From a virus, in IMG/VR virus record IMGVR_UViG_3300044998_000411, positions 1 to 44,758 of that record: a DNA stretch of 44,758 nucleotides, one strand, 5' to 3'. The notes below the pieces were generated by a model. That model did no database searches. It had not been told where the DNA came from and saw only the letters and a program-made list of their open reading frames with translations. The position numbers were made by a program, and so were the translations under genes. The stretch's first letter is position 1. Each line of letters begins with the position of its first letter. Positions 1 through 44,758 of the stretch are shown here, piece by piece.

Positions 1-237
1 GTTCCGGCATGGTGTGCCACGTATGGCTCTAAACTCTAGCAAGGCTATGTCCTTCCGCAGTTTTTTGCGCTTTGTTCTTTTCCCAGTTTTTTCCCTTTCT
101 TCTTTTCTAAGAGTTTTTTTTTTTTTTTTAGAAAAACGGGTATGGCTCCCATCCATACCAAACAACAACACTAGCCCCCCAATTTTCCAAAAACGGGCAC
201 CCCTAGTCACGCAACGCGGTAACGAATGCGGACCAAT
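1..237. repeat. Left copy of terminal direct repeat
   Basis: The first 237 bases recur at 44524-44758. The only difference seen is the T tract: 16 T here (114-129) and 14 T in the right copy. The repeat is non-coding and contains a hairpin-plus-tail element near base 5-40, a T tract flanked by the inverted 7-mers TTTTCTA (103-109) and TAGAAAA (129-135), and a 7-bp hairpin (139-145 with 153-159). It may be a real direct terminal repeat as in T7-like phages, or the overlap left when a circular or permuted molecule was assembled. The sequence alone does not decide. Confidence 0.95.
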
Positions 238-254
238 GCGGACCAATGCGGACG
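225..254. repeat. Three tandem 10-bp iterons at the repeat boundary
   Basis: The unit AATGCGGACC occurs three times head to tail (225-234, 235-244, 245-254, the last ending in G). The terminal repeat ends at base 237, inside this tract. Such iterons beside a genome end could be protein-binding sites for packaging or replication, or a place where an assembly overlap ended. The function is not known. Confidence 0.85.
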
Positions 255-278
255 CGCGCAGACAACTGGGACAGGGCC

Positions 279-307
279 TTGCCAAATCGTCAAAATTGTG
301 GTATACG
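279..307 (+). promoter_or_regulatory. Candidate early sigma70-type promoter
   Basis: TTGCCA (279-284), a 17-base spacer and TATACG (302-307) fit a sigma70-type promoter with 5/6 and 4/6 matches. It lies about 70 bases before the first gene at 379 and points rightward. The same -35 hexamer and spacer length occur in the candidate late promoter at 43291-43319. No phage RNA polymerase gene was found, so use of host RNA polymerase is expected. Confidence 0.5.
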
Positions 308-378
308 ATAAATTGTTCTTTGATATTGTGGGGTATGAGAGTCGCGCCGTTCTTTAGTATAACTTAGGAGTCAAACTA

Positions 379-537
379 ATGTATAACGAATTCCAACAGC
401 GCCTGGCCTATCTAGGCTTCACCATCACCGAGGAACAATATAATCTGTTCCTCGCCTCGGGGCTTGATGATGAAGCGATTGAGTCCATTGCCGCCGATAT
501 TGCGGCAGGCTTTCCCCTTGAAGAGGTGTGGCCATGA
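379..537 (+). CDS. Small hypothetical early protein (52 aa)
   Basis: This is the first gene of the rightward early cluster. ATG at 379 is preceded by TAGGAG at 365-370, a good ribosome site. The 52-residue product is acidic at the C-terminus (ends PLEEVWP) and contains a helical-looking central part rich in Ala, Ile and Asp. No family was recognised. Its TGA stop (535-537) overlaps the ATG of the next gene at 534, which suggests translational coupling. Confidence 0.75.
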   Translation: MYNEFQQRLAYLGFTITEEQYNLFLASGLDDEAIESIAADIAAGFPLEEVWP

Positions 538-878
538 TCGATCCCATCAAACTCGAAGTCTCACTCGGCATTGACGGCCTGATTGTTCACTTGCCCTCCG
601 GTCGCACCATTAACATTGGTGCGACTGAAGCCGGCGCTAAGTTCCTCCGGCAAATGCTCAAGGATGCAGAAGAGCGTCGGCGCTACACCACCAAGCGGCC
701 TGGTTATGTCGGAGGCTTTCCGATACAGGAAATTGCCGATATCTGGCAACGGCAAGAGGAAAAGCGTCTCCGCTTGGAAAAGCAAATTCAGGAGCATGAA
801 CGTCGCAAGGCTGAAGAGCGCCGTCAGGCATGGCTCAAGCGTGGCATCGATCCCGACAAAATCAAGGTGAGGATTTAG
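534..878 (+). CDS. Hypothetical protein with charged coiled-coil tail (114 aa)
   Basis: The ATG at 534 overlaps the stop of the preceding gene (ATGA); an in-frame GTG at 528 is the alternative start. The first 45 residues look like a small beta-rich domain, with the motif SGRTINIGATEAG. Residues from about 70 to 105 are a highly charged Glu/Arg/Lys/Gln helix, probably a coiled coil. No family was recognised. The antisense frame is also long open here, but the ATGA junction, spacing and neighbours favour this strand. Confidence 0.75.
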   Translation: MIDPIKLEVSLGIDGLIVHLPSGRTINIGATEAGAKFLRQMLKDAEERRRYTTKRPGYVGGFPIQEIADIWQRQEEKRLRLEKQIQEHERRKAEERRQAWLKRGIDPDKIKVRI

Positions 879-881
879 GCT

Positions 882-1187
882 ATGATTGTGGAGTTTGAAA
901 CAAGGGTTCGGGGCGGCCTGCCTCTTATCGCCAAGGTGAAGATTTATCCACCTGAGCCTGACGTAGGGATTTTCCATGAGCAGGCGGAAATCCTCGAGCT
1001 TTATTGGCTTAGCGGCAAGCCTATCAGTCGCGCGGTTTGGCGCAGAATTCCCAGCGCTGACCTCGATCGCATCGAAGAGGAAGCCAAAAGTGAGGCTATC
1101 GAAGCTCGGAACGACTACGCAGACTATCTTTACGAGCAGCGCCGAGATGCGGAAATGGAAAAGGAGTTCAATTCATGGACTGCCTGA
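882..1187 (+). CDS. Hypothetical acidic early protein (101 aa)
   Basis: ATG at 882 follows the previous stop by 3 bases, with GTGAGG about 9 bases upstream as a modest ribosome site. The product starts with beta-like sequence (MIVEFETRVRGG) and ends in a strongly charged helix rich in Glu, Asp and Arg. Its last 13 bases overlap the start of the membrane peptide gene at 1175. No family was recognised. Confidence 0.75.
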   Translation: MIVEFETRVRGGLPLIAKVKIYPPEPDVGIFHEQAEILELYWLSGKPISRAVWRRIPSADLDRIEEEAKSEAIEARNDYADYLYEQRRDAEMEKEFNSWTA

Positions 1188-1285
1188 TCCTCGCTTTCAT
1201 CATCATTGCCGCGCTGGTCGTGTGCTGGCCTACAAAGGGCTGGGATGGGCGCGGCATTGTTTGGAAGGACAACGGACATGGCTAA
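1175..1285 (+). CDS. Tiny single-span membrane protein (36 aa)
   Basis: ATG at 1175 is preceded by AAGGAG at 1161-1166, spacing 8. The 36-residue product begins MDCLILAFIIIAALVVC, a single hydrophobic segment, followed by a short polar tail. It overlaps the upstream gene by 13 bases and the downstream gene by 8. It resembles the small membrane peptides common in phage early regions. Its role is unknown; altering host membrane functions is one possibility, without direct support. Confidence 0.7.
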   Translation: MDCLILAFIIIAALVVCWPTKGWDGRGIVWKDNGHG

Positions 1286-1715
1286 GTGGACTGACATTGG
1301 CGAGATTACCGCGACCTGGAAAAAAGACGAATACGGGTGGCAGATTGCTCCGAGCAACCTCACCTGGATCAAAGCGGGCGCACGGGTGCGCGTCGGCGAA
1401 GGAGCGCGCATCGACGAAGGGGCGATCATTGCCAAAGAAACGCGCATCGGCGAAAGGGCATACATCGGCCCACGAGCGTGCAATCCTGTGGATATTGGAT
1501 CAGCTGACGGTTCCCGTAAATGCATCGCTGAAGTTGATGGTGTCGCCTACATCGGAGCAGATTGCTGGTGGTTCACGCTCGACGATGCGCTAGAGCATTG
1601 GGGCAATCATCCTGAAGATCGAACCATGACGCTCGCCTTGCTCGAAAGCGCAAAAGCTATTGCCAATCTCAAGGGCTGGAAGTGGTCCGGCCTTGTTCTA
1701 AAGAATGACGCATGA
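1278..1715 (+). CDS. Hexapeptide beta-helix repeat protein (145 aa)
   Basis: ATG at 1278 (MAKWTDIGEI) is preferred over upstream starts because GGAAGG lies 8-13 bases before it and it overlaps the preceding stop. Residues 32-65 carry hexapeptide-type repeats (ARVRVGEGARIDEGAIIA, then TRIGERAYIG), the signature of a left-handed parallel beta helix. The C-terminal half has an IGSADGSRK turn, a GVAYIGADCWWFTLDDA stretch and an Ala/Leu-rich helix. In enzymes such repeats occur in acyltransferases, but no catalytic His motif was seen. A binding or structural role is therefore as likely. Function unknown. Confidence 0.75.
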   Translation: MAKWTDIGEITATWKKDEYGWQIAPSNLTWIKAGARVRVGEGARIDEGAIIAKETRIGERAYIGPRACNPVDIGSADGSRKCIAEVDGVAYIGADCWWFTLDDALEHWGNHPEDRTMTLALLESAKAIANLKGWKWSGLVLKNDA

Positions 1716-1789
1716 CCCGCGCGCTTATCGCTGCACTGTATGCCCTCTCGTGGGCAATGGCCTTCAACTTGGGGGGAGTGTGGCGGTGA
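1712..1789 (+). CDS. Possible 25-aa hydrophobic peptide
   Basis: ATG at 1712 overlaps the upstream TGA (1713-1715). The short frame encodes MTRALIAALYALSWAMAFN and ends at TGA 1787-1789. The product would be one hydrophobic helix. The coupling and its place in a run of similar tiny genes support it; the small size does not. No family was recognised. Confidence 0.4.
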   Translation: MTRALIAALYALSWAMAFNLGGVWR

Positions 1790-1838
1790 GGGTCGCAGGC
1801 TATCTGGATGATCCCCAAAGCAACAGGAGAATAATCAA

Positions 1839-2009
1839 ATGCGTTACGAAATTCGCAAAGGCAAAAATGCGCCATACGAACTTGTCTCAATTGTGCTGAC
1901 CAATTTTGGAGGTGATGCTGTCAATTTTATCTGTGGCGGCACTTTTGAAGAATGTGAAGCGGTAAAAGACAAACTGTCAGTGAGCACCGTTATTTCAACC
2001 AAGGAGTGA
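1839..2009 (+). CDS. Small hypothetical early protein (56 aa)
   Basis: ATG at 1839 has CAGGAGA at about 1822-1828 as ribosome site. The 56-residue product (MRYEIRKGKNAPYELVS...) looks like a small alpha/beta domain with two Cys residues close together near position 32-39. It ends at TGA 2007-2009, 4 bases before the next ATG. No family was recognised. Confidence 0.65.
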   Translation: MRYEIRKGKNAPYELVSIVLTNFGGDAVNFICGGTFEECEAVKDKLSVSTVISTKE

Positions 2010-2013
2010 AGTG

Positions 2014-2385
2014 ATGAATATCGACGATTTGACTATCCGGGAAGCCAAGGCACTGGTCGCCATATTTGGCGGTGCCGAGCCGCTGGATACCGGCATGATC
2101 GGCAAGTATGTCATCGTGCGCTGCCGCAATGCTGGCGTTTATGCTGGCGTGCTCGAAGCCACCGATAGCCGCGCCTGTGTGCTCACCGAAGCCCGCCGCC
2201 TCTGGTATTGGAAGGTCAGGGGATCGGGGGACTTCCTCAACGCCATCGCACTGTCCGGCGTCCACCCCGACGGCAAGTTGTCGGCTCCCGTGGATCGCAT
2301 CTGCCTCACGGAGAACTGCGAAATCATCCAGTGCACCGAAGAAGCGGAGCGCGTCATTCGCGCCCAGGCGGTCTACAATGGCTGA
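2014..2385 (+). CDS. DUF6948-like phage protein (123 aa)
   Basis: ATG at 2014 is placed 7 bases after AAGGAG (2001-2006); the GTG at 2011 is the alternative. The sequence matches my memory of the DUF6948 phage family: MIGKYVIVRCRNAGVYAGVL near residue 29, then ARRLWYWKV, a DFLNAIALSGVHPDGKLS block and a conserved end with EIIQCTEEAERV. The family is widespread in phages of proteobacteria and has no assigned function. The gene overlaps the Gly/Ser/Tyr-rich gene at 2378, and these two kinds of gene are often neighbours. Family assignment is from recall. Confidence 0.75.
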   Translation: MNIDDLTIREAKALVAIFGGAEPLDTGMIGKYVIVRCRNAGVYAGVLEATDSRACVLTEARRLWYWKVRGSGDFLNAIALSGVHPDGKLSAPVDRICLTENCEIIQCTEEAERVIRAQAVYNG

Positions 2386-2524
2386 TAAGATGCTCTCCGG
2401 TTTCGGAGCTGGCTCCGGCTCCGGATACGGCACCAGCTACATCTCCGGTTCCGGTAACGGTTATGGCTCCGGTTCCGGCCGCGGCACCGGTGACGGCTAC
2501 GGCTCTGGCAATGGCGACGGCTAA
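2378..2524 (+). CDS. Gly/Ser/Tyr-rich low-complexity protein (48 aa)
   Basis: ATG at 2378 overlaps the end of the DUF6948-like gene by 8 bases. After MADKMLSGF nearly every other residue is Gly, alternating with Ser, Tyr, Asn, Asp, Thr and Arg (GSGSGYG and GDGYGSGNGDG). No folded domain is expected. Similar Gly/Ser/Tyr peptides follow DUF6948 genes in other phages, from recall. Possible roles such as a disordered linker or condensate-forming peptide are speculation. The DNA is a tandem-like run of GGC/GGT codons, so some length variation between relatives is likely. Confidence 0.7.
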   Translation: MADKMLSGFGAGSGSGYGTSYISGSGNGYGSGSGRGTGDGYGSGNGDG

Positions 2525-2555
2525 GCTCATGAACTGTTTTTGGAAAGGTGATACA

Positions 2556-2645
2556 ATGGAAGATGTAACTCAGGAAGACGAGGAATGTTTCGCCGAGGTT
2601 GCCGCAGTCACTCACGCAGCCCTCGCGGGCAAAGGGGAAGCGTGA
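2556..2645 (+). CDS. Tiny acidic hypothetical protein (29 aa)
   Basis: ATG at 2556 has AAAGG about 8 bases upstream; an in-frame ATG at 2529 would give 38 residues. The product is very acidic (EDVTQEDEE) and ends in a helix HAALAGKGEA. Its TGA overlaps the next ATG at 2645. A similar AALANKGE ending occurs in the candidate peptide at 2781-2843, perhaps because the codons for AKGE double as a ribosome-binding site for the next gene. Confidence 0.5.
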   Translation: MEDVTQEDEECFAEVAAVTHAALAGKGEA

Positions 2646-2788
2646 TGCAACCCCAACCTATCCGTCAGATCGCCCCAATCAACCCTCGCGCTCGCACCCG
2701 TAGCAGCGCCAACTCATGCTGGCCCTTGCGCGGTGCAGACGGTCTGACATTTGCCGAGCGCAAGGCCAAGGAGAAAGAACGTGGATGA
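2645..2788 (+). CDS. Small basic hypothetical protein (47 aa)
   Basis: ATG at 2645 overlaps the preceding TGA (2643-2645), with AAAGGGGAAG just upstream. The product is Pro/Arg-rich at the N-terminus and ends with a Lys/Glu helix (LTFAERKAKEKERG). No family was recognised. A nucleic-acid-binding role would fit the charge but is not shown. Confidence 0.55.
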   Translation: MQPQPIRQIAPINPRARTRSSANSCWPLRGADGLTFAERKAKEKERG

Positions 2789-2843
2789 TCTGAACCGCCG
2801 CGACACTGGCGCAGCCCTCGCAAACAAAGGAGAATTGTCATGA
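2781..2843 (+). CDS. Possible 20-aa peptide, GTG start
   Basis: GTG at 2781 lies 7 bases after AAGGAG (2768-2773). The frame reads VDDLNRRDTGAALANKGELS and stops at TGA 2841-2843, overlapping the next ATG at 2840. Ribosome-site spacing and coupling support it; the very small size makes it doubtful. It may act only to bring ribosomes to the next gene. Confidence 0.3.
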   Translation: MDDLNRRDTGAALANKGELS

Positions 2844-2932
2844 GAAATCGCATGAGTTTGGCAGACTACGTTTTGGCTGCGGTCGGCCTATTCGTCATCG
2901 CCCATGTTATCCTGACCGGCAAATTACCCTAA
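2840..2932 (+). CDS. Tiny single-span membrane protein (30 aa)
   Basis: ATG at 2840 has AAAGGAG at about 2826-2832. The product starts with a basic MRNRMSLADY and continues with one hydrophobic span (VLAAVGLFVIAHVIL), ending GKLP. The positive N-terminus suggests the C-terminus faces the periplasm. It is the second or third such peptide in this cluster. Function unknown. Confidence 0.6.
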   Translation: MRNRMSLADYVLAAVGLFVIAHVILTGKLP

Positions 2933-2961
2933 CCCCGATCAGTGGGAAAGATCACAGGAAC

Positions 2962-3198
2962 ATGACTGACTGGACACCAGAGTTCGGAGAAGACTGGAAA
3001 AATAATCGCGGCCCGGCACTGTATCCGATTGGAACGCCTATGCGTAAAATTAGCGGTCCCGAGTGGGATAGCATCGTCGTTGGCTACTACAGCTCCAGCT
3101 ACACGCCCGAGGGATTATGTCTAGAGTGCATCGCTAAAGGTGCGCGCGGGCAGGTGCATGTAGAGCCTGCGAAACGGATGGAGCTTCGCCATGACTGA
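2962..3198 (+). CDS. R67/DfrB-like SH3-fold protein (78 aa), catalytic motif altered
   Basis: The product has the same length as the plasmid-borne type II dihydrofolate reductase R67 and a matching core: RKISGPEW (28-35) against RKKSGAAW, VGYYSSSYTPEG (40-51) against VGWYCTNLTPEG, then a GxVxVxP end. R67 works as a tetramer in which Lys32 and Gln67-Ile68-Tyr69 line one shared active site. Here the Lys is kept (K29), but Q-I-Y is replaced by H66-V67-E68. Dihydrofolate reduction is therefore doubtful; a binding role of the same SH3-like barrel is more likely. ATG at 2962 has a weak AGGAAC upstream. The gene sits among tiny early genes. The homology was judged by eye and by recall of R67. Confidence 0.7.
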   Translation: MTDWTPEFGEDWKNNRGPALYPIGTPMRKISGPEWDSIVVGYYSSSYTPEGLCLECIAKGARGQVHVEPAKRMELRHD

Positions 3199-3253
3199 CG
3201 AACAGATCATTGAGTTTGCCCCATTTGCAGCCGCGGGAGACACTAATGCCTAA
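3191..3253 (+). CDS. Possible 20-aa peptide linking two early genes
   Basis: ATG at 3191 overlaps the end of the DfrB-like gene, and the frame (MTDEQIIEFAPFAAAGDTNA) stops at 3251-3253, overlapping the next start at 3246. It could be a real small protein or a coupling frame. No good ribosome site was seen, so confidence is low. Confidence 0.25.
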   Translation: MTDEQIIEFAPFAAAGDTNA

Positions 3254-3422
3254 TATTGCGGGACTCATTTGTCGCTTCAAAGGTCATGACTGGCAAACGC
3301 GCGTAATTGTGCCTGGGAAATTTGCACAGGCAACTACACAAATATGCGCTCGATGCGGCAAAGGTGAGCGTGAGTATCATCAGGCATTAACTATATGCAG
3401 TCATATTACGGAGACTAATTAA
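3246..3422 (+). CDS. Small Cys-pair (zinc-ribbon-like) protein (58 aa)
   Basis: ATG at 3246 follows GGGAGA (3235-3240), spacing 5. The product begins MPNIAGLICRFKGHDWQ and has CARCGKGEREYH around residues 34-46. A Cys near residue 9 with Gly-His-Asp-Trp and the CxxC later suggests a small metal-binding ribbon like the phage DUF1660 family; this is by recall. Its TAA overlaps the ATG of the transposase-like gene (TAATG). Function unknown. Confidence 0.6.
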   Translation: MPNIAGLICRFKGHDWQTRVIVPGKFAQATTQICARCGKGEREYHQALTICSHITETN

Positions 3423-4237
3423 TGGTTGACGGTCTTGGAGAAGTTATTCGCAAATTATCTAAAGACGAGCGAATAGCAAGTAAAACGCTTGGTAATGATG
3501 AAGCGCGTTTTTTGGTAGATGCCTACTATCAAATGCAGGAGAACCGCATTCGAGCTGATGGGCAAGTGCGCTCCATGTCCAAGGGCGATGAACCGCACGA
3601 GGTATTGTCATGGCTGGCAGATATGAACCGCGTGTTGGAAAACCAGATTAAGCTTGCGCTTGATGCTTATTCCATGTCTACACCAGTTGGCCAATGGATG
3701 CGAGCACAGTTCGGGATCGGCCCTGTCATTGCCGCTGGTTTACTCGCCCATCTTGACATTACCAAAGCACCCGTCGCAGGAGCGTTTTGGTCATTTGCCG
3801 GTCTCGACCCGACAAAAGTGTGGGACAAAGGACAAAAGCGTCCGTGGAACGGGCAACTCAAAACGTTGTGCTGGAAATTAGGAGAAAGTTTTGTCAAGGT
3901 CAGCGGCAATCCTGATGCTTTCTATGGGCATATTTACAAGCAGCGCAAGGATTACGAAACACGGCAGAACGAGGCCGGGGCTTATGCTGAACAAGCAAAA
4001 ACTAAGTTGGAAAGGTTCAAGATCGGCAAAGAAACCGACGCTTACGCCTGTTACAGCAATGGCAAGCTGCCGCCTAATCACATTCACGCGCGAGCAAAAA
4101 GGTATACCGTTAAATTATTCCTCTCACATCTTCATGAAGTGATGTATCGAGACTATTATGGATGCCCTCCGCCTAAGCCTTTTGCGATCGAACATTTAGG
4201 CCATGCACACATTATCCCTGTTCCGCCGGGGAAATAG
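3422..4237 (+). CDS. IS110-type transposase C-terminal-domain protein (271 aa)
   Basis: Residues about 95-140 contain GIGPVIAAGLLAHLDI and FWSFAGLDP, the helix-hairpin-helix and GL-P core of the Transposase_20 (IS116/IS110/IS902) domain. Downstream, LPPNHIHARAKRYTVKLFLS is a conserved stretch in phage and prophage homologues. The N-terminal RuvC-like DEDD domain of active IS110 transposases is absent, and no Ser-Gly is seen after the GL-P motif where IS110 enzymes carry their nucleophile. The start at 3422 is coupled to the upstream stop. It probably binds DNA or RNA rather than moving DNA. Four tandem repeats directly follow it at 4240-4388, with no inverted ends of a transposon visible. Confidence 0.75.
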   Translation: MVDGLGEVIRKLSKDERIASKTLGNDEARFLVDAYYQMQENRIRADGQVRSMSKGDEPHEVLSWLADMNRVLENQIKLALDAYSMSTPVGQWMRAQFGIGPVIAAGLLAHLDITKAPVAGAFWSFAGLDPTKVWDKGQKRPWNGQLKTLCWKLGESFVKVSGNPDAFYGHIYKQRKDYETRQNEAGAYAEQAKTKLERFKIGKETDAYACYSNGKLPPNHIHARAKRYTVKLFLSHLHEVMYRDYYGCPPPKPFAIEHLGHAHIIPVPPGK

Positions 4238-4239
4238 AC

Positions 4240-4388
4240 AGAAACAATTTTCAAGAGCGAGCCGTGGTGTGGGAAAGAAACAACATACTTGAGCGAGCCA
4301 CATAGCACGAAAAGAAACAATTGATTGAAGCGAGCCATGAGGTGAGATTGAAACATCAGTTTAGAGCGAACCAAAATAGGAAATCTAC
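4240..4388. repeat. Four imperfect 36-37-bp tandem repeats
   Basis: Units start at 4240, 4276, 4313 and 4349. In every unit GAAACA sits at offset 1-6 and GCGAGCC (GCGAACC in unit 4) at offset 17-23, while the bases between vary. The array fills the whole 152-base gap between the transposase-like gene and the gene at 4390. The regular half-turn spacing of two conserved blocks suggests protein-binding iterons, or a structured RNA made of repeated modules. It is not a typical CRISPR array: the conserved blocks are short and the units are too short for repeat plus spacer. Confidence 0.8.
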
Positions 4389-4389
4389 A

Positions 4390-4674
4390 ATGATTAACCC
4401 CTCTTGCACCCACGAAGGCTCGTGTCAGCCTAGTTTATCCGCCGCAGTTTGCAGTCAAGTTCAACTTGCCAATTCCCTCAAATATTCAGTTAATCATACG
4501 TGGCACTTTGCGGAAATTGCACCCAACATTTTTGCTCTTTACAACCCAATTCGCCGAGAACTGGTTGCGATCGGTAACATGGAAGAAATTCTCGCGGTTT
4601 ATCGCGCTCGCGAGCCTTTCGTCCCTTACACTCGCCGCAATCCACGTTTTCAGAATATAAGGATTAACATATGA
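4390..4674 (+). CDS. Hypothetical protein (94 aa)
   Basis: ATG at 4390 is the first good start after the tandem repeats, with AGGA 9 bases upstream. The product has three Cys in its first 25 residues and a conserved-looking C-terminal half (HFAEIAPNIFALYNP, then GNMEEILAVYRAREPF and a basic end). No family was recognised. The stop overlaps the next ATG at 4671. It opens a group of five small, probably co-translated genes. Confidence 0.65.
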   Translation: MINPSCTHEGSCQPSLSAAVCSQVQLANSLKYSVNHTWHFAEIAPNIFALYNPIRRELVAIGNMEEILAVYRAREPFVPYTRRNPRFQNIRINI

Positions 4675-5030
4675 GTAAGGCCTCACGTCTCGGTATCTAC
4701 GCAGACGTTCGGGAAGTTGCCGATCTAGCCCTCGCACATAACGGTGGAAGCTACGATCTTCCCGATCGCGCTGCAGCCATTAATTTTTCTCACCGTTTCT
4801 ATCGCTTCCGGCGACTCTATGGTGAAATCTATCACTCGGACGGAAGCCCAAACCCATACGACAAGTTGATAATTCCTCGACCTGTCGATCAAACGCTCCA
4901 CTTTCGCATTCGAGAGAATATTGGAACCTTTCGCCCCGCTAAACAGCGATCAATTCCAACTGCCCTCGCGCCTGACGAAGATTTGTTTAACATAGCACAG
5001 CAACTTGTCGCTAAGATTAAAGGAGAATAA
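4671..5030 (+). CDS. Hypothetical basic protein (119 aa)
   Basis: ATG at 4671 overlaps the upstream TGA, with AAGGATT upstream. The product has a basic, Tyr/Arg-rich middle (NFSHRFYRFRRLYGEIYHSD) and ends with a charged helix LFNIAQQLVAKIKGE. This middle looks suited to nucleic-acid binding, but no family was recognised. Confidence 0.7.
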   Translation: MSKASRLGIYADVREVADLALAHNGGSYDLPDRAAAINFSHRFYRFRRLYGEIYHSDGSPNPYDKLIIPRPVDQTLHFRIRENIGTFRPAKQRSIPTALAPDEDLFNIAQQLVAKIKGE

Positions 5031-5032
5031 AA

Positions 5033-5245
5033 ATGCGTATTGCATCTTTCACTGTCTACGGAATTATGAACGGCAGCATTATTGTCGAGCTCGGAAACAA
5101 CACGCATTTAAACTTTGAACTCACCAATGAGGAAGCAGAAAGTCTTCGCGCTGTTGCTCGACAGATTGTCGAAGCTCGTCAGGCAGAATTTGCTAAAGCC
5201 GTAGTCGCTCCCTTTCCTATACTCGCAGACTTTTCGGAGATTTAA
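5033..5245 (+). CDS. Hypothetical protein (70 aa), possible paralogue of 5558-5737
   Basis: AAAGGAG lies 8 bases before ATG 5033. The product is a beta-then-helix protein: MRIASFTVYGIMNGSIIVEL, then LTNEEAESLRAVARQIVEA. The layout, with Gly-Ser-Ile in a strand followed by LT-x-E-x-A-x-x-L, also appears in the gene at 5558, so the two may be distant paralogues. No family was recognised. Confidence 0.65.
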   Translation: MRIASFTVYGIMNGSIIVELGNNTHLNFELTNEEAESLRAVARQIVEARQAEFAKAVVAPFPILADFSEI

Positions 5246-5246
5246 C

Positions 5247-5558
5247 ATGATCCAGTTTGAAATCCTCGACAATCGTTATACTCAAGAACACCTGGGCCTT
5301 ATCCCACTGTTCTTGAGTGAAATTGACGAACGTTCTGCCGCCGAACAGTTTGATGATAATTACGCCCACGGCGGCGGCTGGTCTCCCATGCCTGGGTGGA
5401 AGATGGGATCGGCAGGAGAAATTATTTACCCTAGCGAACAGCCTCTTAAGCCAATCGCTCAAGCAACTTTACGGCAAGAAGTCATCCGTTTTTACCCTTA
5501 TGCATGGGTAAGCATTACTCAGCCGGACGGAACATTTGAAATCTCGAGGATGGACTAA
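5247..5558 (+). CDS. Hypothetical protein (103 aa)
   Basis: ATG at 5247 has CGGAG about 7 bases upstream. The product includes a Gly/Trp/Pro-rich turn region (GGGWSPMPGWKMG) and ends with beta-like sequence (YAWVSITQPDGTFEISRMD). No family was recognised. Its TAA overlaps the ATG of the next gene (TAATG). Confidence 0.7.
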   Translation: MIQFEILDNRYTQEHLGLIPLFLSEIDERSAAEQFDDNYAHGGGWSPMPGWKMGSAGEIIYPSEQPLKPIAQATLRQEVIRFYPYAWVSITQPDGTFEISRMD

Positions 5559-5737
5559 TGAAATACTCCATTCGCATCTTGCAACTCCGCGACGGCTCAA
5601 TCGATCTCACAGTCTATCGAGGTCGAATGCGCTACACCGAAAATCTGACGCCGGAACAAGCGCAAGAGCTTGCCTATAAGCTGCAAAGTTTTGCCGCTGG
5701 GCAACAGATCGAACCCTATTATATCCTCAAGAAATAA
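5558..5737 (+). CDS. Hypothetical protein (59 aa), possible paralogue of 5033-5245
   Basis: ATG at 5558 overlaps the upstream stop. The product reads MKYSIRILQLRDGSIDLTVY, then NLTPEQAQELAYKLQSFA, sharing order and key positions with the protein at 5033-5245. It ends at TAA 5735-5737, 11 bases before the methyltransferase-like gene. No family was recognised. Confidence 0.65.
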   Translation: MKYSIRILQLRDGSIDLTVYRGRMRYTENLTPEQAQELAYKLQSFAAGQQIEPYYILKK

Positions 5738-5748
5738 TGGAGTTAATT

Positions 5749-6414
5749 ATGAATGTAATCAGTCTTTTTGACGAAAGCGGAAATATGCTTCAACCTTGGG
5801 CTAAAGCTGGTCATTCTTGCATAGCTATTGATATTCTAAACAAAGACGGAGTAATAGATGAAGATGGTATTTTATACCTGAACCGAGATTTATCTGTCCC
5901 TAACATTTTAAAAGACCTTAAACCAGATATTGTATTTGGATTTCCTCCGTGCACCGACTTAGCTGTAAGTGGAGCTGCGCATTTTGCTTCTAAGCGAAGA
6001 AAAAATCCTCACTTTCAAGCTGAAGCTGTAAAATTGGCGCGAGTTGTAGAAAGTTTCGGAAATGAACACGGAGTTCCTTGGTTTATCGAAAACCCTGTTA
6101 GTGTTATGTCTTCTCTATGGAGAAAACCTGATTATATTTTTCACCCATTTGAGTTTGGAGGTTACCTTCCCGAAGATGATATTCATCCTCGATGGCCGCA
6201 ATACATAAAACCAAGAGATGCTTACCCAAAGAAAACTTGTCTTTGAGTCGGCGGAAATTTCACTCTTCCTCCCAAAAAACCAGCGCCAGTTCAAAAAGTT
6301 TATTCTCTTCAACACAGAAAACTTGGCGGTAAATCACTTAAAACAAAACGAATAAGATCTGAAACTCCTCGAGGTTTTGCAGAAGCTGTTTATCAAAAAT
6401 ATGGAGTCAATTAA
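5749..6414 (+). pseudogene. C5-cytosine methyltransferase-like gene interrupted by in-frame TGA
   Basis: From ATG 5749 (TGGAG 6 bases upstream) the frame encodes MNVISLFDESGNMLQPWAKA (AdoMet-binding motif I region), FGFPPCTDLAVSGA (motif IV with the Pro-Cys nucleophile) and WFIENPVS, as in phage C5-methyltransferase-like proteins. At 6244-6246 it meets TGA, directly after KKTCL. In relatives that I recall, a Trp stands here (KKTCLW-GG). The same frame stays open for 55 more codons to TAA 6412-6414 and encodes the expected family C-terminus (ETPRGFAEAVYQ). So one TGG-to-TGA change, a sequencing error, or UGA read-through explains the layout. The four other Trp codons in the gene are TGG. The gene is visibly more AT-rich than its neighbours. 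Without read-through the product is 165 residues long. Confidence 0.8.
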
Positions 6415-8723
6415 TGCACAGCCTTACCCCTGAGCAAGCCGCAATCATTGAAGCAACCATACAAACCACAGATAATCTCATTGTGAGCGCATTAGCCGGC
6501 GCAGCTAAAACTTCAACTCTCGTCATGCTTGCAAATGAACTGGCTAAAGTTAAGCCTGGTATGGAAATCCTCTGCCTTGCGTTCAACAAAAAAATAGCCA
6601 TTGAAATGCAGAGCCGCCTTCCCTCAACCTGCCGCGCTATGACGCTTAATTCCCTCGGCTACCGAACTTGGGCATCTGCACTTGGTAAATCTCGCCTCAA
6701 AGTCAACTTCAAGAAAAACTACGAGATCATGCAGGCGGTGATCGAAGAGCAAACCAAGAGCGACCAGAGAGAACTTTACCCCCGCATGACAGAACTCATG
6801 CGCATTGTTTCGTTCGGCAAAGCTTGCGGTTATATTCCATCTGGCGAGTGGGAAAATCGCGCTAAACGCCTTATGGACGACTCAGAATTTTTTGCTCACA
6901 TCGACCAAAAGCTTTCTTCTCTAGAGCAATCCATCATTCGGGAATGCAGCATCCGAAGCATCAAACTCGCTTTAAAAGGTGAGTGCGATTTTGACGATCA
7001 AATCCTGATGCCCACCTTGTTCGGCGGCAGCTTTCCTCTTTACAAGCTGACACTTGTAGACGAAGCTCAAGATCTGTCCGCACTAAACCACGAAATGCTC
7101 CGAAAAATCTGCGGCAGTCGTAGACTAATTGCTGTAGGCGATCAATGCCAACCAGCCGGGACAAAAGTTACTGTTGTGGACAGGCCTGGTGATCGTTGGA
7201 ACGCGCCTAAGCTGCGTCAAGTTAATATCGAAGACCTTCAGGTAGGAGATAAACTGCTTGGCTATACCGGCGAAGGCTCCTTCACGTTCAACAGAACTGT
7301 CGAAGGCATTAGCCAGAATTACTACGAAGGCGAGCTTACGATAGTTGAAGTAGCTGGTAACACTTCCATCTATACAGAAAACCATCACTGCTATGCATCC
7401 TTTGAGCCTTTTCGAGAACACTTCGCACTCTACCTCATGCGTAAAGGAAAATACTTTCGCCTCGGGCGCTGTAAGATGAATTACGAATGTGGCGCCGGGC
7501 CAACGCGAAGAGCAATTGCAGAAGGCGCAGACGCTTACTGGCTTCTCGGCGTTTATCCAACAGAGCGCGAGTGTGCGATCGAAGAAGCGGTAGCGCAGGT
7601 GCAGTTCGGTTTGCCTGACATTACTTTCGTATGCCCCAACACCAACAGTGGCTTTGCGACCCAAAAGTTTCTCGATGAGGCGTGGGCATATATTTCTGCG
7701 TCAGTGGATCTCGAAGAGCGAGCGCATCAATGCCTTTCCTACTATAAGCGAATACCTGACTATCCCATCTGGAAGAAAGGCGCAGCGGCCAAGTTCAGTC
7801 TGCTTCGTCCGTCAATTGTTCATGCTTGCAATTTGATTACAGGTTGCCTCATGCTTCCTTACCGTGGACGGAGTAAAATCTTTGCCGAGCAATGGACGCC
7901 AGCAAACATAACGCGACAATGGGTCAAAGATCTCCCAGTCTATTCACTTACTGTAAGCCACAACAACCTTTACGTGGCTGACAACATCGTTACGCACAAC
8001 TGCCAGGCTATCTACGGTTTTCGAGGTGCGCATGAAAATGGCATGGAAGAACTGAAGCATAAGTTTTCCATGCGAGAACTTCATTTAACTACCAGTTTTC
8101 GATGTGCCAAAGAAGTTGTGAAAGCAGCTCAATGGCGAGCTCCCCTTATGCGCGCTCCAGAGTGGGCGGATGAAGGAAGTGTCACCACTCTTAATGCATG
8201 GCGGGCATCTGACTTGGCTGAAGACGCAGCAATTATTTGCCGCAATAACGCTCCGCTTTTTAGTCTCGCAATAAAGCTGTTAAAAGTCGGTCGCCCAGCA
8301 GAACTCGGCGGTAAAGATGTAATTCAACTGATCACTAAAATCATGGCAAAGTTTGGCGATCACAAAATGAAGCGGCAAGAGGTGCTCGACAACATTAACG
8401 CTTGGCTTGCGAAAGAAAAGTCTAAGACAAAAGAGCGCGCTCATGCAGCCCTGGAGGACCGCGCTAAGTGCATGGAAATCTTTGCGTTGCAAGGAGAAAC
8501 TTTGGGCGATGCTTTGCACTACGCAAATCACAGTGCTGAGTTACATAGCCCCCTGAAACTTCTTACTGGCCACAAGTCTAAAGGTTTGGAGTTTGAAAAC
8601 GTCTACTTTCTCGACGAACACCTAATCGGTCAAGAGGAGCAAGAGCCGAATATTCGCTATGTCATTATCACTCGTGCCAGGCGCAATCTTACCTACATCC
8701 AATCCGAAGGATATCGGGTTTGA
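6414..8723 (+). CDS. UvrD/Rep-like superfamily 1 helicase with intein (769 aa precursor)
   Basis: The gene starts at ATG 6414, overlapping the methyltransferase frame's TAA. Extein motifs follow SF1 order: Walker A-like SALAGAAKT (25-33), motif II LVDEAQD (214-220), motif III split as AVGDQ / CQAIYGFRGA, motif IV TSFRCAKEVV, motif V TGHKSKGLEFE and motif VI YVIITRARR. Walker A has AGAAKT in place of AGxGKT, as in several phage homologues. A 285-residue intein (245-529) interrupts motif III, so the helicase can work only after splicing, which would leave about 484 residues. It likely unwinds DNA in phage replication or recombination. It lies directly upstream of a hairpin and promoter. Confidence 0.88.
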   Translation: MHSLTPEQAAIIEATIQTTDNLIVSALAGAAKTSTLVMLANELAKVKPGMEILCLAFNKKIAIEMQSRLPSTCRAMTLNSLGYRTWASALGKSRLKVNFKKNYEIMQAVIEEQTKSDQRELYPRMTELMRIVSFGKACGYIPSGEWENRAKRLMDDSEFFAHIDQKLSSLEQSIIRECSIRSIKLALKGECDFDDQILMPTLFGGSFPLYKLTLVDEAQDLSALNHEMLRKICGSRRLIAVGDQCQPAGTKVTVVDRPGDRWNAPKLRQVNIEDLQVGDKLLGYTGEGSFTFNRTVEGISQNYYEGELTIVEVAGNTSIYTENHHCYASFEPFREHFALYLMRKGKYFRLGRCKMNYECGAGPTRRAIAEGADAYWLLGVYPTERECAIEEAVAQVQFGLPDITFVCPNTNSGFATQKFLDEAWAYISASVDLEERAHQCLSYYKRIPDYPIWKKGAAAKFSLLRPSIVHACNLITGCLMLPYRGRSKIFAEQWTPANITRQWVKDLPVYSLTVSHNNLYVADNIVTHNCQAIYGFRGAHENGMEELKHKFSMRELHLTTSFRCAKEVVKAAQWRAPLMRAPEWADEGSVTTLNAWRASDLAEDAAIICRNNAPLFSLAIKLLKVGRPAELGGKDVIQLITKIMAKFGDHKMKRQEVLDNINAWLAKEKSKTKERAHAALEDRAKCMEIFALQGETLGDALHYANHSAELHSPLKLLTGHKSKGLEFENVYFLDEHLIGQEEQEPNIRYVIITRARRNLTYIQSEGYRV
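7146..8000 (+). other. In-frame intein in helicase motif III (285 aa)
   Basis: The insert starts with Cys (CQPAGTKV) and ends with VADNIVTHN followed by Cys+1 of the extein, the layout of a standard Cys1/Asn/Cys+1 intein. Block B is present as TENH at intein residues 77-80, and the last block includes PVYSLTVSHNNLYVADN. Length is between mini-inteins (about 140) and endonuclease-bearing inteins (over 330). The middle has no LAGLIDADG or HNH motif. A conserved-looking block YWLLGVYPTERECAIEE (131-147) sits there; its activity is not known. The intein joins a Gln to a Cys inside GDQ-CQAIYGFRG, a highly conserved site favoured by inteins. Confidence 0.9.
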
Positions 8724-8731
8724 GTTATGAG

Positions 8732-8760
8732 CCATATCCGGCATATCGTGCCCGATATGG
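8732..8760. repeat. Hairpin copy of a three-locus repeated element
   Basis: An 11-bp inverted repeat with one mismatch (8732-8742 with 8750-8760) encloses a 7-base loop. No T run follows on either strand, so it is not a standard terminator. Read on the minus strand, the hairpin continues as GATATGGCTCATAACTC, which resembles the tails at 25593-25641 and in the terminal repeat. It lies between the helicase gene and a candidate promoter. Confidence 0.65.
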
Positions 8761-8780
8761 ATCAAATCTCACAAAACAAT

Positions 8781-8809
8781 TTGACAATTTGGCTATTTTG
8801 TGCAAATAT
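8781..8809 (+). promoter_or_regulatory. Candidate promoter for the replication block
   Basis: A perfect TTGACA (8781-8786) is followed after 17 bases by AAATAT (8804-8809), which carries an upstream TGC like an extended -10. It lies 42 bases before ATG 8852 and just after a hairpin. The -35 match is strong and the -10 match weak. Confidence 0.5.
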
Positions 8810-8851
8810 GACCCCGGCAAAATCGCCGTTATCCCATAAGGAGAATATCAA

Positions 8852-9385
8852 ATGCCCGAAGCAAAGTCCAAAGTCATTGATGGTGACAGCTACATGATCT
8901 CTCAGCCGTATGAAGCTGGTCACGTCATCAATGAAATTGAAGCTCGTGTCCTGAACCAGACTCGCGCCGAGAATATTGGCAACAATGTTCGCTCTACGCT
9001 GAAAGAACTTAAAGCGCAAGCCGAAGCGGAAGGCTGGACCGAGAAGAAGTTGACCAACGCCCTGGTCAAGGTCGTCGAAGAATTGGACGCATCGTACGTG
9101 TTTACTGCAGCTGCTACTCGCAGCTCGGCTAAGCTTGATCCTGTGGAGAAGGAAGCGCGCAAGCAAGCTCGTGAACTGCTCAAGGAATATCTTGCTCAAA
9201 CTGGACGCAAGCTTACTGTGCCGCCGGAAGGTATCACCGAGGAAGAATGGGCAGAGACTATTGAGAGTGAAGTGGATCGTATTGCGGCTATCCCCGAAGT
9301 CATGGAAGCTGCACGTGAAACTGTCATGGCTCGTCAGTCGCGGACCGAAAAGATGCAGGCTGTGATCGGCAAAATATCCGCTTAA
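8852..9385 (+). CDS. Conserved phage hypothetical protein (177 aa)
   Basis: ATG at 8852 has AAGGAG 10 bases upstream. The first 45 residues (SYMISQPYEAGHVINEIEA, then NQTRAENIGNN) match a conserved phage family that I recall, with no assigned function. The rest is a mostly helical, highly charged protein. It has its own promoter candidate and a strong terminator after it, so it is probably a separately transcribed and abundant product. Confidence 0.75.
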   Translation: MPEAKSKVIDGDSYMISQPYEAGHVINEIEARVLNQTRAENIGNNVRSTLKELKAQAEAEGWTEKKLTNALVKVVEELDASYVFTAAATRSSAKLDPVEKEARKQARELLKEYLAQTGRKLTVPPEGITEEEWAETIESEVDRIAAIPEVMEAARETVMARQSRTEKMQAVIGKISA

Positions 9386-9409
9386 GAGCGCACAGAAGGT
9401 CGCGCTCGG

Positions 9410-9453
9410 CTCCCCGACATTGCCTGACTCCCAATGTCGGGGAGTTTCTTCCT
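9410..9453 (+). terminator. Rho-independent terminator after the 8852 gene
   Basis: A perfect 12-bp stem (9410-9421 with 9433-9444) with an 11-base loop is followed by TTTCTTCCTT. A smaller 6-bp hairpin (9386-9391 with 9403-9408) precedes it. This ends the 8852-9385 transcript, at least in part. Confidence 0.85.
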
Positions 9454-9508
9454 TCTACCATGCGGATATTTGGTCTCGAACCTGATCTTACGCACCGGAA
9501 ATTATTCT

Positions 9509-9724
9509 ATGAAATCTGAGTTGCTCGCGCTTCTTTACAGCGCAATCAACAGTCCGTTTGGCATTGTTGTAGAGACAGATGCGACTGAGCTGCTTCGTCA
9601 AAAACTTTATGCTCTTCGCAAAGAATATGCGCCAGAGTTTGAGCACCTTTCTTTCGTTGTAAGTCCTATCAATGGTGCTGATCTATGGATACTGAACAAG
9701 GAACAAACCAGTGCCGAAGAATGA
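9509..9724 (+). CDS. Hypothetical protein (71 aa)
   Basis: ATG at 9509 (MKSELLALLYSAINSPFGI) is preferred over frames running back through the terminator; CCGGAA lies about 9 bases upstream. The sequence AINSPFGIVVETDATELLRQ and LRKEYAPEFEHLSFVVSP is typical of a small phage alpha/beta family that I recall without a function. It overlaps the next gene by 14 bases. Confidence 0.65.
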   Translation: MKSELLALLYSAINSPFGIVVETDATELLRQKLYALRKEYAPEFEHLSFVVSPINGADLWILNKEQTSAEE

Positions 9725-9890
9725 AGAGTTGCAAAAGCATACGCTAAACCTGCGGGCCGGTGATGTTGAAAAGCTACGGGATTTTTTCCCGGACATTCCT
9801 GCATCTAACCTAATCCGCACCATTATTAGCCGCTATGTCGATGACCTCGAGGGCGAGCGGAAACAACTCAACGTAAAGGTTTCCATATGA
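9711..9890 (+). CDS. Ribbon-helix-helix-like small protein (59 aa), GTG start
   Basis: GTG at 9711 follows AAGGA by 8 bases. The product HTLNLRAGDVEKLRDFFPD, then SNLIRTIISRYVDDLE, has the strand-helix-helix order of Arc/MetJ-like proteins that bind DNA as dimers. It could be a regulator of the surrounding genes. The TGA overlaps the ATG at 9887. The fold is judged by eye. Confidence 0.6.
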   Translation: MPKNEELQKHTLNLRAGDVEKLRDFFPDIPASNLIRTIISRYVDDLEGERKQLNVKVSI

Positions 9891-10099
9891 CAGACATTAC
9901 TGAACTTTTCAGCCGCGATCCACTTGATCTGTCTCGTCAAGACATTGAGACAATCATAGCTAAGTTTCGGGAAAGTCGTAAGGCTTTCAACCTGGGCAAC
10001 AAGCGCGCTGGTTCAACGAAGCCGCCGACAGCCAAGCAAAAGAAAACGTCGGCTTTGTTGGACAGGCTAAAACAGGCTGACGTTAAAATCAGCATCTAA
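9887..10099 (+). CDS. Small phage protein with basic linker (70 aa)
   Basis: ATG at 9887 overlaps the upstream TGA. The N-terminal helix (RDPLDLSRQDIETIIAKFRE) and the Lys-rich tail (KPPTAKQKKTSALLDRLK) match a short protein family found next to RHH genes in related phages, from recall. Function unknown; the tail suggests contact with DNA or RNA. Confidence 0.6.
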   Translation: MTDITELFSRDPLDLSRQDIETIIAKFRESRKAFNLGNKRAGSTKPPTAKQKKTSALLDRLKQADVKISI

Positions 10100-10123
10100 G
10101 CAACAGCTACAAAGGAGTCATCT

Positions 10124-11065
10124 ATGCTTAATCTTAAATCTTTCGATGCTGACGGCATTCAATATGGATGGGACAGCACAAGTATAAAAGCGGTAGAGAA
10201 ATGTCTCCGCTACTATTTCTACAAGCACATTGAAGGTTGGCAGCCTCGTCGCAAATCTGTTCACCTTCTCTTTGGCGGCTGGTATGCCAGTGCTCTTGAG
10301 TCCTATCACAGCTATGTTGCCGCGGGCATGGATAGTGAAGATGCGCTGATTGAAGTAGTAGCCGAAGCCCTTCAAGAGACTTGGGAATACGAAGAAGATG
10401 AGTCTGGTGAACCTATTCCGGGCACAGGTCATCCTTGGCAAAGCGATCACAACACCAAGACACGAGAGAACCTTATCCGCACAATTGTCTGGTATATAGA
10501 TCAGTTTGGTGATGATGACAATTGCAAGACTGTCATTTTGTCGAACGGCAAAGCTGCTGTTGAGCATAGCTTTCAACTTGATGCAGATAATGGCATCATC
10601 CTTTCTGGTCACATAGATCGGCTTGTGGAGTTCTCCGGCAAAGTCTATGTCCAAGATCAGAAAACTACAGGTAACACAATCACAGCCAAGTTTTTTGACA
10701 GCTTTAACCCCGACACACAAATGTCGCTTTACAGTTTTGCTGGTCGAGCGCTATTCGGCAATCCGGTTTCTGGCGTGATGATTGATGCAGCGCAAATCGC
10801 TGTAGGTTTCACTCGATTTGAGCGCGGTTTCAGTTTTCGTGATGAAGCATCACTTAACGAGTGGTATGATGATGCTATGTATCACATCTCTAACGCGCAA
10901 CAAGCTACACGTGAGCGTTTTTTCCCCAAAAACACTACAAGTTGCGGCAACTATGGCGGCTGCGAATTTCGCAATGTATGCAGTCGTAGCCCATCTGTGC
11001 GTGAACAGTTTCTCAAGGCAGATTTTGAACGTCAACCTCAATGGGACCCGTTGGAGAGCCGGTGA
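10124..11065 (+). CDS. PD-(D/E)XK exonuclease, Cas4/RecB-like (313 aa)
   Basis: AAAGGAG lies about 9 bases before ATG 10124. The nuclease core is LSGHIDRLVEF followed by VYVQDQKTTGN (about residues 163-187), giving the D...(D/Q)xK pattern of the PD-(D/E)XK superfamily. The C-terminus has four Cys (CGNYGGCEFRNVC plus CLRYY near residue 26), suggesting an Fe-S cluster as in AddB/Cas4 nucleases. It probably digests DNA ends during recombination or host DNA breakdown, working with the Sak4-like ATPase and ssDNA-binding protein downstream. Confidence 0.8.
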   Translation: MLNLKSFDADGIQYGWDSTSIKAVEKCLRYYFYKHIEGWQPRRKSVHLLFGGWYASALESYHSYVAAGMDSEDALIEVVAEALQETWEYEEDESGEPIPGTGHPWQSDHNTKTRENLIRTIVWYIDQFGDDDNCKTVILSNGKAAVEHSFQLDADNGIILSGHIDRLVEFSGKVYVQDQKTTGNTITAKFFDSFNPDTQMSLYSFAGRALFGNPVSGVMIDAAQIAVGFTRFERGFSFRDEASLNEWYDDAMYHISNAQQATRERFFPKNTTSCGNYGGCEFRNVCSRSPSVREQFLKADFERQPQWDPLESR

Positions 11066-11238
11066 TGACCGAAGTATTTATTCACGTAAACTGGCCCGAA
11101 TATAACATTTGCATAAACATTCGATGCCAGCGGGACAAAAACGTTTCGCCCCTTACTCCCGACGATATTGGGGACGCCGTTTGCGAAACGCTTTACACAA
11201 TAATTTCAGCTGGAGGTGACCGATGCAGCGTGAATTGA
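11065..11238 (+). CDS. Hypothetical protein (57 aa)
   Basis: ATG at 11065 overlaps the nuclease stop (11063-11065), with GGAGAG just upstream. The product has beta-like sequence with two Ile/Cys-rich strands (YNICINIRCQRD) and a helical end. It overlaps the next gene by 16 bases. No family was recognised. Confidence 0.55.
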   Translation: MTEVFIHVNWPEYNICINIRCQRDKNVSPLTPDDIGDAVCETLYTIISAGGDRCSVN

Positions 11239-11390
11239 CTATCCGCCTCTCACCTTTATCTCCAGCCCTTGAAGGTAAAATTGTGCAGCTCGTCAAGCAA
11301 GAGTATAAAATCTTAGACGTAATTAAACAGCGTTTTGGGCAAGAGTCTTATATCTACCTTAAATTGGAGTCCAAAAATGCCAACTCTTGA
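11223..11390 (+). CDS. Hypothetical protein (55 aa)
   Basis: ATG at 11223 has TGGAGG 8 bases upstream. The product MQRELTIRLSPLSPALEGKI, then KQEYKILDVIKQRFGQ, is a small alpha/beta protein. Its stop falls inside the start region of the Sak4-like gene (overlap 14 bases), so coupling is likely. No family was recognised. Confidence 0.55.
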   Translation: MQRELTIRLSPLSPALEGKIVQLVKQEYKILDVIKQRFGQESYIYLKLESKNANS

Positions 11391-12141
11391 CCAGCATCAA
11401 TCCGCAAATTATACTAAAATTCTCTACATGGGAGATAGCGGTAGTGGCAAAACCGGGAGCCTTACATCTTTGCTTGATGCTGGTTACAGTTTCCGTATTC
11501 TTGATATGGACAACGGCCTCGACTCCCTTAAGGCTTTCACCAAGAAAGAGAATTTAAAGCGCGTCATATTTGAAACTGTGCGTGACAAATATAAGTCTTC
11601 AAAAACTGGCCCTAAAGTTGATGGGACACCTAAAGCTTTTGTCAACGCAATGGACATTATGACAGAATGGTCAGAGATTGAAGACCCCAAGTGTATCTTT
11701 GTCCTCGACAGTCTTTCCGCGCTAGGTCGAGCAGCTTTTGCTTGGGCCAGTCACCTTAACCCAACTGCTAGAGACAAGCGGCAGGTTTATGGTGTCGGCA
11801 TGAGTGCCGTTGAAGATGTAATCGCTATGCTTACTGGCGATAGCTTTAAAATGAACGTCATCGTTATTACTCACATTAAGTATGACGAGGGCGAGGAAGG
11901 CACCGGCAAAGGTTTCGCTAATGCTCTCGGCAAGGCACTCGGTCCTATTATCCCGCGCTACTTCAATACCGCTATAATGGCAGAAAAATCTGGCAGCGGC
12001 GATAACATTAAGCGCAAGATTAAAACGATGCCAACTAATCTCGTGGATTTAAAAATCCCTGTTCCCGGCATTCAGAAAGAGTTTCCTCTCGAGTCAGGCC
12101 TGGCACAAATTTTTGCCGCGCTTCGAGGAGAAAAGGGTTAA
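11377..12141 (+). CDS. Sak4-like RecA-fold ATPase, AAA_24 type (254 aa)
   Basis: ATG at 11377 has TTGGAG 8 bases upstream. Walker A is GDSGSGKT (19-26) and Walker B is IFVLDSLSAL (about 107-116); HIKYDE lies where the sensor strand is expected. This matches the AAA_24/Sak4 single-strand annealing protein family of phages. Such proteins pair DNA strands in recombination and act with a cognate ssDNA-binding protein; the next gene is a good candidate for that partner. The assignment rests on motifs and context. Confidence 0.75.
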   Translation: MPTLDQHQSANYTKILYMGDSGSGKTGSLTSLLDAGYSFRILDMDNGLDSLKAFTKKENLKRVIFETVRDKYKSSKTGPKVDGTPKAFVNAMDIMTEWSEIEDPKCIFVLDSLSALGRAAFAWASHLNPTARDKRQVYGVGMSAVEDVIAMLTGDSFKMNVIVITHIKYDEGEEGTGKGFANALGKALGPIIPRYFNTAIMAEKSGSGDNIKRKIKTMPTNLVDLKIPVPGIQKEFPLESGLAQIFAALRGEKG

Positions 12142-12186
12142 TTGGTTCTACCCTGCAGCCAAACGAACCAACCTAGGAGAATACAT

Positions 12187-12642
12187 ATGGTTGATTTTGC
12201 GAGTATCCTCAACAAGAAGTCGAATGAAATTGAAAAGCCGCCTCTTCCTCCGCAGGGGACTTATCGTTTCAAGATCACCAAAATTCCCGAGTCTAAGGAA
12301 GTTGGTAATGGCGATTGGGATATGCTGAGTATTCCTTGCGTGGCTGTCGAGGCAATGGACAACGTTGATCTCGATGATTACAAAGGCGAAGTTACCAGCA
12401 TTCGTTTGACCAAAACTTTCTTGTTCAACAAGAACGACGAGGTTGAATTTGCTAAGACCGAATACGCCCTCAAGAATTTTCTTGAGCACCATGTCGCCGT
12501 CCTCGAAGAGGGAATGTCTATCGGCGAAGCTATCAATGCTTGCAAGGGCGCTGAATTCTTGGGCGATGTAACCTGGCGCGAGGACACTCGCGAAGAAGGT
12601 GAGTTCCAAGCAAATATCGGACGGACTGCTCCGATCGACTAA
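12187..12642 (+). CDS. Probable ssDNA-binding protein partner of Sak4 (151 aa)
   Basis: ATG at 12187 has TAGGAGA 8 bases upstream. The product has beta-rich sequence with PPQGTYRFKITKIPESKEV and a Thr/Arg strand region (VTSIRLTKTFLFNKNDEVEF), then a helix and a short conserved tail. This resembles phage DUF669-like or other OB-fold ssDNA-binding proteins that follow Sak4 genes. The fold is inferred from layout and position, not from a motif. Two hairpins follow the gene. Confidence 0.55.
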   Translation: MVDFASILNKKSNEIEKPPLPPQGTYRFKITKIPESKEVGNGDWDMLSIPCVAVEAMDNVDLDDYKGEVTSIRLTKTFLFNKNDEVEFAKTEYALKNFLEHHVAVLEEGMSIGEAINACKGAEFLGDVTWREDTREEGEFQANIGRTAPID

Positions 12643-12686
12643 GTTAGTTGAGGAGGTTTTTCGTTCCCTTCCTCCCCAACCACACT

Positions 12687-12735
12687 TGCCGCAGGCATCA
12701 GTTCACAAGACAAGTTGCCTGCGGCATCTTTTTCG
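12687..12735 (+). terminator. Rho-independent terminator after the ssDNA-binding gene
   Basis: A perfect 11-bp stem (12687-12697 with 12716-12726) with an 18-base loop is followed by TCTTTTT. An imperfect 10-bp hairpin (12647-12656 with 12671-12680) precedes it. The next gene's ribosome site (CGGAGA) starts just after the T run, so read-through rather than full stop is likely. Confidence 0.75.
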
Positions 12736-12744
12736 GAGAACTTT

Positions 12745-12924
12745 ATGCCTACACTTGTTTTCACAAAACATGGCTGGCTTACTAGCACTTCTCAATACAG
12801 CACCGACCGTAAACAGGCTCGTGTATTCGAGTTTCCTCAAGCTGTTGAGGCCTGCACTCGTCTCTACTCTAACGGAGTGATTGCAGTTCCTGTTCGTATT
12901 ACTGATTTAGGGTATATGAAATGA
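12745..12924 (+). CDS. Hypothetical protein (59 aa)
   Basis: ATG at 12745 has CGGAGA 6 bases upstream. The product MPTLVFTKHGWLTSTSQYST ends in a beta-like VIAVPVRITDLGYMK. It overlaps the ParB-methyltransferase gene by 4 bases (ATGA). No family was recognised. Confidence 0.6.
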   Translation: MPTLVFTKHGWLTSTSQYSTDRKQARVFEFPQAVEACTRLYSNGVIAVPVRITDLGYMK

Positions 12925-14222
12925 CCAGCGCCCGGTTTACAGCATATCCAATTGCTTCAATATTCATTGATCGTGAAGCTCGTCAGCGAAAAAAGCTTGC
13001 TAATATAGACGAGCTCGCAGACAGCATTGCTCGCCTGGGCTTAATCAACCCAATCGTTATTGACGAGAACGGAACTCTTGTTGCAGGAGAGCGCCGCCTC
13101 ACCGCTTGTATTCAACTCGGCTGGGATAATATCCCTGTTCAATTTGCAGAAGACCTTGATGAATACACTCTTCAGTGCATCGAGTTCGAAGAAAACGTAA
13201 AGCGTAGTGACCTCGAATGGCAAGAAGAAGTAGCTGCAGTAGCGAGGCTTCACGCGCTAAAAGTAGCAAACGAACCTGACTGGTCAATTGAAGATACCGC
13301 TGACTTGATTGGCAGTAGTAGAAACTATGTTGGCCAACGAATAGCTGTCGCTAAAGCTCTTGATAATCCTACAGTAGCTAAAGCAGACACATTTAGCACT
13401 GCACTCAACATAACCAAGCGCGATGCTGAGCGGAAAAAATCCAACATATTAGACACCATTTCTGGCAGTCTTCCGGGCATCACTCAAAATCAACCTACCG
13501 ATGAAGAATTGGAAAACTGGGATAAGCCACGTCCGGAAAAAATAATCCCTCTAATCAATGAAAGCTTCATTGACTGGCAAGCAAGTTACAGCGGAACCAA
13601 GTTCAACTTAATCCATTGCGACTTTCCTTACGGCATTAACGTAGCAAATGCTCCACGAATGAAAGCTGCAATTACAGATTATTACGAGGATAGTCCTGAT
13701 ATATATTGGACGCTCGTTGCTACATTGGCTGGCGCAATGGAGAATGTAGTTGCAGAAAGTGCGCATTTGATTTTTTGGTTCAGTCCAAAATACTACGCAG
13801 ACACAAAAGAGTCTTTGCAGCGCATGGGATGGAAAATTGCGGACTACCCGCTTATTTGGCATAAGAGCGATAACACAGGTGTAGCTCCTGATCCTCAACG
13901 TGGCCCTCGCCAAACTTACGAGATGGCGTTTTTCGGTGTGCGCGGTGACAGAAAACTAACTGCAACAGGCACAAAAGCAAATAGCTTTGCTCATCCAGGT
14001 AAACGCACTGATGCCATCCATGTAAGCGAAAAACCTTGCGCTATGCTCCGACATTTTCTCTCAATGGTTTGTGACGATTACAGCTATGTGCTCGATCCAA
14101 CTTGCGGAAGCGGCAATGCGATTAAAGTAGCCCAGGACCTCGGCGCAAGTAAAGTTCTGGGAATTGAGCAGTTACCTGAATTTTACCAAATTGCTTGCGA
14201 CAACTGGGACCGTCGGACATGA
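12921..14222 (+). CDS. ParB-like domain fused to DNA methyltransferase (433 aa)
   Basis: Residues 1-110 form a ParB/Srx nuclease-like domain (NIDELADSIARLGLINPIVI, GTLVAGERRLTAC). A helical linker with a KorB-like HTH look (IEDTADLIGSSRNYVGQRI) follows. Residues from about 230 hold an N6-adenine or N4-cytosine methyltransferase in permuted order: catalytic CDFPYG (usual D/N-PP-Y/F), then AdoMet motif LDPTCGSGNAIKVA near the end. Phe stands where most enzymes have the first Pro. Such fusions are common in phages and protect phage DNA from host restriction or adjust gene expression. The gene is in the replication operon, with ATGA junctions on both sides. Confidence 0.85.
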   Translation: MTSARFTAYPIASIFIDREARQRKKLANIDELADSIARLGLINPIVIDENGTLVAGERRLTACIQLGWDNIPVQFAEDLDEYTLQCIEFEENVKRSDLEWQEEVAAVARLHALKVANEPDWSIEDTADLIGSSRNYVGQRIAVAKALDNPTVAKADTFSTALNITKRDAERKKSNILDTISGSLPGITQNQPTDEELENWDKPRPEKIIPLINESFIDWQASYSGTKFNLIHCDFPYGINVANAPRMKAAITDYYEDSPDIYWTLVATLAGAMENVVAESAHLIFWFSPKYYADTKESLQRMGWKIADYPLIWHKSDNTGVAPDPQRGPRQTYEMAFFGVRGDRKLTATGTKANSFAHPGKRTDAIHVSEKPCAMLRHFLSMVCDDYSYVLDPTCGSGNAIKVAQDLGASKVLGIEQLPEFYQIACDNWDRRT

Positions 14223-14404
14223 GCACTTATCCAAAGATGCTTGCTGATCGTTTCACTTTGCAGGCAAAAGCGGCGAATATTTCGCCTCATCGCTTATTGC
14301 TTGACGAGTTCACCAGTCTACAGCAAGCCTATTTCGCTGCGTTGAAACTTTTGCTTGAGGAAAAGCCGAATGAAGATTGCAATAGTCGGCGAAGCTCCAA
14401 GTGA
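14219..14404 (+). CDS. Hypothetical protein (61 aa)
   Basis: ATG at 14219 overlaps the methyltransferase TGA. The product is mostly helical (MLADRFTLQAKAANISPHRL, then AYFAALKLLLEEKP) with a short basic end. It overlaps the next gene by 35 bases in another frame. No family was recognised. Confidence 0.5.
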   Translation: MSTYPKMLADRFTLQAKAANISPHRLLLDEFTSLQQAYFAALKLLLEEKPNEDCNSRRSSK

Positions 14405-15350
14405 CCAAGACATTGAAGAAGGCCAATTGTTTACTGGAGCAATCGGCTGGCATCTTGACCAAATGCTTAGTGCTGCCGGCATTAATCGTCGTGAGTGCCT
14501 AGTTACCAGTGTATTCAATCAACGCTTAATTCGCGGAGACGTTAAGAATTTTTGTGGCCCGAAAGGAGAAGCGGCAGAAGGTTTACCTCCAATATCACGA
14601 GGAAAATATCTTCGGCGAGAATATGCCGGAGAAATATCTCGACTACGAGATGAAATTAATTCTGCCGCTCCGAACCTTATTCTCGCTCTAGGCTCCACTG
14701 CTTTATGGGCTTTCAGCGGTGAAATTGGGATACGACAATACCGAGGCGTCACTCGCCTCAGCACCTGCGGAAAAAAACTTCTTCCAACCTATCACCCAGC
14801 CGCAGTTCTGCGTGAGTGGTCGCTTCGTCCAATCGTCATCGCAGATTTTCATAAAGCCGCGGCGCAAGCTGAGTCTCCAGACTACAACCCACCTCGGCGA
14901 CGAATTCATATAGAGCCGACTATTCGCGATTTGCTTTTATTCGAGGAGAAATATTTTGCCAGTGCCGTCAAACTTGCCTGTGATATTGAAACGAAACAAG
15001 AGCAAATTACTTGCATCGGTTTCGCGCCTAACGCTGAAAACGCAATTGTCATTCCATTCTTTCACCATTCCGGCAAGAATTACTGGTCGTCAAAGGAAGA
15101 AGAGCTCGAAGCCTGGAAGATAATTCGTCGATGGCTCGCCACTTACCCGACTGTGTTCCAAAATGGCATATACGATATGAGTTTTCTATGGCGAGTTTAT
15201 GGTATTCCAGCTCCACGTGCGTGTGATGATACAATGCTTTTACATCATGCGCTTCAGCCTGAGCTGAACAAAGGCCTAGGTTTTCTAGCATCTCTTTACA
15301 CTGATGAACCCTCATGGAAACAAATGGGCAAAGGACAAAAGCATGATTGA
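14370..15350 (+). CDS. Uracil-DNA-glycosylase-like domain fused to 3'-5' exonuclease (326 aa)
   Basis: ATG at 14370 has GAGG 9 bases upstream. Residues 1-165 look like a family 4-type uracil-DNA glycosylase: GEAPSDQDIEEGQLFTGAIG near the start and PTYHPAAVL near residue 145. Residues from about 185 form a DnaQ/PolA-type proofreading exonuclease: LACDIET (Exo I), NGIYDMSF (Exo II) and a C-terminal block up to SLYTDEPSWKQMGKG. In most PolA-like phage polymerases this last block leads straight into the polymerase domain. Here the ORF stops, and the polymerase domain is a separate gene at 16034, two genes downstream. The two products probably work together as polymerase and proofreader. Confidence 0.82.
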   Translation: MKIAIVGEAPSDQDIEEGQLFTGAIGWHLDQMLSAAGINRRECLVTSVFNQRLIRGDVKNFCGPKGEAAEGLPPISRGKYLRREYAGEISRLRDEINSAAPNLILALGSTALWAFSGEIGIRQYRGVTRLSTCGKKLLPTYHPAAVLREWSLRPIVIADFHKAAAQAESPDYNPPRRRIHIEPTIRDLLLFEEKYFASAVKLACDIETKQEQITCIGFAPNAENAIVIPFFHHSGKNYWSSKEEELEAWKIIRRWLATYPTVFQNGIYDMSFLWRVYGIPAPRACDDTMLLHHALQPELNKGLGFLASLYTDEPSWKQMGKGQKHD

Positions 15351-15699
15351 TCTTTTTGACAAAGAGCGTAAGTCAGGCCGTTGGACTGGCTATGACTTTA
15401 TTGCGCAAGAGGCAAAGCAATTTAAACGTTTACAGCATTTGTCAGATCATGACGTAGCTTTTCGAATGGCTGTTGACCTAAATACAGTTCGTAAAATGCG
15501 AGCGGCACGAAACCAAATTAATCGTCCGCTTTACAATACAGGGATTGACTACGGGGTGCGGGTTCTGCTCGGCAAACATAATATCACAACAACAGGTGAA
15601 TTGTTCGCCCTATCCGACGATGACATCCTCGCTATTCCCAAGATCGGCAAAGCTCGGCTTGAGCATATTCGTGAAAAGTTGCGGGAGTTTTTCTCATGA
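15343..15699 (+). CDS. Helix-hairpin-helix (RNA polymerase alpha CTD-like) protein (118 aa)
   Basis: ATG at 15343 overlaps the exonuclease stop by 8 bases. The first 60 residues are basic. The C-terminus from about residue 85 (ITTTGELFALSDDDILAIPK, then IGKARLEHIREKL) matches the HhH fold of the RNA polymerase alpha C-terminal domain and other DNA-binding HhH proteins. It may bind DNA or touch host transcription or the phage polymerase; the location between the two halves of the polymerase is notable. Confidence 0.65.
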   Translation: MIDLFDKERKSGRWTGYDFIAQEAKQFKRLQHLSDHDVAFRMAVDLNTVRKMRAARNQINRPLYNTGIDYGVRVLLGKHNITTTGELFALSDDDILAIPKIGKARLEHIREKLREFFS

Positions 15700-16034
15700 T
15701 CTATCTTGCCAGCCCTTATACCTCAGACAGTCCTACTACTATGGAGCGCCGATTTCGCCAAGCTGCGGCAGCAACAGCTGCACTTATCAATCGAGGCAAG
15801 ATAATTTACTCCCCTATCTTGCATTTTCATCCGCTCGCAGAACTTTACGACTTGCCAAAAAACTTTGATTTTTGGCGGGAAGTAAACCTTAATATGCTTT
15901 CTCTCGCATCTGAACTTTGGGTGTTAACAATTGAGGGCTGGCGTGAGTCTCACGGTGTGCAAGCAGAAATTGCTTTTGCTCATGAACGCAGTATTCCTGT
16001 TAACTACATAAGCAGTGAAATCTGGAAAATCTAA
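15696..16034 (+). CDS. DUF1937-like nucleoside-deoxyribosyltransferase-fold protein (112 aa)
   Basis: ATG at 15696 overlaps the upstream TGA. MIYLASPYTSDSPTTMERR at the N-terminus and a later GWRESHGVQAEIAFAHE are typical of DUF1937/DUF4406-like proteins with a nucleoside 2-deoxyribosyltransferase fold. Members bind or alter nucleotides, but the phage activity is not known. Its stop overlaps the ATG of the polymerase domain gene. Confidence 0.7.
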   Translation: MIYLASPYTSDSPTTMERRFRQAAAATAALINRGKIIYSPILHFHPLAELYDLPKNFDFWREVNLNMLSLASELWVLTIEGWRESHGVQAEIAFAHERSIPVNYISSEIWKI

Positions 16035-17638
16035 TGCGAGTTATCGACACAATCGAAAGCGATCTTTCAGTCCTTAACGAGGACGAAAACTATTGGGTTT
16101 ATAATGGACTTGACAACTGCCTTACGCATGAAATTGACAGCGTGTTGCAAGGGCAGCTTGATGATGTAAGTCGTAATATATACAATCTGTCTCTTGCTTT
16201 GCAGGCTCCGGTCCTTGAAATGAACCTGCGCGGTTTACTCGTTAACCAGCGTCGTAAGTATGCTATCGTCAAAGAGTTTGAAGCGCAGGTCGCTCGTATA
16301 GAAGAGCAATTTTATCGCATTGTGCATGAAGGAGTGGGCATGACTCACTTCGACAATTGGCGTTCGCCTACACAAACTAAAGAGTTGTTTTATGATGTGC
16401 TCGATCTTCCTGTGCAAAAGAAGCGAAACGCTAACGGAATATTTATGCCGACTACAGACGAGCAGGCGTTGGAGCGTCTGTCTATGTATTTCCTCGGCGA
16501 GCCTCTAGCAAATCATTTACTCGCATTGCGGGGACTCGGCAAAATGCTTGGTTTTCTTCGAACCAAGATTGACAATGACGGAAGAATGCGCACGCAGTTT
16601 AATATTGCGGGCACCAACACCGGTCGTTTTGCCTCGAGCGAAACAGATTTTGGCACAGGCACAAACTTACAAAATGTAACATCTTCTTTGCGGAGCGTAT
16701 TTATTGCAGACCCTGGCCGCATTCTTTGTAATATTGACTTAGAACAAGCCGACAGCCGAAACATGGGCGCACTGGCTTGGGAAAAACTTTACGATGCTGA
16801 TGCGAGTCGTATTACTGATTTACTTGCTCGTCGAGCAAAAAACATTCCACACTGGAACCCTTCGCTTCCTTGGCGCGGTCCAGTTGGGCCTGAGTTTGCA
16901 GGCGCTTATTTAGACGCCTGCGAGTCAGGTGACCTCCACACTACTGTAACTAAGATGGCACAGCCAGATTTGCCCTGGGGTAGAGGCCAAACTGATCGTG
17001 AAGTAGCCGATAAGTTAGCCTTTAAAAATAAATCTCACCGAGATTTATCAAAGGGTATTGGTCACGGCAGCAATTACATGGGAACCCCACCCACTATTGC
17101 TAAACAATCTCGTTTACCAACCGCGCTGGTTAAAGAGTTTCAAGTCAAGTATTTCAACGCATTTCCTTGCATCCCTGCAGTTCAGCAAATTATCATTGAC
17201 GAATTGAAGCAGTCAAGTTGCTTAACCACTCCACTTGGTCGCCGTCGATTTTTCTTTGATCGACCTGAAGCTGGCGCTACCCAACGAGAAGGTGTTGCGT
17301 ATATGGGGCAGTCTATGACAGCCGATGAATTAAACTACGGCTTGCTTCGTCTCTGGCGCACAGGACTTGTTGAACTTCTTGTTCAGGTTCATGACAGTAT
17401 CCTCTTCCAGTTTGACGAACGTCGGATTAATGAAATTTTGCCTGTTGCGTTAGAGGCTTTATCGACCAAAATGACGTTGCGCGGAGGTCGGATTTTCACT
17501 GTCGGCACAGAAGCAATGCTTGGCTGGAATTGGGGATATTATTCGGAGGACAATCCTGACGGACTTCGCAAATGGAAAGGAGTTGAAACACGTAAGCGCC
17601 AAGAAAAATCTTTCAAACTCAGCGTTCAGGATTTGTGA
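16034..17638 (+). CDS. Family A DNA polymerase, polymerase domain only (534 aa)
   Basis: The start at 16034 overlaps the upstream TAA. The N-terminus (NYWVYNGLDNCLTHEI) is the segment that normally joins exonuclease and polymerase. Motifs follow: thumb region, NTGRFASSE (near 196), motif A NIDLEQADSRN with Asp235, motif B RDLSKGIGHGSNYMGTPP (around 336) and motif C VHDSILF with His453-Asp454. Motif C has Ser where most PolA enzymes have Glu (HDE). The two metal-binding Asp residues are kept, so activity is expected. The proofreading domain lies in a separate gene at 14370-15350. It would copy the phage genome. Confidence 0.9.
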   Translation: MRVIDTIESDLSVLNEDENYWVYNGLDNCLTHEIDSVLQGQLDDVSRNIYNLSLALQAPVLEMNLRGLLVNQRRKYAIVKEFEAQVARIEEQFYRIVHEGVGMTHFDNWRSPTQTKELFYDVLDLPVQKKRNANGIFMPTTDEQALERLSMYFLGEPLANHLLALRGLGKMLGFLRTKIDNDGRMRTQFNIAGTNTGRFASSETDFGTGTNLQNVTSSLRSVFIADPGRILCNIDLEQADSRNMGALAWEKLYDADASRITDLLARRAKNIPHWNPSLPWRGPVGPEFAGAYLDACESGDLHTTVTKMAQPDLPWGRGQTDREVADKLAFKNKSHRDLSKGIGHGSNYMGTPPTIAKQSRLPTALVKEFQVKYFNAFPCIPAVQQIIIDELKQSSCLTTPLGRRRFFFDRPEAGATQREGVAYMGQSMTADELNYGLLRLWRTGLVELLVQVHDSILFQFDERRINEILPVALEALSTKMTLRGGRIFTVGTEAMLGWNWGYYSEDNPDGLRKWKGVETRKRQEKSFKLSVQDL

Positions 17639-18846
17639 TGAAAAGAGCGCTTAAATCTTTTGTTGATGGGTTTGTAGAGTATACGGAAGGTCGAGGTTCT
17701 CCTCGGCTTTACCGTAAGTGGACAGCAATATTTCTAGTTGCTGCTGCACTTGAACGTAAATGCTGGGTCACTACGACCAAAGGCCAGTTATTCCCCAACA
17801 AATACATCATTTTGACCGGCCCGGCTGGTGTAGGCAAATCCCTTTGCACTCGGCTTGCTCATGACTTGCTTGAAAGTTTGCGAAGTCCTGAAACACCGTT
17901 TCACCTAGCACCAACAAGTGTTACTAAAGCGTCACTTATTGATCGGCTCGCCGAAGCTGAACGCCGCATCATGCGCCCAATGGAAGACCCCGCGCTGGTT
18001 AAGTTTAATTCCCTCCACATTGTAGCTAATGAATTCGGTGTTTTCCTTCCATCTTGGGAAGCAGAGTTTATGAATACCCTCACCGATCTTTGGGATTGCG
18101 GACGCTATGCAGAAAGTCGTAGAACAGGTAACACTAATCTCGAAATTCCGTGCACACAGCTAAACCTTTTAAGCGCAACAACACCAAGCCAGCTCATAAA
18201 TTTGCTGCCTGAAGGCGCATGGGAGCAAGGTTTCATGTCAAGAGTTCTTCTTGTCTATTCTGGCGAGACAGATTTTACTGATTTATTTGCTACGCTGGAC
18301 AGTGATGGTAAGTTGTGGGATGCTCTTGTCCGTGACCTTAAATCAGTGTATAAAATGTATGGCGAGTTTTCTGTAGATATTGAAACGCAGGAAGCATTAA
18401 ATGAATGGGGCCGAGCTGGCGGCCCACCAATTCCAGATCATCCTCGCTTAATAACATATCGACAGCGACGGATCGCGCATTTGCTAAAACTGTGCATTAT
18501 AAGCGCAGCCGCTTGTGATGACGAGCGTATTATTACACTGGAAAATTTTGCAGAAGCACTTGACTGGCTTGTAGAGTTAGAAAGTGCTATGCCAGATATT
18601 TTCAAATCACTGAAGATTGGCGGCAGCGCAAGAGCAATTGAGGAATGCTACGACTTTGTATACCAGCGTTTTCACAAGCTGGGTAAAAAGCCAGTGCCAG
18701 AACATCTTATTGTCGCATTTCTGCAAGAGCGCGTGCCGATCCATGATGTAGATAAAATTCTCGACACCATGGAACGTGCACATTTGCTTGAAAAACAATT
18801 TGCAGGTGCAGGTAAAGGCTACGTGCCTATGGTTAAGCAAGAATAA
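17638..18846 (+). CDS. AAA+ ATPase of the DUF3987/primase-helicase type (402 aa)
   Basis: ATG at 17638 overlaps the polymerase TGA; a GTG at 17635 is the alternative. Walker A is TGPAGVGKS (60-68); HIVANEFGVFLPSWEAEF is the probable Walker B/sensor region and LLSATTPSQL the sensor 1 strand. The C-terminal third is helical with a winged-helix look. It resembles phage DUF3987 proteins, helicase parts of primase-helicases; no primase domain is visible. It probably loads on or unwinds DNA at the fork. It ends 2 bases before the convergent Rz1 gene. Confidence 0.72.
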   Translation: MKRALKSFVDGFVEYTEGRGSPRLYRKWTAIFLVAAALERKCWVTTTKGQLFPNKYIILTGPAGVGKSLCTRLAHDLLESLRSPETPFHLAPTSVTKASLIDRLAEAERRIMRPMEDPALVKFNSLHIVANEFGVFLPSWEAEFMNTLTDLWDCGRYAESRRTGNTNLEIPCTQLNLLSATTPSQLINLLPEGAWEQGFMSRVLLVYSGETDFTDLFATLDSDGKLWDALVRDLKSVYKMYGEFSVDIETQEALNEWGRAGGPPIPDHPRLITYRQRRIAHLLKLCIISAAACDDERIITLENFAEALDWLVELESAMPDIFKSLKIGGSARAIEECYDFVYQRFHKLGKKPVPEHLIVAFLQERVPIHDVDKILDTMERAHLLEKQFAGAGKGYVPMVKQE

Positions 18847-18848
18847 GT

Positions 18849-19148
18849 TTACTTTGGCTCACACCAGTTTTTGGAGTATCGAGCACCTTTTCGAACAGCA
18901 TCTTGGCAAATCAACTTTACTCGACTCCAACCTTCCTCACCCCAGGCTTCAAGCAAGCTTTCATAAAGATTAGCAGCTTGTTCGCTTGTCAACGTATCAA
19001 CACTCGGCACAGGTTTTTTAATCGGGCGCACCAGTTCGGCAGGCGGGAAACCCATCAAGATTGGCTCCGGCTGCCCGCAAGCGCTCACAGTTAAGAGCAA
19101 TCCGAGAACGGGAAGGCGAAACATCGGGGACTGAAACAATAACTTCAT
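18849..19148 (-). CDS. Rz1: Rz1-like outer-membrane spanin lipoprotein (99 aa)
   Basis: The start at 19148 has AAGGAAAG upstream on the minus strand. The product has a signal peptide and lipobox (VLGLLLTVSAC), so Cys is expected to be lipidated and the protein anchored in the outer membrane. The rest is Pro-rich and short, as in o-spanins. Its gene overlaps the i-spanin gene 19018-19386 by 131 bases in another frame, a known layout for two-component spanins. The pair fuses inner and outer membranes in the last lysis step. It is unusually long for Rz1 and has two extra Cys near the end. Confidence 0.75.
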   Translation of the reverse strand: MKLLFQSPMFRLPVLGLLLTVSACGQPEPILMGFPPAELVRPIKKPVPSVDTLTSEQAANLYESLLEAWGEEGWSRVKLICQDAVRKGARYSKNWCEPK

Positions 19149-19386
19149 CGCGGCTTTCCTTTCGTTCAGCAATTTTTGCCTGTGAAATTTCCTTATCTGC
19201 AATTGCAATAGCATTGCTTTCTTCGGTGACAATGCGAGCTGCTTCAATCAAACGTGATTGCTTGGCTTCACAGCTATCGTAACCATGATTGCGCCCTACA
19301 AAGTAAATCGTGCTGGAATAAATAACAACGACTGCCAGCACAATTTTCCAGTTCGTCACAACAGCTTTTATATCAGGCAATTTCAT
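19018..19386 (-). CDS. Rz: Rz-like inner-membrane spanin (122 aa)
   Basis: The start at 19386 has AGGATGAAAA upstream. One N-terminal membrane span (IVLAVVVIYSSTIYFV) is followed by a helical periplasmic region (EAARIVTEESNAIAIADKEI) and a Cys-containing end. This is the usual i-spanin architecture, and the Rz1-like gene overlaps its 3' part. Together they should link and fuse the membranes after the endolysin has acted. Confidence 0.75.
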   Translation of the reverse strand: MKLPDIKAVVTNWKIVLAVVVIYSSTIYFVGRNHGYDSCEAKQSRLIEAARIVTEESNAIAIADKEISQAKIAERKESRDEVIVSVPDVSPSRSRIALNCERLRAAGANLDGFPACRTGAPD

Positions 19387-19601
19387 TTTTCATCCTCCAG
19401 TGTTTGCGGCGCTGTCCGGCTGCCAAGCGCCACATTTTCGATCTTGCTCATAATCTCGCGCACCGAAAGCCAACCCGCCAGCGTCCAGCCTACGGCCTCG
19501 CGCAGCGTCATAGCCTCGTGGTAAGCCATGAAGCCCATCAACCCGAGGATCGCTGCACCAAGCACGCCAAGGATGCGGACGGCTTCGCGGCGGAGCGTCA
19601 C
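19383..19601 (-). CDS. Holin candidate (72 aa), GTG start
   Basis: The start is GTG at 19601, with AGAGGAC upstream. The product has one clear membrane span (ILGVLGAAILGLMGFMA) and a second weaker hydrophobic stretch (AVGWTLAGWLSV), a short loop between them and a charged tail. Position between endolysin and spanins supports a holin or other lysis-timing membrane protein. The protein at 20236-20520 is a second candidate. Confidence 0.6.
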   Translation of the reverse strand: MTLRREAVRILGVLGAAILGLMGFMAYHEAMTLREAVGWTLAGWLSVREIMSKIENVALGSRTAPQTLEDEK

Positions 19602-20239
19602 GATTGTCCTCTATACATACGCGCCTCGGCCTCCCGGCGGCGGATCAGTCCCCGCATCACCTTGCCCCCGGCACGGTTCCAGCGGACAAACTCAAGTGCC
19701 GCTCCTTCATAGTCACCTGCGCGGTGCTTACGAACAAGCGTTGACTTTCGGAACGCTGCGCACCCGATATTGTAGGCCAGCGAAACCATCGCATCAAACT
19801 GGTTTTGTGTCACGGGCGCATCGCCCAGCGCGTCCCGGACTTCCTGCTCAAATTGAACAAGGTGCTTCCGAAACCGCGCATCGGCGCGCTCGCGCGTCCA
19901 TACTGTGCCCGGCTCAATCGGCCTTCCCTGTTCATCTGTGGTGCTGCCCCATCCGATAGTCCACGGCTTGCCACCTGTGCCGGGGTCAGGATAGGCCTTA
20001 AGCCGCAAGCCTTCAAAGCTGTGAATTAAATCGATCCCCGCTTGACTAGTTCGCATGACGGGATGCGTCACTGGGGGCAGATCGTTCAACGCAGGCGCCA
20101 GCTCGTTCAATGCCTCGTTAGCAGCCTTGATGGTTGGCGCTGTCTTGACCGGCTCGGGCACGGGAAAGTCCCGCTTTGCCACGCTGGCATTGCTGACAAT
20201 TTCCTTAAAGCGGCGAACGAATTTGGACAAAAATTTCAT
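19598..20239 (-). CDS. Endolysin, T4-type lysozyme, GH24 (213 aa)
   Basis: The catalytic core lies at SFEGLRLKAYPDP, with Glu76, Asp85 and Thr94 (KPWTIGWGST) in the spacing of the T4 lysozyme Glu-Asp-Thr triad. NQFDAMVSLAYNIGCAAF and GLIRRREAEARMY are further GH24 marks. The first 65 residues are a non-membrane, Pro/Ala-rich extension with a basic start; no signal-anchor segment was seen, so release through a holin is expected. It cuts peptidoglycan between MurNAc and GlcNAc. The gene overlaps its neighbours by 4 bases on both sides and is GC-richer than the structural genes. Confidence 0.88.
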   Translation of the reverse strand: MKFLSKFVRRFKEIVSNASVAKRDFPVPEPVKTAPTIKAANEALNELAPALNDLPPVTHPVMRTSQAGIDLIHSFEGLRLKAYPDPGTGGKPWTIGWGSTTDEQGRPIEPGTVWTRERADARFRKHLVQFEQEVRDALGDAPVTQNQFDAMVSLAYNIGCAAFRKSTLVRKHRAGDYEGAALEFVRWNRAGGKVMRGLIRRREAEARMYRGQS

Positions 20240-20520
20240 TTAAAAATCTCCTGCAATGCTTTAATAATAGCAGAAATAGACGCGCCAATCGCGCCGCCAG
20301 CAAGCCCAACGCCAATCAGAATACCACTTCCTTTATCTTTAAGAGTGGCAAGTTCAGCTTTGTCTTTTTCAAGATCAGTTTTGATGTCCTTGATGTCTTT
20401 GGCCATCGCGTCAATCTTCTCCCGCATTGACTCTCTATCTTCTTGGCGCTGTAAAAGAGCCTGTCCCAGCAGGGTTTCAATGCGCGTAAGGCGCTCGGCT
20501 TGAGTTAATGGTCTAGTCAT
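20236..20520 (-). CDS. Coiled-coil plus C-terminal membrane span protein (94 aa)
   Basis: Residues 1-62 form a charged coiled coil (LTRIETLLGQALLQRQEDRE, then KDIKDIKTDLEKDKAELATL). Residues 65-88 are one Gly-rich membrane span (ILIGVGLAGGAIGASISAII). The layout resembles XhlA-type or tail-anchored phage lysis proteins. It may be a holin, antiholin or holin accessory. It is the gene just upstream of the endolysin. Confidence 0.6.
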   Translation of the reverse strand: MTRPLTQAERLTRIETLLGQALLQRQEDRESMREKIDAMAKDIKDIKTDLEKDKAELATLKDKGSGILIGVGLAGGAIGASISAIIKALQEIFK

Positions 20521-20552
20521 CGTCGCGCCTCAAAATTCTCGCATTGCGCTGC

Positions 20553-23500
20553 CTACGGCTGAACGTCCATCAGGATCAGTTCATCCAGATTGGTTATGAA
20601 CATGAACACGCGGTTCACCCCTGTCAGGCTGCGCCGAAGAACAAGTGCTCCGTTGCCATTGAGGCCTACCCATCTGTGCTCGTTTCCGCTGTAGCGTGGC
20701 TTCCATGAAGTCCCTTTGATCTTGGCTGTCTCAAGCAACGTCTCCGGCACGAACCGCTCAAACCTGCGAACCGCAATGGTGTCGCCTACCAGAACCGTCG
20801 CCGGGTTCACCGTGACAATGAAGTCCGGGTCGCGCTGCCACTGCATCAGCCAATCGACCAGCGGCTTGAACCGCAAGCCGGTCTGGATGCTTTCGCGCCA
20901 CAGCTTGTTCCCGGGGATGCCGGTCAGAGCCTCAAAGTAGGGCGTGAACGGCCCTTCGAGTTCCTTGAGCGGGTCGATCAGGCTTTGATCGAAATGCCCA
21001 GTCGTGGGGTCGAGATACTCCTCTTTGATGCAGTGCGTCGCGCTGGGAACGCCGGGGTAGTTGGTAACGACCCCTGCCGTAATGCCATTCGCTCCGATGT
21101 TGTTGTGCGCCCCGGTCAGGGTCCCGCCGCCGATTATCTCGATCTTGTTCGAGATATTCTCTTCACCTGCCCGCGTAGGGAGCCAGACGTTATTCAGGGT
21201 CAGGCTCATCTGCGGAACGTCTACGGAGACCAGCCCCATGACCTGATCGGACTTGTTCGCCAGCAGCCGCTTGAAGTGGTGAGGGATGGCGGCATAGTTC
21301 GTCACGCTGAACATCGTCGGCGCACCAGGGTTGGTGCTGCTCTTGGCCAGCAACTGGTTGCGGAAGCTGCTCATGTGAACGTGGTTCTCGACTGTCACAT
21401 TGCCGAAAACTCCGGTGTTCATCTGGAGAAAGACCGGCTGGGTCGGCGAGACGCTGATCCACGACCCGATATAGGTGTTTGGCAGGTTCACATCCGCAAG
21501 GTTTGTTTGAATGCCGTCATGGTGCGTGGCGATGTTGTAAATCGCTGGGCCGCTTCCGTTCGACCAGACGTTGTTCGTCCAAGTGCCGTAGCGGCAGTAG
21601 AGGCGCACCCAAGGTGTCGTAGGGGAGGGCGCAAACTTTTGGGCGATGACAAAAACATCGCCGTCATCCGGAGCGGCTTCGAGAGTGCCATTCCCAATCA
21701 GCATACCATTATAGGCGAACTGGAAATTGGGCCTGTTCTGATTGGCGTTCCCGAAAAACTGCGAGTAGTGGGCGACCATGATCCGGCGACCCCGGATAGC
21801 CGCTGCCTCGTTCAGCGTGTTGGTGGTGTAATCGTAGACCCCAGCGTGATAAGCCCACAGGCCGCGAGGAAGATCGGCCGCCGCACTAAGGCCCGCCGCA
21901 GTGACGTTCTGCCAGATCGGGCGATTATTGCTGTCCACACTCACCGCGACTTCGATCTCCTTGGTGCTCTGCATCAGGTCCAGCCTCATGCCGGTTGAGC
22001 GCCCAAGGAATACGTTGTTCGTTGAGTAGGTGATCGTTCCGCCGTGCAGGTAAGTGGCATCATTCCATACGCGGTCGAGATAGAAGTTTTCTTGGCTCCA
22101 GGTGAATGTCCTGCCGGACGGGCCGTTCGGGCTGAGGCCGCGAGGGACCATCTGGCAGGACGAATTATCGACGTTCACGCTGGAGCCGTTTGGCGCCTCA
22201 TTCATGTTGATCGTCAGGTAGCCCTGAAAGATCGAGAGCGTCAGGTCGTCCATGTCATCCTGAACCGTGACATTGCGCCGGTTCCGGGTATGCGTCGGGA
22301 TCGTGCCAAGCTGGATCGAATGATTGAAGTTGAAGTTCCCTGCCGGGCGCAGCGTATGGGTGTTGCTTGTCCCAAGCTGCGTCTGCGAAACAAGTTCGCC
22401 CTCGTTGCTGCTCAAGGGAAAGATGCAGATGTAATCCATCTTGGTCAGGCCGGTCAGGTTGGTCTGACCAGTCTGCGCTCCTACAGCATTGAGCAAGCGG
22501 CTGATCCAGCCATAAAGCCGAACGTCGTTCTTGAATGCGGAAGTGAGCGTGAAATTGTGCAGGTTCGGGCGAAACCAGCCGCCAGACGTTGAAGGCAGGC
22601 ACTCCTGCGTGAAGCGCCCCGGCCCCAAATTCAGCGTATAGTCGTCCACCCGGTTCGAGTTGGCGGCCGTCTGCGGCCCGAAGTCGTAGCGGTCAGTGCT
22701 ATTCGGAAGGATGCCATAGGTATCCGTCGTCTCATTGGACGCCACAATCTCGATGCAAGGCACTAGCGGAAACCAGTCGCCCCCGCTCATGTAGCGGCTG
22801 TTGAGCAGCGCCAGCTTGCCATCTGTGATTGCCGTCCGACAGCGAGCGACACCGTGAAACAGCGCACCGATCTTTCCGTCAATGTCGGTGTTGATCGTCT
22901 CGGCAACAAAGTCCTTGTAGTAAGGCGCGCTCCCGGTTGTCGGGGTGATAAGCTGCGGAGTGCCCGAAGGCGGTGCTTCCAGATTGTTGCCCGCCGTCCA
23001 GTCGTGGATCATCATTTGGACGCCGACTGGGACATTGGCGAGGTTCACGAGAGGAAAGAAGTTTGTCGAGGCTGCAATGCCGTCGAACTGCGCCCACACC
23101 AGCCAAACATCGTTCCCCGCGCTGTCCTGATAGGGCATTTTGGAGACGCCGGTAACGTATTGGCGAGTGGCGTTGATGGCCGAGGAAATGGTAATCTCAC
23201 CAGCCGCGTCCACGGCAAAAGACACGCTGCTGGAAGCCCAACCAATTGAGAAGCTCCACGTTGACCCTTTGACAGGCAAGGAGATAAGCATACTGGTGCG
23301 GCACCGATTGCCGAGCGCCGGATTGGCAAAGCCGATGTTATCGGCCCTGATAACGGTGTTAGTCGGGGTGTTCTGGAGGCTAGTCAGCAGCACGCCCTTC
23401 CCGGTGCCGCCGTGAATGTCGGGGCCGCTGTGCTCGCCAGCGTAAGCGCGAGAAATCCAGGACGGTCCATTGTTGAACAGATATGCTGCGTCGGTGTTTG

Positions 23501-23933
23501 CATGAGGCGCGTCGGTCTTGTGCCACGGCGCGCCGTATATCCGGCGGGCTGGTTCCATGAGCGCACCCGCGTAGACACCATTTTGATCGTGAAAGGAGCG
23601 CTCTGTATTTCCTGCAATTTGGGACCACGCGCCATTACGACCTCGCTCCCATGCTCCCTCTGTGCTTGTCCAAGTCGCGTGAGCAGGCAAGTCAATTTTG
23701 TCATCAGATGAAAGCAGCTTAAGTAAAACTTTGGTTCCTACTAAAGCTTGTGCTTCAGCTCTAGCCGCCTCGGCTCGGTCCGCTTCCGCCTGAGCCAAAG
23801 CCACTTGTGCCGCACCATTAGCAGTAGCATCACTTGCAGCTTGTTCAGCCGCATCCACAAGAACCTGGACTGCCGCGACAGTTTCGTCTCGAAGTTCATT
23901 TCTCAAGCGCGTAGCAAAAAGAGGAATTGTCAT
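20553..23933 (-). CDS. Large receptor-binding tail fibre/spike protein (1126 aa)
   Basis: ATG at 23933 is chosen over an upstream TTG because GAGG lies about 9 bases before it and it overlaps the preceding TAA (TAATG). Residues 1-75 are Ala/Glu-rich (coiled-coil adaptor). The remainder is beta-rich with many Asn, Gly, Thr and Trp, typical of phage adhesins; no enzyme motif was recognised. Base use shifts within the gene: the N-terminal coding part (about 23600-23933) is AT-rich like the virion genes upstream, while the rest is much GC-richer. This suggests that the distal host-binding part was acquired separately. It likely attaches to the adaptor fibre at 24289-25575. Confidence 0.75.
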   Translation of the reverse strand: MTIPLFATRLRNELRDETVAAVQVLVDAAEQAASDATANGAAQVALAQAEADRAEAARAEAQALVGTKVLLKLLSSDDKIDLPAHATWTSTEGAWERGRNGAWSQIAGNTERSFHDQNGVYAGALMEPARRIYGAPWHKTDAPHANTDAAYLFNNGPSWISRAYAGEHSGPDIHGGTGKGVLLTSLQNTPTNTVIRADNIGFANPALGNRCRTSMLISLPVKGSTWSFSIGWASSSVSFAVDAAGEITISSAINATRQYVTGVSKMPYQDSAGNDVWLVWAQFDGIAASTNFFPLVNLANVPVGVQMMIHDWTAGNNLEAPPSGTPQLITPTTGSAPYYKDFVAETINTDIDGKIGALFHGVARCRTAITDGKLALLNSRYMSGGDWFPLVPCIEIVASNETTDTYGILPNSTDRYDFGPQTAANSNRVDDYTLNLGPGRFTQECLPSTSGGWFRPNLHNFTLTSAFKNDVRLYGWISRLLNAVGAQTGQTNLTGLTKMDYICIFPLSSNEGELVSQTQLGTSNTHTLRPAGNFNFNHSIQLGTIPTHTRNRRNVTVQDDMDDLTLSIFQGYLTINMNEAPNGSSVNVDNSSCQMVPRGLSPNGPSGRTFTWSQENFYLDRVWNDATYLHGGTITYSTNNVFLGRSTGMRLDLMQSTKEIEVAVSVDSNNRPIWQNVTAAGLSAAADLPRGLWAYHAGVYDYTTNTLNEAAAIRGRRIMVAHYSQFFGNANQNRPNFQFAYNGMLIGNGTLEAAPDDGDVFVIAQKFAPSPTTPWVRLYCRYGTWTNNVWSNGSGPAIYNIATHHDGIQTNLADVNLPNTYIGSWISVSPTQPVFLQMNTGVFGNVTVENHVHMSSFRNQLLAKSSTNPGAPTMFSVTNYAAIPHHFKRLLANKSDQVMGLVSVDVPQMSLTLNNVWLPTRAGEENISNKIEIIGGGTLTGAHNNIGANGITAGVVTNYPGVPSATHCIKEEYLDPTTGHFDQSLIDPLKELEGPFTPYFEALTGIPGNKLWRESIQTGLRFKPLVDWLMQWQRDPDFIVTVNPATVLVGDTIAVRRFERFVPETLLETAKIKGTSWKPRYSGNEHRWVGLNGNGALVLRRSLTGVNRVFMFITNLDELILMDVQP

Positions 23934-24292
23934 TACAGAACCTCGTTCCAAATAAGTGTGATAGTTATTTCTTTTACGGCAGTTGCGTTTGTTGCGTCAG
24001 TAACAGTAACTCTCCACACGGCAATTTCTGGAGCAAGCTCATTTACAATAGCACTCCAAGTCGGATTAGCTATTCCAGTAAATGTAGGTTCAACAATCAT
24101 TGATCCGCTTACATAAGCCCAGTTGTAAGTGAACGGAGAAGTTCCTCCAATTGGTGTAGTATTTGGAAGTTGAGTAGTAGTTACTAAACCACTACTGCTG
24201 CGTCCAAATTGAGCTCGAGTAACATCATTCGCCAGAACAGAAAATTCTGAAGAAGATACCGTTCCTACAAGAGCAGTTAAAATTCCACTCAT
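23933..24292 (-). CDS. Small Ig-like virion protein of the fibre module (119 aa)
   Basis: The start overlaps the fibre gene's stop by 4 bases and the stop overlaps the spike gene's ATG by 1. The product has beta-sandwich character (PFTYNWAYVSGSM, then WRVTVTDATNATAVKEITIT), like the Ig-like or PKD-like domains of phage tail and head proteins. It may be a fibre accessory or a chaperone-like piece. The function is inferred from place and fold look. Confidence 0.55.
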   Translation of the reverse strand: MSGILTALVGTVSSSEFSVLANDVTRAQFGRSSSGLVTTTQLPNTTPIGGTSPFTYNWAYVSGSMIVEPTFTGIANPTWSAIVNELAPEIAVWRVTVTDATNATAVKEITITLIWNEVL

Positions 24293-25575
24293 GAGATATT
24301 ACCTGAAATAACCCACTCGGTTGCAGCAACTTTTACAAGCGTAGCAAATCCTCGTTGACTAATTGTTCGTGTTCCGGTGTTTGCTGTTCCTGCTTGACGT
24401 AGAGTATCTGAAGTTATTGTAACAGATTGCGAATTTCCGCTATTGTTATACAAAACGCAAGTTGTTCCAATCGGAAAAGGAACCGCTGCGTTTGCCGGGA
24501 TAATCCAGCCTCCAGTCGTATTCTGAACCATGCGACCACTGTCATTGAGACTAAGTGTAATCGCACTTCCGCCGGCTTGTGCTGATAGAGGCAATCCGCG
24601 GAAGCCTAGTGAATTTGCTGTTGGAGTGCCAACTGAAGTAATTGTAACGCTCTGACGAAGAGATGTAATATCTTCGTTTGCATCAGAAGCTGCTGCACCT
24701 AAATTAGACCTTGCAGCTGAAGGATTGACTGCTCCAGTTCCTCCGTGCTCAATTGCAAGAATTCCTCCGAGCGTCAAGGTTCCAGATGCAGTAATTGGAC
24801 CACCACTTAGAGTAAGTCCAGTATTTCCTCCACTACCGTTAACACTTACAACTGTTCCGTTGCCAGGCCCGCCAGTATCTGCAAGTGCTCGAGTAAGTAG
24901 TTCAAATTTTACATCAGGAGAACCGCCGTCGTTAATCGCGCCAAAGACTCTACCATCCAAAACATAAACGTAGCCATCTCCTTCGGCAACACCTTCTGGT
25001 GGCGTAGAGTCTTCAATCCCGATATATCCAAACGTATAAGTTACTAGTGCGGCAACAAATCCTTGCGCTGCATTTGCAGCATCAATAGCAGGCTGACTTG
25101 CTTCTGCAATACTTATTCCATTCAGTTTGTTGTTGCGAAACTGAATAATGTCATTTTCTTCCAACCGCCCAAGAGAATACGTAGGGTCTCCAATATCACT
25201 AGTAATTGCTCGATTAAGTTGTTCTCGAAGTTGTTGGACCTGCATTACAATAAGGTCAAGTTGTTTTTCTATAACTTCCGGAAAAAACCCGCCTTGATTT
25301 ACAATGTCAGTGTCTTGAGTGACCGGCACTCGACGAAGAATAACAAGTTCATGGTCTGCTGGAGGCGCAGGAATTATTGTAACTGAACCGCTATTTTGCC
25401 CAAGACCAGAAACTCCTAGTTCATTTTGCGCGTATTCTTTTACAACAACTCCGTCAAGATCGCGGAGAAAAACTTCAAGATGATTTGCACTGAACACGAT
25501 GAAGGGATAAGGAAACTCTGTTGCGAGTCCATCCGTTAACAGTTTTGCAACATTTGTTGTAGTGCCTACTGTCAT
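24289..25575 (-). CDS. Tail fibre with T7 gp17-like N-terminus (428 aa)
   Basis: The start at 25575 has GTAGGAAAC upstream. The first 130 residues (FPYPFIVFSANHLEVFLRDL, then LRRVPVTQDTDIVNQGGFFP) match the N-terminal virion-attachment domain of T7-like tail fibres. The rest is Gly/Thr/Ser-rich with a shaft-like LTLSGGPITASGTLTLGG. It probably docks on the tail and bears the larger adhesin encoded downstream. A palindromic repeat element precedes it. Confidence 0.78.
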   Translation of the reverse strand: MTVGTTTNVAKLLTDGLATEFPYPFIVFSANHLEVFLRDLDGVVVKEYAQNELGVSGLGQNSGSVTIIPAPPADHELVILRRVPVTQDTDIVNQGGFFPEVIEKQLDLIVMQVQQLREQLNRAITSDIGDPTYSLGRLEENDIIQFRNNKLNGISIAEASQPAIDAANAAQGFVAALVTYTFGYIGIEDSTPPEGVAEGDGYVYVLDGRVFGAINDGGSPDVKFELLTRALADTGGPGNGTVVSVNGSGGNTGLTLSGGPITASGTLTLGGILAIEHGGTGAVNPSAARSNLGAAASDANEDITSLRQSVTITSVGTPTANSLGFRGLPLSAQAGGSAITLSLNDSGRMVQNTTGGWIIPANAAVPFPIGTTCVLYNNSGNSQSVTITSDTLRQAGTANTGTRTISQRGFATLVKVAATEWVISGNIS

Positions 25576-25592
25576 TTCAGTTTCCTACGTTT

Positions 25593-25641
25593 GAGTTTAG
25601 AGCCATACCCGGCACCCCATGCCAGAGCCATACCTAAACTC
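25593..25641 (-). repeat. 49-bp palindromic copy of the three-locus repeated element
   Basis: Read on the minus strand, GAGTTTAG and CTAAACTC form the outer inverted arms. Inside are two direct copies of GGTATGGCTCT and a central hairpin GGCA-TGGGG-TGCC. The right half resembles the start of the terminal repeat. It lies in the 67-base gap between an internal virion protein gene and the tail fibre gene. It could be an RNA-processing, termination or regulatory site; no T run follows. Confidence 0.75.
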
Positions 25642-25642
25642 A

Positions 25643-28075
25643 TCAACCGCCAAAAGCGGTCTCAAGACGAAGCGCCTGAGGATCTTCTCCACGGCCCCAC
25701 CACATTCCTTCTTCATGATCTCGCTGATATTGCAACGCGCGCCGGTATCCTTCAGGATCATATTCTCTTTGCACTGCGTCGAGAATAGCACGTTCCATCA
25801 AAACTTTTGAGTGCCAAAACTTAGGAACAAGCTGATTTCCAAGATTAAACACATCAGCAGGGATATCCGCAGGCCGCCCTTGTGCTACATCAATTAAATT
25901 ATCTACAGTAACTTTATGCACTGCTTTTAGCAGTTCTGTGGTTGGGTCACCTGGGCTGTAGCTACTGTTGTTGATGTTGATATAATTCATCATCAAGTCA
26001 CCTAGTATCCCCATGCTACCACCATTTAACATGGCCCTGCCCCAAAAGTCAAGGTTTGTTGGAGCCATATCATACAACTGCTGGCCAGATACCAATGCTT
26101 TAGCTTGCGTAATTATTGCTCCGCCAAGAGTCATGAAGGTAAAATATGCCGCGCCATAAGTCATCTTATCTCGGATATTCGGTAGTGAAGCAATACGACG
26201 AAGTTGGTTAAAATGCAGTGCCATAGGGAAAGCAAGCAAACTAAGCATAGTGCGGTTAAACTGCCCAAGCGCGCTGTTCGGATCAATAGCTTCGCCCATA
26301 GCCCGGCGCGATCGAAGATCAGTATCCGGGATAGCCCCTCGAATATAATTTTGCATCAGCGCGCCAAATTTCTCCGCTACCTCTTGCTCATCTTTATTGC
26401 CTATTTTCATCAAGTCGATTGGGCGCAAAAACTTCGCGCCTTGCACGTCATAAGAACCAATGCTCCGCATCACATCCCAGTCTTTTGATGTAATACCCAT
26501 TTCAAGCATAACTGGCGCAAGCGGATGATCGTCAAACTTTATGTTCTTTGTGTCATGAAGAAAGCCCAAGAACTGTTTACCAACAGCGTTTCTCGCATCT
26601 TGCGTATGTTTTGAAGCCAGTCCAATGCGATAAACTTGATCGCTAAATACGCGAGCTATATGCGGCCCGTCCATTGCGCCAAAGTAACGAACTCGGCTAC
26701 TAGCAAGGTTAGTCGCATTTTCATAGATAATCCCGGACCGAATTAACTCAGCTTTACTTATTTTACCAGAAGCTACTTCTGAGATATAATTGCGAATTAG
26801 TCCCGCTTGCGGCAGGCCATAAACTTTGCTCATAATTTTTGCATTCATCAAATCGCCGATAATCGAAGGAATAAGCACTCCACCAAGTTTACTTCCAACA
26901 GCCATTGTGCGGAAACCCGAAATAGCTTGAACAGCCCAATTTCCATCCGCACTTGTCACTCGCCTATCATGTATATCAAACATATCATTGAAAAGTTTAA
27001 CACCTCGTTGCGCTCTTTTAGCTTCTGCTTGCACATTCTTACCCGCAGCTTTTGCTCGCTTTGTAGCTTCATGCTCTGCAAAGCGTCCAGCAAATTCTCT
27101 CATTGAGCCCGGACTAGTTCCAAAAGTTTGAAGCATCGAAATTTCTTTCGCCATATGCTCAACCATTCCGATAGTTTGCTCGTAAAGGTTGCCCGCTCCA
27201 TACTTACCCTGCATTTCAATCCATGCGTCAGAGCTTTTATAATGCAAAAACCTATCTCGAGTAAGTCTGTTTGCGAGATTGCCTTCAACCCCGCCTTCAG
27301 TCAAATACTTATCTCGCATTTTTCCCTCAGAAATAATACCCTCATACATAGACATAAGAGCTTCGCGGCGTTTTTCTACCGGAATAGCAACACCATCTAG
27401 CCTCATAATATCCCAATCAACAATACCTTCTCGCAGATGATCTTCAACCCAGGTATTTGTTTCAGTGCCGTCATTCAATTTATATACTCGCGCGCGCGAA
27501 ACTTTAACTGCATCGTGCGTCTGAAACAGCCGGTTATGTGGACTATCAGGAATTGTAGCCCCATGCCGGTTTGCCCACTTACGCAGAAAATCAAGCATCT
27601 CACGAATTGCTTTTGCATCAGCTTCTGCTTCTGGAAAAGTTGACTTTCCAAAAGCTGCGTGAGCAATATCATCTAGACCATCAGTTCTACTGCCAACAAA
27701 AGCCCGAGGTTTATATTTCAATAATATGTTATCGAGAAAAGAGAGTGCAACACCTATTACGTTTTCATAATGATTTTCCACTCGAAGCATAATATTTTCA
27801 AGTTCTCGGACAGGGTCTTTAGCCGCAAGTAGCCTTTGCTGAATATCGTGCATAGCTCGAATATCTTTGATTCTCTGCCACCGCCGAATTCCATTTACAG
27901 ATGAAATAGCATCAACAGCTTTTTTAGCCGCAGCAGTATCAGCTGTTATAGGATCAATGCCTTCAAGCAATGCGCGCTCATAGTCTTCCTTATAAGCCCG
28001 CTTTGCTTTTTCAACACGTTCTTTATTAACACGATCAGCAGTTACTTGACCATCAAGGCAGTCCAAAAAACTCAT
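25643..28075 (-). CDS. Large internal virion (core) protein (810 aa)
   Basis: ATG at 28075 is preferred over TTG at 28084 because GAGGAG stands 9 bases before it. The protein has long helical stretches in the first third and a later region with Gly/Ala and hydrophobic segments (YGAAYFTFMTLGGAIITQAK) that could insert in a membrane. Position after two other core genes and before the fibre gene matches T7-like internal virion proteins, which form the ejection channel. No enzyme motif was recognised. Confidence 0.65.
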   Translation of the reverse strand: MSFLDCLDGQVTADRVNKERVEKAKRAYKEDYERALLEGIDPITADTAAAKKAVDAISSVNGIRRWQRIKDIRAMHDIQQRLLAAKDPVRELENIMLRVENHYENVIGVALSFLDNILLKYKPRAFVGSRTDGLDDIAHAAFGKSTFPEAEADAKAIREMLDFLRKWANRHGATIPDSPHNRLFQTHDAVKVSRARVYKLNDGTETNTWVEDHLREGIVDWDIMRLDGVAIPVEKRREALMSMYEGIISEGKMRDKYLTEGGVEGNLANRLTRDRFLHYKSSDAWIEMQGKYGAGNLYEQTIGMVEHMAKEISMLQTFGTSPGSMREFAGRFAEHEATKRAKAAGKNVQAEAKRAQRGVKLFNDMFDIHDRRVTSADGNWAVQAISGFRTMAVGSKLGGVLIPSIIGDLMNAKIMSKVYGLPQAGLIRNYISEVASGKISKAELIRSGIIYENATNLASSRVRYFGAMDGPHIARVFSDQVYRIGLASKHTQDARNAVGKQFLGFLHDTKNIKFDDHPLAPVMLEMGITSKDWDVMRSIGSYDVQGAKFLRPIDLMKIGNKDEQEVAEKFGALMQNYIRGAIPDTDLRSRRAMGEAIDPNSALGQFNRTMLSLLAFPMALHFNQLRRIASLPNIRDKMTYGAAYFTFMTLGGAIITQAKALVSGQQLYDMAPTNLDFWGRAMLNGGSMGILGDLMMNYININNSSYSPGDPTTELLKAVHKVTVDNLIDVAQGRPADIPADVFNLGNQLVPKFWHSKVLMERAILDAVQREYDPEGYRRALQYQRDHEEGMWWGRGEDPQALRLETAFGG

Positions 28076-29862
28076 AGCACACAACTCCTCATTGCAGCGT
28101 CAAGGCGCTGATCTTCTTTCAAATCTTCCAATAACTCTCGAACAGTAATTGAATTTCCACTGTCATCGAATATTGTCATATCAAGAGAAATTTCTTCACC
28201 TAAATCAATAGTTTTTGCGTCATCCGAAAAACGAGAAAGCAATGCATCAGCTTCAGAAATTAAATCCTCGGGCAACTCCTCAAACCGTCGAGCCACTGCT
28301 TCAGCCGCACCGCCATTAAGTCGCATCATTTGAACTGGGGTTCGGCCAGAAGCTACAGCGTCAACGAGGCTGTTTGCAACTTTCAAGGTTTCTAACTTTT
28401 CAACTGCTGCTTGTTCAATCCGAAACCGTTCACGTGCAGCTTCTACCTCAGCCATTGCTTTTTTGTATTCTTTATTAGCACTCCGCAAGCTATTGCGTTG
28501 AGTTTTCAGCATTTTTCTTGGCATAATCTGAAGATCATTCATTCGAGCTTCAATAGCTTCTACTGAAATACTCTGAGTTATAATATCAAGTTGTTTTTCA
28601 ATTTCTCTGCGTTTAGCTGTTGTAAGACCAGGTTTTTCTAGTTCCTTTAAATACCCCCGAACAATTGCTCCAGTATCAGGATCAATTGACTCAATGGCGT
28701 CTTCAAAAGTCGGCATATTAGCTTCAATATCATCAAGTCTTGCTTGTGCCCGAGCCAATTTATCTCGCGCTCGATCTAACCTAGCAAACACTTCCGGCTC
28801 TTTTGCTCGAACAATATCAAAATCTGCTAGTTTTTCAAGTTCATCTGCGGGTATCGGAGGAAGCACTCGCGCTATTGCAGTTTCTCCCGCAAACAAGCTG
28901 CGAATTTCTTCTAATTCTGCTGTAAATCGGCGTAATCCTTCTCTAGTCGTTCCGTATGGGGAAGCTTTAATAACAACTTCTTCCATATCCATTATGTGTG
29001 CAGCACCACGCGCGCGAGGATCATCAATTTCATCGAGAGACTCACGAAGCTGATCTCGAGTTGCAGCACGATCAATTTTTTCTGCTGCTTGTGCGCGCAG
29101 TTGCCTATCTCGTAGCAATCTTGCCGCTACCACTCCAATGCCTTCAAACACCCCGCCCGCCGCTGCAGATACTGCAACATCAAATAAAGGATCGCGTTCA
29201 GGTAACCCGGCTAATTCTCTATTAGGTATCACTGAACCAAATTCAGTCGCAGCAGTAATTGCGCCGCTAGCCGCCGCGCTGGTTGCAATCCGAGTAGCAA
29301 TTGATCGACCAATACCTCCAACGCCAAGAGTTGCTAAAGCGAGAGGGTCTCTAATAGTAAGCGTTCCAGCAGTTGCCCCGATAAATTGCCCGATAGCGCC
29401 ACTGATACCACCTGTTTCACCCATTAGTGCAGTTTGTTTTTCTACACTTTTTTGCAACTCAAAAACTTCTTCAAGCACAGTCTCAAAAGATTTAAGACGT
29501 GGATCATTCATCGCCTTAATTTCTTCATTAAAAGCTTTAAAGGCCGTAATGCTTTGCTGAAGGTCTGGCGTTATTTCTCCGCTAATATCGCGTTGCCAAA
29601 AAGAAACATCTTCACCCTGAATGACTCGAGCGTAGCTATTAAGCGCGGCCATATCTCGTCGAAAATTAGGTTTCTTCCCAGTTATTTTTTCATATTCTAG
29701 CAGCGTAGATTTCCAAGCATTTTCAACTTCTGACTCAAGCGAATAAGGAGAGTCAACAACAAATTGTTGCCGATACCCTTGAATAAGGTTTTCGAAAAAA
29801 CCAGTTGGCTTGCCTAAGGCAGGCGTAAAGTTTTGAGTCATATCTGAAGAAAAAAGTCCCAT
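28072..29862 (-). CDS. Internal virion protein with hydrophobic and coiled-coil regions (596 aa)
   Basis: The start at 29862 follows the upstream stop with a 1-base overlap. Residues 150-250 are Gly/Ala-rich and hydrophobic (GAIGQFIGATAGTL, AAASGAITAATEFG). Residues 360-510 are helical and highly charged (RLDRARDKLARAQARLDD), a likely coiled coil. The pattern and the position next to the transglycosylase-bearing protein suggest an ejected core protein that crosses the cell envelope during DNA entry. Confidence 0.65.
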   Translation of the reverse strand: MGLFSSDMTQNFTPALGKPTGFFENLIQGYRQQFVVDSPYSLESEVENAWKSTLLEYEKITGKKPNFRRDMAALNSYARVIQGEDVSFWQRDISGEITPDLQQSITAFKAFNEEIKAMNDPRLKSFETVLEEVFELQKSVEKQTALMGETGGISGAIGQFIGATAGTLTIRDPLALATLGVGGIGRSIATRIATSAAASGAITAATEFGSVIPNRELAGLPERDPLFDVAVSAAAGGVFEGIGVVAARLLRDRQLRAQAAEKIDRAATRDQLRESLDEIDDPRARGAAHIMDMEEVVIKASPYGTTREGLRRFTAELEEIRSLFAGETAIARVLPPIPADELEKLADFDIVRAKEPEVFARLDRARDKLARAQARLDDIEANMPTFEDAIESIDPDTGAIVRGYLKELEKPGLTTAKRREIEKQLDIITQSISVEAIEARMNDLQIMPRKMLKTQRNSLRSANKEYKKAMAEVEAARERFRIEQAAVEKLETLKVANSLVDAVASGRTPVQMMRLNGGAAEAVARRFEELPEDLISEADALLSRFSDDAKTIDLGEEISLDMTIFDDSGNSITVRELLEDLKEDQRLDAAMRSCVL

Positions 29863-32534
29863 CAGAAAGCATTCCTTTTAACTTCTGGAAGTCCGCTTGA
29901 TTTACGAATACTCGGAGCACTATTAATGTCTTTAGCACGAATACGAAGTTGCAAAGGGTTTCCATCTGCACCATATGCAACTTCATCAATTCCGTTTTTA
30001 GACTGAAACTTAACTACGTATACTCCAGGCTCAAGCAGAACAAGCACACCTTCACTTGCAATATCTCGCGCACGAATTGGTTCACCAGTTGCATATTGCG
30101 GTTGACCGTTCAATGACAAGGAAAGAAGCTGTTCATCAGTCATTGAATAAAGCCAATCATCAAATTTACGAGAAGTAACTCCAGGAGGAAAAATTGTCAA
30201 ATCTTGAACGCCGTTCTTTTGATAATTTCCCCAGCCAGTTGAACTGTCTCCAAATGTGCCACCAACAGCCTGTCGTAAAGACTCTCGATAGAGTGTAGGG
30301 TCTGGCGCGGCAGGATCGCCGTTACGTGCTACGTAAATAGCTGCAGCCGCATTTTGAATTGAACGACTAAAGTTTGGGTTTGTGCTACGAATACCGCCAA
30401 GTAAATTAGCTTGAAACTCAACCAGCATTTTTTCTGCTGGAGGTCTGCGAGCTGGGTCTCTGCGTATAGCTTCCATACCCTGCAATGCAAGAGGAAGATT
30501 ACGCTCAAACTTTGATGCCGGCAGTATATTATACATCATATTCGCAATTAGTATGTCATCGTAAGCAGCCGAGCCTTCAAACTCAGCAGCAAAGTTTGCA
30601 AATTCAGCCGCATTTGCCCCACGCATATGACGAAGCATCCAGTCATAACGTTGCCGAATCGACAACCGCTCATAATTCGCTTTCTCTCCCGCAATATATT
30701 CTTTAGGCCAAGGATTGCGCTGATTAGGTGGAATGCCGAGACGAGCTTGCTCAGTTCGTTGAAGTTTGTAATAAGCAAATGAGTCACCTGCGTTAACTGC
30801 TTCGGCCAATTTTGGATTAACGCTTAAAGCATAAGCAGCCGGGTCTTTCAGTCTTTCCTCAATAATTCTATCCCGCACTTGGAGCGCTTCTTGAAAAATT
30901 TTCATTTTAACAGGCAATGCGGGATCAGTCTGTGCAGGACGCAATGCTTCTATTTCTCGATTAATTTCATCAACACTACTCGTCTGCCAGTCGCGCATAA
31001 AGGTTGCCCGTTTCTGGAGTGTTTCAATCTCCGCCATGATTTGAGGAGTTGCTACTTCTCCATAGATAGGAAGCAGCTCTTCCATGGTAGGAATAGGTTC
31101 AGTAACCACTCCTTTATTAGTGTCAATCTGAGTTCGAATAATATCAAGCCGAAGGTCCATTTCAGCTTTTGCGTTAGAGCGACTTTGTTGTGTTTTTTCG
31201 TAGGACAAACGAAGAAGTTTCAATCGCTCAGGTCCTGTTAAATCTCGAAGAACAGGATGCAAACTTTCTGGCTTAACTACAATTTCATTCTCTTCTGGAA
31301 GATTGGTGCGCGACAAATTGTTATCTTGTCCTGCCTCACTCTGCGGCAATGCTACAGAAATTACATCACCAGGTTGCGGCACACGTTCTCCGCCGCCAAC
31401 AAGATCAGAGTTAATCCCGAGAAATTCTCGCGCTTTTTGAAAATGCTCCCGTTCTATTCTTGCATAATGTTCAGCTTGCGTTCCATTTACATCTGCGACA
31501 TTGACAGACGCGCCAGGATTACCCGCATTAATGGTGGTGTAAAGTTTTTGCCACCCCATTCCGGGCGTGTAACCTCGATCTTTTGCAAAGCGAACAAGAG
31601 CTTTAACTTGGTCAGAAAAACTACTTTCGCGAGTCACGCCATATTTGCGTTGCTCTTCTGGACCAAACTGAAAAATGCCGACATAGCGTCCACCAGCTCC
31701 TCCTACGATAGAAGGTTGCATAGTTCCCGCGCTTTCATAATTAGCGATAGCTGCCAATTCTGTTGGCGTAACTCCAAGTTCTTCTGCTGCTTCACGAATA
31801 GCCTCCGGCCCTTCTCCAACAGCAGTGCCTTTCTCAGAACCAGCTTGCTTCGCCTCTCGCTGGCTTACCCAGCGGCCAGTTGGATCAAGCTGACTAATAA
31901 CAAATTCAGGCCGCTCCATAGCCAAAGACTCAGCACCAGCTTGCGAAAGTGTTGGACGCAGAGCATTAATGGCGCGAGTGCGATCTTCATCAGTTAAATC
32001 AGGATTAAGTCTAATTGTATCTTCGATGAAAGAAACATACTTTTCGTAGTTATCAGGATCAATAACAACCTGTCTAGTTCCTTCATCAAGAAGCTTTCCA
32101 GTTTCAACAACCGCCCGCTGGTTTAACGCAGAAAGCTGATACGTAGTAGCTTTCTCGGTTAGGTTATTCCGAATTCGCGTCATACCAAGAGCAAAATCAT
32201 CTACAAGATCGGGATCAAAGCCAAGCTTTCTAAATTGTTCTACAACTTCATTTGCTCTGTTGGTATAATCGCTATCAACAGTCACTGAAAATGTGAACGG
32301 GTCCATATTAGGATCGCGGCGACGAGTTTCTAAATCAGCTTCAAGATTATTGTTTTCTTCAAGCAGCCGTTTCTGAAGTTCGAAAGACTGCCGCTCGCGA
32401 CGAACAACGTCAACAGTTTGTTGAATATCTCCAAGTCCTTTGGTAATTGGAGAAAAATCAAGCTGTTGAGTTTGGACAAACTCTCGACGTCCGCCAAAGC
32501 TTGCTTGAGTTCGAACACTGCGACGAATTTCCAT
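29862..32534 (-). CDS. Internal virion protein with lytic transglycosylase domain (890 aa)
   Basis: The start at 32534 has GAGGTTTTCCTG upstream. Residues about 250-370 resemble a lytic transglycosylase or soluble lysozyme-like domain: ELAAIANYESAGTMQPSIVG with a Glu as likely catalytic residue, then YVGIFQFGPEEQRKYGV. In T7 the core protein gp16 carries such a domain and opens the peptidoglycan at infection. The rest is helical and rich in Glu, Gln and Arg. It is probably ejected into the cell together with the two neighbouring core proteins. Confidence 0.75.
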   Translation of the reverse strand: MEIRRSVRTQASFGGRREFVQTQQLDFSPITKGLGDIQQTVDVVRRERQSFELQKRLLEENNNLEADLETRRRDPNMDPFTFSVTVDSDYTNRANEVVEQFRKLGFDPDLVDDFALGMTRIRNNLTEKATTYQLSALNQRAVVETGKLLDEGTRQVVIDPDNYEKYVSFIEDTIRLNPDLTDEDRTRAINALRPTLSQAGAESLAMERPEFVISQLDPTGRWVSQREAKQAGSEKGTAVGEGPEAIREAAEELGVTPTELAAIANYESAGTMQPSIVGGAGGRYVGIFQFGPEEQRKYGVTRESSFSDQVKALVRFAKDRGYTPGMGWQKLYTTINAGNPGASVNVADVNGTQAEHYARIEREHFQKAREFLGINSDLVGGGERVPQPGDVISVALPQSEAGQDNNLSRTNLPEENEIVVKPESLHPVLRDLTGPERLKLLRLSYEKTQQSRSNAKAEMDLRLDIIRTQIDTNKGVVTEPIPTMEELLPIYGEVATPQIMAEIETLQKRATFMRDWQTSSVDEINREIEALRPAQTDPALPVKMKIFQEALQVRDRIIEERLKDPAAYALSVNPKLAEAVNAGDSFAYYKLQRTEQARLGIPPNQRNPWPKEYIAGEKANYERLSIRQRYDWMLRHMRGANAAEFANFAAEFEGSAAYDDILIANMMYNILPASKFERNLPLALQGMEAIRRDPARRPPAEKMLVEFQANLLGGIRSTNPNFSRSIQNAAAAIYVARNGDPAAPDPTLYRESLRQAVGGTFGDSSTGWGNYQKNGVQDLTIFPPGVTSRKFDDWLYSMTDEQLLSLSLNGQPQYATGEPIRARDIASEGVLVLLEPGVYVVKFQSKNGIDEVAYGADGNPLQLRIRAKDINSAPSIRKSSGLPEVKRNAF

Positions 32535-33073
32535 CAGGAAAACCTCTTTTTAATCGGGCTTTTGTTGATAAGTGAAGCTGCTTGCGGACTTCGAGCAAAT
32601 TTATTGCCAAGCTCTATAATGTTACCAGCCGCTCCAAGCATTCCTTGCATTTTGGCATTACGAGCTTCACCTCGAAAATTTGCCGCTTGTTGCATACTAG
32701 CTTGAGAACGATCAGCTCCTGCACGGGCAGCATCTCGCGCTTCCATTGCACCGATACGAGTTTCTAGTGCACGACCGCCAACAAATCCTCCGCTTTGTAG
32801 CGATAAACCACTAGCAGCTTGATCTGCAGTAAGTTGAGCAACTCGCCCAGCATTTTCTTGGGACAACCGCATAGACTCAGTTTGACCCGCCATAGACTCG
32901 CGCGCAGCATTGGCCTCAGCAATTTTTGCGTTTTGCTTAGCTATAGCAGCTCGATAGTTTCCTTGAGAAATTGCAGTCGCGGCACCCAGCGCAGCCCCAG
33001 TTGTAGCAACAATGCCAGAAGCACTCCCGAAAAAACTACCAAGTGCAGGAAGAATTGGTGCAACAAAAGCCAT
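32534..33073 (-). CDS. Small internal virion protein, T7 gp14-like position (179 aa)
   Basis: The N-terminus is hydrophobic and Gly/Ala-rich (ALGSFFGSASGIVATTGAAL), followed by a long Ala/Gln/Glu helix (RAAIAKQNAKIAEANAARES). Such proteins come before the transglycosylase core protein in T7-like phages and help form the outer-membrane pore during ejection. Assignment is from layout and order. Confidence 0.65.
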   Translation of the reverse strand: MAFVAPILPALGSFFGSASGIVATTGAALGAATAISQGNYRAAIAKQNAKIAEANAARESMAGQTESMRLSQENAGRVAQLTADQAASGLSLQSGGFVGGRALETRIGAMEARDAARAGADRSQASMQQAANFRGEARNAKMQGMLGAAGNIIELGNKFARSPQAASLINKSPIKKRFS

Positions 33074-33447
33074 TACACTTTCCTCATCAATAAATACAAC
33101 TGCCCTTCATGCTCAACTTCATGTCCAGTTTGCACAAACCCGAAAAACGAGGCGAAACGATACGCAACTTTATCCGCATCTTCAACTGCCGCAAAAGTTC
33201 CTGGCGGGATAAGATTTTGCATACGGCGAAAGTCAATTAAATCTCGCATAGTTACATTCTTTGCAAGCGCAAACCAAAGCCATGGTGGTGAGAGCAGCGA
33301 ACCATAAATAAGACCAATCACTCCAGCATTGCCGAGACGATACGCGACATGACTCATGTTAATAAGTGCGTTCCCGCCAGCAGCATCAATTTGTCGTCGC
33401 GCCCGATCTGTCCAGTCTAAATTAGGGAGTTTATTAATTTCCTTCAT
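33073..33447 (-). CDS. Small GNAT-like internal virion or accessory protein (124 aa)
   Basis: ATG at 33447 has GGAGG 6 bases upstream, inside the end of the tail tube B gene (14-base overlap). Phrases such as MSHVAYRLGNAGVIGLIYGS and LIPPGTFAAVEDADKVAYRF recall the DUF2833 family, which includes T7 gp13 and looks like a degenerate acetyltransferase fold. In T7 the equivalent is an internal virion protein needed for particle assembly. Assignment is by recall and order. Confidence 0.5.
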   Translation of the reverse strand: MKEINKLPNLDWTDRARRQIDAAGGNALINMSHVAYRLGNAGVIGLIYGSLLSPPWLWFALAKNVTMRDLIDFRRMQNLIPPGTFAAVEDADKVAYRFASFFGFVQTGHEVEHEGQLYLLMRKV

Positions 33448-36169
33448 CGCCAACCTCCACAGATTGCACGAGACTTAGCAATGTCGCAGGTAAAGGATCG
33501 TCAAGCAAGAAATACGTAAAACTATCTTCATCCCAAGACGAACCAACCGGAGTATGAGCAATCCCGCTTAATGGTCGAATAGGATTTCCCCAAGGTTCAT
33601 CCGATCGAGCAGGAAACTCATATACTGTATCATAGCTATCGCCAACTTTAAGAGCTCGACTGTTGGTAAGCCGCATTGTTACAGCTATGATCCGCTTTCG
33701 CTTAGCCTCAATATTTTCTTCGGGAGCAATAAGCGGCAAAGTTTTTGCTTTGCAAGTAAAACGAAGACCGACAATAATGCGAGAAGCTGGTTCTTCCAGA
33801 TGAATTTGACCATCGACAACACGCTGTCTTGCTACCATATTACCATCAGCGAGAATAGAAACCATCTCACCTTCAAGGTGATGTAAGCCGCTTACAGAAT
33901 TAACGGGCATGGTAAGTGACCACTCACCTTCGGTGGCTGGAAAAGTATACGCTTTGTCGGTCTCAGGAACCCAAGTTGTAGGTTCAATCAGTTGAATTAA
34001 CTCCGCTCTTGTTGAGGTGTGAGAAGTTACTCGCCACAGCCCATTACCAAGTCGAAGTGCCGCACCAGTGCAATCAGAAAAACTTCCGCCTTCAATTGTC
34101 GCGTAGTTTCCTTTATGCACAGTTACAGTGCCCGGAGGATATTGAAGCGGGTATTGAAGACCACAGTCAACGCACCAAGCATCTTCAATATTTGTAAACT
34201 GGCGAAGGTCCATACGTTCGACAAACTTTGTCCACCGGCCAGCGATAAATCGCTCTGCCATGAGATAAACTCGATCTTCAGTTCCTTCACGAATTACTAC
34301 GAGATCAGTAAATCTGCCCTGTGTCTCAGATGAAGTCCAAGCAAAAACATCTTCATCAGGAACTGTGGTGAAAGCTAGCAACTTTCCATCTCTGCGGATT
34401 GACCAGACAACTTTATATGGAGACTCTTGAAATCCCCAAGCTATAATTTCCTTTCCTGGGCCGAAAAGATGATTGGCAAGAATGCTTCGATCTTGGCCGC
34501 TATATACTCGAGAAAATTCATTATAAAGCAACTCTCGGACAGCATAGCCTTTACCTTCAGTGTAAAGAATTGACGTGCCGACACGAATAGGTTGCAACTT
34601 ACTTGCGCCAGTATAAGTCTGAGGTTCGGCCAAAGCATTCGTCGGCGTTAAGCTTTGATTATTATTTCCGCCACTAAGCAACCAAATGTTTTCAGCGGTC
34701 ATAACCATAAGCCCGCCTCGCATCTGAAATAAATGACGGATAGGACTGACGCCGCTGGAGTCAAGCGTGAAGTCATACGCATCAGTAGCAAGAACCAATT
34801 CACTACGATTAAAGTTATCAAATCGCCCGATCTGACTTCCCCAAATTGTAATTGGCTGTTCGAGTGAAGCCGCATAAAGTTGGCGTTGCTGAAAAATAAT
34901 ACTTAGTGACGGGTAAGTTCCGGTGAGCGCTCGTGCCGTTGCCGTTGCTGTTGCTCCACTGCCTCCGCCGCCGGTAAAGGTAATGGTAGGATTAACATAA
35001 CCAGCGCCGCCGTTTTCTATCAGCACATTTACAACTTTTCCTGCGTCGTCAATAATTGCACGAGCAGTGAAGCCAGTTCCTCCTCCAGTAGCGGATACAG
35101 TAGGAGGCGAAGTGTAAGAATTTCCTCCGTCAGTAATTCTAACGCTTGTAATTGCGCCTGGAGTAAACGGCGAGCGATTTAATGAAGGTGCGCGACCAAA
35201 GTCAGGCACAATGTTTGGGTCAGTAAACTTAGTCCCTTTTGTTCGACCAACATAGCCAAGTTCACTCCCAAAAGACAGCACTTCATTTGTGCTCACAATA
35301 GAGCGATATACACTGTAAGACACTGCGTCATCCGCAGGTGCCCAAGAAATGCTGACAGACCCTTCAGTTGCAGTATAATTTACGATGTTAGAAAGCTTAA
35401 AAGGATTTCCAGATATGCTTTCCGTTCCATCTTCCAGCGTCTTAGTTACCGCAAAAATAACCTGCGCGTTTCCGCTGCTACTACTTGTGCCGCCAGTTAT
35501 TGACGGCCCTTTTGCAAACTTGCTTATATCAGCTTCAGTCAGCGTCCAATCCGCTTCTCCAAGTCGCGTAAGATCATGAGGCGGAAAGTATGGCGAAGTT
35601 ATTTTTACTACATCACGATACTGGTTAAAATGCAAATCATCTAAGTCAGTTTCACTGAAAGGAGAAGCAATCTCATAAACAGGCTGGTAAGAAGTAAAGC
35701 TAACGGATGATGCAATTTCGTCGTGCGGAATTGTGTAGATGTTGAAAGTATCTGAAGTTACATCTCCTACTCGATAGGAAATACCTCCAGATTTAATCCA
35801 TCGACCTTCTGTAAGTCCGTGGCCTACAGCAGTAACTGTTCCGCCCGCCGTTGTGCAAGCGACAGCTGCCGACAAAATATAATTTCCTCCTTGAAGAAAT
35901 CGAATATAATTATGGCCAAAGAGGATTATGTGAGTATCTTCTTCTTCAACTGAAAATGTAAAAGGGAAGTATCGCGTCTTCCGCGCATCCTCTTTCACAT
36001 ACTCAAAGAATTCAGTTCCGGGTCGAGTGCTCAGTCCCCCGCGATAATCCACAAAAAAATTTGTGGCTTCAGCCATGCCAAAGTCAAACTTGGTAAGGTC
36101 AGTCCGACCAAACAGCGTCGGAGAAATTTCCCCCGCAATAAACGCAAATTTTACCAAATCAACTGACAT
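33434..36169 (-). CDS. Tail tubular protein B (nozzle), T7 gp12-like (911 aa)
   Basis: AGGAAG lies 8 bases before the ATG at 36169. The N-terminus FIAGEISPTLFGRTDL and NFFVDYRGGLSTRPGT is typical of T7 gp12-type nozzle proteins. Around residues 260-300 there is a fibronectin-like stretch, and around 335-415 two Gly-rich repeats with the pattern GG-x-x-Y...P (GGNSYTSPPTV, GGAGYVNPTITF), seen in many phage structural proteins. It forms the lower part of the tail below tube A. Confidence 0.85.
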   Translation of the reverse strand: MSVDLVKFAFIAGEISPTLFGRTDLTKFDFGMAEATNFFVDYRGGLSTRPGTEFFEYVKEDARKTRYFPFTFSVEEEDTHIILFGHNYIRFLQGGNYILSAAVACTTAGGTVTAVGHGLTEGRWIKSGGISYRVGDVTSDTFNIYTIPHDEIASSVSFTSYQPVYEIASPFSETDLDDLHFNQYRDVVKITSPYFPPHDLTRLGEADWTLTEADISKFAKGPSITGGTSSSSGNAQVIFAVTKTLEDGTESISGNPFKLSNIVNYTATEGSVSISWAPADDAVSYSVYRSIVSTNEVLSFGSELGYVGRTKGTKFTDPNIVPDFGRAPSLNRSPFTPGAITSVRITDGGNSYTSPPTVSATGGGTGFTARAIIDDAGKVVNVLIENGGAGYVNPTITFTGGGGSGATATATARALTGTYPSLSIIFQQRQLYAASLEQPITIWGSQIGRFDNFNRSELVLATDAYDFTLDSSGVSPIRHLFQMRGGLMVMTAENIWLLSGGNNNQSLTPTNALAEPQTYTGASKLQPIRVGTSILYTEGKGYAVRELLYNEFSRVYSGQDRSILANHLFGPGKEIIAWGFQESPYKVVWSIRRDGKLLAFTTVPDEDVFAWTSSETQGRFTDLVVIREGTEDRVYLMAERFIAGRWTKFVERMDLRQFTNIEDAWCVDCGLQYPLQYPPGTVTVHKGNYATIEGGSFSDCTGAALRLGNGLWRVTSHTSTRAELIQLIEPTTWVPETDKAYTFPATEGEWSLTMPVNSVSGLHHLEGEMVSILADGNMVARQRVVDGQIHLEEPASRIIVGLRFTCKAKTLPLIAPEENIEAKRKRIIAVTMRLTNSRALKVGDSYDTVYEFPARSDEPWGNPIRPLSGIAHTPVGSSWDEDSFTYFLLDDPLPATLLSLVQSVEVGDEGN

Positions 36170-36818
36170 AAAGAAGACTTCCTGATGGGTAGAAGAATTG
36201 ATTGCGAGACTCGTGTCGATAGCCGCGCCCAGTGATCCAATCAGGCAAAACGTTAAACTGCTGTTGTGGCAGATTTGCGCTACTCACTCTTGCGGCTAAA
36301 ATCATATCATTAGCCCGCTCGATCAGCGCATTAGTCAAACTTGTTTTTCCGGTTAATGGTTGCGAAATATGAGCTGCAAGTCCATAGACAATTGCCATCA
36401 GCAAATTATTCGACCACAGCGCCACATTTTCCTGCACGTAAGTATACCGCAGAATAGGCCTGCTTGTGTTGCAGTGGAGTAGTTTTACTTCGTTTTCCGT
36501 GCTTAACTCAAATGGCAAAAAATCTTCCAGATGTTGCGGGCGAAGGCAATCTGCGGGAAGAGCAAAAACATGACTATAACCTGGCATTGGATGCCCGACA
36601 GCCCATTCTCCTTCCGCAACTGCACTAAGCGCAAGACGTCTGGTTTGAGTTGCTTCGGGCCAAGGTGCCGCCTCTAACACTTGGTCACGAACCAAGTGAT
36701 ACCAGAGTTGACAAACCTCAGCCCGACGCGAGTTTTCAGTTGGTGAAGATATATTAGCGCGCTCACCTACAGCGTTAAGGGCTAGGTTATATACGCCAAT
36801 TTCTGAATTTATCTTCAC
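36159..36818 (-). CDS. Tail tubular protein A (adaptor), T7 gp11-like (219 aa)
   Basis: GTG at 36818 is chosen (AAGGA 8 bases upstream); TTG at 36821 is the alternative. The N-terminus EIGVYNLALNAVGERANISS and DQVLEAAPWPEATQTRRLAL are typical of the T7 gp11-like family, which forms the ring between portal and nozzle. It overlaps the tube B start by 11 bases. Confidence 0.82.
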   Translation of the reverse strand: MKINSEIGVYNLALNAVGERANISSPTENSRRAEVCQLWYHLVRDQVLEAAPWPEATQTRRLALSAVAEGEWAVGHPMPGYSHVFALPADCLRPQHLEDFLPFELSTENEVKLLHCNTSRPILRYTYVQENVALWSNNLLMAIVYGLAAHISQPLTGKTSLTNALIERANDMILAARVSSANLPQQQFNVLPDWITGRGYRHESRNQFFYPSGSLLYVS

Positions 36819-36829
36819 CAACCGAGTCC

Positions 36830-36979
36830 TTACTTAACCGCCGGTTTTTTCGGCAGTTCAGGTTCTTCAATCACTTCTACGCTAGAGGGCAACAACCAAT
36901 CGTCAGGAACATCATGTATCCCCGCTTTCAGCAGCCGATTATCTGGCGTAAACCAGCTCTTGATAACTTTGACCTTCAT
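36830..36979 (-). CDS. Small hypothetical protein in the head-tail region (49 aa)
   Basis: ATG at 36979 has AGGGGA 7 bases upstream and overlaps the cement gene's TAA by 1 base. The product MKVKVIKSWFTPDNRLLKAG, then VPDDWLLPSSVEVIE, ends with a Pro/Lys tail. Short proteins of this type sit between capsid and tail tube genes in related podoviruses, from recall. Its role in head or tail assembly is unknown. Confidence 0.7.
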   Translation of the reverse strand: MKVKVIKSWFTPDNRLLKAGIHDVPDDWLLPSSVEVIEEPELPKKPAVK

Positions 36980-37422
36980 TAGTTATTCCCCTCCGGATAA
37001 GCTTGCCAACCGGCTGGATCAAGAGTAAGGCCGGCAGTCACAACCAGATCGGCAAGCGGACTACCTCCAGTATTAACGACTTGCAATCCAAGAAACTGCC
37101 TATATGCCGCGCCTTCGAGAGGAAGAGCGTATACAAAGCGTTTCTTGGCTGGGAGCGAAGCAATCGGAAGTGCGCCAGTGCTGATATGCGTTGTTGCACT
37201 TCCGTTTGTTGCAGGCACTCCAGTGTTATCCGACACAAGCCGGAACTCCACTGTAGTTGCTCCAGTCGGTGCAGCGTCCACCAAAAAGTAAACATACACC
37301 GGCTGACCGTTGCCAAGGTCGCGAGCGAAACCGAGAGGAATGGTATCGCCTACGTTGCGCGTTCCAGCTGCGCCAGAAACGGCTACGCTATCCGCAAACT
37401 CAGTTCTTTTATCCAAGATCAT
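36979..37422 (-). CDS. Bbp16-like capsid cement protein (147 aa)
   Basis: MILDKRTEFADSVAVSGAAG, then GNGQPVYVYFLVD, ISTGALPIASLPAKKRFVY and the end LTLDPAGWQAYPEGNN closely follow the Bbp16 family described from Bordetella phage BPP-1, where it decorates and stabilises the capsid. It lies directly after the major capsid gene, as there. Assignment is by recall and order. Confidence 0.82.
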   Translation of the reverse strand: MILDKRTEFADSVAVSGAAGTRNVGDTIPLGFARDLGNGQPVYVYFLVDAAPTGATTVEFRLVSDNTGVPATNGSATTHISTGALPIASLPAKKRFVYALPLEGAAYRQFLGLQVVNTGGSPLADLVVTAGLTLDPAGWQAYPEGNN

Positions 37423-37434
37423 GTCACGTTCTCC

Positions 37435-38436
37435 TTATGCCGGAACCAGCGCTTCGTCAGCCGAAAGCGCATCAACTCGGTGAATGGGAATACCCTGCCA
37501 AGTATCCACGCGAATACCAGCAACTTCTTCCACGGTAATGTTGTCCTTGAGCGTAGCAAGTTGCTTCCGGAACATCGACTTTATGCCTCGATCCATATAG
37601 AACACAGGTCGTCCCAGCGAAAGATTGGGGATACGCTCAATTGCATCAAACATCAGCGACGGCAGATTTGCACTGTTGCCGGTGATTGCAGCATTCAGTT
37701 CCGAACGGTCGATATTGCAAATGCGGACAAAATACCGCCAGTCACGAATAGTCAAACCCGCATCCCAGCGATAATGCGACCGATACGCTTCCATTCGGCC
37801 ATTGTTTCCATCAGCATTTTCGATGGTCACTTGGCCCTTGTCCTGCATCTGCAAACCAGCCGTGCTGCCCTTGGGAACAATCCCAAAACCAGTATTCGGC
37901 CCCCAAACACAAAGCCAAATACTAGCGTTGTCAGCGCCGGAACCACCGCCATGAATGACGTTTTCTGCTGCAGGATGACCGGAACGTTTGTTATATCGCG
38001 GAGCAAGTCCAGTGAACCGCTCCGGATACACAGTTTCATCGCCGTAGAAAATAGTCTCCGCCATCGCCTGATTCATGCCTTCGATGTGAGGCAAGTCTTC
38101 AGACAGACGCCACGCAGCAGTGTTGCCGTTAAGGTCAGCCAGCGCCTTATCTACCTCAGCATAGGCTTCAAGCATACCAGTGTTGTCAGTGACCTGTGCG
38201 GTCGTAGACTTGGTAGGCTGGACGCCACCGTAAAGCTTACGCCAAGTCGGTTCGGGAATACCAGTGCGAATAGTCGTCCGGTGCCCCGTGGTCAAGTTAC
38301 CCTCTTGGAATGTCATGTCCATGAGGATTTCGTTTGTCTCGTTCAGAATTTCGACAATATCTGCGATCGAGCCGTCAGGATTGCTCCGCTTGGCAAGATC
38401 GAGAAGAGTCGGATTTGTGTTGGCAAGCACAGCCAT
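37435..38436 (-). CDS. Major capsid protein, BPP-1 (Bbp17) type (333 aa)
   Basis: The start at 38436 has AAGGATAAGTAA upstream. The N-terminus NTNPTLLDLAKRSNPDGSIA and the stretches GIPEPTWRKLYGGV and CNIDRSELN are typical of the major capsid protein family that pairs with Bbp16 cement proteins. It forms the head shell. The opposite strand is open for 530 codons across this gene and its neighbour; that frame has no family look and is treated as a shadow. Confidence 0.85.
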   Translation of the reverse strand: MAVLANTNPTLLDLAKRSNPDGSIADIVEILNETNEILMDMTFQEGNLTTGHRTTIRTGIPEPTWRKLYGGVQPTKSTTAQVTDNTGMLEAYAEVDKALADLNGNTAAWRLSEDLPHIEGMNQAMAETIFYGDETVYPERFTGLAPRYNKRSGHPAAENVIHGGGSGADNASIWLCVWGPNTGFGIVPKGSTAGLQMQDKGQVTIENADGNNGRMEAYRSHYRWDAGLTIRDWRYFVRICNIDRSELNAAITGNSANLPSLMFDAIERIPNLSLGRPVFYMDRGIKSMFRKQLATLKDNITVEEVAGIRVDTWQGIPIHRVDALSADEALVPA

Positions 38437-38440
38437 TTAC

Positions 38441-39031
38441 TTATCCTTTCATACTCGGGAACATACGGGAAGCGGCATCCTCTGCTTGTGCAGAAGGACT
38501 GCCAGAGATCGGCCCGCCTTCATTCATGCGCTGAGCAATCTGATGGAAAAAACGAACAACATGAATATTGTTGCCCGCACCAGTCATTGCCATGACATTT
38601 ACAAAGTCTTCATTGCCGAACTGATCGACAAGGCGTTGAATGCCGCTAAGGGTTTGTGTAAATTTTACGCCCCCCAATTCCGGATCATTCTTCACCTCAT
38701 CTTGCCACTGCCGTTGTTGGTCAGCGAACTGCTGGCTTGCCGTTTCCGACGCCTGTTCAGCTACCTTCGCTTGCAGATCAATCAGAGCTTGTGCTCTTTC
38801 TTTGGGAGTCATCTCGGCGTTTAGCACGGACAAGAAGTCGTCCCGAAGCTCGTCAGAGACTATCAGTCCCTCAGGAATAGTAATATCTTCTGCTGTGAGC
38901 GGCTCAACAGGTTCCGGAGGCGGAGCTTCACTTTCCGCTGGTTTATTTTCAGCTTCCGGTGTCGATGAAATCAGACTCGGCGTTTCCGTTTCTTGCGGCG
39001 GCAAGTTCGGCGTCTCTGTTTCTTCGTTCAT
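38441..39031 (-). CDS. Capsid scaffold-like protein (196 aa)
   Basis: Residues 1-45 are disordered, rich in Glu, Pro and Thr. The middle is helical and charged (KERAQALIDLQAKVAEQASE), and the C-terminus ends with a basic, Met-rich RMFPSMKG. This is typical of scaffolds that direct capsid assembly, and it lies just before the major capsid gene. It overlaps the Bbp19-like gene by 83 bases in another frame, an unusually long overlap. Confidence 0.7.
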   Translation of the reverse strand: MNEETETPNLPPQETETPSLISSTPEAENKPAESEAPPPEPVEPLTAEDITIPEGLIVSDELRDDFLSVLNAEMTPKERAQALIDLQAKVAEQASETASQQFADQQRQWQDEVKNDPELGGVKFTQTLSGIQRLVDQFGNEDFVNVMAMTGAGNNIHVVRFFHQIAQRMNEGGPISGSPSAQAEDAASRMFPSMKG

Positions 39032-39299
39032 CAGCGTTTTCCTTCATCATTTCAATATAACCTTCGGGCGAAACCCTCAGGAGTTCTTCAAGAATTTGGT
39101 TGCCTACGTTCAGTGTTCCGCAATTAAATGACGTCTGCAATGCATTACTCGCGTAAGGTTGTAGACCAACACCTCCGAGACGAAGAAGCCACCACAAAAA
39201 TTTGCGGCCTTGTCTATGCTTCAGTAGTGCGTGAATAGCTTCCTCAATTGCAGCGTCATCTTCTCTAGCCCACCGCCGTTTCAATATGTTTTCGTTCAT
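38949..39299 (-). CDS. Bbp19-like head-gene-cluster protein (116 aa)
   Basis: ALLKHRQGRKFLWWLLRLGG, NALQTSFNCGTLNVGNQILE and VSPEGYIEMMKE follow the pattern of Bbp19 family proteins, found between portal and scaffold in BPP-1-like head modules. Function is not established. The 3' end overlaps the scaffold gene by 83 bases. Confidence 0.7.
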   Translation of the reverse strand: MNENILKRRWAREDDAAIEEAIHALLKHRQGRKFLWWLLRLGGVGLQPYASNALQTSFNCGTLNVGNQILEELLRVSPEGYIEMMKENADERRNRDAELAAARNGNAESDFIDTGS

Positions 39300-39340
39300 A
39301 TCATGCCTCTATGGGATTGTAAAGAAGCCATACACCACAC

Positions 39341-41005
39341 TCAGCTTTGCGCCAACATAACCTGCAGCGCATTTACACCGCCCCCTACATCTGTCTCAGA
39401 AAGTTGTTGCGCTGCGCCGGCAGCTTGATTTATTTGTTCCAAAGCCTGTGCTGCTGCTTGTGCTTCAGCCGCAGCCTGTTCTTCGGCTTGAATTTGCTCC
39501 GGCGACTTCATATTCCGTGCTTCAACTCCAATGTCAATACCATAGTTGCGGATCAGTGCGTTCCAATCAGGAACCTTCCCGACTTCCGGAGCGACTTGGA
39601 GAAGATTACCGATAAGCTGAAGCCACCGTTCTGTTGGTGCCGCGGACACAGCGCGTTGAGCAGTAGACAAAATACTAACGTATTCTATATCAACAGGAGT
39701 TCCCGCTTCCAATTCAACGGGCGGTTCAGGCAACAAGCCACGCCGATCCATGATGGAATAGACTCGATTGATTGCGGGAGACAAAGCTTCTTTCTCAAAA
39801 CGATCCAGAACACTGCCGAGAAGCACCAGTTTCTCTTCACGCCGAGCGTCAATTTCAGTTGCGCTACGAACAGTGTCGAGTTGAGAAATCATCCGAAACA
39901 AATCGTTATGTAGAGTTTCTCTAATACGAGTTTGAATTTCCCGAATGTCCTCCACCATTTCTTGTAGTGGTGGTTGGATTTGATAAAGTGGCTTTGCTCC
40001 GACATTATTTTGTCCGCTCACATAAGTAATGCCGTTAGGAAGTAGTGCCATAGGGCGATGCTGAAGTTGAACATCTGCTACAATTGGAGGGTTTACAACT
40101 TTGTCAATACCTTGCGCTTTTCGCTTAGTTTCAAGTTGTAGCTGGATTACATCAGCCAACGCATCCATTGCCGGACTGGTTCCGTAAGCATCGTTTGCTG
40201 TGACTTCCCAACGAGGAAAAATGCCAGGCAATTCGTTGAAACCTCGACGAGCCAACACTTTGCCTTTTGCTACTTCCGAAGTTTCCCAATACGTTTCCAT
40301 ATAAGCGAAAGACTGGGAAATGCCACTATCGGGCCGGTTAGGCTCGATCAGATGTGTGATTTTATGTAGCTTAAGAGCATTAGCCCCGCCACCTTTTGCC
40401 GCCGCTGCAATTATGTCACTGCAGTTTTCGGCACCAAACCTTTGCACAAGTTGCTTGGCGCTGTTTTGAAATTCGCGCGCAAAGGTATCGACAGTTAAGC
40501 GATAAGACTGACCAAAATAAAATTCACCCAGTGCGGGGTTATAGCAGTGAATGACGTTCTCGTCATCTTCGTAGATCAAAGAAGCTGCGCTTCCAAAAGT
40601 GCAGAGATCGAGGTAAAGCGTAGCCATACTACTGTAGAAGTTACTTTCCGCCATTACAGAAAGCATTCGGCGCGCAACTTCTTCCTGCCAGCGCGCCACT
40701 TCATTTGATGCCTGCTGATAACCAGAAACTTTTAGCTTGAACCAAGGCCGAGATGGACTGGTAATGCCGTTCATCATGCCGGAGGCAAGAGTGCGAACAG
40801 CCAGCGTTCCTGTGCTGTCTAAGATATGCGGATTTTTGGCATTCTGAGCGCGCCGGTTCTCGTCCCCGCTTTCCAGCCAGACGTAACGTTTAGGGAGGAA
40901 ATAGTCTGCAACCTCCCGCCACAAATGCCAGAAAGGAGCGCGCGAAAGCTTAAGCTCCGCGAGCACTTCTTGCAGCCTTCGACCTTCCTCAAAAGAGATG
41001 TTCAT
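39341..41005 (-). CDS. Portal (head-tail connector) protein (554 aa)
   Basis: The start at 41005 follows the small upstream gene. EVADYFLPKRYVWLESGDEN, LASGMMNGITSPSRPWFKL and LYLDLCTFGSAASLIYEDD are marks of the podovirus head-tail connector family (T7 gp8-like). The C-terminus is Ala/Gln-rich, as in portal barrels. It forms the 12-fold ring where DNA enters and leaves the head. Confidence 0.88.
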   Translation of the reverse strand: MNISFEEGRRLQEVLAELKLSRAPFWHLWREVADYFLPKRYVWLESGDENRRAQNAKNPHILDSTGTLAVRTLASGMMNGITSPSRPWFKLKVSGYQQASNEVARWQEEVARRMLSVMAESNFYSSMATLYLDLCTFGSAASLIYEDDENVIHCYNPALGEFYFGQSYRLTVDTFAREFQNSAKQLVQRFGAENCSDIIAAAAKGGGANALKLHKITHLIEPNRPDSGISQSFAYMETYWETSEVAKGKVLARRGFNELPGIFPRWEVTANDAYGTSPAMDALADVIQLQLETKRKAQGIDKVVNPPIVADVQLQHRPMALLPNGITYVSGQNNVGAKPLYQIQPPLQEMVEDIREIQTRIRETLHNDLFRMISQLDTVRSATEIDARREEKLVLLGSVLDRFEKEALSPAINRVYSIMDRRGLLPEPPVELEAGTPVDIEYVSILSTAQRAVSAAPTERWLQLIGNLLQVAPEVGKVPDWNALIRNYGIDIGVEARNMKSPEQIQAEEQAAAEAQAAAQALEQINQAAGAAQQLSETDVGGGVNALQVMLAQS

Positions 41006-41006
41006 A

Positions 41007-41195
41007 TTAACCGCCGATTAAAGAAGTGCGCTGGGTTTCAGGCTTTCGTTTCAATCCCTGCCCGCTTGTAGTGATAAAAGAGCTTGGACCGCGCATAGGC
41101 TCTTGATTTTCCAACCCAGCTGAAGCCTGAATAGGAGAAACTGCCGCGTTAGCTGGCGGTGGAGCAGCGGGGATTTTAGGACGCATAAAGGACAT
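41007..41195 (-). CDS. Small Pro-rich protein upstream of portal (62 aa)
   Basis: ATG at 41195 has TAGGAG 8 bases upstream. The product is Pro/Ala-rich and disordered (RPKIPAAPPPANAAVSPIQA) with a basic end. Short Pro-rich proteins commonly lie between terminase and portal genes in such phages, from recall. The role is unknown; it may be a head-assembly or packaging accessory. Confidence 0.65.
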   Translation of the reverse strand: MSFMRPKIPAAPPPANAAVSPIQASAGLENQEPMRGPSSFITTSGQGLKRKPETQRTSLIGG

Positions 41196-41204
41196 TGCAA
41201 ACTC

Positions 41205-42710
41205 CTAAAGATAAATATTTTCACGGGCAAAAGGGTTATAGTCTGGTGCGACTACAGGCTTCTGCGCTTTAAAAGCTTCAGATGCTGTGGAGAATTGAAA
41301 CTCGTAAGACGGGTAGGCGAATGTGCAAGCAAGTGCGTCAGCAGCATTTGGCGAAGCTACACCACGCCGTCGCATCTCTTTTTTGCTCTCAAGTTGAATA
41401 GCTTCTTTCGCATTCAGGCCGTAAGTCGGGCCGGCTAACTCATCGACAAGAGTAATGTCATCGCCTGTGCTGATATTTGGAATTGCGCCAATCGGAAGCC
41501 AGTCACGAACCGCGCCCCAAATTTCAGCGCGTTTATTTGCGTAGCGAGTGCTCTCGCCGTAGAAATAATCAGGCTTGCTGCCAAAATCTACACCGATGAC
41601 AGGGATGCGAAGTTGCCGGAGGCGGTCTACCACACCACCTCCGACACCTCCCTCATCCACCATGCACACGGTGGCCCCATGACGAAGGAAGGCTGCAGCC
41701 ACTTTACCTGCCAACGTCATAGTATCGAGCCCGTAAAAAATTTCAATTGGGCGGCTCAAAGCATCGCGACCTTGACGAGGATAAATAACGCTAGGATCGT
41801 CACCAAAGCGTCCGACGTCTACGCCAAGAATAACTGGCCCGCCTTGTGGAACAATTGGACGCTCAACAGCTTCAGCCGCCAGATTAAAGCTAATAAAGCT
41901 TTCAGCATCAACGCGAGGAAAGATGCCGCGCACGCGAATACGGACAAAATCGCTGTCCTCCCCGTAGTCATCTACCCAACGCTGAAGTTGCTTTTTATTG
42001 CTAATGGGAACTGTCCGGCTGTCAATCGCAGCAGCTTGCCAGCGATGTGCAAATTTGCCGCCGGGAAAACAATCGCGGAAGCGTCCGGTGTTTCGAGTTG
42101 GGTTGCCAAAAACTGCCCAAATGATTTGAGTATTTCGGTCAGTTAATGCGCCTTCCGTCACTTCCCAAATTGTGTCGGGAATAGCAGAACCTTCATCGAA
42201 AATGACAAGAATGCGTTTACCTTGGTTGTGCAAACCAGCGAACGCCTCGGTATTTTTTTCGCTCCAAGGAACCATGTCGATCCGCCAAGTTTTCTCGTGG
42301 TCAGGATCAACAGAAAATAGTGCGGTGGCAGTTAGCTTGAACAAATCGCGCCCAATGAATAGGCGATACCACTTAGCGACCTCGGCCCAGGTTTTTGTTT
42401 TCAACTGGTTTTCTGTGTTGGCAGTAACCACTCCTTTTGTATCTTCATAGGTGCTAATGGCCCACAAAATAATCCAGGCTACCAACGCGGACTTACCAAT
42501 ACCGTGGCCTGATGTGCGAGCGATAAGAATTGCCTCGTCAATGGTTGTAAGGCCAGCAGATAAGTCTTTCAAAACTTCAATTTGCCAGTCTAGCGGCCCA
42601 TCGTGGTCAGCTAGTTCGCTGGGCTCGCCCCAAGGAAAGCTAAAAAGCACGAAACCGTAGGCGTCGTTACTAAACTCTGCTAGTTGTTCTATAAGGTTAA
42701 TTTCAGTCAT
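41205..42710 (-). CDS. terL: Terminase large subunit (501 aa)
   Basis: ATG at 42710 (MTEINLIEQL) overlaps the small-subunit gene's end by 8 bases; an upstream TTG would add 12 residues. Walker A is RTSGHGIGKS (65-74) and Walker B is ILVIFDE (167-173). The nuclease half has Asp298 (LGVDVG), Asp352 (MVDEGG) and Asp458 (NAADAL), the expected RuvC-like triad. It packages DNA into the head and cuts concatemers. The terminase type does not by itself show whether the ends are fixed repeats or permuted. Confidence 0.9.
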   Translation of the reverse strand: MTEINLIEQLAEFSNDAYGFVLFSFPWGEPSELADHDGPLDWQIEVLKDLSAGLTTIDEAILIARTSGHGIGKSALVAWIILWAISTYEDTKGVVTANTENQLKTKTWAEVAKWYRLFIGRDLFKLTATALFSVDPDHEKTWRIDMVPWSEKNTEAFAGLHNQGKRILVIFDEGSAIPDTIWEVTEGALTDRNTQIIWAVFGNPTRNTGRFRDCFPGGKFAHRWQAAAIDSRTVPISNKKQLQRWVDDYGEDSDFVRIRVRGIFPRVDAESFISFNLAAEAVERPIVPQGGPVILGVDVGRFGDDPSVIYPRQGRDALSRPIEIFYGLDTMTLAGKVAAAFLRHGATVCMVDEGGVGGGVVDRLRQLRIPVIGVDFGSKPDYFYGESTRYANKRAEIWGAVRDWLPIGAIPNISTGDDITLVDELAGPTYGLNAKEAIQLESKKEMRRRGVASPNAADALACTFAYPSYEFQFSTASEAFKAQKPVVAPDYNPFARENIYL

Positions 42711-43284
42711 GTTCAATGATCGCCTGTGATGCTTGGCGCTGAGCAAGACGAACCCGCGCTTGTTCTAGTCTCGAGGCAATCCCGACATTAACGTTTACAT
42801 TCTGGCTAGTTTGTGGACCGTAACCAGTCCGGTCCGCGCCTAGCTTCGTAATTTCAAGCAATTGCCCAATGCTAATCGACTTTTCTTCCGACTGCATATC
42901 CTCCTCAAGTCTTGCATGAAGTTCTTCAGCCGCATCGCGAGAAAGTCCAGCCAAACGCTCATGCATATCCCTATAGACTCGATTTGTGTTTTCACGATAG
43001 AGGGCAAGCAGTTCTTTAAACGCTGGATCAGATTTTAAAACACTAACCCGGCTAATCACGTAACCGCAAGCAAGTGCCGCGTCACCATCGCTCATGCCGG
43101 AAGCGAGGCAACGAGCTAGTGCGTGGTGTCGATCTCCGAGCCTTTTAAGCGGCGGCGGCCGACTACCTTTTTCGGCGGCAAGAAGTTCCATATCGGAAGC
43201 TTCTAATTGCCGCACTTCCGCCGCAACAATCCGGCGCCCGGCTCGTCCAACAGTCCGGAATGGTATGTCAAGGGGCTGGCTCAT
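42703..43284 (-). CDS. terS: Terminase small subunit-like protein (193 aa)
   Basis: Residues about 48-90 form an HTH-like region (DRHHALARCLASGMSDGDAA, then CGYVISRV) typical of small terminases that recognise packaging DNA. A charged helical middle and a C-terminal tail follow. The ATG at 43284 has no ribosome site, and the candidate promoter's -10 lies only 6 bases before it, so the mRNA may be leaderless. The gene heads the whole leftward late operon. Confidence 0.72.
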   Translation of the reverse strand: MSQPLDIPFRTVGRAGRRIVAAEVRQLEASDMELLAAEKGSRPPPLKRLGDRHHALARCLASGMSDGDAALACGYVISRVSVLKSDPAFKELLALYRENTNRVYRDMHERLAGLSRDAAEELHARLEEDMQSEEKSISIGQLLEITKLGADRTGYGPQTSQNVNVNVGIASRLEQARVRLAQRQASQAIIEHD

Positions 43285-43290
43285 GCGCCA

Positions 43291-43319
43291 ACTATATCAC
43301 GACCTACAGGGGTTGGCAA
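43291..43319 (-). promoter_or_regulatory. Candidate late promoter for the leftward operon
   Basis: On the minus strand TTGCCA (43319-43314) is followed after 17 bases by TATAGT (43296-43291), 5/6 matches each to sigma70 consensus. Transcription would start about at 43284-43285, on or next to the terS ATG. It would serve all head, tail and lysis genes. Confidence 0.6.
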
Positions 43320-43490
43320 TAGTGGGTATCGGAGCCATATAGGTGCTCAGCCACAAAATTTGGTGGGGTGTAAGTATAGGCCGGGCCCCCTCCCCTCCGC
43401 CAAAATACCCCTAGGGCCTCACGTCAATTTCGCGCATCCGTTCATGCAGCTCGGCTGAAATATGAACAAAAAATTTTTCTTTTCGATGGG

Positions 43491-43520
43491 TTGACATTGC
43501 GGGCGAGTTGTGGGAATAAA
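43491..43520 (+). promoter_or_regulatory. Candidate promoter for the 43567 gene
   Basis: TTGACA (43491-43496), an 18-base spacer and AATAAA (43515-43520, 4/6 match) point rightward, 46 bases before ATG 43567. A clear ribosome site TTAGGAG follows. The gene may be the first transcribed in a circularised or permuted genome. Confidence 0.5.
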
Positions 43521-43566
43521 AATGCATCCGGCGCAATGGTGCGGCGGACTACATTAGGAGTCTAAT

Positions 43567-44082
43567 ATGTCGATTACCATCAACCTTCCCGCCTCGCAGA
43601 CAGTCTATAAGGGACCGCGCGACAAGTCATGGGCTGCCTCGGTTACGATTGACGTGACCAAGCTTTCCGCGGATATCGTCGCCCATCTCGCGATGCATGG
43701 CCTTAAGCAAAAGCTCGCTGACGCCGCGAGCCAATACAAAACGCTCGACGAGGCTCAGGCCGCCATGGACAAGGCGGCGGACGCTCTGCTCGCCGGGCAA
43801 TGGACACACCGAACTTCGGGTGGTGCGGGTCTGACCGAACGCGACAAGGTCGCGCGCATCATCGTGGGCGAATGGTTCCGCTCCATTTTCGCCAAGAACA
43901 ATCCGAAGCACGCCAAGGTCAAGGCATACAAGGAGGCGGATGCGGCGGGCCGCGCGGCAATCCTCGATGAAATCTTCGCGGACAACGAGGACATCTTTGC
44001 GGACGAGGTGGAAGCGGAAATGGCCGCGCGCAAGGCCAAGGCTGAAAAGCTCGGCGCGGTCAAGGTCACAATCAAGGCTTGA
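43567..44082 (+). CDS. Conserved phage hypothetical protein (171 aa)
   Basis: AGGAG lies 7 bases before ATG 43567. The product starts with beta-like MSITINLPASQTVYKG, then helical and charged; a region MHGLKQKLADAASQYKTLDE, then AMDKAADALLAGQW, resembles a phage family that I recall without a function. The C-terminus is Lys/Ala/Glu-rich. The gene is GC-rich, as the first early genes are, and lies close to the genome end in its own transcription unit. Confidence 0.72.
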   Translation: MSITINLPASQTVYKGPRDKSWAASVTIDVTKLSADIVAHLAMHGLKQKLADAASQYKTLDEAQAAMDKAADALLAGQWTHRTSGGAGLTERDKVARIIVGEWFRSIFAKNNPKHAKVKAYKEADAAGRAAILDEIFADNEDIFADEVEAEMAARKAKAEKLGAVKVTIKA

Positions 44083-44150
44083 TTGCAACACTGGCGGCAC
44101 GGGACGACTCGTGCCGCCTATGATGCAATCATGTATCTGGGAGTCCGGTT

Positions 44151-44306
44151 ATGTATATTGTCTGTGTTGTGCGCCAATCATCCATTATCGCCGCTTATGG
44201 TCCATGGGCTAACAAGGACACTGCCCGCGAGTTTTGTGATTGCTACTTGAATCACGAGTCCAATGTGCAAATAGTTCCCAATTACGGGACTATCACAAAC
44301 GAATAA
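44151..44306 (+). CDS. Small hypothetical protein (51 aa)
   Basis: ATG at 44151 has GGGAG about 8 bases upstream. The product MYIVCVVRQSSIIAAYGPWA, then DTAREFCDCYLNHE, is a small alpha/beta protein with several Cys. It ends at TAA 44304-44306, 28 bases before the terminator. No family was recognised. Confidence 0.65.
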   Translation: MYIVCVVRQSSIIAAYGPWANKDTAREFCDCYLNHESNVQIVPNYGTITNE

Positions 44307-44333
44307 GCCCCGCGCGAGCCGCAAGCTATATCC

Positions 44334-44370
44334 CGCCCCCCGATGACCTAGCGTTATCGGGGGGCGTTTT
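44334..44370 (+). terminator. Rho-independent terminator before the terminal repeat
   Basis: A perfect 11-bp, C/G-rich stem (44334-44344 with 44356-44366) with an 11-base loop is followed by TTTT. It ends the 43567-44306 unit and separates it from the early promoter across the genome junction. Confidence 0.85.
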
Positions 44371-44440
44371 CATGCCCGTAGGATTGCATCGCGCCCGCGC
44401 CATGCCGTATCCAAGCTCGATGCCGCAGCCCGTTATGCGC

Positions 44441-44460
44441 CGTCCGCCCGCGTCCGCCCG
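44441..44460. repeat. Two tandem CG-rich 10-mers before the terminal repeat
   Basis: CGTCCGCCCG occurs twice in a row, followed by a similar CG-rich decamer. Its reverse strand contains GCGGAC, the core of the iterons at 225-254, so the same hexamer flanks the repeat in opposite orientation. The rest of 44371-44523 holds no gene that I can support. Confidence 0.6.
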
Positions 44461-44523
44461 CGCCCGCGCCGGTTATCGCCTCGCATGACTGGGGGGCCGT
44501 GCTTTCCGCAATCGAGGGATATG

Positions 44524-44758
44524 GTTCCGGCATGGTGTGCCACGTATGGCTCTAAACTCTAGCAAGGCTATGTCCTTCCGCAGTTTTTTGCGCTTTGTTC
44601 TTTTCCCAGTTTTTTCCCTTTCTTCTTTTCTAAGAGTTTTTTTTTTTTTTAGAAAAACGGGTATGGCTCCCATCCATACCAAACAACAACACTAGCCCCC
44701 CAATTTTCCAAAAACGGGCACCCCTAGTCACGCAACGCGGTAACGAATGCGGACCAAT
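44524..44758. repeat. Right copy of terminal direct repeat
   Basis: These 235 bases repeat 1-237, differing only by two fewer T in the T tract as far as read. The stretch just before (from about 44515) continues the hairpin element (GGATATGGTTCC), which the left copy lacks because the window starts inside it. Confidence 0.95.

Follow-up and report, generated by a model that had tools for sequence, protein, structure and literature searches.

The window, the whole 44,758-nt stretch of viral DNA that was analyzed (IMG/VR record IMGVR_UViG_3300044998_000411), contains on its plus strand a DNA methyltransferase gene that is broken by a single in-frame TGA three quarters of the way along. The whole frame (positions 5749 to 6414) translates into 165 residues, the TGA at 6244 to 6246, a further 55 residues, and the gene's own TAA at 6412 to 6414. 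A Shine-Dalgarno-like GGAG (5739 to 5742, plus strand, noted by eye) lies 6 nt 5' of the ATG at 5749. Translation and alignment delimit the part expressed under the standard code (5749 to 6246, plus strand), which includes the motif I-like, PPC (motif IV-like), and ENP (motif VI-like) segments. The 55-codon tail after the TGA (6247 to 6411, plus strand) is open and family-like, and inspection by eye found no in-frame ATG, GTG, or TTG in it that could serve as a start of its own.

On the left, the gene is bordered by a conserved phage gene for a 59-aa protein (5558 to 5737, plus strand), recognized by comparison with sister phages, and on the right by the gene for a UvrD-like helicase with an intein (6414 to 8723, plus strand), recognized from its sequence and its domain and sister matches. 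The ATG of the helicase gene overlaps the TAA of the methylase gene (TAATG) and is preceded by a GGAG. Because the helicase gene has this GGAG of its own as well as the overlapping ATG, the early stop in the methylase gene may cost translational coupling rather than the start of the helicase. The intein (approximately 7146 to 8002, plus strand) is inserted after GDQ, ends in VTHN before C, matched the C-terminal model TIGR01443, and was not found in three sister phages.

The phage is of the podovirus type. Direct repeats at the two ends of the window (1 to 237 and 44524 to 44758; 237 and 235 bp) are identical except for one T run of 16 versus 14, which suggests that the contig represents a complete genome. 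Three other regions on the plus strand were noted. A second methyltransferase gene of the phage (12921 to 14222) encodes a ParB-like N-terminal domain fused to an N6/N4 DNA methylase. The gene at 14355 to 15350 encodes a uracil-DNA glycosylase domain fused to a 3'-5' exonuclease domain of A-type DNA polymerases, separately from the polymerase at 16034 to 17638. The gene at 3422 to 4237 encodes a TIGR-Tas RNA-guided endonuclease (NCBIfam NF052498, 220 bits versus a cutoff of 100, E of 3e-65); a weak IS110-like transposase match was all that Pfam gave for it. Directly 3' of this gene, an array (4240 to 4375) of alternating GAAACA-N-GCGAGCC motifs with changing spacers, about 36 to 37 nt per unit and with 61-nt repeats at a spacing of 73 nt, looks like a TIGR guide array.

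When the TGA was masked as Trp, residues 1 to 218 of the methylase matched positions 15 to 218 of the 247-position phrog_757 profile (E of 7.7e-75). Relatives from this family were found in 1,568 phage records, 1,539 of which covered at least 80% of the window protein, and many of them carry the annotation Dcm-like C5 cytosine methyltransferase. The gene is accordingly placed in phrog_757, with DNA cytosine methylation as the activity predicted from homology. Invariant columns in an alignment with 51 homologues were kept, P66, C68, E114, N115, P116, G193 to K195, and T206 to A211 among them. Pfam and NCBIfam did not recognize the protein, and a sequence search of the PDB gave no match. The structure predicted for the read-through protein (pLDDT, 89; pTM, 0.87) had DNMT3A/3B and HaeIII methylase as its top PDB matches, with a probability of 1.00 but TM-scores of just 0.35 to 0.52, so that the modeled fold is that of a C5-methyltransferase at moderate TM-scores.

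The residue replaced by the stop is one that the family conserves. Trp166 was invariant in 51 of 51 distinct viral homologues aligned with the window protein. In a larger sample of 173 loci, 107 of them distinct, from viral contigs and bacterial genomes, the codon at the site was TGG in 104 of the 106 distinct homologues that covered it; this sample leans to Trp because some of the peptide patterns used in the scan included Trp166, but other patterns were also scanned, and one scan used YPKKTCL, which lacks the Trp. The two exceptions had CGC (locus L124) and, in a distant homologue (L098), TTC. An internal stop anywhere in the gene was seen in none of the 173 loci, and the remaining four Trp codons of the window methylase are all TGG. 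The window copy matches its family, the Dcm-like C5 cytosine methyltransferases found in Kagunavirus, Dhillonvirus, Drexlerviridae, and further phages, over the full length, and some members likewise adjoin a helicase gene, but it differs in having the TGA as codon 166. A literature search returned nothing on such a stop within phrog_757. The closest copy in the collections was ∼62% identical to the window methylase; a degenerate pattern of the DNA surrounding the stop matched no viral contig, and neither the helicase query nor megablast against phages found a closer relative. Because the nearest copy is so distant, the age of the nonsense change is just bounded.

Homology continues past the stop. 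The 55 codons of the tail lack both stops and indels and are ∼60% identical to the family, a resemblance that is far beyond chance. Of the 19 tail columns in which all 51 homologues agree, the window copy keeps 17, and both departures, A179 and V184 (usual residues, V and G), fall in columns that vary in the wider sample of relatives. When identity in the head was subtracted from identity in the tail, the window copy ranked 9th of 72 and was no outlier. A random-substitution model excluded, at the 5% level, at least about 8 changes in the 165 nt of the tail. A tail in this state would fit a recent stop, readthrough, or an error alike and cannot tell among the three. The preliminary description of this DNA had presented the gene as C5-methyltransferase-like (now backed by the profile match, at about 8e-75), with a TGA in place of a conserved Trp and the expected C terminus beyond it, and the homologue comparisons bear out all three points.

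TGA serves here as an ordinary stop codon. The window has ∼70% nucleotide identity to its sister phages (L082/G001, 44.8 kb; L083; and L084/G003), and 40 of its genes (33.3 kb) are conserved with them. Of these genes, 20 end in TGA, 18 in TAA, and 2 in TAG, and they contain 166 TGG codons, 141 of which are aligned Trp to Trp with the sisters, and not one TGA read as Trp. No sense-frame internal stop was seen in the 40 genes; listed "stops inside" conserved genes were, by eye, in antisense frames or in run-ons past gene ends and were rejected as lesions. No tRNA gene, suppressors included, was found in the contig, nor was an Rfam family there or near the stop or a SECIS-like element, and the RNA downstream of the stop was no more structured than shuffled sequences (fold z, +0.42). 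Selenocysteine insertion was rejected, as relatives have Trp at the site and Rfam had no match near the stop. The same usage, TGG in the homologues and TGA as the terminator of conserved genes, disposes of the idea that TGA is read as Trp in the phage or its host or that the gene came from a donor with such a code, which we regard as extremely improbable: the family residue at the site is indeed Trp, but the methylase itself uses TGG for its four remaining Trp residues and the contig has no tRNA gene. On this point the preliminary description, which had argued against a changed code from TGA stops elsewhere in the genome, was correct.

The methylase differs in composition from its surroundings, with a GC content of 0.38 and a GC3 of 0.22, versus a GC3 of 0.38 to 0.56 in 18 neighboring genes. 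It was absent from all three of the sister records first found, two of which are fragments. Two sisters (G001 and G003) have an unrelated gene before the helicase, encoding proteins of 173 and 160 aa that are 47% identical to each other, and at locus L183 a short gap without any gene is all that occupies the slot. These comparisons indicate that the methylase is foreign, AT-rich cargo in a variable slot.

The explanation that we favor, and consider probable as a whole, is a recent nonsense mutation in a dispensable, acquired methylase, perhaps with slight leakage of UGA to Trp. It is built on the stop, the homology on both sides of it, the standard use of TGA, the foreign composition, and the absence from the sisters. 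In the order of events that we infer, a podovirus-like phage would have acquired a phrog_757 methylase as cargo between the 59-aa gene and the helicase, and a single nonsense change, if the base is real, would then have hit the invariant Trp codon too recently for the downstream sequence to decay. Translation would end after residue 165, within the last core strand. The model places Trp166 in a strand spanning residues 163 to 168, with three helices that carry family-invariant residues after it, and because the stop falls inside this last core β-strand of the predicted structure, the 165-residue product should be inactive; most likely it would either fail to fold or lack activity. Normal UGA leakage, at which enterobacteria insert Trp, the ancestral residue, might give full-length enzyme in no more than trace amounts, so that a low level of the ancestral protein would arise without any need for selection.

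Shigella phage 1b (OR420686, a sequenced isolate) provides a precedent suggesting that loss of the methylase is tolerated in relatives. Like the window, this viable phage has a phrog_757 gene that is broken and adjoins a helicase gene. Its 61-aa remnant (locus L263, 1489 to 1674), annotated as a cytosine methylase, has the first residues fused to the tail through an internal deletion that ran between similar stretches coding for GSG and kept the reading frame, whereas the lesion in the window is a nonsense codon. Phages ∼92 to 94% identical to Shigella phage 1b keep a longer methylase locus. The possibility that the tail in Shigella phage 1b is a separate gene, breaking near the same place, was rejected in view of the internal deletion scar and the longer locus in its sisters. 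In the BASEL phages, the presence of methyltransferase genes was not found to relate in any simple way to resistance against restriction (PMC8594841), which accords with a conditional role for the methylase.

The main rival of a recent nonsense mutation, although we think it unlikely, is a consensus error or minority variant, in which the gene is intact in the population and the assembled record has a wrong or rare base. The lesion is a one-base change in an otherwise perfect gene, the contig is of the viral metagenome type, and the T run that differs between the end repeats shows that the record is not error-free. However, since this run is the sole difference across ∼235 bp of end repeats, with no substitution, substitutions look rare, and there is no other sense-frame nonsense in the 33.3 kb of conserved genes. 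A random error would hit a dispensable gene of 0.67 kb with a chance of ∼2%, whereas real nonsense changes are expected mostly in dispensable genes. The end repeats and these gene-length odds moderately favor a real change over an error.

It is improbable that the UGA is functional and leaky, that is, retained because it gives a lower dose of full-length methylase or two forms of the enzyme. UGA leakage with Trp is established in phage Q-beta, where it occurs about 1 in 15 times at the coat gene and gives A1 (PMC8067240), and in the window it would restore the ancestral residue. Q-beta is similar in that a UGA within a phage gene is sometimes decoded as Trp; its UGA, however, normally terminates the coat gene and the extension beyond it is functional, whereas the window stop splits a conserved domain and shows no sign of retention. 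The intact tail suits a functional leaky stop but is equally explained by a recent mutation. No relative among the 173 loci shares the stop, the downstream structure is no better than that of shuffles, and there is neither an Rfam match nor a suppressor tRNA. The 165-residue form would probably be of no use as a second isoform, because it lacks part of the core strand as well as the conserved tail. The narrower proposal that the UGA has been retained to control dose, with Trp-inserting leakage supplying a few percent of the wild-type methylase, is more doubtful still; if it were true, that few percent would mark the phage DNA and leave the host unharmed. Of the alternatives raised in the preliminary description, very recent decay is thus the best supported, and the suggestion of a leaky UGA that makes two enzyme forms lacks positive evidence.

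Very improbable, too, is a functional 165-residue protein, acting as a shortened methylase or as a DNA-binding protein. All of the catalytic motif-like segments lie 5' of the stop, but the tail contains invariant residues and is kept in nearly all relatives, and the truncation interrupts a core strand.

The explanation is an ordinary one, an accessory gene common among phages that is freshly broken, or else miscalled, in this copy, and there is no evidence here for programmed readthrough or recoding. Finding a single Trp codon replaced by TGA within a frame does not amount to evidence of recoding when no other gene shows the same. In this genome, the TIGR-Tas gene with its guide-like array and the helicase intein merit more attention than the stop. 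That a phage should gain an anti-restriction-type gene in its cargo slot and soon lose it again, as proposed here for the methylase, would be an expected process.
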